Positions 1 to 64,000 of a DNA stretch of 64,000 bases are shown here, one piece after another. A model generated the notes under the pieces. The model was given only the letters and a program-made list of their open reading frames with translations, had not been told where the DNA came from and did no database searches. The stretch is from Nitrosopumilus oxyclinae (GTDB lineage Archaea > Thermoproteota > Nitrososphaeria > Nitrososphaerales > Nitrosopumilaceae). The position numbers were made by a program, and so were the translations under genes. The first letter of the stretch is position 1; the number at the start of each line of letters is the position of its first letter. Location of the stretch: positions 958,187 through 1,022,186 of the forward strand of contig NZ_CP026994.1 of assembly GCF_013407165.1 (NCBI RefSeq). Reading direction: 5' to 3'.

Positions 1-439
1 CACCAGATAAAGGACTACACATTACATTTCGTACAGAGTTTCCACATGCTTCTCTGGATGTCAAACCAACTTCTGCAAGACCCCTGAATATTTCAGAGAC
101 ATCTTCAAGGATTACCCAGTGTAGTTGAATATTTTCTCTAGTGGAAAAATGTGCACTTCCTATAGAGTATTGTTCACTTAGTTGAGAGATTTTTTCAATT
201 TGATCAGGATAAACTTCTCCAGCTGGGAGTTTAATTCGAACCATGGCATAGTCACTAGTCATTCTAGTTCCATATGCTCCATGTTGTAATCTATATCGTC
301 TAAAACTAGCTTCGTCATATTTTCCTTGACGGAATAACTTTACAGTATTTGCAAAATCATCTGCCTCCTCAATTCTAGACCAATTTATTTTGGATTTTAC
401 AGAATCAGGCAGAGATTGTTTAAGATCTGATATAGTCAA
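1..439 (-). CDS. nitrite/sulfite reductase (ferredoxin type), N-terminal part
   Basis: The gene runs off the left edge of the window, so only about the first 146 residues are visible. They match the N-terminal half-domain of the siroheme/4Fe-4S nitrite and sulfite reductase family. The segment GAYGTRM is followed by a ferredoxin-like fold containing HFSTRENIQLHW, then SREACGNSVRNVMCSPLSG, the conserved stretch that leads to the siroheme site. The family reduces nitrite or sulfite with ferredoxin electrons, and the substrate cannot be decided from this part. The start is taken as TTG at 439, because a TATA-like TTTATATC lies about 25-32 nt upstream on the minus strand, as expected for a leaderless mRNA. 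The gene is divergent from thi4. Confidence 0.85.
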   Translation of the reverse strand, partial: MTISDLKQSLPDSVKSKINWSRIEEADDFANTVKLFRQGKYDEASFRRYRLQHGAYGTRMTSDYAMVRIKLPAGEVYPDQIEKISQLSEQYSIGSAHFSTRENIQLHWVILEDVSEIFRGLAEVGLTSREACGNSVRNVMCSPLSG

Positions 440-599
440 TACAAAGGAATTTCTTTTAGTTTGGATATAAATTTTTGAAATTTGGAGGTTTTAGGAGAGA
501 TACTTTCCTCAAAGTACAAAATTTTCCTATATCTATGAAGAGCATAATTTTAGAAATAATTAGTATTACCTAATTTTTTAGAAATCAGATGTGGGAAAG

Positions 600-607
600 T
601 ATTAATT
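600..607 (+). promoter_or_regulatory. TATA-like box for thi4
   Basis: TATTAATT lies 23-30 nt before the thi4 ATG, the usual distance for a leaderless archaeal transcript. Assigned by eye. Confidence 0.4.
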
Positions 608-629
608 GTTCAGGAAATGATGTGTCTTC

Positions 630-1448
630 ATGCAAGAAGCAACAGTTGCAGAGCAATCAGAGAAAATTTTTACCGACGTACGTGAAGTTGAAATTACACG
701 TGCAATTGCAAATGAATTTCATGATGTATTAATTGACAGAGCAGAATCCGACGTCATCATTATTGGCGCAGGTCCTGCAGGATTAACAGCTAGTAGAGAA
801 TTATCTAACATGGGATACAAAGTTCTAGTTATCGAACAAAACAACTACCTAGGTGGCGGCTACTGGTTAGGAGGATATATGATGAACCCAGTTACTGTAA
901 GAGAACCAGCACAGAAAATATGGGATGAACTTGGAGTACCATACAAAAAAGTTGCAGATGGATTATACATAACACCAGGACCACATGCAGTTTCAAAATT
1001 AATTGCAGCAGCATGTGATGCAGGAGTAAAATTCTTACAATTAACTAAATTCGATGATTTGGTTTTGAAAAATGGAAGAGTTGCAGGAATTGTTGTCAAT
1101 TGGATGCCAGTTTCAGCACTACCACGTAACATTACTTGTGTCGATCCAATTGCACTTGAAGCAAAAATAATCATAGATGCATCAGGTCATGATTCAGTTG
1201 CAGTGAAAAGACTTGTAGATAGAGGATTAGCAAAATGGAAAGGAATGGAACCAATGCATGTCAACGACGGTGAAGAACACGTAGTTCACAAGACAGGTGA
1301 AGTATATCCAGGATTGATTGCCGCTGGAATGTCAGTAACTGAAACACATGGATTAGCAAGAATGGGACCAACTTTTGGCTCTATGTTATACTCTGGAAAG
1401 AGAGCAGCAGAGATTACAGCCCAGAAAATCAAAGAGTTAGAAAGATAA
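630..1448 (+). CDS. thi4: Thi4-type thiazole synthase (thiamin precursor)
   Basis: Thi4/Thi1-family enzyme that builds the thiazole phosphate moiety of thiamin from NAD and glycine. Visible motifs are the dinucleotide-binding GAGPAG near residues 47-52, the GGGYWLGGY segment, and ITCVDP followed by a second nucleotide-binding region and DASGHDS. The residue before VDP is Cys170. In yeast and plant Thi4 the cysteine at the equivalent CMDP position gives up its sulfur in a single-turnover reaction, whereas methanogen enzymes carry His there and use free sulfide. The length of 272 aa is normal. The ATG at 630 has a TATA-like box 23-30 nt upstream. The next gene starts 23 nt after the stop, so the two may be cotranscribed. 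Family assignment is firm; the sulfur-donor mechanism is inferred. Confidence 0.93.
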   Translation: MQEATVAEQSEKIFTDVREVEITRAIANEFHDVLIDRAESDVIIIGAGPAGLTASRELSNMGYKVLVIEQNNYLGGGYWLGGYMMNPVTVREPAQKIWDELGVPYKKVADGLYITPGPHAVSKLIAAACDAGVKFLQLTKFDDLVLKNGRVAGIVVNWMPVSALPRNITCVDPIALEAKIIIDASGHDSVAVKRLVDRGLAKWKGMEPMHVNDGEEHVVHKTGEVYPGLIAAGMSVTETHGLARMGPTFGSMLYSGKRAAEITAQKIKELER

Positions 1449-1471
1449 GCAATTAAAACAATCTTTCTCTA

Positions 1472-2230
1472 GTGAAGATTTCTAAGATTATTCTATACAA
1501 TGAGCCTACAGTTCCAGAAATTCAAATTGAAAAAATTAAAGAATTCATCACAGATACATGTCAAATCAAAGTTGAGATAAACGATAATTTTTTTAAAAGT
1601 TTAGAAGATGAAATATTTGAAAAAATAGCATCAACACGAATTTTTGATTTAAAAAATCAATTCAAAAAGCATATTCCAACACAAGAAGAAATTCAAATTG
1701 AAAAAGAAAATCAAGATACAACTGAACAAGATACAATGACATTGTACGATGGATTTGAACTACGAAACATCATTGCAGAGAATATTTCAATCACAGATAA
1801 CACATTACACATAGTTTTTACAAACAAACTTACTGCAACATTTGATAATGATGATTTCAGATATCATGCTAGAGCACTAATCAGTTCCAACCCTACAATA
1901 ATTTCAACAACTGGAATGATAGAGGCACCTGCAAAACCCAAGCAATACTATTTAGATTTAATGCCAAATTTTTCAGAAGCAAAAATAGAAGAAATCAAAG
2001 AAAAATACAAAGGTGAATTTTTAGAATATCACGATCCAAGATTAAGCGATATTGTAGAAGGGTATGTACTACAAACCATCATGTATTATAGTACAGGGGA
2101 TGCATTTTGTGAAAATAAGGAATGCAGGTTATTTAATTCGCATTGGCAAAAGGATCTGTTCTATTCACAATTAGAAAATAAAAAACTATGTGACAGACAT
2201 CAAGAGAAACTCAAAGGGATATTCACTTAA
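1472..2230 (+). CDS. DUF6775-like putative metallopeptidase, archaeal
   Basis: A 252-aa protein with a Glu/Lys-rich N-terminal half and a more conserved C-terminal half. It contains NPTIISTTGMIEAPAKP and later a Cys/His cluster, CENKEC (C-x4-C) plus CDRH (C-x2-H), that could bind a metal. This pattern resembles the archaeal family annotated as DUF6775 putative metallopeptidase, but I recognise it only from memory and see no classical HExxH motif. GTG start. It sits 23 nt after thi4 and 27 nt before trxB on the same strand, a likely operon. No function can be stated from the sequence. Confidence 0.6.
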   Translation: MKISKIILYNEPTVPEIQIEKIKEFITDTCQIKVEINDNFFKSLEDEIFEKIASTRIFDLKNQFKKHIPTQEEIQIEKENQDTTEQDTMTLYDGFELRNIIAENISITDNTLHIVFTNKLTATFDNDDFRYHARALISSNPTIISTTGMIEAPAKPKQYYLDLMPNFSEAKIEEIKEKYKGEFLEYHDPRLSDIVEGYVLQTIMYYSTGDAFCENKECRLFNSHWQKDLFYSQLENKKLCDRHQEKLKGIFT

Positions 2231-2257
2231 ATTATTGAAATTAAGACCATTAACATT

Positions 2258-3259
2258 ATGATGGCAGGGGGAGACACAGGTTCAGCAGTTCTCGAAACAA
2301 GAGATGATGAAATCAAAATAACAGATAAAACTAAAACAAAATATGACGTAATCATTATTGGTGCAGGTCCATCTGGATACACTGCAGGAATTTATTGTTC
2401 TAGAGCAGGTTATGATACTTTGATTTTATCAGGATTACTTCCAGGAGGACAACTAGTCAACACAACAGAAGTTGAAAATTATCCTGGTTTTGAAAAAGGA
2501 ATCATGGGACCTGACTTGATGATTGATATGAGAAAACAATCACAAAGAATGGGAACTACGATTATTGATGATGTCGTAGTTGATGTTGACTTTAGACGTA
2601 AACCATTCAAAGTTCTGACAGCATCAGAGGAATTCGAAGGCCGGGCAGTAATTATTGCGACAGGAGCTAATCCAAGAAAATTAGGTGTTGAAGGTGAAGA
2701 GACTTTCAGTGGAAAAGGAGTATCATATTGTGCAACATGTGATGGTCCTTTCTTTAGAAATCAAGAAATTCTTGTTGTAGGTGGTGGAGATTCTGCAATT
2801 GAAGAAGCAACATTCCTTACAAAATTTGCATCAAATGTTCATCTAATACATAGAAGAGGAGAATTACGTGCAAGTAAAATCATGCAAGAAAGAGCATTTA
2901 ACAATGAAAAAATAAAATTCCATTTTGATTCAGCAGTGACTTCAATCAAAGGAGATCAAAAAATACAACATGCAGTTTTGAAAAATCTAAAAACAAATGA
3001 AGAAACTACACTTGATGTAGGAGGATTATTTGTTGCAATTGGTCATGTGCCAAATACACAACTATTCAAAGGTCAAATTGATTTAGATGATGAAGGATAC
3101 ATCATATTAAAAAATAAAACACACACCAATATGGAAGGAATTTTTGCTGCAGGGGATGTACATGATAGAAGTTATCGACAAGCAATTACTGCAGCAGGCT
3201 TTGGATGTATGGCAGCAATTGATGTTGACAAATATCTTACTGAAAGTGCAGACAAATAG
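2258..3259 (+). CDS. trxB: thioredoxin reductase
   Basis: FAD/NAD(P)H-dependent thioredoxin-disulfide reductase. The FAD-binding GAGPSGYTAG lies near residue 37, the redox-active CATC is Cys158/Cys161, and the second nucleotide-binding motif is GGGDSAIEEA. The C-terminal FAD motif is MEGIFAAGDV. About 30 extra N-terminal residues precede the usual start of the fold. The start is the first of two adjacent ATG codons. The enzyme would supply electrons to thioredoxin-like proteins such as the DsbA-family protein further along, though that one is predicted to be extracytoplasmic. The gene sits in a run of same-strand genes and its stop is 2 nt from the next ATG. Confidence 0.95.
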   Translation: MMAGGDTGSAVLETRDDEIKITDKTKTKYDVIIIGAGPSGYTAGIYCSRAGYDTLILSGLLPGGQLVNTTEVENYPGFEKGIMGPDLMIDMRKQSQRMGTTIIDDVVVDVDFRRKPFKVLTASEEFEGRAVIIATGANPRKLGVEGEETFSGKGVSYCATCDGPFFRNQEILVVGGGDSAIEEATFLTKFASNVHLIHRRGELRASKIMQERAFNNEKIKFHFDSAVTSIKGDQKIQHAVLKNLKTNEETTLDVGGLFVAIGHVPNTQLFKGQIDLDDEGYIILKNKTHTNMEGIFAAGDVHDRSYRQAITAAGFGCMAAIDVDKYLTESADK

Positions 3260-3261
3260 TA

Positions 3262-3477
3262 ATGAAAAATGCCCAATGTAAAAAATGCCTGAATAAATTT
3301 CATCAAAAAGACATCTACACAATTCAACAATTTCAATATAGAAAATCACCTTCATACAAATGGTCTGTAAAATATTTTGTTAAATTAGGAATTACCGAGC
3401 GGGATTCATTCTGTGAAGCATGCATGGTAGAATATTCAAAAGAATCTGAGAAAAAATGGAATGAATCAAAAATCTAA
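3262..3477 (+). CDS. small CxxC/CxxC protein, unknown
   Basis: A 71-aa basic protein with a CKKC pair near residue 5 and a second pair, CEAC, near residue 53, the layout of a small zinc ribbon. The middle is rich in Lys, Tyr and Gln. The ATG is 2 nt after the trxB stop, so it is almost certainly translated from the same message. I do not recognise a family. A role in metal binding or redox linked to TrxB is possible but not shown. Confidence 0.7.
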   Translation: MKNAQCKKCLNKFHQKDIYTIQQFQYRKSPSYKWSVKYFVKLGITERDSFCEACMVEYSKESEKKWNESKI

Positions 3478-3510
3478 ACTCTTTATTGTGAGTGAGGAAA
3501 TTAAAAAGTA

Positions 3511-3984
3511 ATGAGTCAAGATCCAGAAAATCTAAAAAAAATAGCTAAAGAACATAGCAATAAACTAGCTAAATTAGGAATGGATTTGGGGGAATTACAA
3601 TTCAGTTACAGAATTGAAGAAAAAATAACCAAAGAATATTGGAACCAAAGAATGAAAGATTTTAAAAAATATAATGAAAAAGGTTTGGAATATTACAATC
3701 AAGTTCATGCAATGATGGACTTGGTAAACAAAGAGGAATCACAACTATTTCTTTTACGCATTAGTAAATTCAGACAATTAAGTACAAAACTATCTGAAAC
3801 TATGGAGAAAATTAAAGAAAACCCAACAATAATAGATTCAAAAGATAAACAACAAAGCCCATGGAGTAAAGAAATTAAAAATCAAATAACAGAACAAAGT
3901 AACGAATGTTTACGACATGAAATGGACATGAATGGATCATTTAGAGAATTTTATGAAAAACATTTGAAAAGTATTCTCGAATAG
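3511..3984 (+). CDS. hypothetical helical protein
   Basis: A 157-aa highly charged protein, rich in Lys and Glu and predicted by eye to be mostly alpha-helical with possible coiled-coil segments. It has no signal peptide, membrane segment or Cys cluster. It starts with ATG 33 nt after the preceding small Cys protein and likely ends the trxB transcription unit. Its TAG stop directly abuts the stop codon of the convergent cysteine synthase gene. I recognise no family. Confidence 0.65.
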   Translation: MSQDPENLKKIAKEHSNKLAKLGMDLGELQFSYRIEEKITKEYWNQRMKDFKKYNEKGLEYYNQVHAMMDLVNKEESQLFLLRISKFRQLSTKLSETMEKIKENPTIIDSKDKQQSPWSKEIKNQITEQSNECLRHEMDMNGSFREFYEKHLKSILE

Positions 3985-4977
3985 TCAGTATGCCAATTCC
4001 GACATGTGTTTTGCATCTTCGAGGCAATTATCAAACTCTTCCTCAGTCATAACGTTTTGAGTTGCGTAAACACTTTTGAATTTCCTGCCATCATCAGCAA
4101 AAATCCCTACAACACATGCATCGCCATCAATAGGATATTTTTTCATACATGCATAAACTGCAGCAGAAGATGGACTAATCAAGAGTTTGTCTTTAGCAAA
4201 TACATCTTTTACAACTGAAAATGCCTCATCATTATCAGCAGATACCCAATCATCAACAACATTTTCCCTTTTTAAGAATAAATCAGGTTTTGCAGATTCT
4301 TCAAAATTTCTCCATCCTTGGATTAAGTGGTTTTGTTGTGGTTGACATCCAATTATTTTAACATCAGGATTTTTTTCTTTCAAATATGCACCTATCCCGG
4401 TAATTGTACCTCCAGTACCAACACCGGTAAAGAAATGAGTCACCTTACCTTCAGTTTGTTTCCAAATTTCAGGTCCAGTTCCAACATAATGTCCCTTAAA
4501 ATTTGCTTCATTAGCATATTGATTTGGGGAATAATACGTATCAGGTCTAGATGATGCAATCGATGTAGCAAGTGCAATGCTTTGATCAGTTCCAGCACCT
4601 ACTTTAGGACATAAATCATCACTGGTTTCAAACACTTTGGCTCCTAATTTTCTAATGATATCTTTAGTTTCATTACTTGCTTTTTCAGGGATTACAATCT
4701 CAACTTTATAACCCAAGATATTTGCAATTCCGGTCAATGCAATTCCTGTGTTACCAGAGGTGGGTTCAATGATGATGCTTTTCCCTTTTGTTAAAATTCC
4801 TTTTTCTTCACCATCTTTAATCATATAATATGCTGCCCTGTCTTTAACAGACCCAAATGGATTATGACCCTCTAATTTTGCAAAATATTTAACGTTATCA
4901 TGAGAAAGAGAATCCAAATGTACCAGCGGAGTGTTCCCTACACGATTCAAAACATCTGTATCAGTAACAGTAGTCAT
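3985..4977 (-). CDS. cysM: cysteine synthase (PLP fold type II)
   Basis: O-acetylserine/O-phosphoserine sulfhydrylase or cystathionine beta-synthase-like enzyme. VGNTPLVHL is followed by NPFGSVKDRA, in which Lys45 is the expected PLP Schiff-base lysine. EPTSGNTGI binds the substrate carboxylate and GVGTGGTITG binds the PLP phosphate. The 330-aa length fits a stand-alone synthase without a CBS domain. The TusA-like gene is 8 nt upstream on the same strand, a pairing that suggests sulfur delivery for cysteine synthesis. The exact substrate (O-acetylserine or O-phosphoserine) cannot be read from the sequence. Confidence 0.92.
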   Translation of the reverse strand: MTTVTDTDVLNRVGNTPLVHLDSLSHDNVKYFAKLEGHNPFGSVKDRAAYYMIKDGEEKGILTKGKSIIIEPTSGNTGIALTGIANILGYKVEIVIPEKASNETKDIIRKLGAKVFETSDDLCPKVGAGTDQSIALATSIASSRPDTYYSPNQYANEANFKGHYVGTGPEIWKQTEGKVTHFFTGVGTGGTITGIGAYLKEKNPDVKIIGCQPQQNHLIQGWRNFEESAKPDLFLKRENVVDDWVSADNDEAFSVVKDVFAKDKLLISPSSAAVYACMKKYPIDGDACVVGIFADDGRKFKSVYATQNVMTEEEFDNCLEDAKHMSELAY

Positions 4978-4985
4978 GATTTGGA

Positions 4986-5222
4986 TTATTTCACCTTTTT
5001 AATTTTGAATGTAATAGTTTCACCGTCTTTGGACATGTCTAATAATTCATGACCATTTCGTGTAACCCATCTCGAAATATCATCTTCAGCTGCAGGATCA
5101 TCAGCAGATACAATAATTATTTCACCGACCTGCATTCTTTCAATTTCAATTTTGGTTCTAAACACAGGTTCAGGACAAAATAATCCTGTTGCATCTAGTT
5201 TTTTTTCAGTAGATTCAGACAT
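4986..5222 (-). CDS. TusA-like sulfur carrier protein
   Basis: A 78-aa TusA/SirA/YedF-family protein. The core motif LFCPEPV contains Cys16, the persulfide-carrying residue of the family, and the rest has the expected two-helix, four-strand pattern ending in TITFKIKK. It is the first gene of a tight pair with cysteine synthase (8-nt gap), so it probably relays sulfur to or from cysteine. The archaeal cofactor or tRNA-thiolation target is unknown here. Confidence 0.88.
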   Translation of the reverse strand: MSESTEKKLDATGLFCPEPVFRTKIEIERMQVGEIIIVSADDPAAEDDISRWVTRNGHELLDMSKDGETITFKIKKVK

Positions 5223-5308
5223 TACTGATCCCTAAAGACCAAATTGTCATATTAAAAGCTATACGAGTTTAGCTTGTCCTACTATGTAGAATTAAATTTT
5301 GAAAAAAA

Positions 5309-6034
5309 TTATCTGAAAAGGTCTTCATGTTCAGGGCGAATTAATTCATTAATTGTATGGTCTTCAATCTCAAATGAATAGTCACGAATTATTGCAAAGG
5401 GGCATTTCAAAGACTTACCCATAACTAATTCGGATGCAGATGCAATCTCATCAGCAATAGCTATTGCAGTTACTCGTAAAATTTTATTAAAAGAATCCAA
5501 AGTTCCCTCATAATCTAAAATAGGATTTAATCCAGATACTCCAATTGCATGATTAGTTTGTCCCATTCTAAAAGGTCGACCAAATGTATCAGAAATTATT
5601 ACTACTACTTGTTTGTTTGATTGTTCAAAAATTTTCTGTCTAATTTGTTGTGCAGATTTATCAGAGTTCACAGGTAACAAAGTTGCATATCCTTCTTGGA
5701 TATTACTTTCATCAATTCCAGCATTTGCACAAATAAAACCATGATTAGTTTCAACTATCAATATACCATTTTTCATCCTTACAATTCGTTTAGATTCAGA
5801 TAAAATTAGTTCAATAATTTTAGGATCTTTTTGGTATTGAGAGCCAATACCTTCAGCCAATAAAGAAGGAGTTACAGTTGACAAATCTATCAAACGTCCT
5901 TCTTGTTTAGAGATTATTTTTTGTGCAATTACCAGAATGTCGCCATCATTTAATTTTTCAGATTTCAGAATGATGTCAGATAGATCATCAGATGGGTCAA
6001 TCTCTTTTTCAACATGAATAGGAATAATTTGCAA
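5309..6034 (-). CDS. cofE: coenzyme F420-0:L-glutamate ligase
   Basis: CofE adds L-glutamates to F420-0 in the last step of F420 synthesis, using GTP. Family hallmarks are DGDILVIAQKIISKQEGR near residues 30-50, the AGIDESN segment, SDTFGRPFR and GQTNHAIGVSG. At 241 aa it is the short archaeal form without the nitroreductase-like domain of actinobacterial FbiB. TTG start. It sits 34 nt after the HAD phosphatase gene and 86 nt before the TusA-like gene on the minus strand. Other F420 genes occur at 37108-38707 and 58534-60956. Confidence 0.95.
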   Translation of the reverse strand: MQIIPIHVEKEIDPSDDLSDIILKSEKLNDGDILVIAQKIISKQEGRLIDLSTVTPSLLAEGIGSQYQKDPKIIELILSESKRIVRMKNGILIVETNHGFICANAGIDESNIQEGYATLLPVNSDKSAQQIRQKIFEQSNKQVVVIISDTFGRPFRMGQTNHAIGVSGLNPILDYEGTLDSFNKILRVTAIAIADEIASASELVMGKSLKCPFAIIRDYSFEIEDHTINELIRPEHEDLFR

Positions 6035-6068
6035 GTAATGTATCTCAAATAGAGGACTAAAAAATTGT

Positions 6069-6719
6069 TTACGCAGGGGTTGCAGCTTCTAATTCAAGTT
6101 TATAGTGTTTGTTGATAATATCAATAATTTTAGATAGATCTTTTTCTTCCAAAGTTGTAGTGGCCAAGTCTTTGACAATATCTTGGGCACGATATGCAAT
6201 TCCCAATCCACAAACATCAAATAATTTTATGTCATTTGCACCATCTACGACACAAACTATATCTTCTTTTTTCTCACCCCATTCTTCAATTTTTATTTTT
6301 GCAGATTTTGATTTATCAGAATCAACATTAATTGTAACACCATCTAGTTTACCATCTTTGAAAATTAATTCATTTGAAAAAACATAATCAAGATCCAATT
6401 CTTTTTTCAATCTGTGCATCATCAGGGAAAAACCACCAGATACGGCCATTATTTTCCATCCTGCTGCTTTTAATGCCATACATGCCTCTTTTGCACCAGT
6501 CATGATAGGTAATGCATCAGATACTTCTTGACAAGTTTTTTCATCAAGGCCCTTCAAAGCTGCAACTCTAGTTCGTAATCCCTCTTCCCAGTTAATTTTT
6601 CCTTGAATTCCTTGTTTTGTGATTTCCCAAATTTCAGATTCTTTGTTAAGTTTTTCTGCAAGAATTGGGAGATATTCTTCATCATACAAAACGCCCTCAA
6701 CATCAAAAATAGCTAACAA
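6069..6719 (-). CDS. HAD-family phosphatase, SerB-like
   Basis: A 216-aa HAD-superfamily hydrolase of the phosphoserine phosphatase (subfamily IB) type. Motif I is FDVEGV, with nucleophile Asp6, but the usual second Asp (general acid/base) is Glu8. Motif II is AVSGGF and motif IV is VVDGANDIKLF. A four-helix cap lies between motifs I and II. A true phosphoserine phosphatase normally has DxDxT, so the substrate here may differ. TTG start. It heads a minus-strand run with cofE. Confidence 0.8.
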   Translation of the reverse strand: MLAIFDVEGVLYDEEYLPILAEKLNKESEIWEITKQGIQGKINWEEGLRTRVAALKGLDEKTCQEVSDALPIMTGAKEACMALKAAGWKIMAVSGGFSLMMHRLKKELDLDYVFSNELIFKDGKLDGVTINVDSDKSKSAKIKIEEWGEKKEDIVCVVDGANDIKLFDVCGLGIAYRAQDIVKDLATTTLEEKDLSKIIDIINKHYKLELEAATPA

Positions 6720-6822
6720 TAGTAATCTGATTTTGAAAAAAATCGCTAATTATATTAAAGTTTAAACTTTTTTCAGATCTAAAAAACGCTAGTAATAAAT
6801 CACCGAGTATATCACACTAAGT

Positions 6823-7113
6823 ATGGCAGAAGAGCTAGAACGCAAATATGATGTAAAAATTGAAACGACAGAAGATAAAGTAAAATTCCCTGCCGAACTC
6901 AAAGAAAAATTAAAAGACTTAGGTTTGATGGATGATAAAGGAAAATTGAAACTCAAAGGTGTTAGTCCAAAAATGCTCAAAAGAATGAAACAGGAATTTG
7001 TAAAGTGTCCAGTTTTAAAAGAAGATATTCAATTTGTTCAATGTTTCATTTGTCCGAATTTCCAAAGTAGAGTCATGGGCGAAGTATTATGCAAAGGCGA
7101 CCCACTAAAATAA
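6823..7113 (+). CDS. small conserved-looking Cys protein, unknown
   Basis: A 96-aa Lys-rich protein. Its C-terminal third has CPVLKEDIQFVQCFIC and a later Cys in VLCKGDP, four cysteines that could form a metal site. The N-terminal part is charged and helical. ATG start, preceded by ATATCACACTAAGT and an AT-rich divergent region shared with the HAD gene. It lies 68 nt upstream of proS. I do not recognise the family. Confidence 0.7.
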   Translation: MAEELERKYDVKIETTEDKVKFPAELKEKLKDLGLMDDKGKLKLKGVSPKMLKRMKQEFVKCPVLKEDIQFVQCFICPNFQSRVMGEVLCKGDPLK

Positions 7114-7181
7114 CAAATTAGTTTTAAAACAAAAATCATCACGAAAGGCTCATTAGTTAAATTAATTCAATAAATCTTAGT

Positions 7182-8624
7182 TTGGGTAAAGAAGACGTAG
7201 GAATCACAGTTTCAAAGAAGGATGATTTTAGTGAATGGTATACACAAGTAGTTCTAAAGGCCAAACTTGCAGATTATGCTCCCGTTAAAGGATTAATTGT
7301 ACTCAGACCAGACGGTTATTCCATTTGGGAATCATTAAGAGGTACTTTTGACAAAAAATTTTCAAGAAATGGTATTAGGAATGGATTTTTACCAATCTTA
7401 ATTCCAGAATCACTGTTAGGTAAAGAACAGAAACATTTTGCAGGATTCAATCCAGAAGTATTTTGGGTAACTCATTCAGGAACTAATGAAATTGGAGATA
7501 GATTGGCATTAAGACCAACATCGGAAACATTGGCATATACCATGTATGCAAAATGGATTCAAAGTTGGAGAGATTTACCATTAAAAATTAATTTTTGGAA
7601 TACCGCATTAAGAGCCGAAATTAAAGCAACAAAACCATTCCTCAGAACTTCAGAATTTTTATGGCAAGAAGGACATACTGTACACAGTACTCAAGAAGAA
7701 GCAGAAAAAGAAGTAATGAAAATTTTAGATATTTACAAAAATACAGTTGAAGAAGAACTTGCAATTCCAGTAACAACAGGTAAAAAAAGTGAGAAAGAAA
7801 AATTTGTAGGAGCAGTGTACACCACTACAATGGAATCAATCATGCCAGATGGGAAAGCATTACAGATGGGTACGTCTCATTTCTTAGGTCAAAACTTTTC
7901 AAAACCATTTGAAGTTAAATTTGCAGATAAAGACAATGTAGAACATTTTGCATGGCAAACATCTTGGGGAGTGTCTTGGAGATTAATTGGAGCCATGATC
8001 ATGGCGCACGGAGATGACAAAGGATTAGTTTTACCACCAAAGGTTGCTCCAATGCAAGTAGTTATTGTTCCAATTTACAGAAACGATGAAGGAAAAGAAA
8101 CAGTTCTTCCAAAAGTAGAAGAAATCAAAAAGGAATTAGAATCAAAAGACATCAGAGTACACGTAGATGAAAGAGAAGGGTTATCCCCAGGTTACAAATT
8201 CAACGATTGGGAACTCAAAGGAGTTCCATTGAGAATAGAGATAGGGCCCAAAGATATTGAAAAAAATAGCATAGTAGTTGCAAAAAGATACAATCTTGAA
8301 AAAATTAGTTTGAGTTGTTCAGAAATTGAGAAAATTCCCACAATATTAGATGAAATTCAAGTAGAGATGTTAAAAAAAGCCAGAGAAGATGCTAAAAGCA
8401 ATACCTTAGAGATTTCGGATTATTCTGATTTTAAATCAAAAATTGAGAAAGGAGGTTTCTTCAATTCACCCTGGTGTGGAAAATTAGAATGTGAAGAAAA
8501 AATTAAAGAAGAAACAGGGGCAGAAATTAGAGTCATTCCATTTGGAAGTGAAAATACAAATCAAAAATGCATCTACTGTCAAGAACAAAGCATAGCAGTT
8601 CCAATCTTTGCTAGAGGATATTAA
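7182..8624 (+). CDS. proS: prolyl-tRNA synthetase (archaeal/eukaryotic type)
   Basis: Class II ProRS that charges tRNA-Pro. Recognisable features are the class II motif 2 region around residues 140-170 (NTALRAEIKATKPFLRTSEF), TSHFLGQNFSKPF, motif 3 and the anticodon-binding domain. The C-terminal zinc-binding-like extension (CGKLECEEKIK, then CIYC) is typical of the archaeal/eukaryotic form, which lacks the bacterial editing insertion. The length of 480 aa is normal. TTG start at 7182. A tRNA-Pro(TGG) gene, its substrate, is in the same window at 51697-51773. Confidence 0.96.
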   Translation: MGKEDVGITVSKKDDFSEWYTQVVLKAKLADYAPVKGLIVLRPDGYSIWESLRGTFDKKFSRNGIRNGFLPILIPESLLGKEQKHFAGFNPEVFWVTHSGTNEIGDRLALRPTSETLAYTMYAKWIQSWRDLPLKINFWNTALRAEIKATKPFLRTSEFLWQEGHTVHSTQEEAEKEVMKILDIYKNTVEEELAIPVTTGKKSEKEKFVGAVYTTTMESIMPDGKALQMGTSHFLGQNFSKPFEVKFADKDNVEHFAWQTSWGVSWRLIGAMIMAHGDDKGLVLPPKVAPMQVVIVPIYRNDEGKETVLPKVEEIKKELESKDIRVHVDEREGLSPGYKFNDWELKGVPLRIEIGPKDIEKNSIVVAKRYNLEKISLSCSEIEKIPTILDEIQVEMLKKAREDAKSNTLEISDYSDFKSKIEKGGFFNSPWCGKLECEEKIKEETGAEIRVIPFGSENTNQKCIYCQEQSIAVPIFARGY

Positions 8625-8668
8625 AAAACCCACAAATATAATAATAGAAAAAATATTATTTCTTAATA

Positions 8669-9979
8669 TTGACATCCAACCCAGAATTACAGTCAGAGAT
8701 TTCATTACTATCACAGTTTAAAGAAACACGCAGTAGAACGCTAGAACTTGTAAAAACATTAGAAAAAGATGATTTTGTAGTTCAAACTGCATTTTTTATG
8801 AGTCCACCAAAATGGCACATTGGACATGTAAGTTGGATTTATGAAACAATAATGAATAAGATTGATAAAAATTACGAATTTTATTCTAAAGAATTTTCAG
8901 AATACCTAAATTCATACTATCAGCAATTTGGAGTACCTCATGACAAAGGTTTGAGAGGAGTTGTGTCAAGACCAACAACTGATCAAATTTTTCAATATTT
9001 TAATACAATAAATCAAAAAGTAGAGAAATTCATTCAAACCCAAACGCTTAGTGAAGATGATGTCAAACTTATCATGACAGGATTTCATCATGAATGTCAA
9101 CATCAAGAACTCCTAGTGTATGATTTACAACATTTACTTGCAGAACAATACCGACCTGTAAAGAAAAATGAAATTGTAAAACAGCCAATCGTCGATAGAA
9201 AATCAATCCAAATTAAGGGAGGATTATACATCATGGGGAATACAGGAAAAGAGTTTTGCTACGATATTGAATTACCAGAACACAAAGTTTACCTTAATGA
9301 TTATAAAATTGACGAATTTCCTGTAACAAACAAGCAATATCTAGAATTCATGGAAGCTGGAGGATATGAGACTTACAAATACTGGTTATCAGACGGATGG
9401 GAAAAAGTCAAAGAAAACAAATGGGAATCTCCAATGTATTGGGAAAAAGTTGATGGTAAATGGCATACAAGAGACTTTTTAGGAATTAGAGAAATCAATT
9501 CAAACGAGCCAGTATGCCATGTAAGTTTCTACGAAGCAGATGCATATTGTAAATGGGCAGGAAAAAGACTCCCAACAGAGGCTGAATGGGAAAAAGCTGC
9601 TTGTTGGAATGAATACAAGCAAGAGAAAACTACTTTCCCATGGGGAAATGAAAATCCAACAAATGAAAAATGTAATTTACTAGAATCATATCACTGGGGA
9701 TGTTCTGAAATTGGAACATACCCAAATGGGACTAGTCATTCAGGATGTCAACAAATGATCGGAGATGTTTGGGAATGGACATCATCAGAGTATACAGGGT
9801 ACCCAGGATTCAAATCAGGATTTGATGAATACAATGACAAATGGTTTACAAATCAAAAAGTTTTGAGAGGAGGTTCTTTTGGAACTCCAAAGATGTCAAT
9901 TAGAGGAAGTTACAGAAATTTCTTCAGATTAGATGAAAGATGGTTATTTTCAGGTTTCAGATGTGCTGAAAATATTTAA
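8669..9979 (+). CDS. egtB: ergothioneine synthase EgtB-like sulfoxide synthase
   Basis: A 436-aa two-domain protein: an N-terminal DinB-like four-helix domain and a C-terminal formylglycine-generating-enzyme (FGE) domain. The iron site of the family is visible as KWHIGH (His50/His53) and the HxxxHxE motif at His141-His145-Glu147. The FGE part ends in GGSFGTPK and LFSGFRCAEN. EgtB joins hercynine to a thiol donor using oxygen and Fe(II). TTG start with an AT-rich TATA-like stretch about 20 nt upstream. It converges on egtD with a 4-nt overlap of stop regions, and that pairing supports ergothioneine synthesis. Whether the thiol is cysteine or gamma-glutamylcysteine is unknown. Confidence 0.9.
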   Translation: MTSNPELQSEISLLSQFKETRSRTLELVKTLEKDDFVVQTAFFMSPPKWHIGHVSWIYETIMNKIDKNYEFYSKEFSEYLNSYYQQFGVPHDKGLRGVVSRPTTDQIFQYFNTINQKVEKFIQTQTLSEDDVKLIMTGFHHECQHQELLVYDLQHLLAEQYRPVKKNEIVKQPIVDRKSIQIKGGLYIMGNTGKEFCYDIELPEHKVYLNDYKIDEFPVTNKQYLEFMEAGGYETYKYWLSDGWEKVKENKWESPMYWEKVDGKWHTRDFLGIREINSNEPVCHVSFYEADAYCKWAGKRLPTEAEWEKAACWNEYKQEKTTFPWGNENPTNEKCNLLESYHWGCSEIGTYPNGTSHSGCQQMIGDVWEWTSSEYTGYPGFKSGFDEYNDKWFTNQKVLRGGSFGTPKMSIRGSYRNFFRLDERWLFSGFRCAENI

Positions 9980-10998
9980 TTTTTTGATACTAAAGTTAAT
10001 GAAAAATTAGTTTTCTCATCTAACCAAGTATGATTAATTTTGAATCCAGTACTTGTAAAAAGTGTTTTAATTTGGTCTAGAGTAAATTTATGAGAATGTT
10101 CAGTATGAATCAACTCATTTTTTTCCAAATTTAATAAAAGACCAGATTTTGAAATGACAACAGATTGATTCACTAAAGATTTCAAATACATTTCAATTCG
10201 CTGATCCTCTTTATTGTAAATAGAATAATGAGAAAAATTATCTAAATTAAAATCTGCATCAAGTTCATCATTTATTCTAGATAGAACATTGAGATTAAAT
10301 TCAGCAGTAATACCTTGTTTATCATTATATGCAGATTCTAAAATTTGCGAATCCTTTACCAGATCCAAACCAATTAAAAATAAATCACCAGATTTCATGG
10401 TAGAATTTATTTTTTCTAAAAAGATTTTACCATCAGTAGGAGAAAAATTTCCAAAGCTAGAACCTAAAAATAGAATTAAATTATTTTTATCATCATAATT
10501 TTTTAAAAATTCTAACCCACCCTCATATGTGTCAATAATTCCAGTAATTCGAAGATTATCATAATCTTGTAAAAGTTGTTCTGAACTTTCAGCTAGTATT
10601 TCAGAGATATCAATAGGGAAATATTCTGTAGTTTGTTGCATTTGAGTGAAAATATCAAGTAATAATCGCGTTTTTACAGATGCCCCACTACCAAGTTCAA
10701 CTAATCTAAAGGAATCATCAATAAATGAAGGCAATTCAGTCTTTAACTTTTTCAAAATAGCAATTTCAGTTCTTGTAGGATAGTATTCAGGAAGGGTACA
10801 AATTTTTTCAAACAAGTCAGACCCTTTTTTATCATAGAAAAATTTAGGCACGATAAATTTAGATTCCCTATTCAAGCTTGAAGAGATCTCTTCAGCAAAT
10901 GTTTTCTCGATTTTACTAGCATGAGGTTTAAAATATTGAAGTTTAGAATCTATTACATATTTTTTATAATCAGGATGTTTTTGGATTGCTTTATTCAA
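9976..10998 (-). CDS. egtD: L-histidine N-alpha-methyltransferase (EgtD)
   Basis: EgtD trimethylates histidine to hercynine with SAM, the first step of ergothioneine synthesis. The 340-aa protein shows the family N-terminal segment KYFYDKKGS-like (PKFFYDKKGSDLFEKIC), the YYPTRTE motif, the SAM loop VELGSGAS and LILFLGSSFGNF. TTG start. It is convergent with egtB, overlapping by 4 nt. No egtA, egtC or egtE is visible in the window. Confidence 0.92.
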   Translation of the reverse strand: MNKAIQKHPDYKKYVIDSKLQYFKPHASKIEKTFAEEISSSLNRESKFIVPKFFYDKKGSDLFEKICTLPEYYPTRTEIAILKKLKTELPSFIDDSFRLVELGSGASVKTRLLLDIFTQMQQTTEYFPIDISEILAESSEQLLQDYDNLRITGIIDTYEGGLEFLKNYDDKNNLILFLGSSFGNFSPTDGKIFLEKINSTMKSGDLFLIGLDLVKDSQILESAYNDKQGITAEFNLNVLSRINDELDADFNLDNFSHYSIYNKEDQRIEMYLKSLVNQSVVISKSGLLLNLEKNELIHTEHSHKFTLDQIKTLFTSTGFKINHTWLDEKTNFSLTLVSKN

Positions 10999-11090
10999 GT
11001 ATTAAACCGGTCTTTGTTTAACATAAATGCTTTATCCCAAATTTTACGCATGAATAATATTTCTTGATATACTTCTTCATTCAACAATAA

Positions 11091-12059
11091 ATGTTGGGTG
11101 AAATTCTCAGAGTAGAACATTTGAAAAAATATTTTACAAAAAAAGGAATATTTGGGGAAAAATCAGTAACTGTGAGAGCTACTGATGATATATCATTTTC
11201 ATTAAAAAAAGGCGAAGTTTTTGTGTTAGCAGGGGAATCAGGTTCAGGAAAATCAACCATTGCAAAATTAATTCTTAAATCAATCCAATCAGATTCAGGA
11301 AAAATATTTTTTGAAGAACAGGAAATCGATGATAAAAAAGAAAATTTAGTAAAAATTAGAATGAATTGCCAAATGATACATCAAGATCCATACGACTCCA
11401 TCAACCCCAGAATGAAGATTGGTGACATCATATCTGAACCACTTGAAATTCATAAAATTGGGAACAAGGAGGATAGAACCAAAAGAGTAATCGAAGTACT
11501 CCATGAAGTAAAATTAGAACCAGCTGAAGACATTGTAAAAAGATACCCACACATGTTGTCAGGCGGACAAAGACAGAGAGTAGTACTGGCAAGAGCTTTG
11601 GCACTAAAACCCAAAATAATACTAGCAGATGAACCAGTTTCTATGTTAGATGTATCAATTAGAGCTGAAATGTTAGAATTGATGCAAGAATTACAGAGAA
11701 AATACAACATTTCATTTATCTACATCACACATGATTTGGCTACTGCCAGATATTTTGGTCAAAGAATAGGGATTTTGTACATGGGGAAAATTGTTGAAAT
11801 TGGACCAATTAATCAAGTGCTGGTAAAACCAAGGCATCCTTACACTCAAGCATTAATTGATGCTATTTCAGAGCCTGATCCGGATAATTTACACAAGGAG
11901 AAGAAAATCAGAATCAATGATCCGTTAGATATTGATGTGTATCAAGGATGTAGATTTAGAGCAAGATGTCAATATGCCATTGAAAAATGTATAGAAGAAC
12001 CAAGATTAGAAGAAAATAGTGCAGACCATTACTCAGCCTGTTTTGTAAAACTAGACTAG
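11091..12059 (+). CDS. oligopeptide/dipeptide ABC transporter ATPase (OppF/DppF type)
   Basis: ABC ATPase of 322 aa with Walker A GESGSGKST, Q-loop, signature LSGGQRQRV, Walker B IILADEP and H-loop ITHDLA. The C-terminal region has GCRFRARC, then EKC and SAC, the cysteine motif typical of OppD/OppF-type subunits. It would power import of peptides or similar solutes. No permease or second ATPase gene adjoins it, so it is an orphan here. A related binding-protein gene lies at 44928. It is divergent from egtD and overlaps the smc stop by 4 nt. Confidence 0.92.
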   Translation: MLGEILRVEHLKKYFTKKGIFGEKSVTVRATDDISFSLKKGEVFVLAGESGSGKSTIAKLILKSIQSDSGKIFFEEQEIDDKKENLVKIRMNCQMIHQDPYDSINPRMKIGDIISEPLEIHKIGNKEDRTKRVIEVLHEVKLEPAEDIVKRYPHMLSGGQRQRVVLARALALKPKIILADEPVSMLDVSIRAEMLELMQELQRKYNISFIYITHDLATARYFGQRIGILYMGKIVEIGPINQVLVKPRHPYTQALIDAISEPDPDNLHKEKKIRINDPLDIDVYQGCRFRARCQYAIEKCIEEPRLEENSADHYSACFVKLD

Positions 12060-15000
12060 GAAGTTTTCATGGAAGGGATTCGTTTATCTTTGTAAGTGAC
12101 AACATTAGATACCCCATTCTTTGGAAATACCCCGTAGATCAATTTTGCTTTCTGAATTACAGAGTCTTTGAGGGACACCATAATGAATTGACTTTCCTTG
12201 GATCTTTCTTCTAAAATTTTTGCTAATCTTTCTGAATTTGGTGCATCAAGGTGAGCATCAACTTCATCAAAGAGATAGAATGGAGATGGTTTTAGTTTTT
12301 GTAATGCTAGAACAAATACAATTGCGGCCAATGTTTTTTCACCACCACTAATTGATGTGGATTCTCTTTTGGGTTTATTTGGGAATTGGATTAGATATGA
12401 AATTCCAGAATTGAATATGTCATCTTCATTTTGTAATTCCAACCATGCATTCCCATCAGTCATTTTATTGAAAATTAAACGAATTTCTTTATCGACTTTA
12501 TCAAATGCATCTAAGAATGTTTGTCGTTTATCTTTTTCAATATCTTCAATAAATTTGACAATAGAATTTCTTTCAGCTTCAAGAGAATTCTTTCTTGTAG
12601 ACATGGAACGATATCCATAAGATACCTCAAGGTATGTTTCAGGTGCTTTAGCATTTAATGCATTTAGCGAAGATAATTCAGTAGTTAATCCATGTACAAT
12701 TGACTCAACATCAAATGTTTCCATATCTTTATCAAATCCAAACGTAGATAGAATTTGTTGTAGTTTAGCCTCATTTTCAACTAAATCTTTAAGATCACGA
12801 GTAAGTGAATCTGTTTGACGCTCTATAGTATTGATTTGTTTTGTCAATTCTCTATCTTGTTCAGTTAATACTTTGAGTTTATCATCAAATTCTTTTAGAT
12901 GTCCAATAGATGAGCCAGATGTAGAAATTAATTCTTGTTCTTTTTCACGCAATGATACAAGAACTTGATTCTTGGATTCTTTCTGAATTTCCAAGTCATG
13001 TATTTTTGTTTCAAGTTCTTTGTATTCTAGATTCAAGGAATTTGTTTCAGCATCAAGACGATTAGATTGAGATTTTTCTCTATTGTATTGAGTTTGTAAT
13101 GTTGTTTGTTGGGAAGATTTATCACGATATTCATTCATTATTGTAGTGTATAATTTCTCAATGTCAGATTTTTTAATATTAATTCTGGATAATTCAGAAG
13201 CAATTCTATCTTGTTCTCCACTAGCATAATTTTCTTCAACAATAGTTATTCTTTCTTGTAATGATTCTACATGAGATTCGCAAGTATTCACTTCAGATTC
13301 AATTACATTATTTCTTGAAGTAAGATCTGAAATTCTTTTTGAAAGTTGCTCCTTCATACTATGTGCAGAAGTGAGTCTAGATTTCAAATTTGAATAATTT
13401 TCAGTTGTAGAGGTTAGTGAATTTTCAGACATGGATAGACGATCATCATAAGACTGGATGGAATCCTCTAATTTTTTTAATGAATATTTTTTCTTTAACA
13501 TGTATTTTTTAATTATACTAATTGACTGGAATAATCCATCAATATCACTACTCATAGAGATTAATTTTGTGAGTTTAGATATTTTGGAGTTAATATCAAT
13601 GATTACTGTACCACCTTTTTCTTCAAAGAATTCACCATCAAGTGTTACAGATTTGTAACCCTTTTGAGAGACATTATAAGCAGATTCCCTATTCTCAGTA
13701 AGCACAATATTGCCAAATAGGAAAGTTTTGAGGGAAGCATATGCAGGATCACATGTAACGTAGTTGGCAAGTATGCCGATTACACCAGATTCTTTTGGTA
13801 GAGATAGTTTGAATTGTGGAATTGCATCTAGTGGAATTATCTTTAATTTTGGAAGATTTTTACTTCGTGCAACTTCAGCTATGCCAAGTAAAGTTGCAAA
13901 ATCTTTTACAACAATTGCTTTAATCCAATCAGAACTAACTGCTAAAACTGAACGCTCGTATTTTTTTTCCCATGAAATCATTTCATAAACTAATCCATCA
14001 ATGCCAAGTTTGTCTGCATCTTCTTTTAATTTAGCAACAGTGTAATCTTCATGCATGAATCCCTGTACAGTTTTAATTTTTGATTCATATTGATTTGCAG
14101 CTTTATTTGATTTCTCTAAAATAAATTCCAACTCATCCATATCATTATGTATTTTTGATTTTCTATCATGGAGTTTTTGAATTCTTGATTTTAATTCAGT
14201 AATAGATGCATTATGATTATTCAACATAGATTCCAGTTTAGATTGGTAACCAGTTAATGAAACAATATCATGTTCTAATTCAGAGAGTTTAGCAGTATTT
14301 GTGTCAATTTTGATTTTGGATTCATCTTTCTCATGTAAAACTTTGGATAATTTTAGTTGTACATCATTGAGTTGACTTGTAAGAGATTTGATTTTATTAT
14401 CAATTTCAGATTTTTTAGCTGCTGCTTCTGATTGTTCTGTAAGTATTTTATTTCTTTGAGAGTCAATAATTTGTAAATCTTCATTGATTTTATTTTTCTT
14501 TAAATCTGTTTCATCAATAGATATTTTTATTTTTTGAAGTTGTGTATCAATATCAGATCTAGCTTGATTAATTTCAGCAATTTCATTTTGTATTTCAGGT
14601 AATCTTAAATTAATTTGCTCTAATCGTTTCTTTGATGCAGAAATTGCACTATTGTCTATCTCATATTGTTCCATTGCAGAACTAATTTCAACATCAAGAG
14701 TAGCTTTTGCTTGACTGTAATCATTAGCTTCAGCCATCAACTTTGTCTTTTCAGTTTCCAAAGCACCAATTTCTTCTCTCAAAGTATTTCTTTGAGTGCT
14801 AAACGTTGTGATTTCAGCATTTAATGCATTCAAATTGGATTCTTTTGCCGATTTTTGGCTTGAAATAACCTTCATTTTGTTTGCTGCAGCAATGGCCTTG
14901 TAACGATTTAACTCACGTTCTAAAATATCATGACGTAATTTTTGATTTCTTTCTTCCTCTAATTCATCTATTCTTTTTTTGATTTCGCCCATTTTGGCAA

Positions 15001-15580
15001 GAGCAATTTCTAAACGTCTATCTGCCTCATCTAATTGTTTTATAGATTCTACTTTTTTATCATCAAAGTATGATAGACCAATTAAATCTTCAATTGTTTT
15101 TCTTTTTTCTTCTGAAGTGAATTCAGATATTCTAGTTACAGTTCCTTGTTGGACAGCATTGAGTTGACCCAAACCGGCATTTGCCATATCAAGTAAATCA
15201 AGAATATGACTTCGATTTGTTTTCTTTTTATTTAGATAGTATGTGTTTTCGCCGTTAGCATCCATCTCTCTTGTAATTTCAACTGCATCAGAATCTACTG
15301 GAATTTTTCTATCAGAGTTATCAAAATGAACACTTGATCTTGCCATTTTTGGTCCATGTCTTGCTCCTTCAATATCATGAATTAGAGATCGCAATTTATC
15401 CACTCTCATTACTTTTGGTTTATTTTCACCCATTGCAAAAATAATGGCATCCAAGATGTTACTTTTACCAGAACCATTTGGACCTGAAATTGAAACTAGT
15501 CCGGGTTCGAACTGTACAGTAGTATTCTTAAATCCAAATGATTTGAAACCGAAGATCTCAACTTTTTTAACATGAACCAA
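12056..15580 (-). CDS. smc: chromosome segregation protein SMC
   Basis: Full-length 1174-aa structural maintenance of chromosomes ATPase. Walker A GPNGSGKSN lies near residue 33. Two long coiled coils flank a hinge at about residues 510-680 (GIDGLVYEMI, then LTLDGEFFE-like VTLDGEFFEEKGG). The C-terminal head has the signature SISGGEKTLA and Walker B FYLFDEVDAHLD. It condenses and organises the chromosome, normally with ScpA/ScpB-type partners that are not in this window. ATG start. Its end overlaps that of the OppF-type gene. Confidence 0.97.
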   Translation of the reverse strand: MVHVKKVEIFGFKSFGFKNTTVQFEPGLVSISGPNGSGKSNILDAIIFAMGENKPKVMRVDKLRSLIHDIEGARHGPKMARSSVHFDNSDRKIPVDSDAVEITREMDANGENTYYLNKKKTNRSHILDLLDMANAGLGQLNAVQQGTVTRISEFTSEEKRKTIEDLIGLSYFDDKKVESIKQLDEADRRLEIALAKMGEIKKRIDELEEERNQKLRHDILERELNRYKAIAAANKMKVISSQKSAKESNLNALNAEITTFSTQRNTLREEIGALETEKTKLMAEANDYSQAKATLDVEISSAMEQYEIDNSAISASKKRLEQINLRLPEIQNEIAEINQARSDIDTQLQKIKISIDETDLKKNKINEDLQIIDSQRNKILTEQSEAAAKKSEIDNKIKSLTSQLNDVQLKLSKVLHEKDESKIKIDTNTAKLSELEHDIVSLTGYQSKLESMLNNHNASITELKSRIQKLHDRKSKIHNDMDELEFILEKSNKAANQYESKIKTVQGFMHEDYTVAKLKEDADKLGIDGLVYEMISWEKKYERSVLAVSSDWIKAIVVKDFATLLGIAEVARSKNLPKLKIIPLDAIPQFKLSLPKESGVIGILANYVTCDPAYASLKTFLFGNIVLTENRESAYNVSQKGYKSVTLDGEFFEEKGGTVIIDINSKISKLTKLISMSSDIDGLFQSISIIKKYMLKKKYSLKKLEDSIQSYDDRLSMSENSLTSTTENYSNLKSRLTSAHSMKEQLSKRISDLTSRNNVIESEVNTCESHVESLQERITIVEENYASGEQDRIASELSRINIKKSDIEKLYTTIMNEYRDKSSQQTTLQTQYNREKSQSNRLDAETNSLNLEYKELETKIHDLEIQKESKNQVLVSLREKEQELISTSGSSIGHLKEFDDKLKVLTEQDRELTKQINTIERQTDSLTRDLKDLVENEAKLQQILSTFGFDKDMETFDVESIVHGLTTELSSLNALNAKAPETYLEVSYGYRSMSTRKNSLEAERNSIVKFIEDIEKDKRQTFLDAFDKVDKEIRLIFNKMTDGNAWLELQNEDDIFNSGISYLIQFPNKPKRESTSISGGEKTLAAIVFVLALQKLKPSPFYLFDEVDAHLDAPNSERLAKILEERSKESQFIMVSLKDSVIQKAKLIYGVFPKNGVSNVVTYKDKRIPSMKTS

Positions 15581-15761
15581 TGATAATAATTTCTCATTAC
15601 GTAGGATAATCGATGGTTAACAAGTTTAGTTGACAGAATTGATTAATTTTTCTTGTTGTGTTATGATATTTTTCGTAGCGGTTGAAAAGAAAATAATAAT
15701 TTTTTATTTAATGATCGCATAATTACGCCTACTATAATTACTAAGAAATAATTCTAAAAAC

Positions 15762-16499
15762 ATGGTTAAGCTTGGGTTAATCCAGACTGCATCACAAAGT
15801 ACTAATCAAAAAGGAATTTCTCATGCAGTAAAAATTCTTAAAAAATTAGGAAGGAATAACACAGACATTGTGTGCCTGCCAGAACAGTGGCTAAAAAATA
15901 ACGAGATCAATGATTTTGATTTAGAGTTTTCAGAGTTTAAAAAAATATCAAAGGAATTCAGCATGACCATAATTCCAGGAGCGTTTTATGAAATTACAAA
16001 GAAAAAAACATCCATCATATCGCCAGTGATTGGGCCAAAGGGAGAATTCATAGGCAAACAAGAGAAAATTCATCCTTTTGACTATGAAAAAAACAGTGTA
16101 AAACCAGGAAATGAGGCTAAAATCTTCAATACCGCATGCAAGTTTGGAGTGATAATTTGCTATGATATGGTGTTTCCAAAAGTAGCAAATACACTGGTAA
16201 AAAAAGGAGCCCAAGTTTTGTTTTCACCTAGTAGAATAGTTAGGAGAGGAATTGAGCCTTGGCAAATGTATGTTCAAGTCAGATCCTTAGAAAATAGAAT
16301 ACCAATCTTAGCAGCAAATGTTGAAAATAAGAGATTCGGAGGAAACAGTCTCATCATAGATTTGAATGAAAAAAACAAAATAGTCACAACAAAAGTTATG
16401 AAATTAAATGGAGAATGCGGAGTTAGTAAAGAGTTTGATTTGAATAAATATGAAAAGAGTAGAAAGATAAGATTTTCAGATTCTAATAATTTTCAGTGA
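15762..16499 (+). CDS. carbon-nitrogen hydrolase (nitrilase superfamily)
   Basis: A 245-aa nitrilase-superfamily hydrolase. The catalytic triad is visible: Glu in CLPEQW, Lys in GKQEKIHPF and Cys in VIICYDMVFP. These enzymes hydrolyse amides, omega-amides or nitriles, and the substrate cannot be told from sequence alone. ATG start after an AT-rich leader of about 180 bp shared with smc. Its stop directly abuts the stop of the convergent inositol-phosphate synthase gene. Confidence 0.88.
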   Translation: MVKLGLIQTASQSTNQKGISHAVKILKKLGRNNTDIVCLPEQWLKNNEINDFDLEFSEFKKISKEFSMTIIPGAFYEITKKKTSIISPVIGPKGEFIGKQEKIHPFDYEKNSVKPGNEAKIFNTACKFGVIICYDMVFPKVANTLVKKGAQVLFSPSRIVRRGIEPWQMYVQVRSLENRIPILAANVENKRFGGNSLIIDLNEKNKIVTTKVMKLNGECGVSKEFDLNKYEKSRKIRFSDSNNFQ

Positions 16500-17594
16500 C
16501 TAGTCGCCTGCAACAAACTTTTCACATGCATCTTTTGCCAAAGCATCAGAGGTTTGTTCTATAGGATGTTTCATCAAGTATGCACTGGCAGGTTTGATTG
16601 GACCACCAACTCCTCTATCAAGAGCAATTCTTGCTAATCGAATGGCATCAATTACAATACCTGCAGAATTTGCTTTATCATCAACTTCTAAACGTACTTC
16701 CATATTATATGGAATATTTGCCCATTGTCTACCTTCAATTCTCATAAACATGAGTTTTGTATTTCCTAGAAATGGAATAAAATCTGAAGGTCCAACATAG
16801 ATTTGATCATCATCTAATCTTTCCTTAAGTTGACTTTGGACACTTTCAGTCTTAGAGATTCTCTTAGATGCCAGTCTGTCTTGTTCCTTCATGTTTAAGA
16901 AATCAGTATTACCTCCAACATTGATTTGGTATGTTTTTTCAATTTTTGTTCCTCTATCACTACAAAGTTTAGCCAAAGTTCTATGTACAATAGTTGCACC
17001 AACTTGACCCTTGATATCATCACCAATGCAAGGAACATTTGCATCCTCAAACTTTTTTGCCCATTTCTCATCTGATGCAATAAAAGAGGGAATACAATTT
17101 ACAAACGCAGTTTTTGTATCTAAACAAATTTGAGCCCAAAATTCAGTTACTTTATCAGAACCAACTGGCAAATAAGATACAATAATTTCAACACCTTTTT
17201 CTTTGATAATTTTTTTGACCTCTTCAGCTATTTGCTCAGGTGTTTTTGTGCTAACAATAGGTTTAATTCGATTTTCGACCCAAACACCTACTCCATCTAA
17301 AATAGGACTTTCATAGACCAATGCTTCATTTTTTGGCAAATCATCTTTAGCAATCCAATCAACCATGTTTGGATATTCATAAATTGCCTCATGCAATAGT
17401 TTGCCAACTTTATTTTCGCCAACATCAAACCCACAAACAAAGTCAATATCATGAATTCCATATCCTGCTAGTTTATCGTGAATAATACCAGTTACTTCTT
17501 GGGAAGGATTTTTTCTATAATATTCAATTCCTTGAATTAAACCTGAAAAACAATTACCGATACCTACTAAACCAACTTTAATTCTATCAGCCAT
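16500..17594 (-). CDS. ino1: myo-inositol-1-phosphate synthase
   Basis: NAD-dependent enzyme converting glucose-6-phosphate to inositol-1-phosphate, needed for archaeal inositol phospholipids. The protein starts MADRIKVGLVGIGNCFSGL with the Rossmann glycine motif, and continues with FVCGFDVG, VSYLPVGSDK, GDDIKGQVGATI and NVGGNTDFLN. I chose the ATG at 17594 (364 aa). The reading frame stays open to 17702, but the extra 36 residues have no family similarity, overlap the divergent dys promoter, and a TATA-like box (17619-17626) sits 25-32 nt before 17594. Confidence 0.93.
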   Translation of the reverse strand: MADRIKVGLVGIGNCFSGLIQGIEYYRKNPSQEVTGIIHDKLAGYGIHDIDFVCGFDVGENKVGKLLHEAIYEYPNMVDWIAKDDLPKNEALVYESPILDGVGVWVENRIKPIVSTKTPEQIAEEVKKIIKEKGVEIIVSYLPVGSDKVTEFWAQICLDTKTAFVNCIPSFIASDEKWAKKFEDANVPCIGDDIKGQVGATIVHRTLAKLCSDRGTKIEKTYQINVGGNTDFLNMKEQDRLASKRISKTESVQSQLKERLDDDQIYVGPSDFIPFLGNTKLMFMRIEGRQWANIPYNMEVRLEVDDKANSAGIVIDAIRLARIALDRGVGGPIKPASAYLMKHPIEQTSDALAKDACEKFVAGD

Positions 17595-17618
17595 TTGAAA
17601 TTCATTATTGAGAGGGAG

Positions 17619-17626
17619 GTTTAAAG
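17619..17626 (-). promoter_or_regulatory. TATA-like box for ino1
   Basis: On the minus strand the box reads CTTTAAAC, 25-32 nt upstream of the ATG at 17594. It supports the shorter ino1 start and a leaderless message. Confidence 0.45.
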
Positions 17627-17669
17627 TTTCCCCAGATAATTGAAAAATTTCATTCGTTAAAGGCAGGAT

Positions 17670-17677
17670 TTTATATT
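17670..17677 (+). promoter_or_regulatory. TATA-like box for deoxyhypusine synthase
   Basis: TTTATATT lies 24-31 nt upstream of the dys ATG at 17701, the spacing of a leaderless archaeal promoter. It lies inside the over-extended ino1 frame, which argues against that extension. Confidence 0.5.
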
Positions 17678-17700
17678 CGGTACCGACATAGAATGTAATC

Positions 17701-18642
17701 ATGATAGATCCTGGCCGTCCAGTAAAAGATATTCAAATTGATTCAAACATGTCAATTGAAAAAATTTTTGAAGAGTTGTCTCAATCAGGAGGATTTGAGT
17801 CAGTGAACCTATCAAGTGGTTTAGAGATTTTAACAGAAATGATTTCAGATAAACAATGTCTAAGATTTGTTTCATTTGTAGGTGCAGTAGTATCCACAGG
17901 GTTAAGAGGAATAATTAAAGACATGATAAAAAACAAATGGTTTGATGTTGCAATTACAACTTGCGGTGCATTAGATCATGATATTGCTAGACATTTTTCA
18001 CATTACAAAGAAGGGTCATTTACAATGGATGATATGGAACTGGCAAATCAAAACATCCACAGATTAGGAAATGTCCTAGTACCAATGGATAGTTACGGAC
18101 CACTAATTGAAGAAAAAATGCAGTCATTCTTAGAAGAAGAATATCAAAATGGAAACAAAGAGATGAGTACATCTGAAATTTGTAAAATGATTGGAAAACA
18201 TCTTGGCGAAGACTCTTTTCTATACTGGGCATACAAAAATGATATCGACGTAGTAGTTCCAGGAATTATGGACGGAGCAGTAGGAAGTCAAATTTGGTTA
18301 TTTACACAAAAACATGCAGATTTCAAATTAAACATGATTGGAGATGCAAATCTACTATCAGGGTTAATTTTCAAAGCAGAGAAATCAGGAGCATTCATGA
18401 TTGGAGGTGGAATTTCAAAACACCACACATTATGGTGGAACCAATACAGAGAAGGACTAGATTATGCATTTTACATCACTACTGCTCAAGAATTTGATGG
18501 AAGCCTAAGTGGTGCACTTGTACGAGAAGCAATTTCATGGGGAAAAGTTACACAAATAGCAAAACAATCAACACTTCATGCAGAAGTAACAACGATTTTA
18601 CCATTCATTTATGCAGCATTACTTTCAAAAGTAAAAAAATAG
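17701..18642 (+). CDS. dys: deoxyhypusine synthase
   Basis: Transfers the aminobutyl group of spermidine to a lysine of archaeal IF5A, the first step of hypusination. The 313-aa protein has the family NAD-binding segments FVGAVVSTGLRGII, ITTCGALDHDIAR and PGIMDGAVGSQIW. GGGISKHH contains Lys240, which aligns with the catalytic enzyme-intermediate lysine. It starts at ATG 17701 with a TATA-like box 24-31 nt upstream. A PAC2 gene follows after 43 nt on the same strand. Confidence 0.95.
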   Translation: MIDPGRPVKDIQIDSNMSIEKIFEELSQSGGFESVNLSSGLEILTEMISDKQCLRFVSFVGAVVSTGLRGIIKDMIKNKWFDVAITTCGALDHDIARHFSHYKEGSFTMDDMELANQNIHRLGNVLVPMDSYGPLIEEKMQSFLEEEYQNGNKEMSTSEICKMIGKHLGEDSFLYWAYKNDIDVVVPGIMDGAVGSQIWLFTQKHADFKLNMIGDANLLSGLIFKAEKSGAFMIGGGISKHHTLWWNQYREGLDYAFYITTAQEFDGSLSGALVREAISWGKVTQIAKQSTLHAEVTTILPFIYAALLSKVKK

Positions 18643-18685
18643 AATTAGATAAAAGCTATTATTTGATCAATATAGAAAATATTCA

Positions 18686-19399
18686 TTGATTCCAAAAATT
18701 AGAATAAGAGAAATTAGAAAATTAAATTTAGAAAATGGATATTTGATAGATGGATTTCCTTCAGCAGGTTTTACCAGTGCAATTGCAACTGAATCAATGA
18801 TCAATACATCACAATTTGAACTGGGAGGAGTAATGGATTCAGAAGCATTTCCTCCAATCAGTGTGATTAAAAATGGAAAACCGAATTTTCCATCAAGGAT
18901 TTTTGTAAATGAGAAATTAAAAGTAGGAATATTTTTGTCATATTTGACTCTAGAGCAGTCATTGCATAGAATTACAGCAAAAACAATGCTGTCATGGGCA
19001 AAAAAACAAAAAATAAAATTAATTGTTAGTAGTGTTGCAATTAAGTCACCAAATGAAGAAGAAGAGATGATAGGTATTGGAAGTACAGAATCTGCAAGAA
19101 CCAAAATAAAAGAAGCAGGTCTCAAAGTATTAGATCATGGTACAATTCCAGGCATTCCAGGGATTTTACTAAATGAAGGCAGGATGTCAAATCAAGATGT
19201 CATCGTAATAATTTTTCATACAACTGGAAACGGGCCAGATTTCAAATCAAGTGCAAATCTATGTATGGCAATGTCAAAATTAATCCCAGGTGCATCTTGT
19301 GATATATCATCACTAGAAAAAGAAGCAGAGAAAGCTGAAGGCATTATTAAAGAAGCTCAAGAAGAGTCAAAAAATCTCAAAGACTCCATGTATAGATAA
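18686..19399 (+). CDS. PAC2-family protein (proteasome assembly chaperone-like)
   Basis: A 237-aa protein of the PAC2/COG2047 family. It has the early GFPSAGFTSAIA motif, the DSEAFPPISVI segment and the GIPGILLNEG motif near the middle. Eukaryotic relatives are proteasome-assembly chaperones, and archaeal relatives are taken to assist 20S proteasome assembly or are uncharacterised. The C-terminal 30 residues are a charged helix (EKEAEKAEGIIKEAQEE). TTG start, 43 nt after dys. No proteasome gene adjoins it. Confidence 0.85.
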   Translation: MIPKIRIREIRKLNLENGYLIDGFPSAGFTSAIATESMINTSQFELGGVMDSEAFPPISVIKNGKPNFPSRIFVNEKLKVGIFLSYLTLEQSLHRITAKTMLSWAKKQKIKLIVSSVAIKSPNEEEEMIGIGSTESARTKIKEAGLKVLDHGTIPGIPGILLNEGRMSNQDVIVIIFHTTGNGPDFKSSANLCMAMSKLIPGASCDISSLEKEAEKAEGIIKEAQEESKNLKDSMYR

Positions 19400-19443
19400 T
19401 AAACCACATCAAGTTTATTTCAGAATCAGATAATTGAAAAAGA

Positions 19444-20064
19444 GTGATTCAAATTTTTGAATTTGCAATTATTGTAATCGTTATTTCGGCATCAGGAGTA
19501 ATGGCCCCAGGACCATTATTTACTGCAAATATATCATATGGATTACGAGAAGGGACCAAATCAGGGGTTAAAATGGCAATAGGCCATACAATTGTAGAAT
19601 TTCCTTTAGTTATTTTATTAGGAATTGGAGTTTTTTCTTTAGAATCATTTCCAGAATTTAGAACTATAATTTCAATTGTAGGAGCAATTACACTTTTCAT
19701 TTTTGCATTTGTTCAAATCAAAAATACATTACAAAATAACAAAAACATTACATCAATTCCAAAACATGGGCCATTACTTACTGGAATTGTACTTAGCGCA
19801 CTAAATCCATTTTTTATAATTTGGTGGTTAACTATAGGATTCAAACTAATTTCAGATGCAATGTTAATGTGGGCATTTTCAGGCATATTAATAGTATTTT
19901 TCCTACACATATGGATGGATTATGTGTGGTTGGGAGGGATTTCATTTCTAGCATCCAAAAGTTCACAAATATTATCAAATAGAAACTACAAAATCATAAT
20001 GGTGGGATTGAGTTTATTGCTAGTTTATTTTGGAATCATATTTTTACTAGACATATCACCTTAA
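19444..20064 (+). CDS. LysE-family exporter
   Basis: A 206-aa LysE/RhtB-superfamily membrane exporter with about six hydrophobic segments. The N-terminal SGVMAPGPLFTANISYGL followed by SGVKMAIGHTIVE is the family signature. Family members export amino acids or related small solutes, and the substrate is unknown here. GTG start, 44 nt after the PAC2 gene. Its last 4 nt overlap the stop of the convergent small membrane protein. Confidence 0.85.
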   Translation: MIQIFEFAIIVIVISASGVMAPGPLFTANISYGLREGTKSGVKMAIGHTIVEFPLVILLGIGVFSLESFPEFRTIISIVGAITLFIFAFVQIKNTLQNNKNITSIPKHGPLLTGIVLSALNPFFIIWWLTIGFKLISDAMLMWAFSGILIVFFLHIWMDYVWLGGISFLASKSSQILSNRNYKIIMVGLSLLLVYFGIIFLLDISP

Positions 20065-20333
20065 CCACAATCTAAAATTTCTATTTCAGATGTACACATG
20101 TCATTATAAGAATAAATTTGTTCAAGAATATTTTCGCATTGTTCTGGATCTAAAGATTGTTCATAAGATAGGATTTCATTTAGTATTATCAAATGATCTA
20201 CACTGCAAGAATCACCAAAAAAAGCAATCATTAGAACAACAAATAACATAGCAAATAGAATTAATGTTAAGTTTTTTAGTCTAGTTTTTTGAAATATCAA
20301 TTTCCATGTTGGAAACATTACGTTGCTTTCCAT
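20061..20333 (-). CDS. small single-span membrane or secreted protein, unknown
   Basis: Up to 90 aa, with a basic segment KTRLKN followed by a strongly hydrophobic stretch ([18 protein letters not shown]) and an acidic C-terminal half with four cysteines (SCSV, QCEN, MCTS and DCG near the end). It looks like a signal anchor plus an extracytoplasmic Cys domain. The start is uncertain: ATG at 20333 would overlap the alba gene by 53 nt, while TTG at 20300 overlaps it by 20 nt and starts just before the basic segment. Overlap with alba suggests translational coupling. Confidence 0.55.
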
Positions 20334-21060
20334 CTTGTGAAGTTAAAGAATCAGATGAAATTCTAACATCACTAATTACATAACCAACTGAATCCATTCG
20401 TTTTACAATCATTTGTGAAACATCAACAGCCTGTGTAATTCGTTTGCCTCTTGCTTTGATAGTTACAGTAGGTCTAGTTGAAAGTTGGGTTAATGTTGCA
20501 GAAACATAAGTCATAATTGGTTTTGTACCAATAAAAATTACATCACGTTCCTCTGTACTGTGAGGAGAATCTGAAAAGTGTTTAGGGTTAGGGGTTTTAT
20601 GTTCAGTATCATTTGATTTAGATTTGTCATCTGGTGTTGGTTCAGGTTCTGGTGTTGGTTCAGGTTCTGGTGTTGGTTCAGGTTCTGGTGTTGGTTCAGG
20701 TTCTGGTGTTGGTTCAGGTTCTGGTGTTGGTTCAGGTTCTGGTGTTGGTTCAGGTTCTGGTGTTGGTTCAGGTTCTGGTGTTGGTTCAGGTTCTGGTGTT
20801 GGTTCAGGTTCTGGTGTTGGTTCAGGTTCTGGTGTTGGTTCAGGTTCTGGTGTTGGTTCAGGTTCTGGTGTTGGTTCAGGTTCTGGTGTTGGTTCAGGTT
20901 CTGGTGTTGGTTCAGGTTCTGGTGTTGGTTCAGGTTCTGGTGTTGGTTCAGGTTCTGGTGTTGGTTCAGGTTCTGGTGTTGGTTCAGGTTCTGATTTAAC
21001 TCTAGAACCAAATTCTGATAAGATGTCTTCTGCGTCTTTTGATTTTTTATTGCTACTCAA
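20281..21060 (-). CDS. Alba-family nucleic-acid-binding protein with long EPEPTP repeat region
   Basis: A 259-aa protein in three parts: a charged N-terminus (residues 1-23), exactly 20 uninterrupted EPEPTP repeats (24-143), and a charged linker followed by an Alba domain from about residue 173 to the end. The Alba domain shows [38 protein letters not shown] and a final beta-hairpin. Typical Alba proteins are about 90 aa chromatin and RNA-binding proteins, so the 120-residue acidic, proline-rich arm is a striking addition. It would add about 40 negative charges to a protein that otherwise binds nucleic acid. ATG start at 21060, 49 nt after the small acidic protein gene upstream. Confidence 0.9.
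20632..20991 (-). repeat. 18-bp perfect tandem repeat (20 copies) inside the Alba gene
   Basis: Twenty copies of an 18-bp unit, GAACCTGAACCAACACCA on the coding strand, run head to tail without any base change that I can see. Each encodes EPEPTP. Because the unit is a multiple of 3 and lacks stops in other frames, long spurious reading frames appear on both strands here. Identity at wobble positions indicates recent slippage or recombination rather than ancient selection alone. Confidence 0.97.
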
Positions 21061-21109
21061 TTTTAAATTCCTGTTATACCGAATTTCTCTCTCGCTTTTA
21101 TTTAATTTT

Positions 21110-21349
21110 TCAGGTATTTCCTTTCAAATAGTCTTCAAATAATTTTTCAAGATCGTCATCATTGTCTATTTTCTTGATTTGCTCGACTAGATCTACTTCT
21201 TCAATTTCATAGCAATTCATCACATCTTGAGAATCTTTGAACACCAGTATTGCTTTGTTTTTAAAAATACAATGATAGAGTTTCTCCTTTTCCATTTTTT
21301 CAGGTTTAAACTTGACACCATTTTCATCTACGGATACAGGATATTCCAT
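21110..21349 (-). CDS. small acidic hypothetical protein
   Basis: A 79-aa acidic protein with no signal peptide or membrane segment. It begins [18 protein letters not shown] and ends in an Asp/Glu-rich helix ([19 protein letters not shown]). It lies 49 nt upstream of the alba gene on the same strand and 46 nt downstream of the histidine kinase stop, so it may share a transcript with alba. I recognise no family. Confidence 0.55.
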
Positions 21350-21395
21350 GGAGATACAGTTCTTTCATCAATATTTAGATTAATTGGATGTAAGG

Positions 21396-22643
21396 CTAAA
21401 GATTCAATTTTGGTAAATCAATTGTAAACGTTGTCGGGTTATTTTTTACAGAAATTGTACCTTTATGTTGTTCAATTATAGATTTACAAATTCCTAGCCC
21501 TAAACCAGTACCTTCAGGTTTTGTAGTAAAAAGATGGTCAAAAATCTTCGGTAAAACATCGTCAGAAATTCCTGAACCAGAATCTTCAAAAAAGATAGAA
21601 ACTTTTTCAGGAGTGTCAAGTAATCGTATAATAATTTGTCCTGAATTATTTAATTCCTGAATAGAGTTTACAATTAAATTTGAAAAGACAGCTTGAATTT
21701 TTCTAGAATCACATTTAATTTGAGAATCATTGTCAGGTAATTTTATTGACATTGTTTTAGGAATAAAGATATTTTTTATAGCATTTTTTAAGAGTTCAGA
21801 AACATATGTAGATTCCAAATTGAGTTCAGTAGTTTTTGCATAATTTAGCACATCTTCGATGATACGATTAATTTCAACAATAGAATCTTGTAAACCAGCA
21901 CACTGACTTTTCATTTTATCATCCATATGGTGTTCAAGGTTCATTTTCAAAAGATCTGAAGACATTTGAATGATAGATAAAGGATTTCTTAAATCATGTG
22001 CAATACGTGATGCCATTGAACCTATTGTAGATACTCGGTCATTTTTTAAGAGTTGTTCAGTTTTTTCTTGTACCTTTTCTGCTAATTGCTCATTTTGTTT
22101 TAAAAGTTCTTGCTGAGCTATTGACAAATCTTTTGCAGTAGATTTCAATGACATAGTTAAAACAGTATTTTTAAATTCACTCTCAACCCAATTAGCAAGA
22201 TCAATTAAGACACTTTTATCAGCTCTACTGAAAACACGAGGTTTTGTATCAATGATACAAAGAGTCCCTAATTTTTTTCCATTAGGATCTCGAATTGGTT
22301 TTCCCGCATAAAATCTAATATGAGGTTCTCCCGTAACAAGAGGATTATCAGAAAACCGTTCATCATTAGTGGCATCAGTAATAGACATTACATCCTCATT
22401 TAAAATCGCATGACTGCAAAAAGACATACTTCTAGGAGTTTCAGTAGCAGAAAGTCCAGCACATGATTTGAACCATTGACGATTAGTATCAACTAAACTT
22501 ACCAGCGCTATCGGAACATCAAACATTATTTGTGCAACTTTTGTAATCCTATCAAATCGTTCTTCAGGAGGAGTGTCCAGTATTTTTAAATCATGTAAGG
22601 CTTGAATTCTTTCAGGCTCATCTGAACTTAGAGTTGACTCCAT
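21396..22643 (-). CDS. GAF-domain sensor histidine kinase
   Basis: Cytoplasmic histidine kinase of about 415 aa. Residues 1-165 form a GAF-type sensor domain (LDTPPEERFDRITK, CAGLSATETPR, FYAGKPIRDPNG). A short coiled coil then leads to the HisKA domain with RIAHDLRNPL (phospho-accepting His). The ATPase domain shows NLIVNSIQEL, DSGSGI and GTGLGLGI. No membrane segment is seen, so it senses an internal signal or binds partners. No response regulator gene is adjacent. I prefer ATG 22643 to the ATG four codons upstream, because a TATA-like GTTTTTTAGG lies 21-30 nt before it. Confidence 0.9.
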   Translation of the reverse strand: MESTLSSDEPERIQALHDLKILDTPPEERFDRITKVAQIMFDVPIALVSLVDTNRQWFKSCAGLSATETPRSMSFCSHAILNEDVMSITDATNDERFSDNPLVTGEPHIRFYAGKPIRDPNGKKLGTLCIIDTKPRVFSRADKSVLIDLANWVESEFKNTVLTMSLKSTAKDLSIAQQELLKQNEQLAEKVQEKTEQLLKNDRVSTIGSMASRIAHDLRNPLSIIQMSSDLLKMNLEHHMDDKMKSQCAGLQDSIVEINRIIEDVLNYAKTTELNLESTYVSELLKNAIKNIFIPKTMSIKLPDNDSQIKCDSRKIQAVFSNLIVNSIQELNNSGQIIIRLLDTPEKVSIFFEDSGSGISDDVLPKIFDHLFTTKPEGTGLGLGICKSIIEQHKGTISVKNNPTTFTIDLPKLNL

Positions 22644-22749
22644 AAGAAAAAACAATCCCCATACCTAAAAAACATGCAGGCTGTTAAAAAAAATACAAAA
22701 CAAAAAATCATGCACAATATAGTAATAATCAAAGCAATCTAGAAGAATA

Positions 22750-23844
22750 TTGGAAACAAGAGTAGTTTTCCACATAGATTTTGATTATTTTTATGCCCAA
22801 TGTGAAGAAACTAGATCACCAGAACTAAAATCAAAACCAGTATGTGTTTGTGTTTATTCAGACAGAGGAGGAGATAGCGGTGCTATTGCTACTGCAAATT
22901 ACACAGCCAGAAAATACGGTGTTAAATCAGGAATTCCAATTGCATTTGCAAAAAAAAGACTTGATGAAAGAAAAGATGCAGTTTTTCTACCAGTTGACTT
23001 TGAGTTCTATACTGAAATTTCAGAAAAAGCAATGGAGATTATGAAAGATTACGCAGACATTTTTGAATATGTTGGCAGAGATGAAGCTTATCTAGATGTA
23101 ACAGATAGAGTTGAGGGTGATTTTGAGAAGGCAAATCATCTCGCACAGCAAATAAAAAATTCCATTAGAGATAAAATAAAACTTAGTTGTTCAATAGGAA
23201 TTTCTCCAAATAAATTAATTTCAAAAATAGCATCAGACTTTCAAAAACCAGATGGTTTAACCACAGTATCACCAGAAAAAGTTGATACATTTTTAGAACA
23301 ATTAAAAATTAGAACTATACCAGGCATTGGTAAAAAAACTGAAGAAAGATTTTTAGAAATGAATTTAGAAACAATTCAAGATTTAAAAAAAATAGATATT
23401 TTTACATTAAACAAAGAGTTTGGAAGAAAGACTGGAGGATATATCTATAATGCAGTTAGAGGAATAGATAATGAACCAGTAAAAAAACGTGAAGCACGAA
23501 TACAATATAGTAAAATTACAACATTAAAGCAAGATTCAAAAGATTATCAATTCTTATCTGAAAACATCATAGAACTTTGTAAGGAAGTGCATAGTGTAGT
23601 TAAAAAAAATAATCAAATGTTCAAATCAGTTGGCATACATTTCGTACAATCAGATCTATCAAACAAATCAAAATCACGAATGCTCAGAAGCCCCACCACT
23701 AGTATTGAAGAATTGGAAAAAACAGCTGATCAATTATTAAAAGAAGCATTAGAAAATCAAACCATTACAATTAGAAGATTAGGAGTTAAAGTTTCAGAAC
23801 TTTCAGAAATTCAAGGACAAAGCGACATTACTTCTTATTTTTAG
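22750..23844 (+). CDS. dinB: DNA polymerase IV (Y family)
   Basis: Translesion DNA polymerase of 364 aa. HIDFDYFYAQCEE holds the first catalytic Asp, and VGRDEAYLDVT the second acidic pair. SIGISPNKLISKIASD and the helix-hairpin-helix motif RTIPGIGKKTEERF follow, then the little-finger domain. The last ten residues, QGQSDITSYF, are a canonical PCNA-interacting (PIP) box, so the enzyme is expected to be recruited by the sliding clamp. TTG start. It is divergent from the histidine kinase. Confidence 0.95.
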   Translation: METRVVFHIDFDYFYAQCEETRSPELKSKPVCVCVYSDRGGDSGAIATANYTARKYGVKSGIPIAFAKKRLDERKDAVFLPVDFEFYTEISEKAMEIMKDYADIFEYVGRDEAYLDVTDRVEGDFEKANHLAQQIKNSIRDKIKLSCSIGISPNKLISKIASDFQKPDGLTTVSPEKVDTFLEQLKIRTIPGIGKKTEERFLEMNLETIQDLKKIDIFTLNKEFGRKTGGYIYNAVRGIDNEPVKKREARIQYSKITTLKQDSKDYQFLSENIIELCKEVHSVVKKNNQMFKSVGIHFVQSDLSNKSKSRMLRSPTTSIEELEKTADQLLKEALENQTITIRRLGVKVSELSEIQGQSDITSYF

Positions 23845-23853
23845 AAATATCAA

Positions 23854-24771
23854 TTATTTTTCTGATTTTTTAAGACGTCTGGATTCAATGATAATTACTA
23901 CTAAAATAAACGCAAATAGCCAAGGCAAGAACATTATCTCGCCTGCAATTTTATGATATTCCTCCCAAGCAACAGGATCAGTTGTGACTTTAAGAGCATA
24001 CCAAGATAATGAAAAAATTCGGATTAAATTGACAACAATAGTTCCAATAATTCCTAAAACAAAGTAAATTGCCTTTCTAGTTCTAGGGATGTTTAATTTT
24101 AACATGAATGCCCCAATTACTAAAGAAAAAATGATAATACTATGAACACCGGCTGATGGCCAAAATACTTGAAGAGCCATCGAACCATGATCACCACGTA
24201 AGAACATTACATTGTCTTTAGCAACAGCAGTTCCAAGATCAAGTACAGTAATTATCCAAACATTTGCTTGAACAAAGTATGGGACAATGTATTGTAAAGG
24301 CCCAAGTGTATCATATGGGAAAAACGCATCAAGTGAAAGAATTATTGCAGTACCTATAAGAAATATTGGACCAGCAGGAGCAATTCTGATCCAGCGTTTT
24401 CCAAAGAAGATACTCAATGCAACAACAATGAATATTGCCATGACAACAAAGTCCCACATCCAAGTCCATGAATAGATTAATTGTACATCAAAATATTCTG
24501 CAGATTCAATAATGTAATCTCTTAAACCATATTCTAATGAAACAAGATAAATAATTGTAGCCACAGCTAAAGGAATTACAGCAAGTAATTTTTTCTTTGA
24601 AATCACAATCTTCAATCCAATTAATTCAGCAACAACAAAAATCAAAGCAAAGAAATAACCACCTCTACCTTCATTCCAACTCCAAGCTATAGAGTCCGGG
24701 AATGCAATCATTGCAAAGAGAATAGGACTAGAAATTATGAAAATTCCAAAAATCAAATTCCAATTCTGCAT
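23854..24771 (-). CDS. archaeosortase/exosortase-like membrane protein with Ser at the Cys site
   Basis: A 305-aa protein with about eight hydrophobic segments. The C-terminal half carries the exosortase/archaeosortase pattern: VFWPSAGVHSI where the family has a Cys-x-Gly block, then NLIRI with the conserved Arg, then EEYHKIAGEIMF with the conserved His. The residue at the catalytic Cys position is Ser206. Such enzymes are thought to cleave and re-anchor secreted proteins carrying C-terminal sorting signals. In Thaumarchaeota these are described as PEFG-CTERM proteins, but I see no PEFG tail in this window. ATG start with a TATA-like ATTTATTTG about 25 nt upstream. It converges on dinB with a 9-nt gap. 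Confidence 0.75.
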   Translation of the reverse strand: MQNWNLIFGIFIISSPILFAMIAFPDSIAWSWNEGRGGYFFALIFVVAELIGLKIVISKKKLLAVIPLAVATIIYLVSLEYGLRDYIIESAEYFDVQLIYSWTWMWDFVVMAIFIVVALSIFFGKRWIRIAPAGPIFLIGTAIILSLDAFFPYDTLGPLQYIVPYFVQANVWIITVLDLGTAVAKDNVMFLRGDHGSMALQVFWPSAGVHSIIIFSLVIGAFMLKLNIPRTRKAIYFVLGIIGTIVVNLIRIFSLSWYALKVTTDPVAWEEYHKIAGEIMFLPWLFAFILVVIIIESRRLKKSEK

Positions 24772-24856
24772 TATGTTAAACCCTCAAAAGGCAAATAAAT
24801 ATCTCGACTTTGGAATTTATGAAACGTAACAAATCAATGTAGAAATTTAGTGAATA

Positions 24857-24964
24857 CTAGTCTTCAGCATCTTCTATTTCATCAGATTCTGGATCTCGTC
24901 TACCAGGTCTAATTGGAATATAGAGAATGGTCATACAAACACTAGAATTGTCTGCAAGATACAT
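24857..24964 (-). CDS. possible 35-aa small protein
   Basis: A short frame starting MYLADNSSVCMTILYIPIRP and ending in a very acidic tail (DEIEDAED) with a TAG stop. It lies in the 236-bp gap between the archaeosortase-like gene and the membrane-protein gene. There is no recognisable family and the support is only a reading frame with protein-like composition. It may instead be non-coding. Confidence 0.3.
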   Translation of the reverse strand: MYLADNSSVCMTILYIPIRPGRRDPESDEIEDAED

Positions 24965-25007
24965 TCCAAGGTTGCAAATGTTTGTCTAAGTGGTGATTTC
25001 TAATACA

Positions 25008-25493
25008 TCAAATCTTTGGATCAAACTTACACTCAATTTTCAATGATCTTACGGAAGTAAAGTAAGTGATTGCCAATATTCCAATGGCAACTATCCTAAT
25101 CGGAGTTTCATAATTTGTCAGAAATGTAGTTGCTGTAGCTCCTACTGAACCAAAGGTTGAGATTACAGCAAATCCAATAGGACCACAACTGCATGCACCC
25201 GCAGCAGCTCCAATTATTGAACCAAAAACACCCCCACCCATTTTTTGTTTTGATTTTTTTAGTATATTGATACGAAATATGTTCATTGGTAATACTAGGG
25301 CAGATAAAGCAGATATCGTTACAATAAGAATAAATCCAAATTCAGTTCCAGATGGAATATGGCTAACAACATAAGGTTCTAAGAAAATATACTCAGAGAT
25401 AATTAGCAACCCAACTAACATGGATGAAAAAATTACAAATGATAAGACAAGATATTTTGAATTTGAAAATACAAGATTGATTGCAGATACCAT
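25008..25493 (-). CDS. four-span membrane protein with CSC motif, paired with DsbA-like protein
   Basis: A 161-aa membrane protein with about four hydrophobic segments. The third is preceded by KKSKQKMGGG and contains GAAAGACSCGPIG, two cysteines in a Gly-rich membrane stretch. Its ATG overlaps the DsbA-family stop (TAATG), so the two are translationally coupled. That suggests it may shuttle electrons to or from the DsbA-like partner or anchor it. It does not look like DsbB, CcdA or VKOR to me. I recognise no family. Confidence 0.7.
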   Translation of the reverse strand: MVSAINLVFSNSKYLVLSFVIFSSMLVGLLIISEYIFLEPYVVSHIPSGTEFGFILIVTISALSALVLPMNIFRINILKKSKQKMGGGVFGSIIGAAAGACSCGPIGFAVISTFGSVGATATTFLTNYETPIRIVAIGILAITYFTSVRSLKIECKFDPKI

Positions 25494-26152
25494 TAGATCA
25501 TTTTGTCCAACACTTGTTTGAACACAGAGAAAGGTTGTGCACCACCAAGTTGCTCTTGTCCATCAGGACCAACAATAAAGAAACCCGGAGTTCCTCTTAC
25601 ACCATGATCTCGAGCTTGTTGACTATTGTATTGTACGCGTTTAGAATATTTTCCAGAGTCAAGACAGCTGTCAAACAATTCCATATCCAAACCTAAACTA
25701 AATGCAAATGCCTTTAGTCGTTCAGTGTTTGCCCATCCGTTATCAATTTTAGATTCTTGAGACATGTATAGAATATCATGATATTCCCAATACATCTCTT
25801 GATCTTCAGCACAATAAGAGGCCTGAGCTGCTTTTGGAGAATCACGTCCTAAAAATGCCAAATCAACAAAAACTAAATTTGCTTTTCCAGTTTCAATATA
25901 ATCACGAGTTATTGCAGGTTTTGTATTGTGAAACCAATTGTAACATTGATGACATTGATAATCTCCAAATTCTACAATAGTGATGGGAGCTGAAGGATCA
26001 CCTAATATCGGAGAACCCATTGCAGTTGAAATTGTTCCATGGGTTCTACCCATATCCAAATTAACAGTTTCAGTAGATGTAGATAAGGATACGGCGACCC
26101 CAGCAATAATTGCAATAACTATGGCGCCTATAATTACGCCTATTTTATTCAT
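25493..26152 (-). CDS. DsbA-family thiol-disulfide oxidoreductase, membrane-anchored
   Basis: A 219-aa protein with an N-terminal signal anchor (GVIIGAIVIAIIAGVAVSL) and an extracytoplasmic thioredoxin-fold domain. The active site is CHQC (Cys67/Cys70) in FGDYQCHQCYNWF, and the cis-Pro loop is VRGTPGFFIVG. Two further cysteines (ASYCAED and DSCLDSG) could form a structural or second redox pair. It is of the DsbA/DsbG-like type with a helical insertion. It overlaps the following membrane-protein gene by 1 nt and follows a C2H2 protein gene by 32 nt. Confidence 0.9.
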   Translation of the reverse strand: MNKIGVIIGAIVIAIIAGVAVSLSTSTETVNLDMGRTHGTISTAMGSPILGDPSAPITIVEFGDYQCHQCYNWFHNTKPAITRDYIETGKANLVFVDLAFLGRDSPKAAQASYCAEDQEMYWEYHDILYMSQESKIDNGWANTERLKAFAFSLGLDMELFDSCLDSGKYSKRVQYNSQQARDHGVRGTPGFFIVGPDGQEQLGGAQPFSVFKQVLDKMI

Positions 26153-26184
26153 AATTAAAAATAGGAATTCTTGGTTAAAAAAAC

Positions 26185-26388
26185 TTATTCCAAATTACGA
26201 GAAGATTTTCTTTTGAATAAATTTACAAATTTTGCAATAACAGTGTCAATCGGACAAACTTCACAGGTCACATTAGAAGAATGACTTTCAATATGTTTAT
26301 CAAATTTTTGACGAGATTCTAAAATTAGATCACATTTTTCACAATAAATCTTGGATACATTATTCTTCAAAGGTTTTTTCACAAACAT
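26185..26388 (-). CDS. C2H2 zinc-finger small protein
   Basis: A 67-aa basic protein with a single classical C2H2 finger: CEKC, twelve residues, then HIESH (C-x2-C-x12-H-x3-H). Two more cysteines follow in CEVC, and the C-terminus is basic (KRKSSRN). It could bind nucleic acid or a protein partner. It is the first gene of the minus-strand run with the DsbA-like and membrane proteins. ATG start. Confidence 0.75.
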   Translation of the reverse strand: MFVKKPLKNNVSKIYCEKCDLILESRQKFDKHIESHSSNVTCEVCPIDTVIAKFVNLFKRKSSRNLE

Positions 26389-26652
26389 TTTGAGTGATTA
26401 GTGCTTATAAAGATCCTGTTGAAAATCAATAAATGATAAAAATTGTAAATAAAACCTTAACAAAAAATTTATCATAACACTTGGAATTACGTAATATTCT
26501 ACAAAATATCTAGTTAAATCCAACCTACATGGATTTAAAATTTAGTATATTTTTGAGAACTAAATTAATCTAGATCGAGTTATGGTTAATTTAATGGGTT
26601 GTATGAATTCTAAATATTAAAAAATTAGATACTAGAGAAATTGTAAAATAAA

Positions 26653-27024
26653 TTAGATATAGTGAATTCGCATATGGACATTTAGTTCAACTTGGTATTG
26701 TGTTACATATCCACAATGAGTACATGAAAACATTTCATGTTCAGACTGTGGTGTAGTGTTTTCAATTACTTTTCCAGAGATGGACGTAATGTTTATCATA
26801 TCATTATTTGAAATTACAGCAAAATTTTGTCCTTCATCTATAGAATCTAAAAATTCTTTTATTGCAGAAATTACTGCAGTAGTGTCAATAATTTCATCAT
26901 CATCAAAAGAAGACAACGTAAACTGATGATTCTTTAAAGTAGGGATTGCAGCAACTTGATCTGCTACAAATACAAGTAAATCATTTTTGACAGATACCAC
27001 ATCCTTGCAGTCAATTGTGAGCAT
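26653..27024 (-). CDS. protein with C-terminal C2H2 zinc finger
   Basis: A 123-aa protein. Residues 1-95 form an alpha/beta domain of unknown type, rich in Asp and Ile. The C-terminus is a classical C2H2 finger, CTHC, twelve residues, then HMRIH, ending two residues later. Such single-finger proteins are unusual in prokaryotes outside Archaea. ATG start. It is divergent from the gene at 27108. The partner or target is unknown. Confidence 0.75.
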   Translation of the reverse strand: MLTIDCKDVVSVKNDLLVFVADQVAAIPTLKNHQFTLSSFDDDEIIDTTAVISAIKEFLDSIDEGQNFAVISNNDMINITSISGKVIENTTPQSEHEMFSCTHCGYVTQYQVELNVHMRIHYI

Positions 27025-27107
27025 AAAATATGATAATTGAATCGATATTTTAGTTTAACAAGAATTAGAAAATGATTATTATGGTTTAATATTGTGAGTG
27101 TAATTAC

Positions 27108-27494
27108 ATGGCAGATTCTGAAACATTTGGAGTAGAAAAAGGACATGGAGAAGAAGTCGTGGCATGGCTAAATGAACAAGCAAAAGTACAATCCATCAAA
27201 CTAGAGGCAAGATTGTATGGCTACAATGTGACTACAGAGAATTTTGGAGAATTTGAAATGTTTTCATGGATTGGAAATGTTCAGAATGCCAGAAAGATGA
27301 TCATCAAAGCAAGTAAAAGATTCAAAGTTAAAGTTATCGAGGGAGGATACAAACCAAAAGAAAAAATAATTAAAATGAAAAAATATGATTTTGCCAAAGT
27401 CAAAAAAGGAGATAAAACAATAGGCCAATTAGAATTTGTTGCATCAAGATTTGGAAACAAACACTGGGAGATTCAAAATGAAGAGCGACATTAA
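27108..27494 (+). CDS. hypothetical basic protein
   Basis: A 128-aa Lys-rich protein with alternating strands and helices and no signal peptide, membrane segment or Cys. Segments such as EVVAWLNEQAKVQSIKLEAR and ARKMIIKASKRFKVKVIEGG suggest a small alpha/beta fold. ATG start with GAGTGTAATTAC directly upstream. It ends 24 nt before the dehydrogenase gene on the same strand. I recognise no family. Confidence 0.7.
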   Translation: MADSETFGVEKGHGEEVVAWLNEQAKVQSIKLEARLYGYNVTTENFGEFEMFSWIGNVQNARKMIIKASKRFKVKVIEGGYKPKEKIIKMKKYDFAKVKKGDKTIGQLEFVASRFGNKHWEIQNEERH

Positions 27495-27518
27495 TAAAAC
27501 AACACCAGGAGAAGCCAA

Positions 27519-28391
27519 ATGAAAAAAATAGGAATTATCGGATTAGGTATGTTAGGAAATGCAGTGGCATTACATTTAGTGGATTCAGGTTATGAAGTAA
27601 CAGCATATAATAGAACAAAAGAAAAATCAGAAGAACTAAAAGAAAAAGGTGCAACAATTGCAGAGTCTCCAAAAGAAGTGGCAGAAAAATCAGAACTAGT
27701 AATTATAATTGTAAAAGATGCAGATGCTGTAAAAGATATTTCATTTGGGAATAATGGAATTGTACATGGAAATCACAAAAATCTAATTGTTGCAGACATG
27801 AGCACAGTTGATTCAACAGAATCAAAAAATATTTCAAAACAATTTATGGATTCTGAAATTACAAAGCTAGACATCCCAGTAATGGGAGGACCAAATGTAG
27901 CAATAACTGGAGATTTAGTTTTGATGGCATCAGGGAATAAAGAAAGTTTTGATAATTGTAAAGCAGTATTGGACACAATAGCAAACAAAGTGTTTTTCTT
28001 GGGGGAGAACGGAGTTGCTAATTCTATTAAATTAGCCATGAATCTCCAAATCACGATGTTAGCATTGGCATTATCTGAAGGAATAACACTTGTAAAAAAA
28101 TCAGGAGTTGATCCAAAAATATTTCTAGAAATTTTAAACTCTACCTATTTCAAAACAGGAATGAGTGAAAAAAAGGCTTACAAAATGATAGAAGGTAAAT
28201 ATGATACAACATTCACGCTTTCAAATCTTAAAAAAGATATCACCACCATGACAAATGCTGCAAAATCACTTGGAATAGAACTTCCTATGATAAGCAAGGC
28301 AGAAGAAGTTTATGAAAATGCAATAAAAGAAGGATTTGGAGACATTGATTATACAGGCATTATAGAATATCTTAAAAAAATTAACGAATAA
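27519..28391 (+). CDS. beta-hydroxyacid dehydrogenase (3-hydroxyisobutyrate dehydrogenase family)
   Basis: A 290-aa NAD(P)-dependent dehydrogenase. The Rossmann motif GIIGLGMLGNAVA lies at the N-terminus, and ITAYNRT-like VTAYNRTKEK suggests NADP binding (Arg after Asn). The substrate loop PVMGGPNVAITG and the catalytic lysine helix GVANSIKLAMN are present. Relatives include hydroxyisobutyrate, tartronate semialdehyde and glyoxylate/succinic-semialdehyde reductases, and the last would be of interest in an autotroph using hydroxybutyrate intermediates. The substrate is not decided by sequence. ATG start with AGGAGA-like sequence 9-13 nt upstream. Confidence 0.88.
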   Translation: MKKIGIIGLGMLGNAVALHLVDSGYEVTAYNRTKEKSEELKEKGATIAESPKEVAEKSELVIIIVKDADAVKDISFGNNGIVHGNHKNLIVADMSTVDSTESKNISKQFMDSEITKLDIPVMGGPNVAITGDLVLMASGNKESFDNCKAVLDTIANKVFFLGENGVANSIKLAMNLQITMLALALSEGITLVKKSGVDPKIFLEILNSTYFKTGMSEKKAYKMIEGKYDTTFTLSNLKKDITTMTNAAKSLGIELPMISKAEEVYENAIKEGFGDIDYTGIIEYLKKINE

Positions 28392-28456
28392 AAATAATCA
28401 AAATCACGAATAGAATTCAACAAAAATTCTATAAGATAGGATAACAATACCATATT

Positions 28457-29218
28457 ATGCGATTAAATGAAAAAGTTGCAATAGTTACAGGGGCATCAAG
28501 TGACATTGGGAAAGGTATTGTTAAGAGATTTGTAGAAGAAGGGGCCAAAGTAATCCTAGTTGCAAGGAATTTAGAGCAATTAGAGGCAACTAGAAAAGAA
28601 ATAGGTCATGAAGAATCAACGGCTTCAATTTCATGTGATTTGACTGATGAATCCCAAGTATTACAGGCAGTGAATCAGATTATGGACACTTATGGTAAGA
28701 TAGACATTTTGGTAAATAACGCAGGAGCAATTAATGATCCGATACATTTTCACGAAATGCAAGATTCTGAAATAAAAAAATTAATTGATGTAAACTTGTT
28801 TGGAGTATTCCATATGACAAAGGCGGCTCTTTCAAAAATGTCAGATGTTAATAGTGGGGCAATAGTTAACGTAGGCTCAATTTCAAGTGAAAGAGCAATT
28901 CCAAGAGTTCACTTGGCAGTATATTCATCTACCAAGGCTGCAATCTCCATGTTCACAAAATCAATTGCAGTAGAATATGCTAGACGAAACATTAGATGTA
29001 ATTGTGTTAATCCAGGAATTATAAATTCAGGAATGATAAAACCCTATCTTGATGATCCTCAAGCAAGAAAAGTGTTAGAAGAAAGACTACCTCTTGCAAG
29101 AGTTGGCGAACCAATCGATGTTGCAAATGCAGTTCTTTATTTAGCATCTGATGAGGCAAACTGGGTTACAGGAACCATCTTGAATGTAGATGGCGGTAAA
29201 ACAGCTTCAGAAGGATAA
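28457..29218 (+). CDS. short-chain dehydrogenase/reductase (SDR)
   Basis: A 253-aa classical SDR. The cofactor motif is [19 protein letters not shown], the catalytic Ser region [10 protein letters not shown], the Tyr-x3-Lys motif YSSTKAA and the C-terminal NVDGGK follow. It resembles the glucose-1-dehydrogenase/3-oxoacyl-ACP reductase-like group, whose names often do not reflect the true substrate. ATG start, 65 nt after the beta-hydroxyacid dehydrogenase gene, so a shared transcript is possible. Confidence 0.9.
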
Positions 29219-29236
29219 CATTAGATTTTTAAAAAA

Positions 29237-29353
29237 TCAAGTAGAGATCTTATTCTTTTTAGAATATACTCTATAGCTAAATCCAGTAACAAGCATAATA
29301 ATTCCAGTGATAGCAGACCATATTAAAAAAGATCCAATTTCAGATTCATCCAT
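29237..29353 (-). CDS. 38-aa single-span membrane microprotein
   Basis: A short frame encoding MDESEIGSFLIWSAITGIIM, continuing through a hydrophobic stretch to SYRVYSKKNKIST and a TGA stop. It has an acidic N-terminus, one membrane helix and a basic C-terminus, consistent with the positive-inside rule for an outside-in protein. An ATG start with a TATA-like GTTTATTCG about 20-28 nt upstream supports expression. It fills most of an otherwise empty gap. Function unknown. Confidence 0.6.
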   Translation of the reverse strand: MDESEIGSFLIWSAITGIIMLVTGFSYRVYSKKNKIST

Positions 29354-29452
29354 ATTTTACAACAAACGAATAAACATCTAAAGTTTGGGTTGAGAATGAA
29401 TATTTCACAAAAAGTATGAAACATCTAAATAGATTTGATACTGACGGAATTT

Positions 29453-29662
29453 ATGCCTGAAATCATATGTCCAGACTGTGGAAAACGACTATTTCATGAA
29501 AATGAAACTACGTTAAAAATCGAAGAGACAATTCATTCAAAATTCTGTAGAAAGACAGAAGGAGAAACTCATAGTTTCATGCATAGAGATCCTGCACATA
29601 TGGAAACTTTTGATTCAGAAAGAGAAAATGATACCACAGGTACCCCAGTGTTAAAAAAATAA
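29453..29662 (+). CDS. small zinc-ribbon-like protein
   Basis: A 69-aa acidic protein starting MPEIICPDCGKRLFHENET. CPDC is followed about 25 residues later by FCRK and His residues, a possible zinc site. I chose ATG 29453 over the TTG six codons upstream because the protein then begins just before the metal motif and AT-rich sequence lies 25-30 nt upstream. I recognise no family. Confidence 0.65.
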   Translation: MPEIICPDCGKRLFHENETTLKIEETIHSKFCRKTEGETHSFMHRDPAHMETFDSERENDTTGTPVLKK

Positions 29663-29711
29663 TAATTCTCATTCCTCAAAATTATATCCTAGGTATTCAT
29701 CATTGAAGTAA

Positions 29712-30926
29712 TTGTCAGAAGAATATCATTATGATTTAGTTGTTGTAGGCGGCGGGCCTGCAGGCTCCTCAGCTGCATATTCTGCTGCAAAGAACGGAAT
29801 CAAGGTTGCATTACTTGAAAAAGAAAACACTATTGCAGAAACAGTGAGAACTAGCGGTGTAACATGGATTCAAAATATCAAAGAATTTGGAATTCCAGAT
29901 GATTGTTTTAATCCAATTAAGAATTTTTCATTCTGTTCTCCCAATAACGAAGTCACAATTAGTGATACAATCCCCAGGGCCGCCGTATTAGATGTGAGAA
30001 AAACATATCGATGGTTAGCAAACGAAGCAGAAAATGCAGGTGCAGATATTTTTGTAAAAATGAATATCAAAAATGTCATAGAAAATGAAAAAGGAGATAT
30101 CGTAGGAGTTACCGGTATCGGTCCCAAGGGGGAAACAACATTTCATGCTAAAGTTGTAATTGATGCTAGTGGTTTTCCATCAACAGTGTGTAAGGCAATG
30201 GGATTAGCACCACAATGGGAAAGGTTTGGTGCAGGTGCAGAATATGAAATGATAGCAGAAAATGTGGATTCTGAAACATGGTGGTTAATGGTAGGACAAG
30301 AATACTCACCTGCAGGATATGCATGGATATTTCCATTAGGAAATAACATAGTTAGGATTGGAGTAGGTGTTGGAAAACCAGAATCAAATGTAGACCCCAC
30401 TCAAAGACTAAAAGAAATTATTGAGAAAAAATTAGGACCAATAAAAAAACTAGGAAAATTAACTGAGATTGAATTTCATTATGGATTAATTCCAAATGAT
30501 GGATTATCTAGAAAAACAGTTTTTAATAATTTGATTCTAGTAGGAGATTCAGCAGGACAAGCAAACCCGTTAGTGTTAGAAGGCATCAGATATGCCATAA
30601 AGTTTGGAAGAGTTGCAGGAAAAGTAGCCTCAGATGCAATAAAATCAGGAAATACAGAAAAAAAATCACTTTACCCCTATGAAGAAAATTGGAGAAAATC
30701 TATTGAATCAAAAATTAATTCTGCAAGTAAAGTTCAAGATAGATGGATTGGTCTAACCGATGAAGAATGGGACAAAGAATTAGATATAATTAATGAACTA
30801 AAACCCGAAGAATTCATGGATTTTATAAAAGCAGATTTTGGTTTATCAAACATGATCAAATTAGCAACTCATCATCCAAAACTAGTAGTTAGACAACTAT
30901 TCAATTTGGTGAAAGGTAAAAAATAA
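29712..30926 (+). CDS. geranylgeranyl-reductase-family FAD oxidoreductase
   Basis: A 404-aa flavoprotein with an N-terminal VVVGGGPAGSSAAYSA, then LLEKE, DASGFPSTVCK and the C-terminal FAD motif LILVGDSAGQANPL. This pattern fits the geranylgeranyl reductase/digeranylgeranylglycerophospholipid reductase group, which saturates isoprenoid chains of archaeal membrane lipids. The group also includes other hydroxylases, so the lipid role is likely but not proven. TTG start. Its stop directly abuts the stop of the convergent secreted-protein gene. Confidence 0.85.
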   Translation: MSEEYHYDLVVVGGGPAGSSAAYSAAKNGIKVALLEKENTIAETVRTSGVTWIQNIKEFGIPDDCFNPIKNFSFCSPNNEVTISDTIPRAAVLDVRKTYRWLANEAENAGADIFVKMNIKNVIENEKGDIVGVTGIGPKGETTFHAKVVIDASGFPSTVCKAMGLAPQWERFGAGAEYEMIAENVDSETWWLMVGQEYSPAGYAWIFPLGNNIVRIGVGVGKPESNVDPTQRLKEIIEKKLGPIKKLGKLTEIEFHYGLIPNDGLSRKTVFNNLILVGDSAGQANPLVLEGIRYAIKFGRVAGKVASDAIKSGNTEKKSLYPYEENWRKSIESKINSASKVQDRWIGLTDEEWDKELDIINELKPEEFMDFIKADFGLSNMIKLATHHPKLVVRQLFNLVKGKK

Positions 30927-33884
30927 TTATTTTACGTTAAAGAAATCACTTACAACTAAATCATGGTAAGATAACTGAACTACATAAACTCCAGAATCAA
31001 ATGATTTGTTTACAATTTTACTAAACTTTCCACCAGCAGTATCCTTCAATGCAATCTCTTCTACAATATTCCCTTGCTGATCATAGATGTCAATGAAAAG
31101 ATCTTCAGGGAATTGAACCGTTTTTAAAAGAGCACCAGAGATTACCAGTTTATCTCCACTATATTCAGCCATAATAGGGGCGGCCTTATTTCGGATTGGC
31201 AGATATCTTTCTATGAGAGATTTTAATTCGTTTAGATTTTCATTCACATTTTCTGCATCTTTGTCTTTGAATGCAAATTCAATTTCATTAATCACTGATC
31301 CAAATCTGGAATTTTCAGAATAGCTTTCACCACCAAATTTTTCAGCAAATGATTGTAATTCTTCAAATTCACGTGCCAATTCAACCATACTCAAATCAGC
31401 AGCATTGTATTCATAGTCAAAGTCCTCCTCAATATGGACAATTTGAGATGCTTTGGAATCTTTGTATTGCAACATGACAATATATAATCCAGGATCAGTT
31501 GGTGCAATCCATTGAGTAAAGAAATTACCTTGTTTTGTATCAGTAAACGCTAGACTGCTGTGTTTGGTTCCATCCATATTGTACACAGTCACATAGAGAT
31601 TTTCACGTCGGTCAAAAACGGATTTTTCAGTGGCACCGTTAATTACCCAAATATTTTTTTCAGCATCAAATGAAATATCGTATATTATACTGTCATTGTG
31701 TAGAACTAAATGTTGGCTAAGATAGTCACCAATTTCTAAAATCTTTGATTCAGCATCTACAAAATTTGCCAATTCAATCATATGATCAGCATCTGCCATC
31801 ATGCCATTGTATTTATCGACATATTCTGAAAATCCTGCATTATAAAAAGTCGAAACCATATTTGAAAAAGTATCTAATTTTTTACGGAATTCGATTCGTT
31901 TGATTTCATCACCAGTGTAACCCACATCAGAACCATGTGGATCATCAGTGTATGCTTGAGAAACTAAACGCCATTCATCAAATAAATCACGAACTAGTGC
32001 ATCTGCTTGATCAAGATCATTTTTAATTACAAGATCTCGAACATTGTCAATTTTTTCATTAAATGTTTCAGCAAATTCAATATAATTTGGAAGGAATCTA
32101 TTTTTCGTTAAACTCAATTCAACTAAATTTTCAAGAGATTTTGCACGTTGTAAAATATCACTTGCACGGATTTTGTATGCATCCTTGTTGTAAGAATCTA
32201 AATCATTTTGAATTTTTGAAGACATGTCACTAACCCAACTCAATAAAACTTCAATCCTATCAATTCTAGTTATCGAAGGACTTCCAGATTCCATTTGTTT
32301 GGCAGTATCCAAAATTTTCAATGCATTATCAATTAAAAAGAGATTTTCATAATCAGCTTGAAGTTCAGCTTTTTCTTTCATAGATTTGTATTGGAATTCT
32401 AATACAGTCAAAGGGTTTCTTTTCTCTCTCAGGTCAGTCATAGTTTGATCAAACTCAGAAACAATTTCTAAGATATCATCAATGGAATCAGCATTATCAA
32501 CTTGCTCTAAAAGTAATTTCCAATCACTAACTAGTGCAGAGTTTCCACCAGTAGATTGAGAAATTTCTACACTCTTACTAATTCTTGATGAAATGTCTAT
32601 GACTTGGACCATTTGGTTGATTTTTGATTCAGATTCCAAAATATCTTCAACTGAGCTAGCCAATGCCAAATCACGCTCTAATGCATTCCAATCAGGTTCA
32701 ATCAGATTGGCAAGATCACTATTTTCTTCAGAATCCAAAGAGATGAATCTATCAACATTGTCCAATTCTCTTAAAAGAATAGCTGCCTGGTGTAATTCTG
32801 AAACGCGTATTGATGTGGAAATTAATTCATCTATAGACTCTTTGGCCATAAGAGAAGGTTTCAGAGACTCCCAATCATTTTGAACTAATCGATAAAGATC
32901 ACTTTGTTTTCTAGAAACTACATCAAGATATCGAGATTTTGAAAGTACATCTATCAATTCCCCAATTTCATCTGAAAATACAGGAGCAGTTCCCCTTGCA
33001 AAAATAAATCCAACCTCATTTTTCACAGATTTACTCATTACTGTATCAGATTTTTTCATTAAATTCAAAAGAGTCTCTTCTAATTCATCAAAAGTTGGAG
33101 CTCTTTGATTTGGAACTTTATCAGGGTTGACATTTGTTACATCTACAAATGCATCAGTCAACAAATCAATGGCTTTAGTTTTATCCCCAATTTCATAATA
33201 AAAAATAGATGTAAAAATAGTTTCATCAATAGATTTTGCTATTTCAAAAGAAATTTCATCATCATCCAATAATTTTTGGACTATATCAAAGGAAGAAGTT
33301 ACCGCAGGTCGAATTAGAGGATCAATTTCAATTATTAAATCATCTACAAAGAACTCACTCCATAAATCTACAAAATCATTTTCTAGTTGAGATAAATCAT
33401 TAGAAGAAGGTTCAGGTAAAGGAGAAGGAATATCAAATAATTTTCCAATTGCATCACTATGAGAAGATATCAAGTTCTGAGCAGACAAAGTCATTTGTTC
33501 TTCATCAGGTTCTAAAAAAGAGTCAGATGAAACAGTGAATGGGGTAGATTTTGAATAATCACCATAGAATAACTTTATTTCATATTCTCCAGAAATACCA
33601 CAAATTCTACCTTTCAATGGAATAACATCCGTAATGAAAGCACCATTGGACAGTGGCATTAATTGTTGAATTTGACATAAATCACCTTGAGGATTAATGA
33701 TTTGCATAATCAAAAAAGAATCATCTAGAAGATTTGCAATTTGACCATAGACAAACAATGGTTCGCCACTCTCATAACTACCAAAATTTTCAAGTATTGT
33801 AATACGGTCAGGAGTTTGGGCTGATGCATACACAGGCATCAAAAGTAGAACAAATAGGCTCAAAACAACCGGAATTCGACTCAT
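30927..33884 (-). CDS. large secreted protein, helical core between Ig-like domains
   Basis: A 985-aa protein with a clear signal peptide (VVLSLFVLLLMPVYASAQ) and cleavage after ASA. Residues about 25-120 form a beta-sandwich-like domain (SYESGEPLFVYGQI, two Cys at DLCQIQ and RICGIS). A very long Asp/Glu/Ser-rich helical region follows to about 700. Two more beta domains near the C-terminus share the pattern of a 'hydrophobic-TDPGLYIV/DSGVYVV-QL-Y' strand. No C-terminal anchor is visible. It is likely a surface or S-layer-associated protein. The C-terminal stop abuts that of the reductase gene. I recognise no named family. Confidence 0.85.
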   Translation of the reverse strand: MSRIPVVLSLFVLLLMPVYASAQTPDRITILENFGSYESGEPLFVYGQIANLLDDSFLIMQIINPQGDLCQIQQLMPLSNGAFITDVIPLKGRICGISGEYEIKLFYGDYSKSTPFTVSSDSFLEPDEEQMTLSAQNLISSHSDAIGKLFDIPSPLPEPSSNDLSQLENDFVDLWSEFFVDDLIIEIDPLIRPAVTSSFDIVQKLLDDDEISFEIAKSIDETIFTSIFYYEIGDKTKAIDLLTDAFVDVTNVNPDKVPNQRAPTFDELEETLLNLMKKSDTVMSKSVKNEVGFIFARGTAPVFSDEIGELIDVLSKSRYLDVVSRKQSDLYRLVQNDWESLKPSLMAKESIDELISTSIRVSELHQAAILLRELDNVDRFISLDSEENSDLANLIEPDWNALERDLALASSVEDILESESKINQMVQVIDISSRISKSVEISQSTGGNSALVSDWKLLLEQVDNADSIDDILEIVSEFDQTMTDLREKRNPLTVLEFQYKSMKEKAELQADYENLFLIDNALKILDTAKQMESGSPSITRIDRIEVLLSWVSDMSSKIQNDLDSYNKDAYKIRASDILQRAKSLENLVELSLTKNRFLPNYIEFAETFNEKIDNVRDLVIKNDLDQADALVRDLFDEWRLVSQAYTDDPHGSDVGYTGDEIKRIEFRKKLDTFSNMVSTFYNAGFSEYVDKYNGMMADADHMIELANFVDAESKILEIGDYLSQHLVLHNDSIIYDISFDAEKNIWVINGATEKSVFDRRENLYVTVYNMDGTKHSSLAFTDTKQGNFFTQWIAPTDPGLYIVMLQYKDSKASQIVHIEEDFDYEYNAADLSMVELAREFEELQSFAEKFGGESYSENSRFGSVINEIEFAFKDKDAENVNENLNELKSLIERYLPIRNKAAPIMAEYSGDKLVISGALLKTVQFPEDLFIDIYDQQGNIVEEIALKDTAGGKFSKIVNKSFDSGVYVVQLSYHDLVVSDFFNVK

Positions 33885-33961
33885 AAGGATCCAAATCGAG
33901 GCTCATACTACTTAAAACTTGAGCAGCTATAGTATCAGATATTTCAAATAATGTTGATAAA

Positions 33962-34177
33962 TTAAGCCATGGTAACCACCATAGAATAGTTACCAGGCTT
34001 AATTTGGGGCACAGTGTTGGTTGGATTTGTCTGGTAAGACATACAAATTGAATGAAATTGCTCTGGCGTAATTGTCGAACATTTGTCACAGATCATTCTG
34101 TTAGACTTGAAACATTGAGAACATTTAGAATATTCATGCAACTTTCCACCACAATTTCGACAAGATTCATCAGGCAA
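33962..34177 (-). CDS. small zinc-ribbon protein
   Basis: A 71-aa protein with CRNC, CSQC and CDKC pairs plus a later Cys, enough for one or two zinc sites of the double-ribbon type. The C-terminus is hydrophilic and has no membrane segment. ATG start. It lies upstream of the 985-aa secreted protein gene on the same strand with a 77-bp gap. I recognise no family. Confidence 0.65.
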   Translation of the reverse strand: MPDESCRNCGGKLHEYSKCSQCFKSNRMICDKCSTITPEQFHSICMSYQTNPTNTVPQIKPGNYSMVVTMA

Positions 34178-34287
34178 TTATATTCAAAATAAATCATTGA
34201 AAATTAAATATAAGAAACACGTAGAAATTGTTCATCACATAGCTCAGTAAGAAGAAGAATATATTGGAAATAAAATAAACAAAAGTT

Positions 34288-34917
34288 ATGGATAAAGTTA
34301 GAGAAACTTTTGATAAATGGGCTCAAAATGGAAAAGCAGAACATATGGAAGAAGAGCATGGGAAAAACGTTTTAAAATTTTTAAAATCAATATCATTTGA
34401 TAAACCATTTACATTTTTAGATGTAGGTTGTGGAAATGGATGGGTAGTAAGAAAAATTACAAAAGAAAAGTTTTGTAAAAAATCCATCGGTATAGATAAA
34501 AGTAAAAAAATGATCATTCAGGCTAAAAAAAAGACAGAGAGTAAAAAAGAAGAATATATTCACACAGACATAGAATCTATGAATTATAGAGGAAGATTTA
34601 ATTTTATTTTTTCTATGGAATCACTTTACTATGCAGACTCTATTGAAATTGCACTTGAGAAAATATTCAAATTGTTAAAACCAGGAGGGCAATTTTTCTG
34701 TGGAACTGATTTTTACACAGATAACAAAGCAACAGCAAGATGGGCAGGAATAATGAAAATCCAGATGCATCTACATTCAAAAAAAGAATGGAGAGAATTT
34801 TTCAAAAAAGCAGGCTTTAATGTAAAAACCAAAAATGTCAAAGATTTGAACAACAAAAAGAAATGGAAAAGAGAACACGGCACTTTGTTCATCATAGGCA
34901 CAAAACCTAAAAAGTAA
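34288..34917 (+). CDS. class I SAM-dependent methyltransferase
   Basis: A 209-aa methyltransferase. Motif I is LDVGCGNGWVV, the acidic residue of motif II is in SIGIDKS, motif IV is FNFIFSMESLYY and motif post-I/VI-like LLKPGGQFFCG follows. The sequence between motifs is Lys-rich. The substrate is unknown; the fold is that of small-molecule or ubiE-like methyltransferases. ATG start. It is immediately followed by the RNase P RNA gene. Confidence 0.85.
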   Translation: MDKVRETFDKWAQNGKAEHMEEEHGKNVLKFLKSISFDKPFTFLDVGCGNGWVVRKITKEKFCKKSIGIDKSKKMIIQAKKKTESKKEEYIHTDIESMNYRGRFNFIFSMESLYYADSIEIALEKIFKLLKPGGQFFCGTDFYTDNKATARWAGIMKIQMHLHSKKEWREFFKKAGFNVKTKNVKDLNNKKKWKREHGTLFIIGTKPKK

Positions 34918-34948
34918 TACTCAAATCCCATAACAAAATACAGTATTC

Positions 34949-35231
34949 ATGTGAGCTGGAGCACGACACGCTGCTACGGCAGAGGAAACTCCTCCCTCCA
35001 AACAGGAAATGTGATCTGGAGATAGATAATCAGAGATGGTTGGCAACGGAGCAGAAAATAATCCAATATGGCGCACTATGATGGCAAAACCTGAGGTTTC
35101 CATAAAAGGAATGAAAAAGACGACCCACATGGAGCAAAGCCAAACAGAACTAATAGTTCCTGTACTAAGTTCAGGTAGGCTGCAAAGCGAAATATCGTGA
35201 AAACAGAAGGAGGGTTACTCCCAGCACACAT
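34949..35231 (+). ncRNA. rnpB: RNase P RNA
   Basis: The catalytic RNA that removes 5' leaders of pre-tRNAs. Conserved elements are in the right order: GAGGAAACTCC near 34982 (CR-I), GGAGCAAAGCCAAACAG at 35131 and GGTAGGCTGC at 35174, which match the CR-IV/P15-P17 region of bacterial RNase P RNA, and ACAGAAGGAGGGTTACTCC near 35204 (CR-V). The ends pair as P1: ATGTGAGCTGG at 34949-34959 with CCAGCACACAT at 35221-35231, one mismatch. CR-I has AACTCC rather than the usual AAGTCC. Ends are estimated from P1. The frame on the minus strand across this gene is spurious. Confidence 0.93.
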
Positions 35232-35243
35232 ATTTTTAATATC
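35232..35243 (+). terminator. T-rich stretch after RNase P RNA
   Basis: ATTTTTAATATC follows the P1 3' strand immediately. Archaeal RNA polymerase stops at such T-runs without needing a hairpin. Assigned by eye. Confidence 0.35.
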
Positions 35244-35288
35244 ATAATAAAGAATATATGAAATTCATAAAATATATGAATTTAAGAA

Positions 35289-35390
35289 ATGATAAAAAGA
35301 ATCCAATGTCCCCATTGTAAAAAACATCTAGCTGGAGAGGGACATTTAGAAAGACATATCAGAACAATCCATAAAAAAGATAAAAACTAA
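35289..35390 (+). CDS. 33-aa C2H2 zinc-finger microprotein
   Basis: A complete 33-residue protein starting MIKRIQCPHC and ending IHKKDKN. Nearly the whole chain is one classical C2H2 finger: C-x2-C, twelve residues, then H-x4-H. Basic residues at both ends suggest nucleic-acid binding. An ATG start is preceded by ATATATG-rich sequence. It is followed 2 nt later by the convergent ribbon-helix-helix gene. Confidence 0.7.
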   Translation: MIKRIQCPHCKKHLAGEGHLERHIRTIHKKDKN

Positions 35391-35392
35391 AA

Positions 35393-35536
35393 TTATTTGA
35401 GACCTTTTTCTAATACTTCATTTACAATTCTAGAAAAACTTACAGTTGAGGAAGATTCTTTGATTTTTTTTGCTTGTAAGGATCTAAGTTTCTTTGCAAT
35501 ATCGCTATTGAGCATAATTGTAAGTCTTTCAGACAT
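35393..35536 (-). CDS. ribbon-helix-helix (CopG-like) DNA-binding protein
   Basis: A 47-aa protein starting MSERLTIMLNSDIAKKLRSL, with the beta-strand/helix/helix pattern of the ribbon-helix-helix fold (strand RLTIML, then a Lys-rich helix and SFSRIVNEVLEKG). It has the size of a DNA-binding domain alone and would act as a dimeric regulator. ATG start and TAA stop. There is no toxin gene beside it: the neighbours are a C2H2 microprotein and a membrane protein, so an antitoxin role is not supported. Confidence 0.75.
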   Translation of the reverse strand: MSERLTIMLNSDIAKKLRSLQAKKIKESSSTVSFSRIVNEVLEKGLK

Positions 35537-35661
35537 ACCAAATTAACGTAATACTACTATTTTCAAGGTTCAAGAATTATTTGTTTACAAAAAGATCAAA
35601 CAATAGAGAATCTTTCCAATTATGGAAATATGAAATTATATGAAAAGATAAGAAAATATGA

Positions 35662-37029
35662 TTAACTCATAGAGCTAACGTGTTCTTTACAAACATCTGC
35701 GGAGCATCCACATGATGCGTCACATAGACAGGAACCTTGCATTTCACAATCACATTCAGAACCCATTTCTGCAGAAGATGCACATCCACATGCTGCTTCT
35801 TCACGATTAGCCATTGTTGGAGGTGGAGTAGTAGTTTCCTGAGGAGCAGTGTTCTCATAGACACTTCGAGTTTGCTGATAATCAGTTTCATCTTTCAGAT
35901 GAGCTTCACCTCTATTGGTCTGATATCCACCAGAAGAGGCACTAGTTTGGTAGCCAACTAGTCTATTTGGATCAATTCCTTGTTGACCTTGAGTTTCATT
36001 TTTGAGTGATCTGCTACTAATGAAGAAAAATGCAATACCTGCAACTGCAGCTAATCCTGCCATTCCATAAACTATCATCACAGGGAAATCACCAGTAGAT
36101 GTAGTCATATAATCAGCAGGAGGAGTTGGAGTTACACCGGCAATTTCAACACCGTCTAATTTATCTAAAGCACCAAATCCAATGGTAGACAAATTTGCTG
36201 TATCTGTAGATTGAACACTTCTAACAACATAAAGTTGATCAGCCATTATTTCTGCTTCAAAGACTCTTTCAACTTGTCTTCCTTCTCTAATACTACTTTC
36301 ACCCATCGTCCATGACGATACAACAAATCCAGCGATTTCATCATCTAGTCCAAAGGTTCCAGCATCCACATTGATTCCAGTTGGATCAAATAGAAAGTGC
36401 CAGTTGGTCAATGGTTGTTCTAAAATAAAGTCAGCATTAATGAGATGTTTTCCTAAAACTTCTTCAGCTTCAGTTCCAGCAAAGTACGTGTACACTTCGG
36501 GTTCGTTATCCCTTAAAATATTAATTGGAATATTAATCTCAACACCATCAATTACAATTTCTTTATCGGTAGACATTCCTCTCCAACCCAAGTCAACTAA
36601 AGATCTTTGACCATCATCTGTAATCACATAATCACTTAATGTGCCTTGTAAAATTACACGATAATCAATTGAAGTGTTGATGTTTCTAGCTTTGAGATGA
36701 AAATCATAAGAGACATTCAAGTCACTAATTTGTGCTTGACTACCATCATTGGCAATACCACGGTTTAGTTCTGCAATAAGTGCTTGAACTCCAGGATTTG
36801 AAGAATCAGCAGTTCCTTGAACACTCCATTCTTTTCCTTGTAATTCATCAAAAAGATTTCCACCATTTGGATATTCGATAAAAACTGTTTTTTGATAATT
36901 CATTTTAAATGGAGATGTTTCAGTATTAGGGTTAATTCTAGCATCTAATTGTGCTGCCCAAACAGGAGTACTGGTACCGACAACAATAAGAGTTGCTAGC
37001 AAAACAGACAATATCACAGCCCGAGACAC
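35662..37029 (-). CDS. membrane-anchored surface protein with Cys-rich cytoplasmic tail
   Basis: A 455-aa protein with a signal peptide (VILSVLLATLIVVGTSTPVWA), a roughly 300-residue extracellular domain, and one membrane segment near residue 325 (PVMIVYGMAGLAAVAGIAFFF). The tail begins with a Gly/Thr/Tyr-rich stretch, and its last 45 residues hold nine Cys arranged mostly as C-x-C pairs (ACGC, ECDC, SCLC, SCGC, VC). The tail resembles a metallothionein-like or metal-cluster segment. ATG start. I recognise no family. It faces away from cofD. Confidence 0.8.
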   Translation of the reverse strand: MSRAVILSVLLATLIVVGTSTPVWAAQLDARINPNTETSPFKMNYQKTVFIEYPNGGNLFDELQGKEWSVQGTADSSNPGVQALIAELNRGIANDGSQAQISDLNVSYDFHLKARNINTSIDYRVILQGTLSDYVITDDGQRSLVDLGWRGMSTDKEIVIDGVEINIPINILRDNEPEVYTYFAGTEAEEVLGKHLINADFILEQPLTNWHFLFDPTGINVDAGTFGLDDEIAGFVVSSWTMGESSIREGRQVERVFEAEIMADQLYVVRSVQSTDTANLSTIGFGALDKLDGVEIAGVTPTPPADYMTTSTGDFPVMIVYGMAGLAAVAGIAFFFISSRSLKNETQGQQGIDPNRLVGYQTSASSGGYQTNRGEAHLKDETDYQQTRSVYENTAPQETTTPPPTMANREEAACGCASSAEMGSECDCEMQGSCLCDASCGCSADVCKEHVSSMS

Positions 37030-37107
37030 GAGTAAAATCCCTGAAATTACAGTAATAAACTTATCCTAATTATCTAGATCGGTAATTTTTTGAAAAAGTA
37101 ATATTGA

Positions 37108-38067
37108 GTGACAAACACTGCAAATACAGTTTTAGAGGAATATGATATGATAACAGTCTTAGCAGGTGGAACAGGTTCAGTCAAGCTAGTCCGAGGATTA
37201 GTGTCTCAAGAATCCAAAGTCAACGTAATTAGTAACGTTGGAGATAATTATTGGCTATACGGACTTTATGTCTGTCCAGATATCGATACTATCGTATACG
37301 GTTTAGCAGATTTACTTGATCAAGAACGAGGATGGGGAATGAAAAAGGACACATTCAACTTTTTACGACAAATGGAAGTTTTTGGTGAAGAGACATGGTT
37401 TAGAGTAGGAGACAGAGATGCAGCCACTCATTTGATTAGAACAAACATGTTGAAAAACGGAAAGAATCTAAGTGACATTACAAAATGGATGTGTGAGAAA
37501 TTTGCAGTGAGTGCAAACATCATACCAGTTACAGATAACAGTATTGAAACAAGAATTACCACAGACAAAGGAGAATTACATTTACAAGAATACCATGTCA
37601 AACACAGAGGTAAAGATCCAATTGAAGGGATTCAATATATCGGAGCAGACAAAGCTCGTCCAAATCCAGAGGCAATAAATGCAATCCATGATGCAGACAT
37701 GGTAATTTTAGCACCAGGAAATCCATTAACATCAATTGGTCCAATGTTACAGATTAAAGGAATTAGAAAAGAATTATCAAAAATAAAGAAAAAAGTGGTT
37801 GCAGTCAGTCCATTGATTGGCGATAATGCAATTAGTGGACCTGCAGCAAAATACATGCAGGCTGCAGGAATTGAATCAAATGCTTATGGATTAGCAAAGA
37901 TGTATTCCGACGTATGTGCAAACATCATTGTAGATTCAAAAGACAAGATGTTAGTAAAGAAAATTCAAAGTTTAGACATGAAGGTTTTTGAAACAAAGAT
38001 CACTATGAAAAATAAAATTGCTGAAGACGCATTAGCAAATTTCATTTTAAAACAAGTACACGTGTAA
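37108..38067 (+). CDS. cofD: 2-phospho-L-lactate transferase (F420 synthesis)
   Basis: CofD transfers the phospholactyl (or related) group onto FO to give F420-0. The core starts MITVLAGGTGSVKLVRGL, followed by NVGDNYWLYGLYVCPDIDT, AGDRDAATHL-like VGDRDAATHLIRTNML and ILAPGNPLTSIGPML, all typical of the family. The GTG at 37108 adds 13 residues before the usual family start at ATG 37147, which is an equally possible start. cofC begins 1 nt after the stop, so the two are an operon. Confidence 0.94.
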   Translation: MTNTANTVLEEYDMITVLAGGTGSVKLVRGLVSQESKVNVISNVGDNYWLYGLYVCPDIDTIVYGLADLLDQERGWGMKKDTFNFLRQMEVFGEETWFRVGDRDAATHLIRTNMLKNGKNLSDITKWMCEKFAVSANIIPVTDNSIETRITTDKGELHLQEYHVKHRGKDPIEGIQYIGADKARPNPEAINAIHDADMVILAPGNPLTSIGPMLQIKGIRKELSKIKKKVVAVSPLIGDNAISGPAAKYMQAAGIESNAYGLAKMYSDVCANIIVDSKDKMLVKKIQSLDMKVFETKITMKNKIAEDALANFILKQVHV

Positions 38068-38068
38068 T

Positions 38069-38707
38069 TTGAAAATAGCTGCAATTATTCCTGTAAAGAC
38101 TTTCTTAAATGCTAAAACCCGTTTAGATTTATCTCAACAACAGGTTGAAGAATTATGTAAAGTGATGTTAGAAGAAATTTTACACACTTTGTCAATTTCA
38201 CCACAAATTGAAAAAACAGTAGTGGTAACTAAAGAAGCAAAAGCAATCGAGATAGGAAAAAAATTCAATACAGTTACAATCATCGATGAAAAAGAAGAGA
38301 GTGTCAACAGTGCAGTGGCTTTAGCTGACAAATATCTTTTGGAAAATAACTTTAATGCATCAATAGTATTTCCTCAAGATATCCCATTTATCAAAACTCA
38401 AGATATCGATTTTATGTTAAACTACAAGATGCACCCCAATTTTGCAATAATTGTCCCTTCTAGAAGATTTGATGGTACCAATGCCTTGGTAAGAATGCCA
38501 ATAGATTTGATGGAGACTCATTACGATGAAGATAGTTATAAAATTCACATGAACACTGCAAAAGAGCACACACTCAATGTTGCAATGGTATTTGTGAAAA
38601 GAATAATGTGGGATGTAGATAACATGGAAGATCTCAAATTCTTACTAGAACAAAATGAAAAACCAGAGATATCAGAAAAAATTAGAAAAATTATAGCGTT
38701 AAAATAA
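38069..38707 (+). CDS. cofC: 2-phospho-L-lactate guanylyltransferase (F420 synthesis)
   Basis: CofC activates 2-phospholactate, or phosphoenolpyruvate in some lineages, with GTP and hands the product to CofD. The nucleotidyltransferase N-terminus AAIIPVKTFLNAKTRL and the FPQDIPFIKTQDID and IIVPSRRFDGTNALV segments are diagnostic. The length is 212 aa. TTG start, 1 nt after cofD. The metabolite used (lactyl or PEP) cannot be told by eye. Confidence 0.92.
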   Translation: MKIAAIIPVKTFLNAKTRLDLSQQQVEELCKVMLEEILHTLSISPQIEKTVVVTKEAKAIEIGKKFNTVTIIDEKEESVNSAVALADKYLLENNFNASIVFPQDIPFIKTQDIDFMLNYKMHPNFAIIVPSRRFDGTNALVRMPIDLMETHYDEDSYKIHMNTAKEHTLNVAMVFVKRIMWDVDNMEDLKFLLEQNEKPEISEKIRKIIALK

Positions 38708-38788
38708 AAAAATCGCTCAAAACATAAAAAAATTGTCATTTTAGGTACGAGATCTCAGACATACTTATAAGCAATAAATTAGAAAATG

Positions 38789-38797
38789 TTAAATATC
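38789..38797 (+). promoter_or_regulatory. possible TATA box for tfb
   Basis: TTAAATATC lies 24-32 nt before the tfb ATG. A second candidate, CTTATAAG at 38764-38771, would give a leader of about 25 nt. Either could be used. Confidence 0.35.
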
Positions 38798-38820
38798 ATC
38801 ATAAAAAGTTTTGAAAGAAA

Positions 38821-39729
38821 ATGGTTAAAACAACTAATCCAAAAGACAAATGTCCCAGATGTGGAAAGGGTACTCTAGTTACAGATGCCAATACAGGAGA
38901 AAATTTCTGTGGAAAATGTGGTTTTGTAATCACAGACAAAGTAGAAGAATCAGGGCCCGAATGGAGGTCATTTTCTAACGAAGGGGAGAATAAAAGCAGA
39001 GCAGGGGTTCCAACATCACTTGCAATGCACGATATGGGGTTAGCCACAGTAATCAATCCACAAAATAGAGACGCCACGGGTAAACCACTAACTGCAGCAA
39101 TGAAAAGCACTATTGAAAGATTAAGAACATGGGATAGTAGAAGCCAAGTTCATGAACCAGTTGACAGAAACTTTAGACAAGCATTTAGTGAATTAGACAG
39201 ATTAAAGGATAAATTAGCAGTAGGCGATTCAGTTATTGAAAAAGCAGCTTACATTTACAGAAAAGCTTTAGAGAAAGGATTAGTTAGGGGCCGTTCCATT
39301 TCAGCATTGATTGCATCAGCGCTTTATGCAGCATGCAGGGATACTGAAACGCCAAGGACACTAAAAGACATAGGTCAAGCAAGCAACATTAAGCGTAAAG
39401 ACATTGCAAGGTGTTACAGATTATTACTTCGAGAATTAAATTTGAAGATGCCAGTAGTTGATCCGGTAAAATGCATTTCGCGAATTGCAAGTAAAGCAGG
39501 GTTATCTGAAAAAACAAAAAGAAAAGCAACTAAAATTCTTCAAACAGCTGAAGAGCAAAAAATATCAGCAGGTAAAGATCCAATGGGATTGGCAGCTGCT
39601 GCACTTTATGTAGCATGTGTTACAAACGGTGAAAATAAAACTCAAAGAGATGTTGCAGAAGCTGCAGGAGTCACAGAAGTAACAATTAGAAATAGATACA
39701 AAGGATTGAAGGTAGCACTAAACCTCTAA
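38821..39729 (+). CDS. tfb: transcription initiation factor IIB (TFB)
   Basis: A 302-aa archaeal TFB that bridges TBP on the TATA box and RNA polymerase. The zinc ribbon has CPRC and CGKC at residues about 11-37, followed by the B-finger region (RSFSNEGENKSRAGVPTS). Two cyclin-like repeats follow (GRSISALIASALYAACR and DPMGLAAAALYVACV). ATG start. The 3' end overlaps the convergent CPBP gene by 12 nt. Confidence 0.97.
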   Translation: MVKTTNPKDKCPRCGKGTLVTDANTGENFCGKCGFVITDKVEESGPEWRSFSNEGENKSRAGVPTSLAMHDMGLATVINPQNRDATGKPLTAAMKSTIERLRTWDSRSQVHEPVDRNFRQAFSELDRLKDKLAVGDSVIEKAAYIYRKALEKGLVRGRSISALIASALYAACRDTETPRTLKDIGQASNIKRKDIARCYRLLLRELNLKMPVVDPVKCISRIASKAGLSEKTKRKATKILQTAEEQKISAGKDPMGLAAAALYVACVTNGENKTQRDVAEAAGVTEVTIRNRYKGLKVALNL

Positions 39730-40713
39730 GGTAGACTCTTTTTTAGAATAAAATCTATTTACAAATAAAATACATATTGAAAAAATACCCGTCACAAGCA
39801 GTAAAATTTCTAAAGTGGACATTAGAGAATGTGAAAATGCATCTTCAATAGAAATTACATTAATCTGAGAAATAAAATTCGCATATGAAAAAACAAAGTA
39901 ATTTGCAGCCCAATGAATCAAGAGAGAAACAACAAAACCATATCGAATGTATACCCAACCCAGAATTATTCCACTAGCCGCAGCTTGGGCAAATTTACCA
40001 GTACTCCAAGAATCACCAAATGCTATATGTGCAAATCCAAAAAGAACACCAACAAAAATAATTAAAAGAAATGCTTTTTTTGCATCATAAATATCCAAAT
40101 TAGCAGGACTCCACAAACATTTAACAAAATATTTCAAAGAAGACTTTGTAGAATAGAGAGCAAATAACGGAACACCAATTAAGATTAGACGAAACCCAAA
40201 CTCTTCAAGAAGAGGAGCTAAACTTACATAAAAAAACTGGATTAAATTATTTTCAGCCAAAGGAGGTACAATTTCAAGGCCAATCCCTTGCTGAACATAG
40301 TTTATCAGAGTCGAGATTAAAATTAAAATTGAAAACCATTTAGTAATTCCAATCATGTAATTTACACGTGTATCATATTTTCCAAATGAAATAATGGGTG
40401 AAAGGGTTTTAAAAAAATTATGACGAGGTCCAAGAATAGCAATAACAAAAAGAACAAGGTAAAATATCCACAGCACAACAAATGCATCACCTATACTAAC
40501 ATCAAGAGAGGATTTGTAAAAATCAGTACCAACAAAAAGATCCAAATGAGTTAAAGGATATTCAAAATTAATATCACCTCCGACATTAGTTTCAAAAATT
40601 ACGTAAATTCCAATTGGGAATGAAACTAAAAGTAAACCAAAAACTACTGAAAGTAATGCAGTGAATGGGATTCCAATAGACTGAATTATTTTATTTGGAT
40701 TTTGCAATTGCAC
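39718..40713 (-). CDS. CPBP-family intramembrane metalloprotease
   Basis: A 331-aa multi-span membrane protein. The CPBP (CAAX protease/Abi) motif 1 is PLLEEFGFRL (EExxxR), motif 2 lies in GFAHIAFGD and motif 3 in LIHWAANYFVF. The family includes prenyl-protein and intramembrane proteases, and the substrate is unknown. ATG start at 40713, 1 nt after the SUI1 gene stop, so the two share a transcript. It overlaps the tfb stop by 12 nt. Confidence 0.85.
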   Translation of the reverse strand: MQLQNPNKIIQSIGIPFTALLSVVFGLLLVSFPIGIYVIFETNVGGDINFEYPLTHLDLFVGTDFYKSSLDVSIGDAFVVLWIFYLVLFVIAILGPRHNFFKTLSPIISFGKYDTRVNYMIGITKWFSILILISTLINYVQQGIGLEIVPPLAENNLIQFFYVSLAPLLEEFGFRLILIGVPLFALYSTKSSLKYFVKCLWSPANLDIYDAKKAFLLIIFVGVLFGFAHIAFGDSWSTGKFAQAAASGIILGWVYIRYGFVVSLLIHWAANYFVFSYANFISQINVISIEDAFSHSLMSTLEILLLVTGIFSICILFVNRFYSKKESTLEV

Positions 40714-40714
40714 T

Positions 40715-41023
40715 CTAATGTAATTCTATTGTGTCTTCTGCAAATCCTAAATGAATCAAAGTATCTTTGATTGTATCACGATGATCTCCTTGTAAAAATA
40801 TGTAGCCTTCTTTTGCAGTTCCTCCACAGGCATATTTATTTTTGAGATCTTTTGCTACAGTTTCCAGATTATTTATTTTAGGATCCAATCCTTCAATCAT
40901 AGTACCCTTTTTCTTAAAACGCCTAGTTTCTAATCTGATAATGATTTTAGTACTATCTTTGGCAAGTTCACCACATGCGCACAAATCTTCGGGTAGACCA
41001 CAAGTATTACAAATTACTGCCAT
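40715..41023 (-). CDS. translation initiation factor SUI1/aIF1
   Basis: A 102-aa eIF1/SUI1-family factor that helps select start codons. The core TRRFKKKGTMIEGLDP and CGGTAKEGYIFLQGDHRD is diagnostic. The N-terminus carries CNTCGLPEDLCACG, a small Cys cluster common in archaeal members. ATG start. It is the first gene of a minus-strand pair with the CPBP protease. Confidence 0.93.
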   Translation of the reverse strand: MAVICNTCGLPEDLCACGELAKDSTKIIIRLETRRFKKKGTMIEGLDPKINNLETVAKDLKNKYACGGTAKEGYIFLQGDHRDTIKDTLIHLGFAEDTIELH

Positions 41024-41127
41024 TCGTTCGAACTAAATTCAATTATTCACACTATTAAGCCTTGTTTGAATATTATGAAAAAATAAAAAATAAACGGATT
41101 TTTTAGATAGAAAATTAAAGAAAAACA

Positions 41128-41454
41128 GTGACAGAAGAACTTACAAAAAAAGCTGCTGAAATGCTTCTTCAAGGAGCAACATTACTTAGCGAACCTTGTC
41201 CATACTGTGCAGGCGTCAGAGTGATGAAAGCAGGTCTGGCATTGTGTATTAGTTGTGGCAGACAGCCAGAAAAAAAAGAGATAATCATTGAAAATCCAGT
41301 TAATGAGACAACAAGCATAGAAAAAACATTCGAGAAAAAATTAGAGATACTTTCTAAGGAACTTGAACAAGAAAAAGATCATGAAAAACAACAAAATATC
41401 TTAAAAACGATCAATTCACTGCTAGAAACAATTGAGAAGTTGAAAGGGAAATAA
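41128..41454 (+). CDS. UPF0148 / autoantigen p27-like zinc protein
   Basis: A 108-aa protein. Residues 1-45 match the Sjogren/scleroderma autoantigen p27 (UPF0148) pattern: AAEMLLQGATLL, then CPYC and CISC as a zinc ribbon. The C-terminal half is a charged coiled coil (KKLEILSKELEQEKDHEKQQ). Archaeal members are common and uncharacterised. GTG start. Confidence 0.85.
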   Translation: MTEELTKKAAEMLLQGATLLSEPCPYCAGVRVMKAGLALCISCGRQPEKKEIIIENPVNETTSIEKTFEKKLEILSKELEQEKDHEKQQNILKTINSLLETIEKLKGK

Positions 41455-41493
41455 TAAAGAAAATCTTAAGTTCATAATTCACCTACAAAAATC

Positions 41494-41670
41494 GTGAAAC
41501 AAGATAGATATGAAACAATATTGATTGAATCAAAAATTAGAGAAGGGGTTTTTCATAAAGTTGTTAAAGACTTAGAAAGCGGAAAAGCTGTTTCTTGTTC
41601 TTGTAAATGTTGGAGTAAAGGAAAAAAGCCTTGTGTAGGGATGAGAACTATCGGTTATGAAAGTACCTAA
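41494..41670 (+). CDS. 58-aa Cys-cluster protein, unknown
   Basis: A short frame with GTG start and TAA stop encoding a basic protein. Its C-terminal half has CSCKCW and a fourth Cys eight residues later, within GKKPCVGMR. The N-terminal 30 residues form an amphipathic alpha/beta stretch. The Cys cluster could bind zinc or iron. It fills most of the gap between the UPF0148 and universal stress genes. No family recognised. Confidence 0.6.
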   Translation: MKQDRYETILIESKIREGVFHKVVKDLESGKAVSCSCKCWSKGKKPCVGMRTIGYEST

Positions 41671-41752
41671 AAAAGAAAAAAATTGCTAAAAAGAAAATCT
41701 GATCTTAAAATCAACCACACAGTATAAATCCTAAAGTAAATGTTACAAGACA

Positions 41753-42190
41753 TTGAAAAATATTTTAGTTCCTTTTGATGGTTCAGGATACTCTCAAAAG
41801 GCATTTGACACAGCATTGGAGATAGCAGAAAAATTTGAATCAAAACTCACAGTCATGACCGTATTACAATCGAAATTATCTGATTCTGCTGGAATTTCTC
41901 TTGAAAGATTACAAGAAATCCAAGACGAAGAAGAGAATACTGCAACAATTATGCTAAAGAAGCTAGAAGAGCAAGCAAATGCCAAAAATGTACCATTCTC
42001 AATAGCAATAATCCACAACCCTTCATCTTCAGATGGAATAGTATCTTTTGCCGGTAAAAACAATATCGACTTTATTGTAATGGGGTCTCATGGAAGAACT
42101 GGTTTTAGAAAAATTGTGTTAGGAAGTGTTGCAAATGGAGTACTCGGACATGCCAAATGCCCCGTTCTAATTACAAAAGGAACTGAATAA
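41753..42190 (+). CDS. universal stress protein (UspA family)
   Basis: A 145-aa single-domain UspA protein. The N-terminal ILVPFDGSGYSQKAF and the ATP-binding G-x2-G-x9-G-S/T motif (MGSHGRTGFRKIVLGSVA) are complete, so it is of the ATP-binding type. TTG start. A single gene with no obvious partner. Confidence 0.93.
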   Translation: MKNILVPFDGSGYSQKAFDTALEIAEKFESKLTVMTVLQSKLSDSAGISLERLQEIQDEEENTATIMLKKLEEQANAKNVPFSIAIIHNPSSSDGIVSFAGKNNIDFIVMGSHGRTGFRKIVLGSVANGVLGHAKCPVLITKGTE

Positions 42191-42288
42191 TACAGAATTG
42201 AGACAAATTTAGGAAAAAACACGATTTAAGGTCAAATTATAGTTGATGAATAAAGTTTTTATGTTAAAATCCGCGATGACGAATTGTA

Positions 42289-42453
42289 ATGGCAGATAAG
42301 AAATCAGCACCACTCCCAGCATCAAGTGGAGGTCTCATGAGATTCTTTGAAGATGAGACAAAGGGATTCAAATTAGATCCAAAAATCGTAGTATCAATTC
42401 CCATCAGTTTAATTGCCGTTTCATGGATAATTGATTTATTTTTCGCTCCGTGA
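42289..42453 (+). CDS. preprotein translocase Sec61-beta subunit
   Basis: A 54-aa protein of the archaeal Sec61-beta/SecG type. It has a short polar N-terminus (MADKKSAPLPASSGGLMRFF), then EDETKGFKLDPK, then one membrane segment (IVVSIPISLIAVSWIIDLFF). It is a small non-essential subunit of the SecYE channel. ATG start. The DUF2070 gene starts 7 nt after the stop. Confidence 0.93.
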   Translation: MADKKSAPLPASSGGLMRFFEDETKGFKLDPKIVVSIPISLIAVSWIIDLFFAP

Positions 42454-42460
42454 ATAAACA

Positions 42461-44209
42461 ATGGAAAAAGCTCCAGATGATGTTTCAAATATACACAATA
42501 GATTTTCCCTTACTCTAGTAAATCCAGGATCAAAGTATTTTTCACTTGTTGTTTCAATGGTTGTAGCATCAGTAACGGTTTTAGCAATATATTTTGGCTA
42601 TTTGAGTAATCTAGGTTTTGAAGAAAACTGGTATAGATTACCAATAGTTTTAGGAGTTTTAGCTTTAACACAATTACTAGATACAAGATTTTCAAAGAAA
42701 AAAGAATACTCAAAATCTTTGCATTCATCTCTTTTTGCAAACATGTTGTGGACAGTTACACTGTTGATGGGTATACTTTCAAGCATTGTCTTATCAAAAG
42801 ATATTGAACCATTTTTCATAGTATTCGGATTATTGCTTTTTGCCAGTTTTAGAATTGGTATTTACACTACAACTCTAGGGGCGAGTCTCAAAAAAGCATG
42901 GGCAATATGCTTTATCCAACCAGTAGCAATGTATCTTGTATTAATTCCACAAGATTTGTGGGTTTCAATACTTAGTGAACCAATAGGTTTAGGATACGGC
43001 GTATCATTTATGATAATTGCAAGTGTATGGTCAGTTGTTACAGATAGAGCTGGGAGACCGGCAATGGCAAGTACACATAAAACAATTCAAGCATATCTTG
43101 CGTCTCAAGGAAATGATTTTGAAGATGCAGAAGAACTAATGGAACAGCGCTCAAATGAAACCAAAGTATCAACATCACAAATCAAATTTTCGATGGATAA
43201 TGGAGATAAAGAATTCAGAATTATATTGCCAGAAATTCATCCAGGACCATATCATCCAGTAGGTGGAAGCAATATCCCCTACCTAATTTACAAGAATTTG
43301 TCATCATCAGCCATGGTTATGCATAGCATATCAAATCACACATTAAATCTCCCATCAAGAAATGAAGTTGAAAAATATCTACATAATTTAGAGAACACCA
43401 AAGTAAAAGATGAGGGCATCAAATGCACAGAACCAGTAATTGTTCAAATTAACAAATCAAGAGTTACAGGTTTACTTTTTGGAAACAATCCATTATTATT
43501 TTTATCATTATCCCCACATGGAATGGAAGATATTCCAGATTATATAAAAACAGAAATTGAACAATATGCAAACAACAAAAATTATTCACAAACAATGATT
43601 GTTGATTGTCATAATGCGATGGGGGAGGAAATTTCAAAGGAAGATGGTGAAGACATGCTAAAAGCTGCAAAATCTTGTTTAGATACATTAATTTCAAAAA
43701 ATAGTTTCCCAATTGAATTAGGCTATGCAAATACGGATCAAATGGATGTATGGACAGAAGATTTAGGAATGGGGGGTCTTGGAATTATTTGTCTCAATAT
43801 TAATAATAAAAAATATTTTCTGGGATGGGCAGATGCAAATAACATGGAAAATGGAATTAGAGAAAAAATCATAGATATTTTTGCAAAGGAAGGCTGCCAA
43901 CTGTTAGAAATATGTACGTCTGATACTCATTATGCACCAGTTAAAGCAAGAAATAGAAACGGATACTATCAATTAGGATTAATTACAAGTGCAGAAAAAC
44001 TTGCAAAATGGTTCCTTACAATTGCAAAGAGTGCAGAGGCCAACATCACTACAGTAAAATTTGAAATTTTAGAAAATGAGACAAATGTCAAAGTAATGGG
44101 TCAAGGGATCTATGAAGACTACTCCAAGGCATTAGATAATTCATTGAAAATCACCAAGGGATTTGTAATAGGAGGAGTAGTCTTTTTTGTTACTAGTCTG
44201 TTCCTATAG
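42461..44209 (+). CDS. DUF2070-family membrane protein
   Basis: A 582-aa protein: about seven membrane segments in the first 200 residues, a large soluble domain with EIHPGPYHPVGGSNIPYLIY, and a final membrane segment at the C-terminus. This is the DUF2070 pattern, found in Archaea and of unknown function. The soluble part has metal-binding-looking residues (HPGPYHP, DCHNAMGEE, TSDTHYAPV). Its arrangement suggests an enzymatic domain facing one side of the membrane. ATG start, 7 nt after Sec61-beta. Its end overlaps the convergent nuclease-fold gene by 17 nt. Confidence 0.82.
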   Translation: MEKAPDDVSNIHNRFSLTLVNPGSKYFSLVVSMVVASVTVLAIYFGYLSNLGFEENWYRLPIVLGVLALTQLLDTRFSKKKEYSKSLHSSLFANMLWTVTLLMGILSSIVLSKDIEPFFIVFGLLLFASFRIGIYTTTLGASLKKAWAICFIQPVAMYLVLIPQDLWVSILSEPIGLGYGVSFMIIASVWSVVTDRAGRPAMASTHKTIQAYLASQGNDFEDAEELMEQRSNETKVSTSQIKFSMDNGDKEFRIILPEIHPGPYHPVGGSNIPYLIYKNLSSSAMVMHSISNHTLNLPSRNEVEKYLHNLENTKVKDEGIKCTEPVIVQINKSRVTGLLFGNNPLLFLSLSPHGMEDIPDYIKTEIEQYANNKNYSQTMIVDCHNAMGEEISKEDGEDMLKAAKSCLDTLISKNSFPIELGYANTDQMDVWTEDLGMGGLGIICLNINNKKYFLGWADANNMENGIREKIIDIFAKEGCQLLEICTSDTHYAPVKARNRNGYYQLGLITSAEKLAKWFLTIAKSAEANITTVKFEILENETNVKVMGQGIYEDYSKALDNSLKITKGFVIGGVVFFVTSLFL

Positions 44210-44879
44210 TGTTCATTTTATCAATATTACCATAAAATTCATCAATAAATGAAGCGAATTGAAAAATAGGAACTATTGGAACATTCTCAATAAAATCAAT
44301 TTTATCTTGATATAAAGTCACTATTACTGGCACAGCTATTGCTCCAGGGGTTTTTTCAACATATTGTTTTGTTCTTTCAATTTGTTTTTTAACAGCAGTA
44401 GATAGCGCAGATGAGCTATAACGTTTCCAATGTTTACAATCAATTAAAATTGCAATACCAAGTCTAATTCCAACAACATCAATTTCCATTCTAGGTTTTG
44501 TCAACATCATATTTTTCATTACTGCAAAATTTTTTTCAGATAGAATTTCTGCAGTTAAACCTTCAAAATCCCTCCACTCTAAAGCAACAGAGATCTCATC
44601 TATAGAATATCCTTTTTCAAGTAAGAATATCGCAGTCTTTAATTTATCACCATCTTCAAAAAGATATGAATTGTTTTCCTTTGTTCCAATATCATTTTTA
44701 ATAAATTCATCTAAAATTATTTTAGATTCAGCATCACTTAGTTTTGTAACAGCAGAAAAATCTTTTACAGATACACCTCCCTGTATAATACCTTGTAATC
44801 CAGTTATCATTTTTGGGTTGATATCCAATTGATGTATTTGATTCATTATGGAAATATAGGTTTTAGGAGCTATTAACAT
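44193..44879 (-). CDS. PD-(D/E)xK nuclease-fold protein, Mrr-like
   Basis: A 228-aa protein. The N-terminal 110 residues are helical, possibly a winged helix pair. The C-terminal half shows MEIDVVGIRLGIAILIDCKHW, the Asp and Asp-x-Lys pattern of the PD-(D/E)xK fold as in Mrr restriction enzymes or Holliday-junction resolvases. It may cleave or bind modified or branched DNA. The start could be ATG 44879 or the in-frame ATG at 44846. No methyltransferase gene is near, so a classical restriction system is not supported. Confidence 0.7.
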   Translation of the reverse strand: MLIAPKTYISIMNQIHQLDINPKMITGLQGIIQGGVSVKDFSAVTKLSDAESKIILDEFIKNDIGTKENNSYLFEDGDKLKTAIFLLEKGYSIDEISVALEWRDFEGLTAEILSEKNFAVMKNMMLTKPRMEIDVVGIRLGIAILIDCKHWKRYSSSALSTAVKKQIERTKQYVEKTPGAIAVPVIVTLYQDKIDFIENVPIVPIFQFASFIDEFYGNIDKMNTIGTD

Positions 44880-44927
44880 CAGGGTATTATGATATAGGTT
44901 TTAGTACATGGTTTTAAAATAATCAAT

Positions 44928-47381
44928 ATGAAAAAAATGCTAGTTATCATACTAGCTTTTTCAGTTACATCAATTCTATATGATGAATCATTTGCAGAAA
45001 AAAATACATTTTTTGATTCAGTAAAATTTATTCAATATTTAGATGAAAATACAGCACTAGAAGAAGTAAGGAATGGGAATCTGGACATTTACTATTTCAC
45101 GATATCACCAGACAGACTAGAAAGTGACCAAGGTAGGAAGGGATTACAAGTATTTGATTCTACAGGAGGATCATATAGTATTTTGGTAAATCCTGCGGAA
45201 TCTCAAAAGTTCAATCCTTTTTCAAATAAAGATACTAGATTTGCTTTGAATTACCTAGTAGACAGAAAACTAATTGTAAACGAATTGATGGGAGGTTATG
45301 GTTCACCAATTATTTCATACTATAGTCCATCAGACCCAGAATACCTCACAGTGATTGAGCAACTAGAGACGTATAATTTCAGATACAATCCATCACTTGC
45401 AAATGAAATCATCTCAAAAAATCTAAATGAAAAAGGAGCAAGTAAAATAGACGGTAAATGGCAAATCGACGGAAGTCCAATTGAGATTACAATTTTTATC
45501 AGAAGTGATGATCCAGTAAGAAAATCAATAGGGGAAATATTATCAGTTGAATTAGAAAGTGTGGGATTTGAAGTTAAGAAAGAATTTGGAGATTTGAATA
45601 AAGCATTCGTAGTAGTATATGGTTCAAATCCTTCAGATGTGAAATGGAATTTGTATACAGAAGGATGGGGACGTTCAGCATTTGTAAAATATGATTCAGT
45701 AGGATTAGGACAAATGTATTCTCCTTGGTTTTCAAATATGCCAGGGTTTAATGATCCTTCATATTGGAATTATGAAAATGAGAAATTAGATTCACTAACT
45801 CAAAAAATTTACACAGGAGATTTTGAAACCTCAAAGCAAAGAACAGAATTAATTCAAGATGCAGTAGTTGAAGGAATTAATGAATCAGTACGAATTTTTT
45901 TAGCAAGTAAAGTAGACCAATACGTTGTAAATGAAAAAACCAGCGGGATTGTAAATGATTTCGGAGCTGGAGTTCCAAGTAGGTTTACACCAATTAATGC
46001 AAAGAATAGTAATGATGAACTAGTAATAGGAGTCAAACAAATCTATCAAGGAGCATGGAACCCAGTGATGGGATTCGGAGATACCTATAGTAGACACATT
46101 TGGGGAATTATTTCAGATCCTGCAACATTCAAACACCCTTTCACTGGAGAAACATTTCCCATAAGAGCAACATGGGAAGTTGAAAGTGAAGGATCAAATA
46201 ATAAAATCAACATTCCTCAAGAGGCAATAATGTGGAATCCAATTATCAAAAAATGGGAGAAAGTAGAAGCAAATGCACAGTCAACAAGTAAGGTAACATA
46301 TGATTTTAAATTCAGCAGTTGGCACAATGGTAAAAAAATGGATATGAACGATATCTTGCATTCATTGTATTTTACAGTAGAGTGGGGAACTCAAACAGAT
46401 GAAAATGATAAAACATTTGATACCGAATTCACACCAAGAGCTGCACAAAGTATTCAGACAATAAAAGGAATCAATCTAGTAGATGATGACACCATCGAGG
46501 TGTATGTTGATTATTGGCACTTTGATGAAGGAGAGATTGCAGAGTGGGCAGCATTATGGAATACAATTCCTTGGGAAATTACTGCTGCGATGGAGAAAGC
46601 AGTAACGGATGGCAAAGTGTCATTTTCTAGATCAGGTGCTACAAGTAAAAATGTAAACTGGCTATCATTAATCATCCCAAATGATGCAAATACGATAAAA
46701 GGGTATTTGGAAGAATTCAAAGAATCAAACCACATTCCACTGCCATTTAGCGAAAACAATGAAAGTTCAGAATACTATCAATCAAGATATGATTCATCAA
46801 TAGACTGGATTAATAACAAACAGCATGCAGTAATAAGTAATGGGCCATTTTATTTAGAATCATATTCTCCCGAATCAAGAACCATCAAAGTAACTGCGTT
46901 TGATAATGATTCATATCCATTCAAAAAGGGTAAATGGTCAACATTTGAAAAAGCAGAGTTCCCTATAATTGAAAAAGTAGAAATTAAAAAATTAATACAG
47001 AAAGGGGATGAAATAAGTATAAGTGTAAAAACAAAAAATTCAAATTCAATTTTATATTTTTTAACAAATAGTAATGGAGAAAATATCAGTTCAAACACAT
47101 ATTTCGTTACTGAGGATAATACCAACATCAAAATATCTTCAGATGAATCTAATCAACTAGATACAGGAGCAAATAATATCAAGATATTTGCAATATCAAA
47201 CTCAGTTTTAAAGCCAGATTTTTACGAATCTAGTTTTATTGTAACCAATAATAAAAATGATTTACCGATAGTAAATACAGATGAGATTGAATTTACTGAA
47301 AGTAAATCAGAGTATTGGTTCTGGGCAATACCAATCATAGTAATTATTACAGTATCAATATATTTTAAAAAGAGAAATTAA
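44928..47381 (+). CDS. ABC transporter peptide-binding protein, membrane anchored at C-terminus
   Basis: An 817-aa secreted protein of the bacterial extracellular solute-binding family 5 type. It has a signal peptide (LVIILAFSVTSILYDESFA), two lobes of oligopeptide-binding similarity (RKLIVNELMGGYGSPI, then ISDPATFKHPFTGETFP), a beta domain near residue 680 and a C-terminal membrane segment followed by KKRN. A matching OppF-type ATPase is at 11091, but no permease is visible. It is larger than the usual 500-600 aa. ATG start. The stop overlaps tsr3 by 4 nt. Confidence 0.85.
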   Translation: MKKMLVIILAFSVTSILYDESFAEKNTFFDSVKFIQYLDENTALEEVRNGNLDIYYFTISPDRLESDQGRKGLQVFDSTGGSYSILVNPAESQKFNPFSNKDTRFALNYLVDRKLIVNELMGGYGSPIISYYSPSDPEYLTVIEQLETYNFRYNPSLANEIISKNLNEKGASKIDGKWQIDGSPIEITIFIRSDDPVRKSIGEILSVELESVGFEVKKEFGDLNKAFVVVYGSNPSDVKWNLYTEGWGRSAFVKYDSVGLGQMYSPWFSNMPGFNDPSYWNYENEKLDSLTQKIYTGDFETSKQRTELIQDAVVEGINESVRIFLASKVDQYVVNEKTSGIVNDFGAGVPSRFTPINAKNSNDELVIGVKQIYQGAWNPVMGFGDTYSRHIWGIISDPATFKHPFTGETFPIRATWEVESEGSNNKINIPQEAIMWNPIIKKWEKVEANAQSTSKVTYDFKFSSWHNGKKMDMNDILHSLYFTVEWGTQTDENDKTFDTEFTPRAAQSIQTIKGINLVDDDTIEVYVDYWHFDEGEIAEWAALWNTIPWEITAAMEKAVTDGKVSFSRSGATSKNVNWLSLIIPNDANTIKGYLEEFKESNHIPLPFSENNESSEYYQSRYDSSIDWINNKQHAVISNGPFYLESYSPESRTIKVTAFDNDSYPFKKGKWSTFEKAEFPIIEKVEIKKLIQKGDEISISVKTKNSNSILYFLTNSNGENISSNTYFVTEDNTNIKISSDESNQLDTGANNIKIFAISNSVLKPDFYESSFIVTNNKNDLPIVNTDEIEFTESKSEYWFWAIPIIVIITVSIYFKKRN

Positions 47382-47869
47382 ATTAAACCATAATCTTTTA
47401 AAATTAAATCTATTTGTGATTCATTTTCAAGTTTAGAATATTCTTCTAAAAGATTTTGATTTAATTCATAAAAAGTATGACCCCATTTGAATTTGTTAAG
47501 TAATTCTAAAGCCTGATCTCTAGAACCTAAAATGAATAAAGATGCAGCCAATGCCTCAACAGTAGTTAATTTATTTAATTTCGAATAATTCACAGGATTC
47601 CCCGCAAGTAATGGAGGTAGTTTTCTTTTGATGCCAGAAAATTTTTTTGAGAATGCCTGATCTACCAAATTCCAAGAGCAATCAATACCAATTATGGTAT
47701 TAATTATGGATTTATCTTTAGGAAGTAAAGTTTTTTCAGAAAATGGATCTAACACTAATCCCTTAGAGCCAATTTTTTTAATGTTTTGTGCAAGACCAAA
47801 TTTTACCATTTTGGCAGCAGTGCATTTTTTTGGATCGTCTTGATAGAACATTAATACTTGTAATTTCAT
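47378..47869 (-). CDS. tsr3: 18S/16S rRNA aminocarboxypropyltransferase Tsr3
   Basis: A 163-aa SPOUT-like enzyme that adds an aminocarboxypropyl group from SAM to a small-subunit rRNA pseudouridine (the DUF367 family). Diagnostic segments are DPFSEKTLLPKD, GIDCSW and LLAGNPVNYSKLNKLTTVEALAASL. ATG start. It converges with the peptide-binding protein gene, overlapping at the stops by 4 nt. Confidence 0.9.
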   Translation of the reverse strand: MKLQVLMFYQDDPKKCTAAKMVKFGLAQNIKKIGSKGLVLDPFSEKTLLPKDKSIINTIIGIDCSWNLVDQAFSKKFSGIKRKLPPLLAGNPVNYSKLNKLTTVEALAASLFILGSRDQALELLNKFKWGHTFYELNQNLLEEYSKLENESQIDLILKDYGLI

Positions 47870-47903
47870 TTCAATAAAGAATAAGATCGAGAGTATTTTG
47901 AAT

Positions 47904-50900
47904 TTACTCTAGCGTTTTGTAAGTTACTTTATAGTAAAATCTTGAAACTTGTTCATCTTTGAGTACCTCAACATTCCAATTTGCATCAGGTAAAAATCCT
48001 TCAGAAGATTCAGGCAAAATACTGAATTTCTCTAGACGCACATCAGGTCCACTATACCTAACATTAAGACTAACTCCATCAACTTCTACAACATCATAGA
48101 TTTGACCTTGTTTTCTTGTAGATTCTTTTACCAAACATTCAGCATCAGGTCCAATTATACAAGTTCCAGTTACTGTTGAGACTCTAAGATCAACATTAGA
48201 TTCATCACCCCTAGATGGAGTAATCAAAGAACCACTAACAACTCTCGGAGCAAGTTTTACATCATCAACAGTTTTCTCTTCAGTAAAAATTGGAATGGTT
48301 TTATCTGCAATTCTATTTTGACTTTCAATAACAGTGTTTAATTTTGGAGCAGGTAGTTTTTCAATTACAGTAAAAGTTTTAGAACCAGTATCAAAATCGG
48401 CGTCAACTGATACCTCGTATGTACCAATTGATGTTACTTTATCAGGAATCATATATTCATAAGTAAATGAACCTGAAGGGCCAGGGCGAATTGTTTTGAT
48501 AGGACCAATATTTTTTCCACAAATAAAAGAACCACAAGTTATCTGTGATTCAGATTTTTTAATTACACCAACTTCAAATTTTTCTAAATAAATTAACTTG
48601 TTAGGCTTTCCAGTAATCACTACGGTATCACCAGGATAATATTCAGACTTATCTATACCAAGCAACAAAGCTAAATCATCTTCAACTCCAAATAAAAAGT
48701 CATTAGCAACACTGAATCTAGACTCAGTTTGGGTTCCAGCATAATTTGCACGAACAACATATTCACCTTCATCAAATATGGTAGCAGGTAATTCAAAAGT
48801 ACTTGAAAATTCTCCACCTTGATTTGGATATACATGTGCTTCATGAATTAATTTGAATGGAAATGATCCATCAATAATTCGCAATTGAACTCGGTCTTTA
48901 ACTACTAGTCCTTCGTCACCTTGTTCACGTTGAATAACGTCACCAATTACTTTTAGTTTTTCACCGGCTTTGTACAGAGATTTTTCTGTAGATACGAAAA
49001 GAGGAGTTAGAGAAAGAGAATCATTCAGAGGATCTTTTGAGACTTTAAAGAAAATATTCTTGTTTTCAGATGGAACTGATACTTTGATTTTGTAAATTCC
49101 ATAATTGGATGTTCGGACATCTCGTCCATCATCATCTTTTAATGTTGGAGGTTTTTCATAAGAAGGAACTTTCCAATCCCATGAAAAACGTTGTTTATCA
49201 ACGGTTGCTCCTGAATCAGCTCTTGTACCATCAGGTCTAGTAACGGAAATTTTAACAGAATTATCACCGGTTGAAGGTAAAATTCCCGTAAGATGAACAG
49301 TTTCACCCAAACCAAATACATCCTTATTAATTGAAATTAATGCTCCATCCTCTAAATTCAGAGAATCAACAATTGAAAAAGTAGAAGTGACTGTATGTGA
49401 CAAGTATTGTGCTTTAACTACATAATTACCCACAGTAAAAATATTTTTAGAAACATCTACTTGAACAGAATATCTTCCAGACGTTTCAGGAATAGCAGTA
49501 AAGTCATAATTAATCAGACCAGCACCATTTAGCCTCTTTGCTTCTTGAATATTATTAATCTGTAAAGGCTTGCCATCTTCATGAGATATCACAACCTTAA
49601 CTGATGTCCCAGTACCATAACTTGCATTACTAAATGGATCTTTTACAAAACCGCTAATAGTTATTTTATCTGCAAATTCATAGATCATATCATCAGTTTG
49701 GATAGTTAATGGATCGTTTGAGGCAACAAAATTTTCAGGATCCTTTACAGCATGTGCAATAATAGTTGCAGAACCAACACTCTTAGATACTGTAATTTTG
49801 TAATCTCCTAATCTTATAGAATTATCAGGGATTTTAAAAGAATAATTGAACGAACCATCACCACTTATTTTCACACTATCTTGAATTTTAAATCCTGAAT
49901 TCCCCGAAGAACCAAGTGAAGATTGTTTTGTTTGTGTAATTTCTAAATCTAAATTATTGACCCAAACATCATTTAATCTGCCACTTATGGTAACTGTTTC
50001 ACCTAAACCATATGCAGGTTTATCAATCCAAAGGGATATTGGAACATCTTCTTTAATATCCTCTAAAACTTCAAACGAAGTTGTAGTGGATTTATCAGCA
50101 TATTCTGCATTTATGTTGAATGTGCCATAAATTGGATTAATGGTTGTGAGATATACTTTAGTGGTGAATTTTCCATTGGTTGGGAAAAGATTTCCAGTAG
50201 AGATATCTTTGCCATTTACATCAGTAACAGTAAAAGCCATACCTTGGAATGGGAGTATTTCAGAGGCAAATCCAGTAATTATAACATGTTCACCTGGAAG
50301 ATATTGAGATTTATCAGTAAGAATACTAATATCAGATTCTTCTTGGATTTTTTGTTCTAATATTTTATTTCCGACAGAAAAGGTTGTACCGGTTGTTGTA
50401 TCACCATAAGTAACAACTGCATCATAAGTTCCTTCATTAATTCCTAAAACTTGATGCAAACTAAGTGTGGTTTTATAGTTTAATTTAAGATCAGGATACA
50501 TTGTAACTATTTTATTAAAATTAGGTCCAGAGATTGTAATTATGATCTTTTCAGGTTGGAAAAAGGGTTTAATTTGATAAATTTCTTCAGATACACTTCC
50601 AGAAAGAACTGCCACTTCACCAAACAAGTAAGATGGTTTGTCTGAAGAAATAGAAACTACAACTCCATCAGAATTTTGTGTCTGAATTAATTTTCCATTA
50701 GATGAACCTGCAGTAGAGGTAACAAACTTCCAATCATCAGAACTATCAAAATCATATCCGTCATAGAGTCTCTGCCAGGATGTAAAAGTATTTTGAATGT
50801 CACCAAAATGAGGAGTTTTATCTATAACAACATTATTTGCATCTCTTAATTCAACTGATTCATTTGAATCAGTGAACCATAGACTTTGGTAAGAATATGT

Positions 50901-51173
50901 CAAATATTGTCCGGGTTTAATTATGGTACCAGGTGAAACAGTCATTGTTTTTTTAAGAACAGTTGTAGAGGCTATCTTCCATCCACTTAAATCAACATCA
51001 GAGTCAGTAGGATTGTAAAGTTCAACCCATTCAGAAATTGTTTTAGAATCATCGCCAGGAGGATTGAGGTCAACCTCATTAATTACAACATGATCAGCAG
51101 TCTGAGCATATGCTGGAACAAGAATTCCTGCAAAAAGAAGTATAGAAAATACTAGAGGTATATTTCGATTCAT
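47904..51173 (-). CDS. secreted lamin-tail domain protein with seven macroglobulin-like repeats
   Basis: A 1089-aa exported protein with a signal peptide ending AYAQ. Residues about 28-150 form a lamin-tail domain (VVINEVDLNPPG, WVELYNPTDSDVDLSGWKI). Seven Ig/macroglobulin-like repeats follow, each opening with a D-K-x-x-Y/F-x-x-G-E-type strand such as SSDKPSYLFGEVAVLSGSV, TDKSQYLPGEHVIITG, IDKPAYGLGETVTISG, TDDMIYEFADKITISG, INKDVFGLGETVHLTG, TEKSLYKAGEKLKVIG and IDKSEYYPGDTVVITG. No C-terminal anchor is visible. Likely a cell-surface scaffold or adhesion protein. ATG start. Confidence 0.85.
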   Translation of the reverse strand: MNRNIPLVFSILLFAGILVPAYAQTADHVVINEVDLNPPGDDSKTISEWVELYNPTDSDVDLSGWKIASTTVLKKTMTVSPGTIIKPGQYLTYSYQSLWFTDSNESVELRDANNVVIDKTPHFGDIQNTFTSWQRLYDGYDFDSSDDWKFVTSTAGSSNGKLIQTQNSDGVVVSISSDKPSYLFGEVAVLSGSVSEEIYQIKPFFQPEKIIITISGPNFNKIVTMYPDLKLNYKTTLSLHQVLGINEGTYDAVVTYGDTTTGTTFSVGNKILEQKIQEESDISILTDKSQYLPGEHVIITGFASEILPFQGMAFTVTDVNGKDISTGNLFPTNGKFTTKVYLTTINPIYGTFNINAEYADKSTTTSFEVLEDIKEDVPISLWIDKPAYGLGETVTISGRLNDVWVNNLDLEITQTKQSSLGSSGNSGFKIQDSVKISGDGSFNYSFKIPDNSIRLGDYKITVSKSVGSATIIAHAVKDPENFVASNDPLTIQTDDMIYEFADKITISGFVKDPFSNASYGTGTSVKVVISHEDGKPLQINNIQEAKRLNGAGLINYDFTAIPETSGRYSVQVDVSKNIFTVGNYVVKAQYLSHTVTSTFSIVDSLNLEDGALISINKDVFGLGETVHLTGILPSTGDNSVKISVTRPDGTRADSGATVDKQRFSWDWKVPSYEKPPTLKDDDGRDVRTSNYGIYKIKVSVPSENKNIFFKVSKDPLNDSLSLTPLFVSTEKSLYKAGEKLKVIGDVIQREQGDEGLVVKDRVQLRIIDGSFPFKLIHEAHVYPNQGGEFSSTFELPATIFDEGEYVVRANYAGTQTESRFSVANDFLFGVEDDLALLLGIDKSEYYPGDTVVITGKPNKLIYLEKFEVGVIKKSESQITCGSFICGKNIGPIKTIRPGPSGSFTYEYMIPDKVTSIGTYEVSVDADFDTGSKTFTVIEKLPAPKLNTVIESQNRIADKTIPIFTEEKTVDDVKLAPRVVSGSLITPSRGDESNVDLRVSTVTGTCIIGPDAECLVKESTRKQGQIYDVVEVDGVSLNVRYSGPDVRLEKFSILPESSEGFLPDANWNVEVLKDEQVSRFYYKVTYKTLE

Positions 51174-51311
51174 CGTTAATTCCTAATTTGATTGACTAAA
51201 AGACTCATTTTAGAATGGAATTGAGGAAAAGTTGAGCTTGTTGTTAAAGTCAGATATCTTAATGCCATCAAAAATTAACCTGATTTTTTGGTTTTAAGGC
51301 ATGCGTAGGAA

Positions 51312-51557
51312 TTATTCTTTAGAATAGTCACAATTAGGGCATTTTGTTTGAATAATTTTTGAGCCACATTCCATACAAATTCCATCTCCAACACTATTTT
51401 CAATCGATTTTCGTCTCTTTTCAACATACAATTTGATTGCAAAATAAAACCCAACTCCTATCAATGCAGAATAATGAAATGGGATGTATTGAGTAATGCC
51501 AAGAACAATAAGAAAAATTCCAATAATCAAAACTATATCACGTCGCTCAAATTTCAT
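51312..51557 (-). CDS. two-span membrane protein with C-terminal zinc ribbon
   Basis: An 81-aa protein: a short basic start (MKFERRD), two hydrophobic segments, a basic loop (YVEKRRKS) and a C-terminal CMECG plus CPNCD ribbon. I chose ATG 51557. An in-frame start 17 codons earlier exists but its extension is hydrophobic and unlike the neighbouring helix. It resembles small membrane proteins with cytoplasmic zinc ribbons of unknown role. Confidence 0.65.
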   Translation of the reverse strand: MKFERRDIVLIIGIFLIVLGITQYIPFHYSALIGVGFYFAIKLYVEKRRKSIENSVGDGICMECGSKIIQTKCPNCDYSKE

Positions 51558-51696
51558 TAAAACAAAAAACTCAAGAATTGATAAAAACGTGCCGGAGCTC
51601 AGACTCAATTAGTTTAATTCATTTTCAATCAATACTCTAACTCTTCCTCATTGCTCGGCAATTGGATATGAATATGATTTGATAATAAGATGATGA

Positions 51697-51773
51697 TGGT
51701 GGGATCGGCGAAATTTGAATTCGCGACCTCTGCGTCCCAAACGCAGAATCATACCAAGCTAGACCACGATCCC
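51697..51773 (-). tRNA. tRNA-Pro (anticodon TGG)
   Basis: A complete cloverleaf on the minus strand: acceptor GGGATCG (51773-51767) pairs with CGATCCC (51707-51701), followed by discriminator A and an encoded CCA. The anticodon stem-loop is CTGCG-TTTGGGA-CGCAG with anticodon TGG, and the T-arm is GCGAA-TTCAAAT-TTCGC. There is no intron. A TATA-like GCTTAAATT lies about 27-35 nt upstream. It overlaps an upstream extension of the methionine aminopeptidase frame on the opposite strand, which is not coding. Confidence 0.95.
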
Positions 51774-51817
51774 AGTAAAACCAGAAAATTGCCCAATTTA
51801 AGCTTCACAGATAATCA

Positions 51818-51825
51818 TTTTAAAG
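51818..51825 (+). promoter_or_regulatory. TATA-like box for methionine aminopeptidase
   Basis: TTTTAAAG lies about 21-28 nt before the GTG at 51846 and supports that start over the upstream extension. Confidence 0.35.
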
Positions 51826-51845
51826 GTAAATTCAGGATCGATATC

Positions 51846-52742
51846 GTGCAAACAGAGCAATACATCAAGGCAGGTAAAATTGCAGCTGAAGTAAGAGAGA
51901 TGGTGAGAGTAAAAGACTGGGTAGGTAAAACAGTTTTTGAAATTTGTGAAGAAGTGGAAAATGAAATTAAAAAAAGAGGTGCTAAATGTGCATTTCCAGT
52001 AAATGCAAGTATTAATGAAATTGCAGCTCACTATACTGCAGAACCAAATGATCCAATTACAATCAAAGACACAGATTTAGTAAAAATTGATCTTGGTGCA
52101 CAAATTGACGGTTACATTGCAGATACAGCAGTAACTGTTTGCTATGATGCACAATTTGACGGATTAGTTCAAGCAGCTGAAGAAGCATTAGGAAATGCAA
52201 TGTCCATGATAAAAACAGGAGTAAAGGCAAGTGACATTGGACGAACCATTGAAACAACAATTAAAAAAATGGGTTTCAAACCAATTGCAAATCTTAGTGG
52301 TCACTCATTGGATCAATATACAATACATGCAGGGAAATCAATTCCAAATATTTGGTCAATTGGAGGATTTTCACTTTCAGAAAATACGGCTTATGCATGT
52401 GAACCATTTGTGACAACAGAGCAAGCAGGCGGATTTGTTAGAAATGGAAATATAAAAAATATTTTTGCATTAAATTCAAGAAAGAAAACCAAAAATGTTG
52501 AAGCAGACAAACTACTTGACTTCATTTGGGAGAATTGCAACATGTTGCCATTTGCCCTAAGATGGCTAACAAAAGAATGGGAAGAAAAAGAAGCACGTGA
52601 ACTATTAGATTTTTTGATAAAGAAAAAAGCAGTTCAAGCGTACCCTATACTAATTGAAGTTAATGAACAAAGAGTAGCACAAGCAGAACACACATTCATT
52701 CCTAATGAGAATGGAGTTACAGTAACTACAAAGGCTGAATAA
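51846..52742 (+). CDS. map: methionine aminopeptidase, type II
   Basis: Removes the initiator Met from nascent proteins. The 298-aa protein shows the pita-bread metal ligands: Asp in KIDLGAQID and DTAVTV, His in GHSLDQYTIHAG, and Glu in ACEPFVTTE and EHTFIP, with the type II helical insertion before the last strand. I start it at GTG 51846. The frame is open back to 51690, but that part covers the tRNA-Pro gene and has no family similarity. Confidence 0.95.
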   Translation: MQTEQYIKAGKIAAEVREMVRVKDWVGKTVFEICEEVENEIKKRGAKCAFPVNASINEIAAHYTAEPNDPITIKDTDLVKIDLGAQIDGYIADTAVTVCYDAQFDGLVQAAEEALGNAMSMIKTGVKASDIGRTIETTIKKMGFKPIANLSGHSLDQYTIHAGKSIPNIWSIGGFSLSENTAYACEPFVTTEQAGGFVRNGNIKNIFALNSRKKTKNVEADKLLDFIWENCNMLPFALRWLTKEWEEKEARELLDFLIKKKAVQAYPILIEVNEQRVAQAEHTFIPNENGVTVTTKAE

Positions 52743-52757
52743 AAAAATCATGAAGGC

Positions 52758-52871
52758 ATGAGTGAAGAAGTCAGAGCATGCCCAAAATGTGGCGGATTTA
52801 TGTTTAGAGAACAAGGAGAAGCGGCAACATGGTTTTGTCCTTCTTGTAATGTGAAATACAAAACAGAGTAA
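52758..52871 (+). CDS. 37-aa zinc-ribbon microprotein
   Basis: A complete short frame (MSEEVRACPKCGGFMFREQG, then WFCPSCNVKYKTE) consisting of one CPKC/CPSC zinc ribbon, as found at the ends of RNA polymerase subunits and rubredoxin-like proteins. ATG start, 15 nt after the methionine aminopeptidase stop, so probably in the same operon. It converges on the zinc protein at 52880. Confidence 0.7.
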   Translation: MSEEVRACPKCGGFMFREQGEAATWFCPSCNVKYKTE

Positions 52872-52879
52872 TCAAGAAA

Positions 52880-53062
52880 TTATTGTTCTACTGTTTCACC
52901 AAAAATTTTCTCAATTCTAGTGTGTCCATCACAAGAGGCACATTTTAAGAGGGTAGCAAACAAGACATCACCATGATTGAATTTTCTTTTAGTCAAGGTA
53001 CCACATTTGGTGCATTGCTCTACAGTATATTCCGTTGTAATTTTTTTCTTGGAGAAAATCAT
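52880..53062 (-). CDS. 60-aa zinc-ribbon protein
   Basis: A basic 60-aa protein with CTKC and CASC pairs separated by 20 residues, a zinc ribbon. It overlaps the upstream DUF1512 gene by 4 nt (ATGA), so the two are translationally coupled. Function unknown. The convergent 37-aa zinc-ribbon gene ends 8 nt away. Confidence 0.7.
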   Translation of the reverse strand: MIFSKKKITTEYTVEQCTKCGTLTKRKFNHGDVLFATLLKCASCDGHTRIEKIFGETVEQ

Positions 53063-54189
53063 TGGGGAACTCCAGATGTATTTCCAACACCAATTATTAC
53101 AACAGATTGACCAGATTTAGTATTTTCAAGGATCATTTCATTTAATTGTAATCGAACAATTTCTGCAGTATCAGCAATGTCTTCGGTCATCAAAGTGATG
53201 GCTTCTTTAACTGATTGTTTGACTACAATTGAAAATATCGGAACATTGTTTGTTGTTGCAACGGCTTCAATTTGAAATCGTTCTGTACCAATTCCTCCAA
53301 TAGCAGCACCAAAGCCTTGAGCAATAGATGCAGAATCCTCACCTTCCATTTTCAATGCAGCATCAATCATTATTATTGCATCAATTTTATTTTCAGACAT
53401 AATTTTTTCTAGCCCGTCTGCAGGTCTGCCAACTGTAGAAGCAGGACCTTCAGCTTTTAAAAGAAACAATTTTCTATCTTCAAAATCAATTTTTGAAAGA
53501 GATGTTTGAAATGCAATAGTTTCTTTTTCATGTTCCAACATCATTTTTCCAACAACCATCGGACCAATTCCATCACCAACAGGCTGATCAGATTTGAATG
53601 CAGGGATTGCCTCTATCATAGCCTCTGCTTGCTCCATAATGAAGGGCAGAAGCATTTGAAGGGGTAAAATTAAAGGATAATTATTTTGTTTTTTGGCAGT
53701 CAAGAACATGTGATTAACTATTTTGTAAATCATTTGTAGTGAAGATGCAATTTCAAGTAAGGTTTGGATTTTATTTAATTCAATATCATTCATTTCAGGT
53801 GACAGAGATTTTACATGAGATCTAGTGTAATCTTCTCTAGACCTAACTGTGTGATGGACTTTGTCAACAATTCCATTAGGATCCATATCAACTGGCATGA
53901 TTGTAAAATATTCTAAAAATTTATCAATTTTTTTTACAGGGTCATTTTTTACTTTTAAATTATTTTTAACATAATTAATTAATTCAGTTCTAGACTCTTC
54001 TCTGAAATTGTCTAATTTTTTAAGTCCTTTTTTAATTTCTCTAGAGGTAACAAAAAGCTGTATTTGTTGTCCATAAAATACGAAAAGAATTATCGGAAGA
54101 ATCCAAACAATCATCAACAATGGGTTTGAATCATCACCCATCGAAAACAACTGATCTAAATCAAAATTTGTAAAATTCACTAGAATCAA
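53059..54189 (-). CDS. DUF1512-family membrane-anchored protein
   Basis: A 376-aa protein with one N-terminal hydrophobic segment (MIVWILPIILFVFYG) and a large soluble part. It contains HMFLTAKKQNNYPLILPLQM, GDGIGPMVVGKMM and a GIGTERFQIEAVATTNNVPI region near the C-terminus. It matches the archaeal DUF1512 family of unknown function as I recall it. ATG start. The 4-nt overlap with the small zinc-ribbon gene suggests a functional pair. Confidence 0.75.
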   Translation of the reverse strand: MILVNFTNFDLDQLFSMGDDSNPLLMIVWILPIILFVFYGQQIQLFVTSREIKKGLKKLDNFREESRTELINYVKNNLKVKNDPVKKIDKFLEYFTIMPVDMDPNGIVDKVHHTVRSREDYTRSHVKSLSPEMNDIELNKIQTLLEIASSLQMIYKIVNHMFLTAKKQNNYPLILPLQMLLPFIMEQAEAMIEAIPAFKSDQPVGDGIGPMVVGKMMLEHEKETIAFQTSLSKIDFEDRKLFLLKAEGPASTVGRPADGLEKIMSENKIDAIIMIDAALKMEGEDSASIAQGFGAAIGGIGTERFQIEAVATTNNVPIFSIVVKQSVKEAITLMTEDIADTAEIVRLQLNEMILENTKSGQSVVIIGVGNTSGVPQ

Positions 54190-54290
54190 TATTTTTCAGA
54201 ACCAAATTAAAGCATTCGTCCTAATTTCAAATAGCACAACACAACTGAAAATGAAAAAATGTGTTTTTTAAGCAGAATAATGGCGAGTGC

Positions 54291-54300
54291 TTTTATTATA
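54291..54300 (+). promoter_or_regulatory. TATA-like box for tbp
   Basis: TTTTATTATA lies 25-34 nt upstream of the tbp ATG, the spacing for a leaderless message. Confidence 0.5.
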
Positions 54301-54324
54301 GTTTAAAGACAAAAAAAGCCGAAT

Positions 54325-54885
54325 ATGCCACAAACAAAACCAATGGTGAGTGTAGAAAACGTTGTAGCTTCAGCAGACGTAATGCAAAAAATGGACTTGA
54401 ATGATATTACTAGGAAATTTCCAGATGTAGAGTATCATCCAGACTCATTTCCAGGACTAGTATTCAGATTAAAAACTCCAAAAACGGCAACATTGATTTT
54501 CACGTCAGGTAAAATGGTGTGCACTGGTTCAAAATCCGAAGAATTGGCAAAAAAAGCAGTAAAAACAGTAGTACAAGATCTTCGAAAAGGAGGAATTAAG
54601 GTCAAAAAAAACGCAGTAGTAACAATTCAAAACATTGTGGCATCCATCAATTTAGGTGGAAAAATCCATTTGGAACAAGCTGCAAGAACATTACCACGAA
54701 GTATGTATGAACCTGAACAATTCCCAGGTCTTATTCATAGAATGGTAGATCCAAAGACAGTCATTTTATTATTCTCATCAGGAAAACTTGTATGTACAGG
54801 AGCTAAACATGAAGAAGACGTGTATCGTTCTGTAAATAATCTACACGCATTACTTGAAGAAAAAGAATTAATGATTTATGATTAA
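54325..54885 (+). CDS. tbp: TATA-box-binding protein
   Basis: A 186-aa TBP, the core promoter-recognition factor, made of two saddle repeats. Repeat 1 has ENVVASADVMQKMDL, FPGLVFRL and GKMVCTGSKS. Repeat 2 has QNIVASINLGGKIHL, FPGLIHRM and GKLVCTGAKHEED. A short acidic/hydrophobic C-terminal tail (EEKELMIYD) follows. ATG start. A single copy is visible; its partner TFB is encoded at 38821. Confidence 0.97.
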   Translation: MPQTKPMVSVENVVASADVMQKMDLNDITRKFPDVEYHPDSFPGLVFRLKTPKTATLIFTSGKMVCTGSKSEELAKKAVKTVVQDLRKGGIKVKKNAVVTIQNIVASINLGGKIHLEQAARTLPRSMYEPEQFPGLIHRMVDPKTVILLFSSGKLVCTGAKHEEDVYRSVNNLHALLEEKELMIYD

Positions 54886-54947
54886 TTTTCCAAATCAAAA
54901 ACTAATTTTCATTAATTTTAATTTAAAAAAATAATTTCTAATTTAGA

Positions 54948-55277
54948 TTATTTAATTGGACTTCCTAAAGGAACATCTTCTGTCACAGTCAACCAGAAAG
55001 GTTTGTCATCCACATCAGCTGCCAACAACATTGCATTTGATTCAACTCCTGCCATTTTTTTTGGTTCAAGATTTGCAATTACAATAACAGTTTTTCCAAC
55101 TATATCTTCAGGTCGATAATATTGTGCGCCTCCAATTATTACATCACGTTGATCATCATCACCCAAATCAATTCTACCTTTGATAATCCTAGATTTACCC
55201 TCAATTGGTTCAGTCGCAATAATTTTAGCAACACGAATGTCTAACTTTGCAAAGTCATCATAAGTTATCGTAGACAT
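54948..55277 (-). CDS. tRNA-binding domain protein (EMAP/CsaA type)
   Basis: A 109-aa stand-alone OB-fold of the tRNA-binding domain family found at the C-terminus of MetRS and in CsaA. Key segments are DFAKLDIRVAKIIATEPIEG, VIIGGAQYY and VIVIANLEPKKMAGVESNAM. It could act in trans as a MetRS beta-like subunit or as a chaperone, and no MetRS is nearby. ATG start. Confidence 0.88.
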   Translation of the reverse strand: MSTITYDDFAKLDIRVAKIIATEPIEGKSRIIKGRIDLGDDDQRDVIIGGAQYYRPEDIVGKTVIVIANLEPKKMAGVESNAMLLAADVDDKPFWLTVTEDVPLGSPIK

Positions 55278-55317
55278 GATAAAACCTAATTTTCCCCGTT
55301 AAAATGAATTTCGAATT

Positions 55318-55533
55318 TCATTGTAAATCTTTTTTGTTAATCCCACTTGTTTCAATCTCATACCTTAATGCTGCAGGAATTTCCATATACTTTTTGTTAA
55401 CTAATTCAACAATTTGATCTTCAGGAACATTGACTTTTTTCAATAATTTCCCTCGTTGATGAGCATATGCATTTTTCCAAAAACCTGCACCATCTAAAGT
55501 TTCAATTTTTGGCATGTATTTTGTTGGTTTCAT
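55318..55533 (-). CDS. small basic hypothetical protein
   Basis: A 71-aa basic protein (KPTKYMPKIETLDGAGFWKN, then HQRGKLLKKVNVPED) with no Cys or membrane segment. ATG start. A structured sequence immediately upstream (55553-55632) probably forms its RNA leader. I recognise no family; it may be a small nucleic-acid-binding protein. Confidence 0.6.
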   Translation of the reverse strand: MKPTKYMPKIETLDGAGFWKNAYAHQRGKLLKKVNVPEDQIVELVNKKYMEIPAALRYEIETSGINKKDLQ

Positions 55534-55552
55534 TTTTTTTCAAGTTTTAAGG

Positions 55553-55632
55553 GACTGTGACCGAAGAATGGCAAACGCCATTGGAACTGGAGTTAATGTT
55601 CCGGATTTTAGGCATGTTACCGATCACAGTCT
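55553..55632 (-). ncRNA. candidate structured leader or small RNA
   Basis: On the minus strand an 80-nt segment can fold into a closed multi-arm structure. The closing stem is GACTGTGA/TCACAGTC (8 bp). Inner hairpins are GGAAC/GTTCC (5 bp, 10-nt loop), AATGGC-GTTT-GCCATT (6 bp) and a possible GGTA-ACA-TGCC. A TATA-like TAAATATATTA on this strand (55664-55654) is about 26 nt upstream of the first base of the closing stem. It ends 19 nt before the ATG of the 71-aa protein. It matches no tRNA or known riboswitch I can name. Confidence 0.45.
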
Positions 55633-55653
55633 ATTTGAAACATTGTAAGAATC

Positions 55654-55664
55654 TAATATATTTA
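55654..55664. promoter_or_regulatory. near-palindromic TATA element usable in both directions
   Basis: TAATATATTTA lies 25-35 nt before the plus-strand SRPBCC ATG (55689), and about 26 nt before the start of the structured element on the minus strand. Its near symmetry would let it serve both. Confidence 0.45.
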
Positions 55665-55688
55665 ATGCGGAAGAGGGGACTTCATTCT

Positions 55689-56105
55689 ATGGCTACAATC
55701 CAAGTTGAAGTAGAAATCAATGCCTCAATAGACAAAGTGTGGGATATTGTTTCAGATATAGATAATGAACCAAAGTTTTGGAAGGGCACAAAAGAAGTCA
55801 GAAATATTTCAAAAGAAGGTAATACCATCAGTAGAGAAGTCATAATTGCGTTTAGAGATCAAAAATGCTTACAAGAAGTAAAAATTTACCCAAAAGAGAA
55901 AATTGAAGCACGATTCACCAAAGGTATAATCGATGGTGAAAAAATAGTATCATTGTCAGTCAAAGGTGAAAAAACAATACTTTCAACATATTGGGATATC
56001 AAACTAACAGGAGTGATGGGCATGTTTACAGGTATGATTAAAAAACACATCAAAAGTGGTACAAAGCAAGCCATGCAAAGTATCAAAGAAGAAATCGAGA
56101 GATAG
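55689..56105 (+). CDS. SRPBCC-family ligand-binding protein (START-like)
   Basis: A 138-aa START/Bet v1-like (polyketide-cyclase) helix-grip protein. It starts MATIQVEVEINASIDKVWDI and contains SDIDNEPKFWKGTKEV and the final long helix KSGTKQAMQSIKEEIE. Such proteins bind hydrophobic ligands or act in lipid or aromatic metabolism. I chose ATG 55689 because it has a TATA-like box 25-34 nt upstream. The open frame continues back to 55557 but that part overlaps the structured element. The glycosyltransferase gene follows after 5 nt. Confidence 0.8.
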   Translation: MATIQVEVEINASIDKVWDIVSDIDNEPKFWKGTKEVRNISKEGNTISREVIIAFRDQKCLQEVKIYPKEKIEARFTKGIIDGEKIVSLSVKGEKTILSTYWDIKLTGVMGMFTGMIKKHIKSGTKQAMQSIKEEIER

Positions 56106-56110
56106 ATTTC

Positions 56111-57319
56111 ATGGATTTAATCCTAGATATTTTCAATTATACATTAACTGCAATTCTAATTGGAATTTGTGGCGCATGGATTTTTCTTATCAAATCAATG
56201 CTTGAGTCATTTAGATTAACACCATATTTAGATAAATTTGAAAATACATCTAAAACAAATCCCAAAGTTTCAATAATTTTACCAGCAAGAAACGAAGAAG
56301 AGTTCATTGAAAAATGCCTAGATTCACTAGTTAAACAAAACTATGAAAATTATGAAATCATTGTAGTTGATGATTCGTCAGAAGATAAAACAGGAGAAAT
56401 AATTTCAGAATATGCAAAAAAATATCCAAAAATAATTCCAGTATCTGCAAGCCCAAAACCGGATGGATGGATGGGAAAGAACTGGGCATGCATGGAAGGT
56501 TACAAAAAAGCAACCGGTGAATTATTACTTTTTACTGATGCAGACACAAAACATGCAGAAAATGTCATAACACTTGCAGTAACTCATTTGAATTCATTTG
56601 GATTGGATGCATTATCAGCAATACCAAAAATGTTAACATTTGATTTTTGGACAAACATCACACTTCCAATGATTTCAACATTCTTGCATACTAGATTTTC
56701 AGCATTAAATGTAAACAATCCAGAAAAAAAGACAGGTTATTTTTTTGGGAGTTTCTTTATTCTTAAAAAAACAACATATCAAGAAGTGGGCACTCATGAA
56801 GGAGTCAAGCAAGAAATTATTGAAGACGGAGCATTAGGGAAAAAAGTCAAGGAGGCAGGATATAAAATGAAAATGGTTCGTGGAGAACATCTCATCGAAG
56901 CTATTTGGGCACGAGATAAGGGAACTTTATGGAATGCTCTAAAGAGGCTAATGGTGCCACTCTATCTACAGAGTGGAAAAATTGCAATAGGGATATTTTT
57001 TGCAATAGTATTTTTGTTATTTATCCCATTTCCAATATTCACAATTTCATCTATATTCCCAATAGAGTCAATATCTGCAAAAATACTTTGTATTGCATCT
57101 GCAATCGCTTCAATTCTGATTTACATTGGAGCAATTATTGAAGTGAAAATAGGTTTAAAATTAAAATTAGCATATGCAATATTTGCACCAGTAGGAAGTT
57201 TAGTAGTAGTCTTAGGATTTTTGAGTGGGTTGCTACAAGCTAAAAGAACATCTGCAGTAACATGGAGAGGTAGAAGTTATTCAATGAAAGATCATTCTCA
57301 AAGTTCAATTAGTGTATAG
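56111..57319 (+). CDS. membrane glycosyltransferase, family 2
   Basis: A 402-aa GT2-family enzyme: one N-terminal membrane segment, then the GT-A domain with VSIILPARNEEEFIEKCL, IVVDDSSEDKT, GWMGKNWACMEG and the metal-binding FTDADTKHA. About three C-terminal membrane segments follow. It resembles carotenoid- or hopanoid-associated glycosyltransferases (CruC/HpnB type), but lipid or surface glycan targets are possible. ATG start, 5 nt after the SRPBCC gene. Confidence 0.85.
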   Translation: MDLILDIFNYTLTAILIGICGAWIFLIKSMLESFRLTPYLDKFENTSKTNPKVSIILPARNEEEFIEKCLDSLVKQNYENYEIIVVDDSSEDKTGEIISEYAKKYPKIIPVSASPKPDGWMGKNWACMEGYKKATGELLLFTDADTKHAENVITLAVTHLNSFGLDALSAIPKMLTFDFWTNITLPMISTFLHTRFSALNVNNPEKKTGYFFGSFFILKKTTYQEVGTHEGVKQEIIEDGALGKKVKEAGYKMKMVRGEHLIEAIWARDKGTLWNALKRLMVPLYLQSGKIAIGIFFAIVFLLFIPFPIFTISSIFPIESISAKILCIASAIASILIYIGAIIEVKIGLKLKLAYAIFAPVGSLVVVLGFLSGLLQAKRTSAVTWRGRSYSMKDHSQSSISV

Positions 57320-57357
57320 CAAGCCTTTTAGATAGAAAGTAAGAAATAAAAAATCTC

Positions 57358-58491
57358 ATGGACAAATCAGGAGTATTTGTAGGTGGGGCAATAGGAGCAG
57401 CAATAACATTAGTTATTGTTGCAGTACTGTTTATCTCATCACCAGAATTAGCAGAACCAGATATCATAAATGATAATACAAACATAGTTGCCGAAGCGTC
57501 TCCATTAATTTCCAAGAAGTTATCATTAATTGAAATTTTTGAAAAATCAGAACCAGGAGTAGTTAGAGTTAATGTTCAAAGAGGGGAATCCGAAGAAGTG
57601 AAAGGAGGTGTAGGTTCAGGTTTTGTTTTTGACAAGAAAGGGCACATCATAACAAATGCACATGTTGTAAAAGATGCAAACAAAGTAGTAGTCACATTTC
57701 TCGATGGTAGATCATATAACGCAGATATTATTGGAGTTGATACATACACAGACATTGCCATCATCAAAGTTAATGCAGATTTAGCTTTGTTACATCCATT
57801 ATCCATTGGAGATTCTTCAAATCTCAAAGTAGGAGAACAGATTGCTGCAATTGGTAATCCATTTGGATTATCAGGATCTATGACTTCTGGAATTATTAGT
57901 CAATTAGGCAGATTACTTCCAACTGAATCAAACTATCAAATTCCAGATGTAATTCAAACAGATGCTGCAATCAATCCTGGCAATTCTGGAGGACCACTAC
58001 TCAACATGCGTGGTGAAATAGTTGGAATTAACACTGCAATACAATCAACAACAGGAGAATTTACAGGGGTTGGGTTTTCGATTCCATCACAGACAGTTGC
58101 AAAAATTGTTCCAACATTAATTGAAGATGGAGAATACAAACATCCATGGATTGGAATTTCAGGTAGAGACATTGATCCAGACATGGCGAAGGTTTTGAAT
58201 GTAAAAGAGGCAGTTGGATTCTTAGTAATTACAGTGGTAGAAGATAGTCCAGCATTTCGTGCAGGATTGATTGGTTCTGAAAAAACCATCGAAGTTGACG
58301 GAGTCAACTATCCATTAGGAGGAGATATTATTTTAGCAGTTGATGGAAAAGAAGTCAGAAAAATTGATGATATTTTGGTTCATTTGCAAAGAGCAAAGAC
58401 AGTAGGTGATGAAATGGTATTAGAAATTCTAAGGGATGGAAGGACTACAAATGTCACAATATTACTAGATGAAAGACCAAATGGAAATTAA
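57358..58491 (+). CDS. HtrA/DegP-like serine protease with PDZ domain
   Basis: A 377-aa membrane-anchored S1C protease. The N-terminal signal anchor is FVGGAIGAAITLVIVAVLF. The trypsin-like triad is His in TNAHVV, Asp in YTDIAIIKV and Ser in NPGNSGGPLL. A PDZ domain follows at about residues 270-370 (GFLVITVVEDSPAFRAGL). It is expected to degrade or refold misfolded secreted proteins. ATG start, 38 nt after the glycosyltransferase and 42 nt before cofG on the same strand. Confidence 0.95.
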   Translation: MDKSGVFVGGAIGAAITLVIVAVLFISSPELAEPDIINDNTNIVAEASPLISKKLSLIEIFEKSEPGVVRVNVQRGESEEVKGGVGSGFVFDKKGHIITNAHVVKDANKVVVTFLDGRSYNADIIGVDTYTDIAIIKVNADLALLHPLSIGDSSNLKVGEQIAAIGNPFGLSGSMTSGIISQLGRLLPTESNYQIPDVIQTDAAINPGNSGGPLLNMRGEIVGINTAIQSTTGEFTGVGFSIPSQTVAKIVPTLIEDGEYKHPWIGISGRDIDPDMAKVLNVKEAVGFLVITVVEDSPAFRAGLIGSEKTIEVDGVNYPLGGDIILAVDGKEVRKIDDILVHLQRAKTVGDEMVLEILRDGRTTNVTILLDERPNGN

Positions 58492-58533
58492 ATCAATACA
58501 AGCATAAATACTTCCTAAAAAGAAATCCTTCTG

Positions 58534-59703
58534 TTGAACAATCTTGTCTTTGATTCAGAGAGTTTAAACCAGATTTTAGAAAATAAGCCAGCCTCCCGTC
58601 AAGAAATAATCGAAATATATCAAAAGGCAACAACAAATCCAGATAACTTGTATCAAGTCTCACAAAATTTAAGAAAGAAATTTAAAAATAATTCTGTAAC
58701 CTTTTCAAAAAAAGCATTTTTCAATATTGTAAATTTATGCAAAGATACTTGTTCATATTGTACTTACAAATCTGAACCGGGAGAAGCAAAACTTTCGTTG
58801 ATGTCAAAACAACAGATTACTGAATTACTAACACTTGCAAAAAAATACAGATGTGTGGAAGCACTTTTTGTCACAGGGGAACAACCAGAGCAAAGATATC
58901 AAGAAGCTCGAGATTGGTTAAAAGAAAACGGGTTCAAATCTACTGTAGAATATCTGATTCATTCATCAGAACTGGCATTAGAAATGGGGATGTTCCCACA
59001 TACAAATGCAGGAAATCTAAATTATGAAGAGATGAAAGAATTGAAAAAAACTAATGTGTCAATGGGAGTAATGCTAGAAAATGTCAGTGAGCGATTAACA
59101 GAAAAAGGAATGCCACATCATTTAGCAGCAAGTAAAAGACCAAAAGCAAGATTAGCAATTTTAGAAAATTCTGGAAAACTAGGCATACCAATGACTACAG
59201 GGATTCTAGTAGGCATAGGAGAAACAATAGATGAAATTATTGATTCATTATTTGCAATTAAACAACTTAACGACAAACATGGAAATATTCAAGAAGTTAT
59301 TTTACAAAACTTTCAGCCAAAACCAGATACTAGAATGAAAAACGAACCATCAGCTGATGAAAAATACTTCAAACTAGTTGTTGCATTATCAAGGATCATC
59401 ATGCCACAAATGAATATACAGATTCCTCCAAATCTATCTCCAAAATCATATCAGAGTTTCTTATCAGTGGGAATAAATGATTGGGGAGGAATATCTCCAC
59501 TCACTCCAGACTTTGTAAATCCCGAATTTTCTTGGCCAGAAATTAACAAAGTAGATGATTATTCGAAAAAAGCAGGCTTTGATTTAAAATGCCGATTCCC
59601 AATATACCCAGAGTATTTTTCTTTTATTAGTAAAGAGTTAAGAGATAAGATATCAGTCATTGAAGATGAGGAAGGATTCGTAAAAGAGGAATATTGGAGA
59701 TGA
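58534..59703 (+). CDS. cofG: FO synthase subunit 1 (radical SAM)
   Basis: CofG and CofH together make FO, the deazaflavin chromophore of F420. CofG is a 389-aa radical SAM protein with the cluster motif C-x3-C-x2-C in CKDTCSYC, followed by the TIM barrel with LFVTGEQPEQRY, HTNAGNL, TTGILVGIGET and NFQPKPDTRM. TTG start. The cofH ATG overlaps its TGA stop (ATGA), so the two are translationally coupled. Confidence 0.95.
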   Translation: MNNLVFDSESLNQILENKPASRQEIIEIYQKATTNPDNLYQVSQNLRKKFKNNSVTFSKKAFFNIVNLCKDTCSYCTYKSEPGEAKLSLMSKQQITELLTLAKKYRCVEALFVTGEQPEQRYQEARDWLKENGFKSTVEYLIHSSELALEMGMFPHTNAGNLNYEEMKELKKTNVSMGVMLENVSERLTEKGMPHHLAASKRPKARLAILENSGKLGIPMTTGILVGIGETIDEIIDSLFAIKQLNDKHGNIQEVILQNFQPKPDTRMKNEPSADEKYFKLVVALSRIIMPQMNIQIPPNLSPKSYQSFLSVGINDWGGISPLTPDFVNPEFSWPEINKVDDYSKKAGFDLKCRFPIYPEYFSFISKELRDKISVIEDEEGFVKEEYWR

Positions 59704-60956
59704 TTACTAACATAGATTCACTTTTCAAAAATGCCGATCCCATAATAGCAGGAATTCTAAACGATGCATTATCTGAAAAAGAAATTTCAGCAGATGACGG
59801 ATTAAAATTATTCAAAGTGCAAGGAATTGACTTTCATTTAGTAGGTCTCGTTGCAGACGAATTAAGAAAGAGACGAGTCGGGGATATAGTGTCATATGTA
59901 GTAAATAGAAATATCAATTTTACAAATGTCTGTATCAAACAATGCGGTTTTTGTGCATTTAGTAGAGATTTCAGAGAAGAAGAAGGGTATTTTCTTCCAA
60001 ACGAAGAGATTGTACGAAGAGCAAAAGAAGCATATCAGTTAGGAGCGACTGAAGTTTGCATTCAGGCAGGACTACCACCAGATATGGAGGGGGATTTGTA
60101 TGAAAAAATTTGCAGAGATATTAAAAAAGAGATTCCAGATATTCATATTCACGGTTTTTCCCCCGAAGAAATTCTCTATGGAGCAACTCGCTCAAATGTA
60201 TCAATTGAAGAATTTTTAAAAAGAATGAAAGAGGCGGGGGTAAACACACTTCCTGGCACATCAGCTGAAATTCTTGATCAAAAACTAAGAGATAAAATCT
60301 CTCCAGGTAGAATTAGTGTTGAAAATTGGGAGACAGTTATCAAAAGTGCCCATAAAATGGGAATTAATACAACCTCAACTATGATGTTTGGACATGTGGA
60401 AACACTTGAAGATAGGGTAAAACATATCGTGCGTTTAAGAGAAATTCAAAAAGAAACAGGAGGATTTACAGAATTTGTCCCACTAAATTTCATACATACA
60501 GAAGCTCCAATGTACAAACACCAATTACATGAAGGGATAAGACAAGGAGGTAGCGGAAATGATGTTTTACTCACACATGCAGTTTCAAGAATCATGTTAA
60601 ATAATTCGATTGATAATTTACAAATGTCATGGGTAAAAGAAGGACAAAAAATGTCACAGTTACTACTCATGTGGGGAGCAAATGATTTTGGAGGAACATT
60701 AATCAACGAAAGTATTTCAACATCTGCAGGTTCAGAATATGGTCAATTGTTAAAACCTAAAGAAATTAGAAGAATGGTAAAAGAAATTGGAAGAATTCCA
60801 GCTGAAAGAAACACACATTATGAAATTCTGAAAAAATTTGACGGTGAAGAAGAGATAGAAGATAAATTAGATAATGTCACAGACAAGCAATTTGGATCAT
60901 ATGTAGAATTAATTAAAATAAATAAATATAATTATAAAAATCCAAGGAAACAATAA
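59700..60956 (+). CDS. cofH: FO synthase subunit 2 (radical SAM)
   Basis: The second FO synthase subunit, about 418 aa. The radical SAM motif is CIKQCGFC, followed by YFLPNEEIVRRAKEAYQLGA, ATEVCIQAGLPP, the HGFSPEEI segment and TTSTMMFGHVE. I start it at ATG 59700, which overlaps the cofG stop by 4 nt. A TTG two codons earlier is also in frame. tldE starts 1 nt after the stop, so the genes form an operon. Confidence 0.94.
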   Translation: MITNIDSLFKNADPIIAGILNDALSEKEISADDGLKLFKVQGIDFHLVGLVADELRKRRVGDIVSYVVNRNINFTNVCIKQCGFCAFSRDFREEEGYFLPNEEIVRRAKEAYQLGATEVCIQAGLPPDMEGDLYEKICRDIKKEIPDIHIHGFSPEEILYGATRSNVSIEEFLKRMKEAGVNTLPGTSAEILDQKLRDKISPGRISVENWETVIKSAHKMGINTTSTMMFGHVETLEDRVKHIVRLREIQKETGGFTEFVPLNFIHTEAPMYKHQLHEGIRQGGSGNDVLLTHAVSRIMLNNSIDNLQMSWVKEGQKMSQLLLMWGANDFGGTLINESISTSAGSEYGQLLKPKEIRRMVKEIGRIPAERNTHYEILKKFDGEEEIEDKLDNVTDKQFGSYVELIKINKYNYKNPRKQ

Positions 60957-60957
60957 T

Positions 60958-62316
60958 TTGTCAGCCTTAGAAAAGGCACTCAGTCATTCAAAAAAATTAA
61001 AAATTGATGAATGTGATGTTACTTTAGTAAAGAAAAAAATTACTACAATCAGAATTACAGATTCAGAAATTGTTGAGATTAAACAGAATTTTGATAAGAG
61101 TTTTGGAATTAGACTAATTCATGATAAAAAAATTGCGTCCATGCAGACAACAAATGAAGAAGACATAGAACATACAATGCAGAAAGCCTTGAGAGTAACA
61201 TCAAATCTCAAATCAAGGGAATTTTGGGAAGGACTGCCAGATAAAGCATATCATATTCAATTAGAGGGAACATTTGATACAAAACTAGATCAGATTTCAG
61301 GTACTGAATGCACGGATATCGCACAAAATATGATTAATTCTGCAAATAATGATAAAGTAGATACGATTACAGGATCACTCCACATAGTATCTGAAAAATA
61401 TCAATTGATGAATTCCCATGGACTTGATTTTATCGATAAATCCACATACATTTCAGGAATAATTAATGCAGAATCAGAACATGGAGAGACGCCAGTATCA
61501 GGAATAGGACATTCATGTGGTAGAACATTATCAAATTTTTCACCACAGCAGATAGGCAAAGATGCAAAGACAATGTGTATAGAGTCAATAAATCCACAGA
61601 AAATTAATTCCGACACATATTCCATAATTTTTGAACCGTATTCAGTAGGAGAATTATTAGCTTTTGTTATTGCATCTAATTTTAATTTTAAAACATTTAG
61701 AGAAAAGAAAAGTTGTTTTTCAGATAGTTATGAAAAAAAAATTGCAGTTGAACAACTTAATTTAATTGATGATCCACACATACCAGAAGGGATTGGAACA
61801 AAATCAATAGACGATGAAGGAACCAAAACGCAAAAACAGAATCTTATAGAAAAAGGTATTTTCAAAAATACATTTTCTAATTTATTTGATAGTTATAAAG
61901 AAGGAAAACAATCAACAGGCAATGCATCACGTCCGGGCTCCCCCATGGGAAGGAGTTCTGAGCCAATTCCGATATCATCTCCACATAATCTGAAAATAGT
62001 TTCAGGAGATCATTCTCAAGAAGAGATGATTAGAGAAACAAAGCACGGATTACTTGTAGGAAGACTATGGTACACATATGCAGTGAATCCAATTAGAGGA
62101 GATTTTTCATGTACTGCAAGGAGTGGAATTAGAATTATTGAGAATGGAAAAATTATAGGCCCAGGAAAATCAGTCAGAATAATTCACAATCTTCCAAACA
62201 TGTTGAAAAATATTTCAGCCATTGGAAATAATCAAAGAAATATTATCCAATGGGCATCACTTCCATCAATTGCTCCTTCATTAAAGGCCGAAAACATTGC
62301 AGTAAATTCCATTTAG
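60958..62316 (+). CDS. TldD/TldE-family protein, PmbA (TldE) type
   Basis: A 452-aa member of the TldD/PmbA family of metalloprotease-like proteins. The N-terminal domain carries ITTIRITDSEIVEIKQ and the C-terminal half has GGPSM-like GNASRPGSPMGRSSEPIP and a HSCGRTLS region. No HExxxH metal motif is visible, so it fits the non-catalytic TldE/PmbA partner. TldD itself is not in the window. TTG start, 1 nt after cofH. Confidence 0.82.
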   Translation: MSALEKALSHSKKLKIDECDVTLVKKKITTIRITDSEIVEIKQNFDKSFGIRLIHDKKIASMQTTNEEDIEHTMQKALRVTSNLKSREFWEGLPDKAYHIQLEGTFDTKLDQISGTECTDIAQNMINSANNDKVDTITGSLHIVSEKYQLMNSHGLDFIDKSTYISGIINAESEHGETPVSGIGHSCGRTLSNFSPQQIGKDAKTMCIESINPQKINSDTYSIIFEPYSVGELLAFVIASNFNFKTFREKKSCFSDSYEKKIAVEQLNLIDDPHIPEGIGTKSIDDEGTKTQKQNLIEKGIFKNTFSNLFDSYKEGKQSTGNASRPGSPMGRSSEPIPISSPHNLKIVSGDHSQEEMIRETKHGLLVGRLWYTYAVNPIRGDFSCTARSGIRIIENGKIIGPGKSVRIIHNLPNMLKNISAIGNNQRNIIQWASLPSIAPSLKAENIAVNSI

Positions 62317-62335
62317 GCTCAAATTTAGGCACAAA

Positions 62336-63319
62336 TTACTTGAAAAAGGTGACTATGAGATATGCAACATAGCCAATAGATAAAGCAATACCCATTGCCC
62401 TACCAATAATTCCAGTTTTCAAAGCAATCAATAAAGATAGACTGAAAATAATCATAATTGCATAATCAACATAAACATCAGCACCAACCATTACACCTCC
62501 AAGTGCAGCACCAACTCCCATAATCATCAAAATATTGTAAATGTTACTTCCAATAATATTTCCAACACCAATGTCTGCATGACCTTTTCTAATTGCAATA
62601 ATTGATGTGATTAATTCTGGAAGAGAAGTTCCAATTGCAATCACAGTCAAACCTATAACCTTCTCAGACAATCCAAATTCTTTAGCTAAAATCACAGCAT
62701 TGTCAACAGTTAATAGCGCACCAACATACAAGAGAACCACTCCAATTGCAATTAATCCTGCAGATTTTAGATAAACATTGTTTGCACCTTGTTTGATTTC
62801 TTGTTTAATTTCTTGGTTAGTTTCTTGTTTAATTTCTTGGTTAGTTTCTTCTTTGTTTTCTGCTCTTTGTTTCATTGCATCTTTAAATGTATAATAAGCA
62901 AATACACCCAAACCGGCAAGTAATAAAACACCATCATATTGAGAAATTTCTCCATCAATTGAAATTAAAATTAAAAGTAATGAAACACCAAGCATGATTG
63001 GGATTTCTTTTCTTAAAATTGATTTGCTTACAGCAAGTGGAATAATTATTGCAGATAGACCAATCACCATACCAACATTTGCAATGTTACTACCTACAAT
63101 ATTTCCCAAAATAATTGCACTGTGTTCGCCAGCAGCTGCAATACTTGCTGCAAGTTCAGGAGTAGATGTACCATATGCAACTATTGTCATTCCAATTATC
63201 AAATTACTGGTACGGAATTTTCTTGCAATTGCAACACCCCCACTTACTAGCCAGTTACCACCGAAGCATAGCATAACTAAACCAACAATAGTCAGTATAG
63301 CACTTATTGCAATTTCCAC
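62336..63319 (-). CDS. Na+/Ca2+ exchanger family transporter (CaCA)
   Basis: A 327-aa cation/proton or Na/Ca exchanger with two inverted repeats of membrane helices. The alpha motifs are VAYGTSTPELAASI and GNIVGSNIANVGMV in the first half, and AIGTSLPELITSI and GNIIGSNIYNILMI in the second. Between them is a cytoplasmic linker containing the tandem NQEIKQET repeat (see 62797). ATG start. It would move Ca2+ or other cations using a Na+ gradient. Confidence 0.93.
   Translation of the reverse strand: MEIAISAILTIVGLVMLCFGGNWLVSGGVAIARKFRTSNLIIGMTIVAYGTSTPELAASIAAAGEHSAIILGNIVGSNIANVGMVIGLSAIIIPLAVSKSILRKEIPIMLGVSLLLILISIDGEISQYDGVLLLAGLGVFAYYTFKDAMKQRAENKEETNQEIKQETNQEIKQEIKQGANNVYLKSAGLIAIGVVLLYVGALLTVDNAVILAKEFGLSEKVIGLTVIAIGTSLPELITSIIAIRKGHADIGVGNIIGSNIYNILMIMGVGAALGGVMVGADVYVDYAIMIIFSLSLLIALKTGIIGRAMGIALSIGYVAYLIVTFFK
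62797..62844 (-). repeat. 24-bp perfect tandem duplication in the exchanger linker
   Basis: Two identical 24-bp units encode NQEIKQET twice, in the cytoplasmic linker between the two halves of the exchanger. Perfect identity suggests a recent slippage event in a tolerant, disordered region. A further partial unit follows. Confidence 0.9.
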
Positions 63320-63470
63320 AAATTGATTTTAGATTTTGGTTGTTTAAATCAGGTGATACATCATAATTTCACAAATCAAACAATTCAAGCTAATTCCAAA
63401 TCACACAGATCTAGGCACGATCAGGTGTAAAAAAACCAGCTGGGAAGATCAACAAAGATCAAGTTAAAGA

Positions 63471-63479
63471 CTAATAAAG
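63471..63479 (+). promoter_or_regulatory. TATA-like box for the winged-helix gene
   Basis: CTAATAAAG lies 22-30 nt before the ATG at 63501. The operator-like palindrome lies between this box and the start codon. Confidence 0.35.
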
Positions 63480-63484
63480 TAATG

Positions 63485-63501
63485 TACCGTACTATACGGT
63501 A
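63485..63501. promoter_or_regulatory. inverted repeat TACCGTA-CTA-TACGGTA at the start of the winged-helix gene
   Basis: A perfect 7-bp inverted repeat with a 3-bp spacer ends on the first base of the ATG at 63501. It sits where an autorepressor would block the start of a leaderless transcript. An operator for the wHTH protein itself is likely. Confidence 0.55.
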
Positions 63502-63857
63502 TGATGCGAGCAAGACTAACATATGTACCACTAGAAGTGGCAGATCAATTCGAGGACTTTATCATACATAGAGATGAACAAGTTTTAGATGCAGTAAAAG
63601 CAAGAACAAAAGATTACAGCACATTATCTTTATTGAAATTGCTATACCAACTAAAAGGAAACCCTATGACATTCTCTGATTTGTATTCAAAATCAAAAAT
63701 TAGAATGAAAAAATCATTTCTAAATTATTTACACCTATGTGTAGATTATGAATTTATCAGCAAGGAAGCCGTGGGAGCAAATGTGATCTATACAATTACA
63801 GATAAGGGACGAACCATGTTACAACTCTTTATTCAAAAGAACAACTACGTGGCTTAA
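63501..63857 (+). CDS. winged-helix DNA-binding regulator
   Basis: A 118-aa small transcription factor. After a short N-terminal domain (RLTYVPLEVADQFEDFIIHR) a winged helix is visible: LLKLLYQLKGNPMTFSDLYS, then MKKSFLNYLHLCVDYEFI and the wing YTITDKGRTMLQLF. It likely represses its own gene through the palindrome at 63485-63501. Two adjacent ATG codons exist (63501 and 63504). A TATA-like CTAATAAAG is 22-30 nt upstream of the first. Confidence 0.8.
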   Translation: MMRARLTYVPLEVADQFEDFIIHRDEQVLDAVKARTKDYSTLSLLKLLYQLKGNPMTFSDLYSKSKIRMKKSFLNYLHLCVDYEFISKEAVGANVIYTITDKGRTMLQLFIQKNNYVA

Positions 63858-63932
63858 TCCTTTATTTTTTTATTTTCTCATACAATCTACTTATTGACAA
63901 AGGTAATTAATCAGAACAAATCGACGTAAGCA

Positions 63933-64000
63933 GTGCAAAAAGAGTTTCCAGAAGCTGAAGTTTTTGAAAAAAAGCAAATAGAATTAAAAAGTCCAATAAT
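63933..64000 (+). CDS. start of an unidentified gene (runs off the window)
   Basis: A GTG-started frame encodes MQKEFPEAEVFEKKQIELKS and continues beyond the window edge. An AATTAAT-like TATA sequence lies about 25-30 nt upstream. Too little is visible to name a family. Confidence 0.4.
   Translation, partial: MQKEFPEAEVFEKKQIELKSPI

Follow-up and report, generated by a model that had tools for sequence, protein, structure and literature searches.

The trans-acting small RNAs of Methanosarcina and Haloferax are short, have their own promoters and form hairpins with unpaired pyrimidine-rich loops. A structured noncoding RNA of 229 nt, Tan1, has been found by its expression in marine Euryarchaeota (PMC5069720). 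We analyzed a 64,000-nucleotide stretch of the Nitrosopumilus oxyclinae genome (hereafter the window) and describe from its minus strand an RNA of about 80 nt. It is like the Methanosarcina and Haloferax RNAs in being short, in having its own promoter and in hairpins that expose unpaired pyrimidine-rich loops, but no homology to archaeal trans-acting sRNAs was detected through Rfam, and it is a single, family-specific RNA with strong covariation. Like Tan1, it is a structured noncoding RNA peculiar to one lineage of abundant marine archaea and belongs to no catalogued family; unlike Tan1, which comes from another phylum (PMC5069720), it is far shorter and is known here from sequence comparison. 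As in riboswitch leaders, a structured 5' element lies between promoter and gene in many genomes, but the RNA is not bound to one downstream gene, the next gene being unrelated or on the opposite strand in some genomes. It also has the single-hairpin form and similar size of archaeal H/ACA sRNAs, but neither their guide pocket nor a conserved free ACA box. With moderate confidence, we regard the locus as a putative gene for a small noncoding RNA of the Nitrosopumilaceae that is transcribed independently and most likely acts in trans.

The first-pass annotation had described the segment as a candidate structured leader of a 71-aa gene, closed by an 8-bp stem and containing internal hairpins, of which AATGGC-GTTT-GCCATT and GGAAC/GTTCC were the clearest. 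A structured segment is indeed present: it folds at -28.8 kcal/mol, against a mean of -14.4 for shuffled sequences (z = -5.1; none of 200 shuffles was as good). The closing stem likewise exists, but with 10 rather than 8 base pairs, and although both hairpins can form in the window sequence, the fold that is conserved is a rod. This rod comprises P1 of 10 bp, a 7-nt bulge on the 3' side, P2 of 10 bp interrupted by a single bulged base, an internal loop of 8/3 nt (shorter in three divergent lineages), P3 of 5 bp and an apical loop of 10 nt. The elements of the locus, including the promoter and the adjacent gene, are as follows, with A2 denoting the second of the two alignments considered below:

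55650-55663, minus strand: TATA box and its extension, AAATATATTAGATT, placed between about -31 and -18 relative to RNA base 1 in the majority of 56 copies
55553-55632, minus strand: structured, rod-shaped RNA gene of about 80 nt, described by covariance models R2 and R3 with a 25-pair consensus
55622-55631, minus strand: 5' strand of P1 (RNA 2-11), pairing with 55553-55562; double-sided changes in 8 of 10 pairs (A2)
55553-55562, minus strand: 3' strand of P1 (RNA 71-80), partner of 55622-55631
55611-55621, minus strand: 5' strand of P2 (RNA 12-22) with a bulged C at 55616, pairing with 55570-55579; its covarying positions are loops of the cloverleaf alternative
55570-55579, minus strand: 3' strand of P2 (RNA 54-63), partner of 55611-55621
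55603-55610, minus strand: 5' side of the internal loop, UAAAAUCC (RNA 23-30), facing AAU at 55580-55582; mostly 92-98% conserved
55598-55602, minus strand: 5' strand of P3 (RNA 31-35), with its 3' strand at 55583-55587; double-sided changes in 5 of 5 pairs (A2)
55588-55597, minus strand: apical loop, AUUAACUCCA (RNA 36-45); AACUCC invariant in all distinct copies
55563-55569, minus strand: 3' bulge AUUCUUC (RNA 64-70); A64, C67 and U68 invariant in all distinct copies
55318-55515, minus strand: small protein gene, probably encoding 65 aa from the second Met on (the full 71-aa frame spans 55318-55533); the RNA gene does not require it

The rod and the three-hairpin fold were compared on two alignments. 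The first, a MAFFT alignment of 35 distinct RNA sequences with a mean column identity of 92%, was not fitted to the rod; RNAalifold recovered from it the rod and not three hairpins. On this alignment the rod has 10 pairs altered on both sides and scores 0.158 for covariation; the three-hairpin fold has 6 and 0.122. The second, A2, to which divergent copies were added by means of covariance model R2, is fitted to the rod and so favours it; here 19 of 25 rod pairs show double-sided changes, there are 137 compensating cells against a shuffle mean of 30, and the covariation score is 0.384 as opposed to 0.165 in shuffled alignments and at most 0.077 when the pairing partners are slid by 1-3 columns. 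Decisive between the folds are columns 15-74, 17-73, 21-71 and 22-70 of A2, which exchange A-U, U-A, C-G and G-C pairs in the rod. The three-hairpin fold places most of these covarying bases in loops and is therefore the less supported of the two. For the window sequence the folds are near-isoenergetic (-27.1 kcal/mol for the rod and -28.8 for three hairpins), and of 56 copies, 38 favour the rod. We thus rejected three hairpins, with the AATGGC hairpin and a short GGU/GCC hairpin, as the conserved fold, because bases that they leave in loops form covarying pairs of the rod in related genomes. Covariation among relatives had been named in advance as a test of the structure; it is strong, and the opposite outcome is decisively contradicted. 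G-U pairs on the minus strand outnumber A-C cells, which would be G-U pairs on the other strand, by 85 to 13, which identifies the minus strand as the transcribed one. A conserved, covarying structure thus lies on one strand, as expected of an independent RNA.

In most of the 56 copies, AAATATAT lies upstream of the rod, from -31 to -24 relative to RNA base 1, with TAGATT after it. The exact 14-mer AAATATATTAGATT has only two occurrences in the genome (1.59 Mb), the other being at G000:C1:240247-240260. The fixed distance of the TATA box leads us to expect transcription to start at or next to 55632, the foot of P1, in agreement with the earlier proposal that a TATA-like element places the RNA start at the structure. 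Judged by sequence evidence only, the RNA therefore has its own promoter at start distance, as an independent small RNA gene would. A further TATA-like box, that of the SRPBCC-fold protein gene at 55689-56105, overlaps the RNA promoter on the opposite strand.

Searches for known families bear out the first-pass statement that the segment matches no named riboswitch, sRNA or tRNA. In the window, Rfam 15 gave no match over the RNA at the gathering threshold; at a relaxed threshold the best E value was at chance level, and the divergent copies gave no match either. The only tRNA found in the window by ARAGORN and RF00005 is tRNA-Pro at 51697-51773. An archaeal RNase P RNA gene lies elsewhere in the window, at 34951-35229 (187 bits). 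Our search of openly accessible literature returned neither a description of this RNA nor any lineage-specific small RNA for Nitrosopumilaceae.

The RNA is present once in the 1.585-Mb genome of the window. A protein search with the adjacent 71-aa ORF gave matches in 116 of 200 genomes of the family, and the DNA upstream of the small gene held the same RNA, nearly unchanged, in 70 of the 90 loci examined. The covariance model detected it once per genome in 106 of the 200 Nitrosopumilaceae genomes; an improved model (R3) matched 138 of 400 genomes of the order, all of them Nitrosopumilaceae from 11 genera and all with one copy, which in one genome is split over two contig ends. Matches in a sample of 300 genomes of the phylum were likewise confined to Nitrosopumilaceae, and among near-complete genomes of the window's own genus the RNA is near-universal. 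A sequence-pattern search of GTDB r220 returned 111 matching stretches; among the 80 of these that were listed are records of Nitrosopumilus, Nitrosarchaeum, Nitrosopelagicus, Cenarchaeum, Nitrosomarinus, Nitrosomaritimum and archaea titled Thaumarchaeota, Nitrososphaerota or Nitrosopumilales. One listed record titled Nitrososphaeraceae is probably a naming matter, its contig having the length (20,125) of the g14 contig G075:C86 in Nitrosopumilaceae. Of the 22 genera sampled within the family, 11 yielded no copy, near-complete genomes included and with laxer filters in those re-searched; very divergent copies may be present in these genera. Weak model matches in G034 and other genomes without the RNA were dismissed as chance, having many broken pairs and in no case lying at the syntenic site; the viral contigs searched gave no match. 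The RNA occurs across many ocean and freshwater ammonia-oxidizing archaea, and ammonia-oxidizing archaea are the most abundant chemolithoautotrophs of the oxygenated ocean (PMC6593220). Supported by covariation, with its promoter at a fixed distance and a loop that does not vary, the RNA offers a concrete handle on RNA-based regulation in these organisms, and its coordinates allow a test against existing transcriptomes that needs no new experiments.

The adjacent protein gene probably does not begin at the ATG of the 71-aa frame, from which the first-pass annotation had read it. Conservation sets in at Met7 (55515), with the pattern M-[PTA]-K-I, residues 1-6 are not conserved, and several relatives have stop codons directly upstream of the second Met; together these point to a protein of 65 aa starting at 55515 and to a probable mis-annotation of this gene start. 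The window has an A/T-rich box, TTAAAACTT, at -35 to -27 of Met7, which g14 and g18 relatives lack at a fixed distance. AlphaFold2 predicts an all-helical protein (mean pLDDT 91) without a sequence match in Pfam, NCBIfam or PDB; its fold matches are all weak, the best Foldseek E being 2.3 and the best VIA Z being 4.2, which means little for a helical protein. The protein constitutes an orphan helical family widespread in Nitrosopumilaceae.

We tallied RNA and small gene by hand from the protein and covariance-model searches of the 200 family genomes. Scored for INDEPENDENCE from the small gene, the 106 RNA-bearing genomes comprise 78 in which the RNA adjoins the gene, 17 that have both but apart and 11 in which the gene was undetected; a further 21 of the 200 have the small gene without a detected RNA, and 73 have neither. 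In the adjacent arrangement the gene mostly starts roughly 28-40 nt past the RNA, and in the window and its close relatives no terminator-like T run lies between the two. Elsewhere the surroundings vary: the gene after the RNA is on the opposite strand in at least one genome each of g3, g12 and g2, and a different same-strand gene follows it in g19 and g15, where an A/T-rich TATA-like box starts directly after the RNA. More generally, the genes next to free-standing copies have A/T-rich TATA-like boxes of their own or run on the opposite strand. The proposal of a leader of the 71-aa gene thus fits the 78 genomes with adjacency, but not the 28 of 106 in which the gene is apart or undetected, in several of which an opposite-strand gene comes next. 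The RNA has no consistent position 5' of one gene or pathway, and its genomic position is independent of any one gene.

Positions 54325-57319 of the window and loci L003, L120, L129 and L268-L280 revealed that genes here follow a conserved order: glycosyltransferase, SRPBCC, (RNA), (small gene), tRNA-binding-domain protein and TBP. The RNA and small gene sit in it as a pair in Nitrosopumilus; some lineages lack the RNA there, some the small gene and some the tRNA-binding gene. In g15 and G001 the syntenic site keeps the RNA but has no small gene, and in G001 the tRNA-binding gene was not found either; in G016 the site has the small gene without the RNA. Both are missing from it in g9, g10, g12, g19 and one g3 genome (G002); in g12, g19 and the other g3 genomes the RNA was found elsewhere in the genome.

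If the locus is an independent RNA gene, RNA polymerase would begin transcription at the foot of P1, directed by a TATA box that is both strong and conserved, and the transcript of about 80 nt, which we infer to accumulate as a separate species, would fold into a long bulged rod exposing two invariant single-stranded elements, AACUCC in the apical loop and A..CU in the 3' bulge. The stems covary while AACUCC stays unchanged, which is the behaviour expected of a base-pairing seed or a protein site; the loop may serve in trans as either, and the bulge could provide a second contact, possibly for a protein. Any statement about targets is conjectural. AACUCC resembles the anti-Shine-Dalgarno end of 16S rRNA (AUCACCUCC), which raises the improbable idea of a trans-acting, family-wide translational regulator pairing with G-rich translation starts. 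GGAGTTA before ATG exceeds its reversed control in most RNA-bearing genomes, but base composition and codon use differ between these genomes, and the counts therefore support no conclusion. Complementarity to 16S and 23S rRNA in G000 and G019 yielded nothing long, a 6-nt GGAGTT match in 23S rRNA being at chance level, and RNase P RNA has no GGAGTT. No target or partner thus came out of the rRNA comparison in these two genomes or of the seed counts, which are confounded by base composition.

Against an independent RNA gene stands its place in the 78 genomes, on the strand of one and the same small gene and 5' of it; in the window, the two are not separated by any terminator-like T run. This adjacency, the recurrent spacing to the gene start and loops conserved as in aptamers are what a cis-acting leader would show, whether riboswitch-like or protein-responsive, the rod sensing a ligand or the encoded protein and controlling translation of the small gene or read-through into it. 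We consider such a leader doubtful: displaced copies precede unrelated or opposite-strand genes, the RNA was undetected in 21 genomes that have the gene, no conserved expression platform or ribosome-binding site lies between the two, and the window gene has its own A/T-rich box, even if this is not at a fixed distance in g14 and g18. Slightly easier to accept, while still unlikely, is a dual use in Nitrosopumilus-type genomes, with the RNA forming the 5' part of the gene transcript and being released by processing, so that it would be both leader and small RNA. The single strong promoter, situated upstream, and the uninterrupted adjacency in the window and its close relatives fit this arrangement; it is not needed where the RNA stands alone, and no conserved processing motif was seen. 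A role as leader or processed leader is accordingly possible within the 78-genome group.

A tentative but close rival, overlapping with the independent trans-acting RNA that we prefer, is that the RNA does not regulate by base pairing but has a housekeeping role, as the protein-binding scaffold in a small ribonucleoprotein. The invariant loop and bulge, the strong promoter and the near-universal presence in the window's genus would all suit a scaffold, but no partner protein was identified, and the RNA was not found in half of the genera sampled in the family, which argues against a general housekeeping RNA. A guide RNA is contradicted by the sequence and very improbable, despite the suggestive length, the single-hairpin shape and an ACA that many copies carry 3 nt before their 3' end: that ACA lies inside P1 and is not conserved (the ends being CACUAUA in g19 and CACGGCA in g15), the bulge by P1 is one-sided and leaves no two-armed H/ACA guide pocket, the C box RUGAUGA and D box CUGA, read by eye, are conserved in no column of the aligned copies, and Rfam offers no match. 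Least credible of all is a DNA element, an inverted repeat for replication, recombination or protein binding; the 10-bp repeat is fully paired in most copies, but the strand asymmetry of the G-U pairs, the TATA box at exact start distance and the covarying, bulged rod all speak for an RNA.

Two minor observations concern neighbouring genes. The SRPBCC-fold protein resembles the NCBIfam toxin model Rv0910 weakly (22.9 bits against a cut-off of 100), which probably reflects a shared fold only. In G019, a genome of 1,232,128 bp, the 16S rRNA gene follows the RNA at a distance of about 2.8 kb (G019:C1:474871-479161), probably by coincidence.
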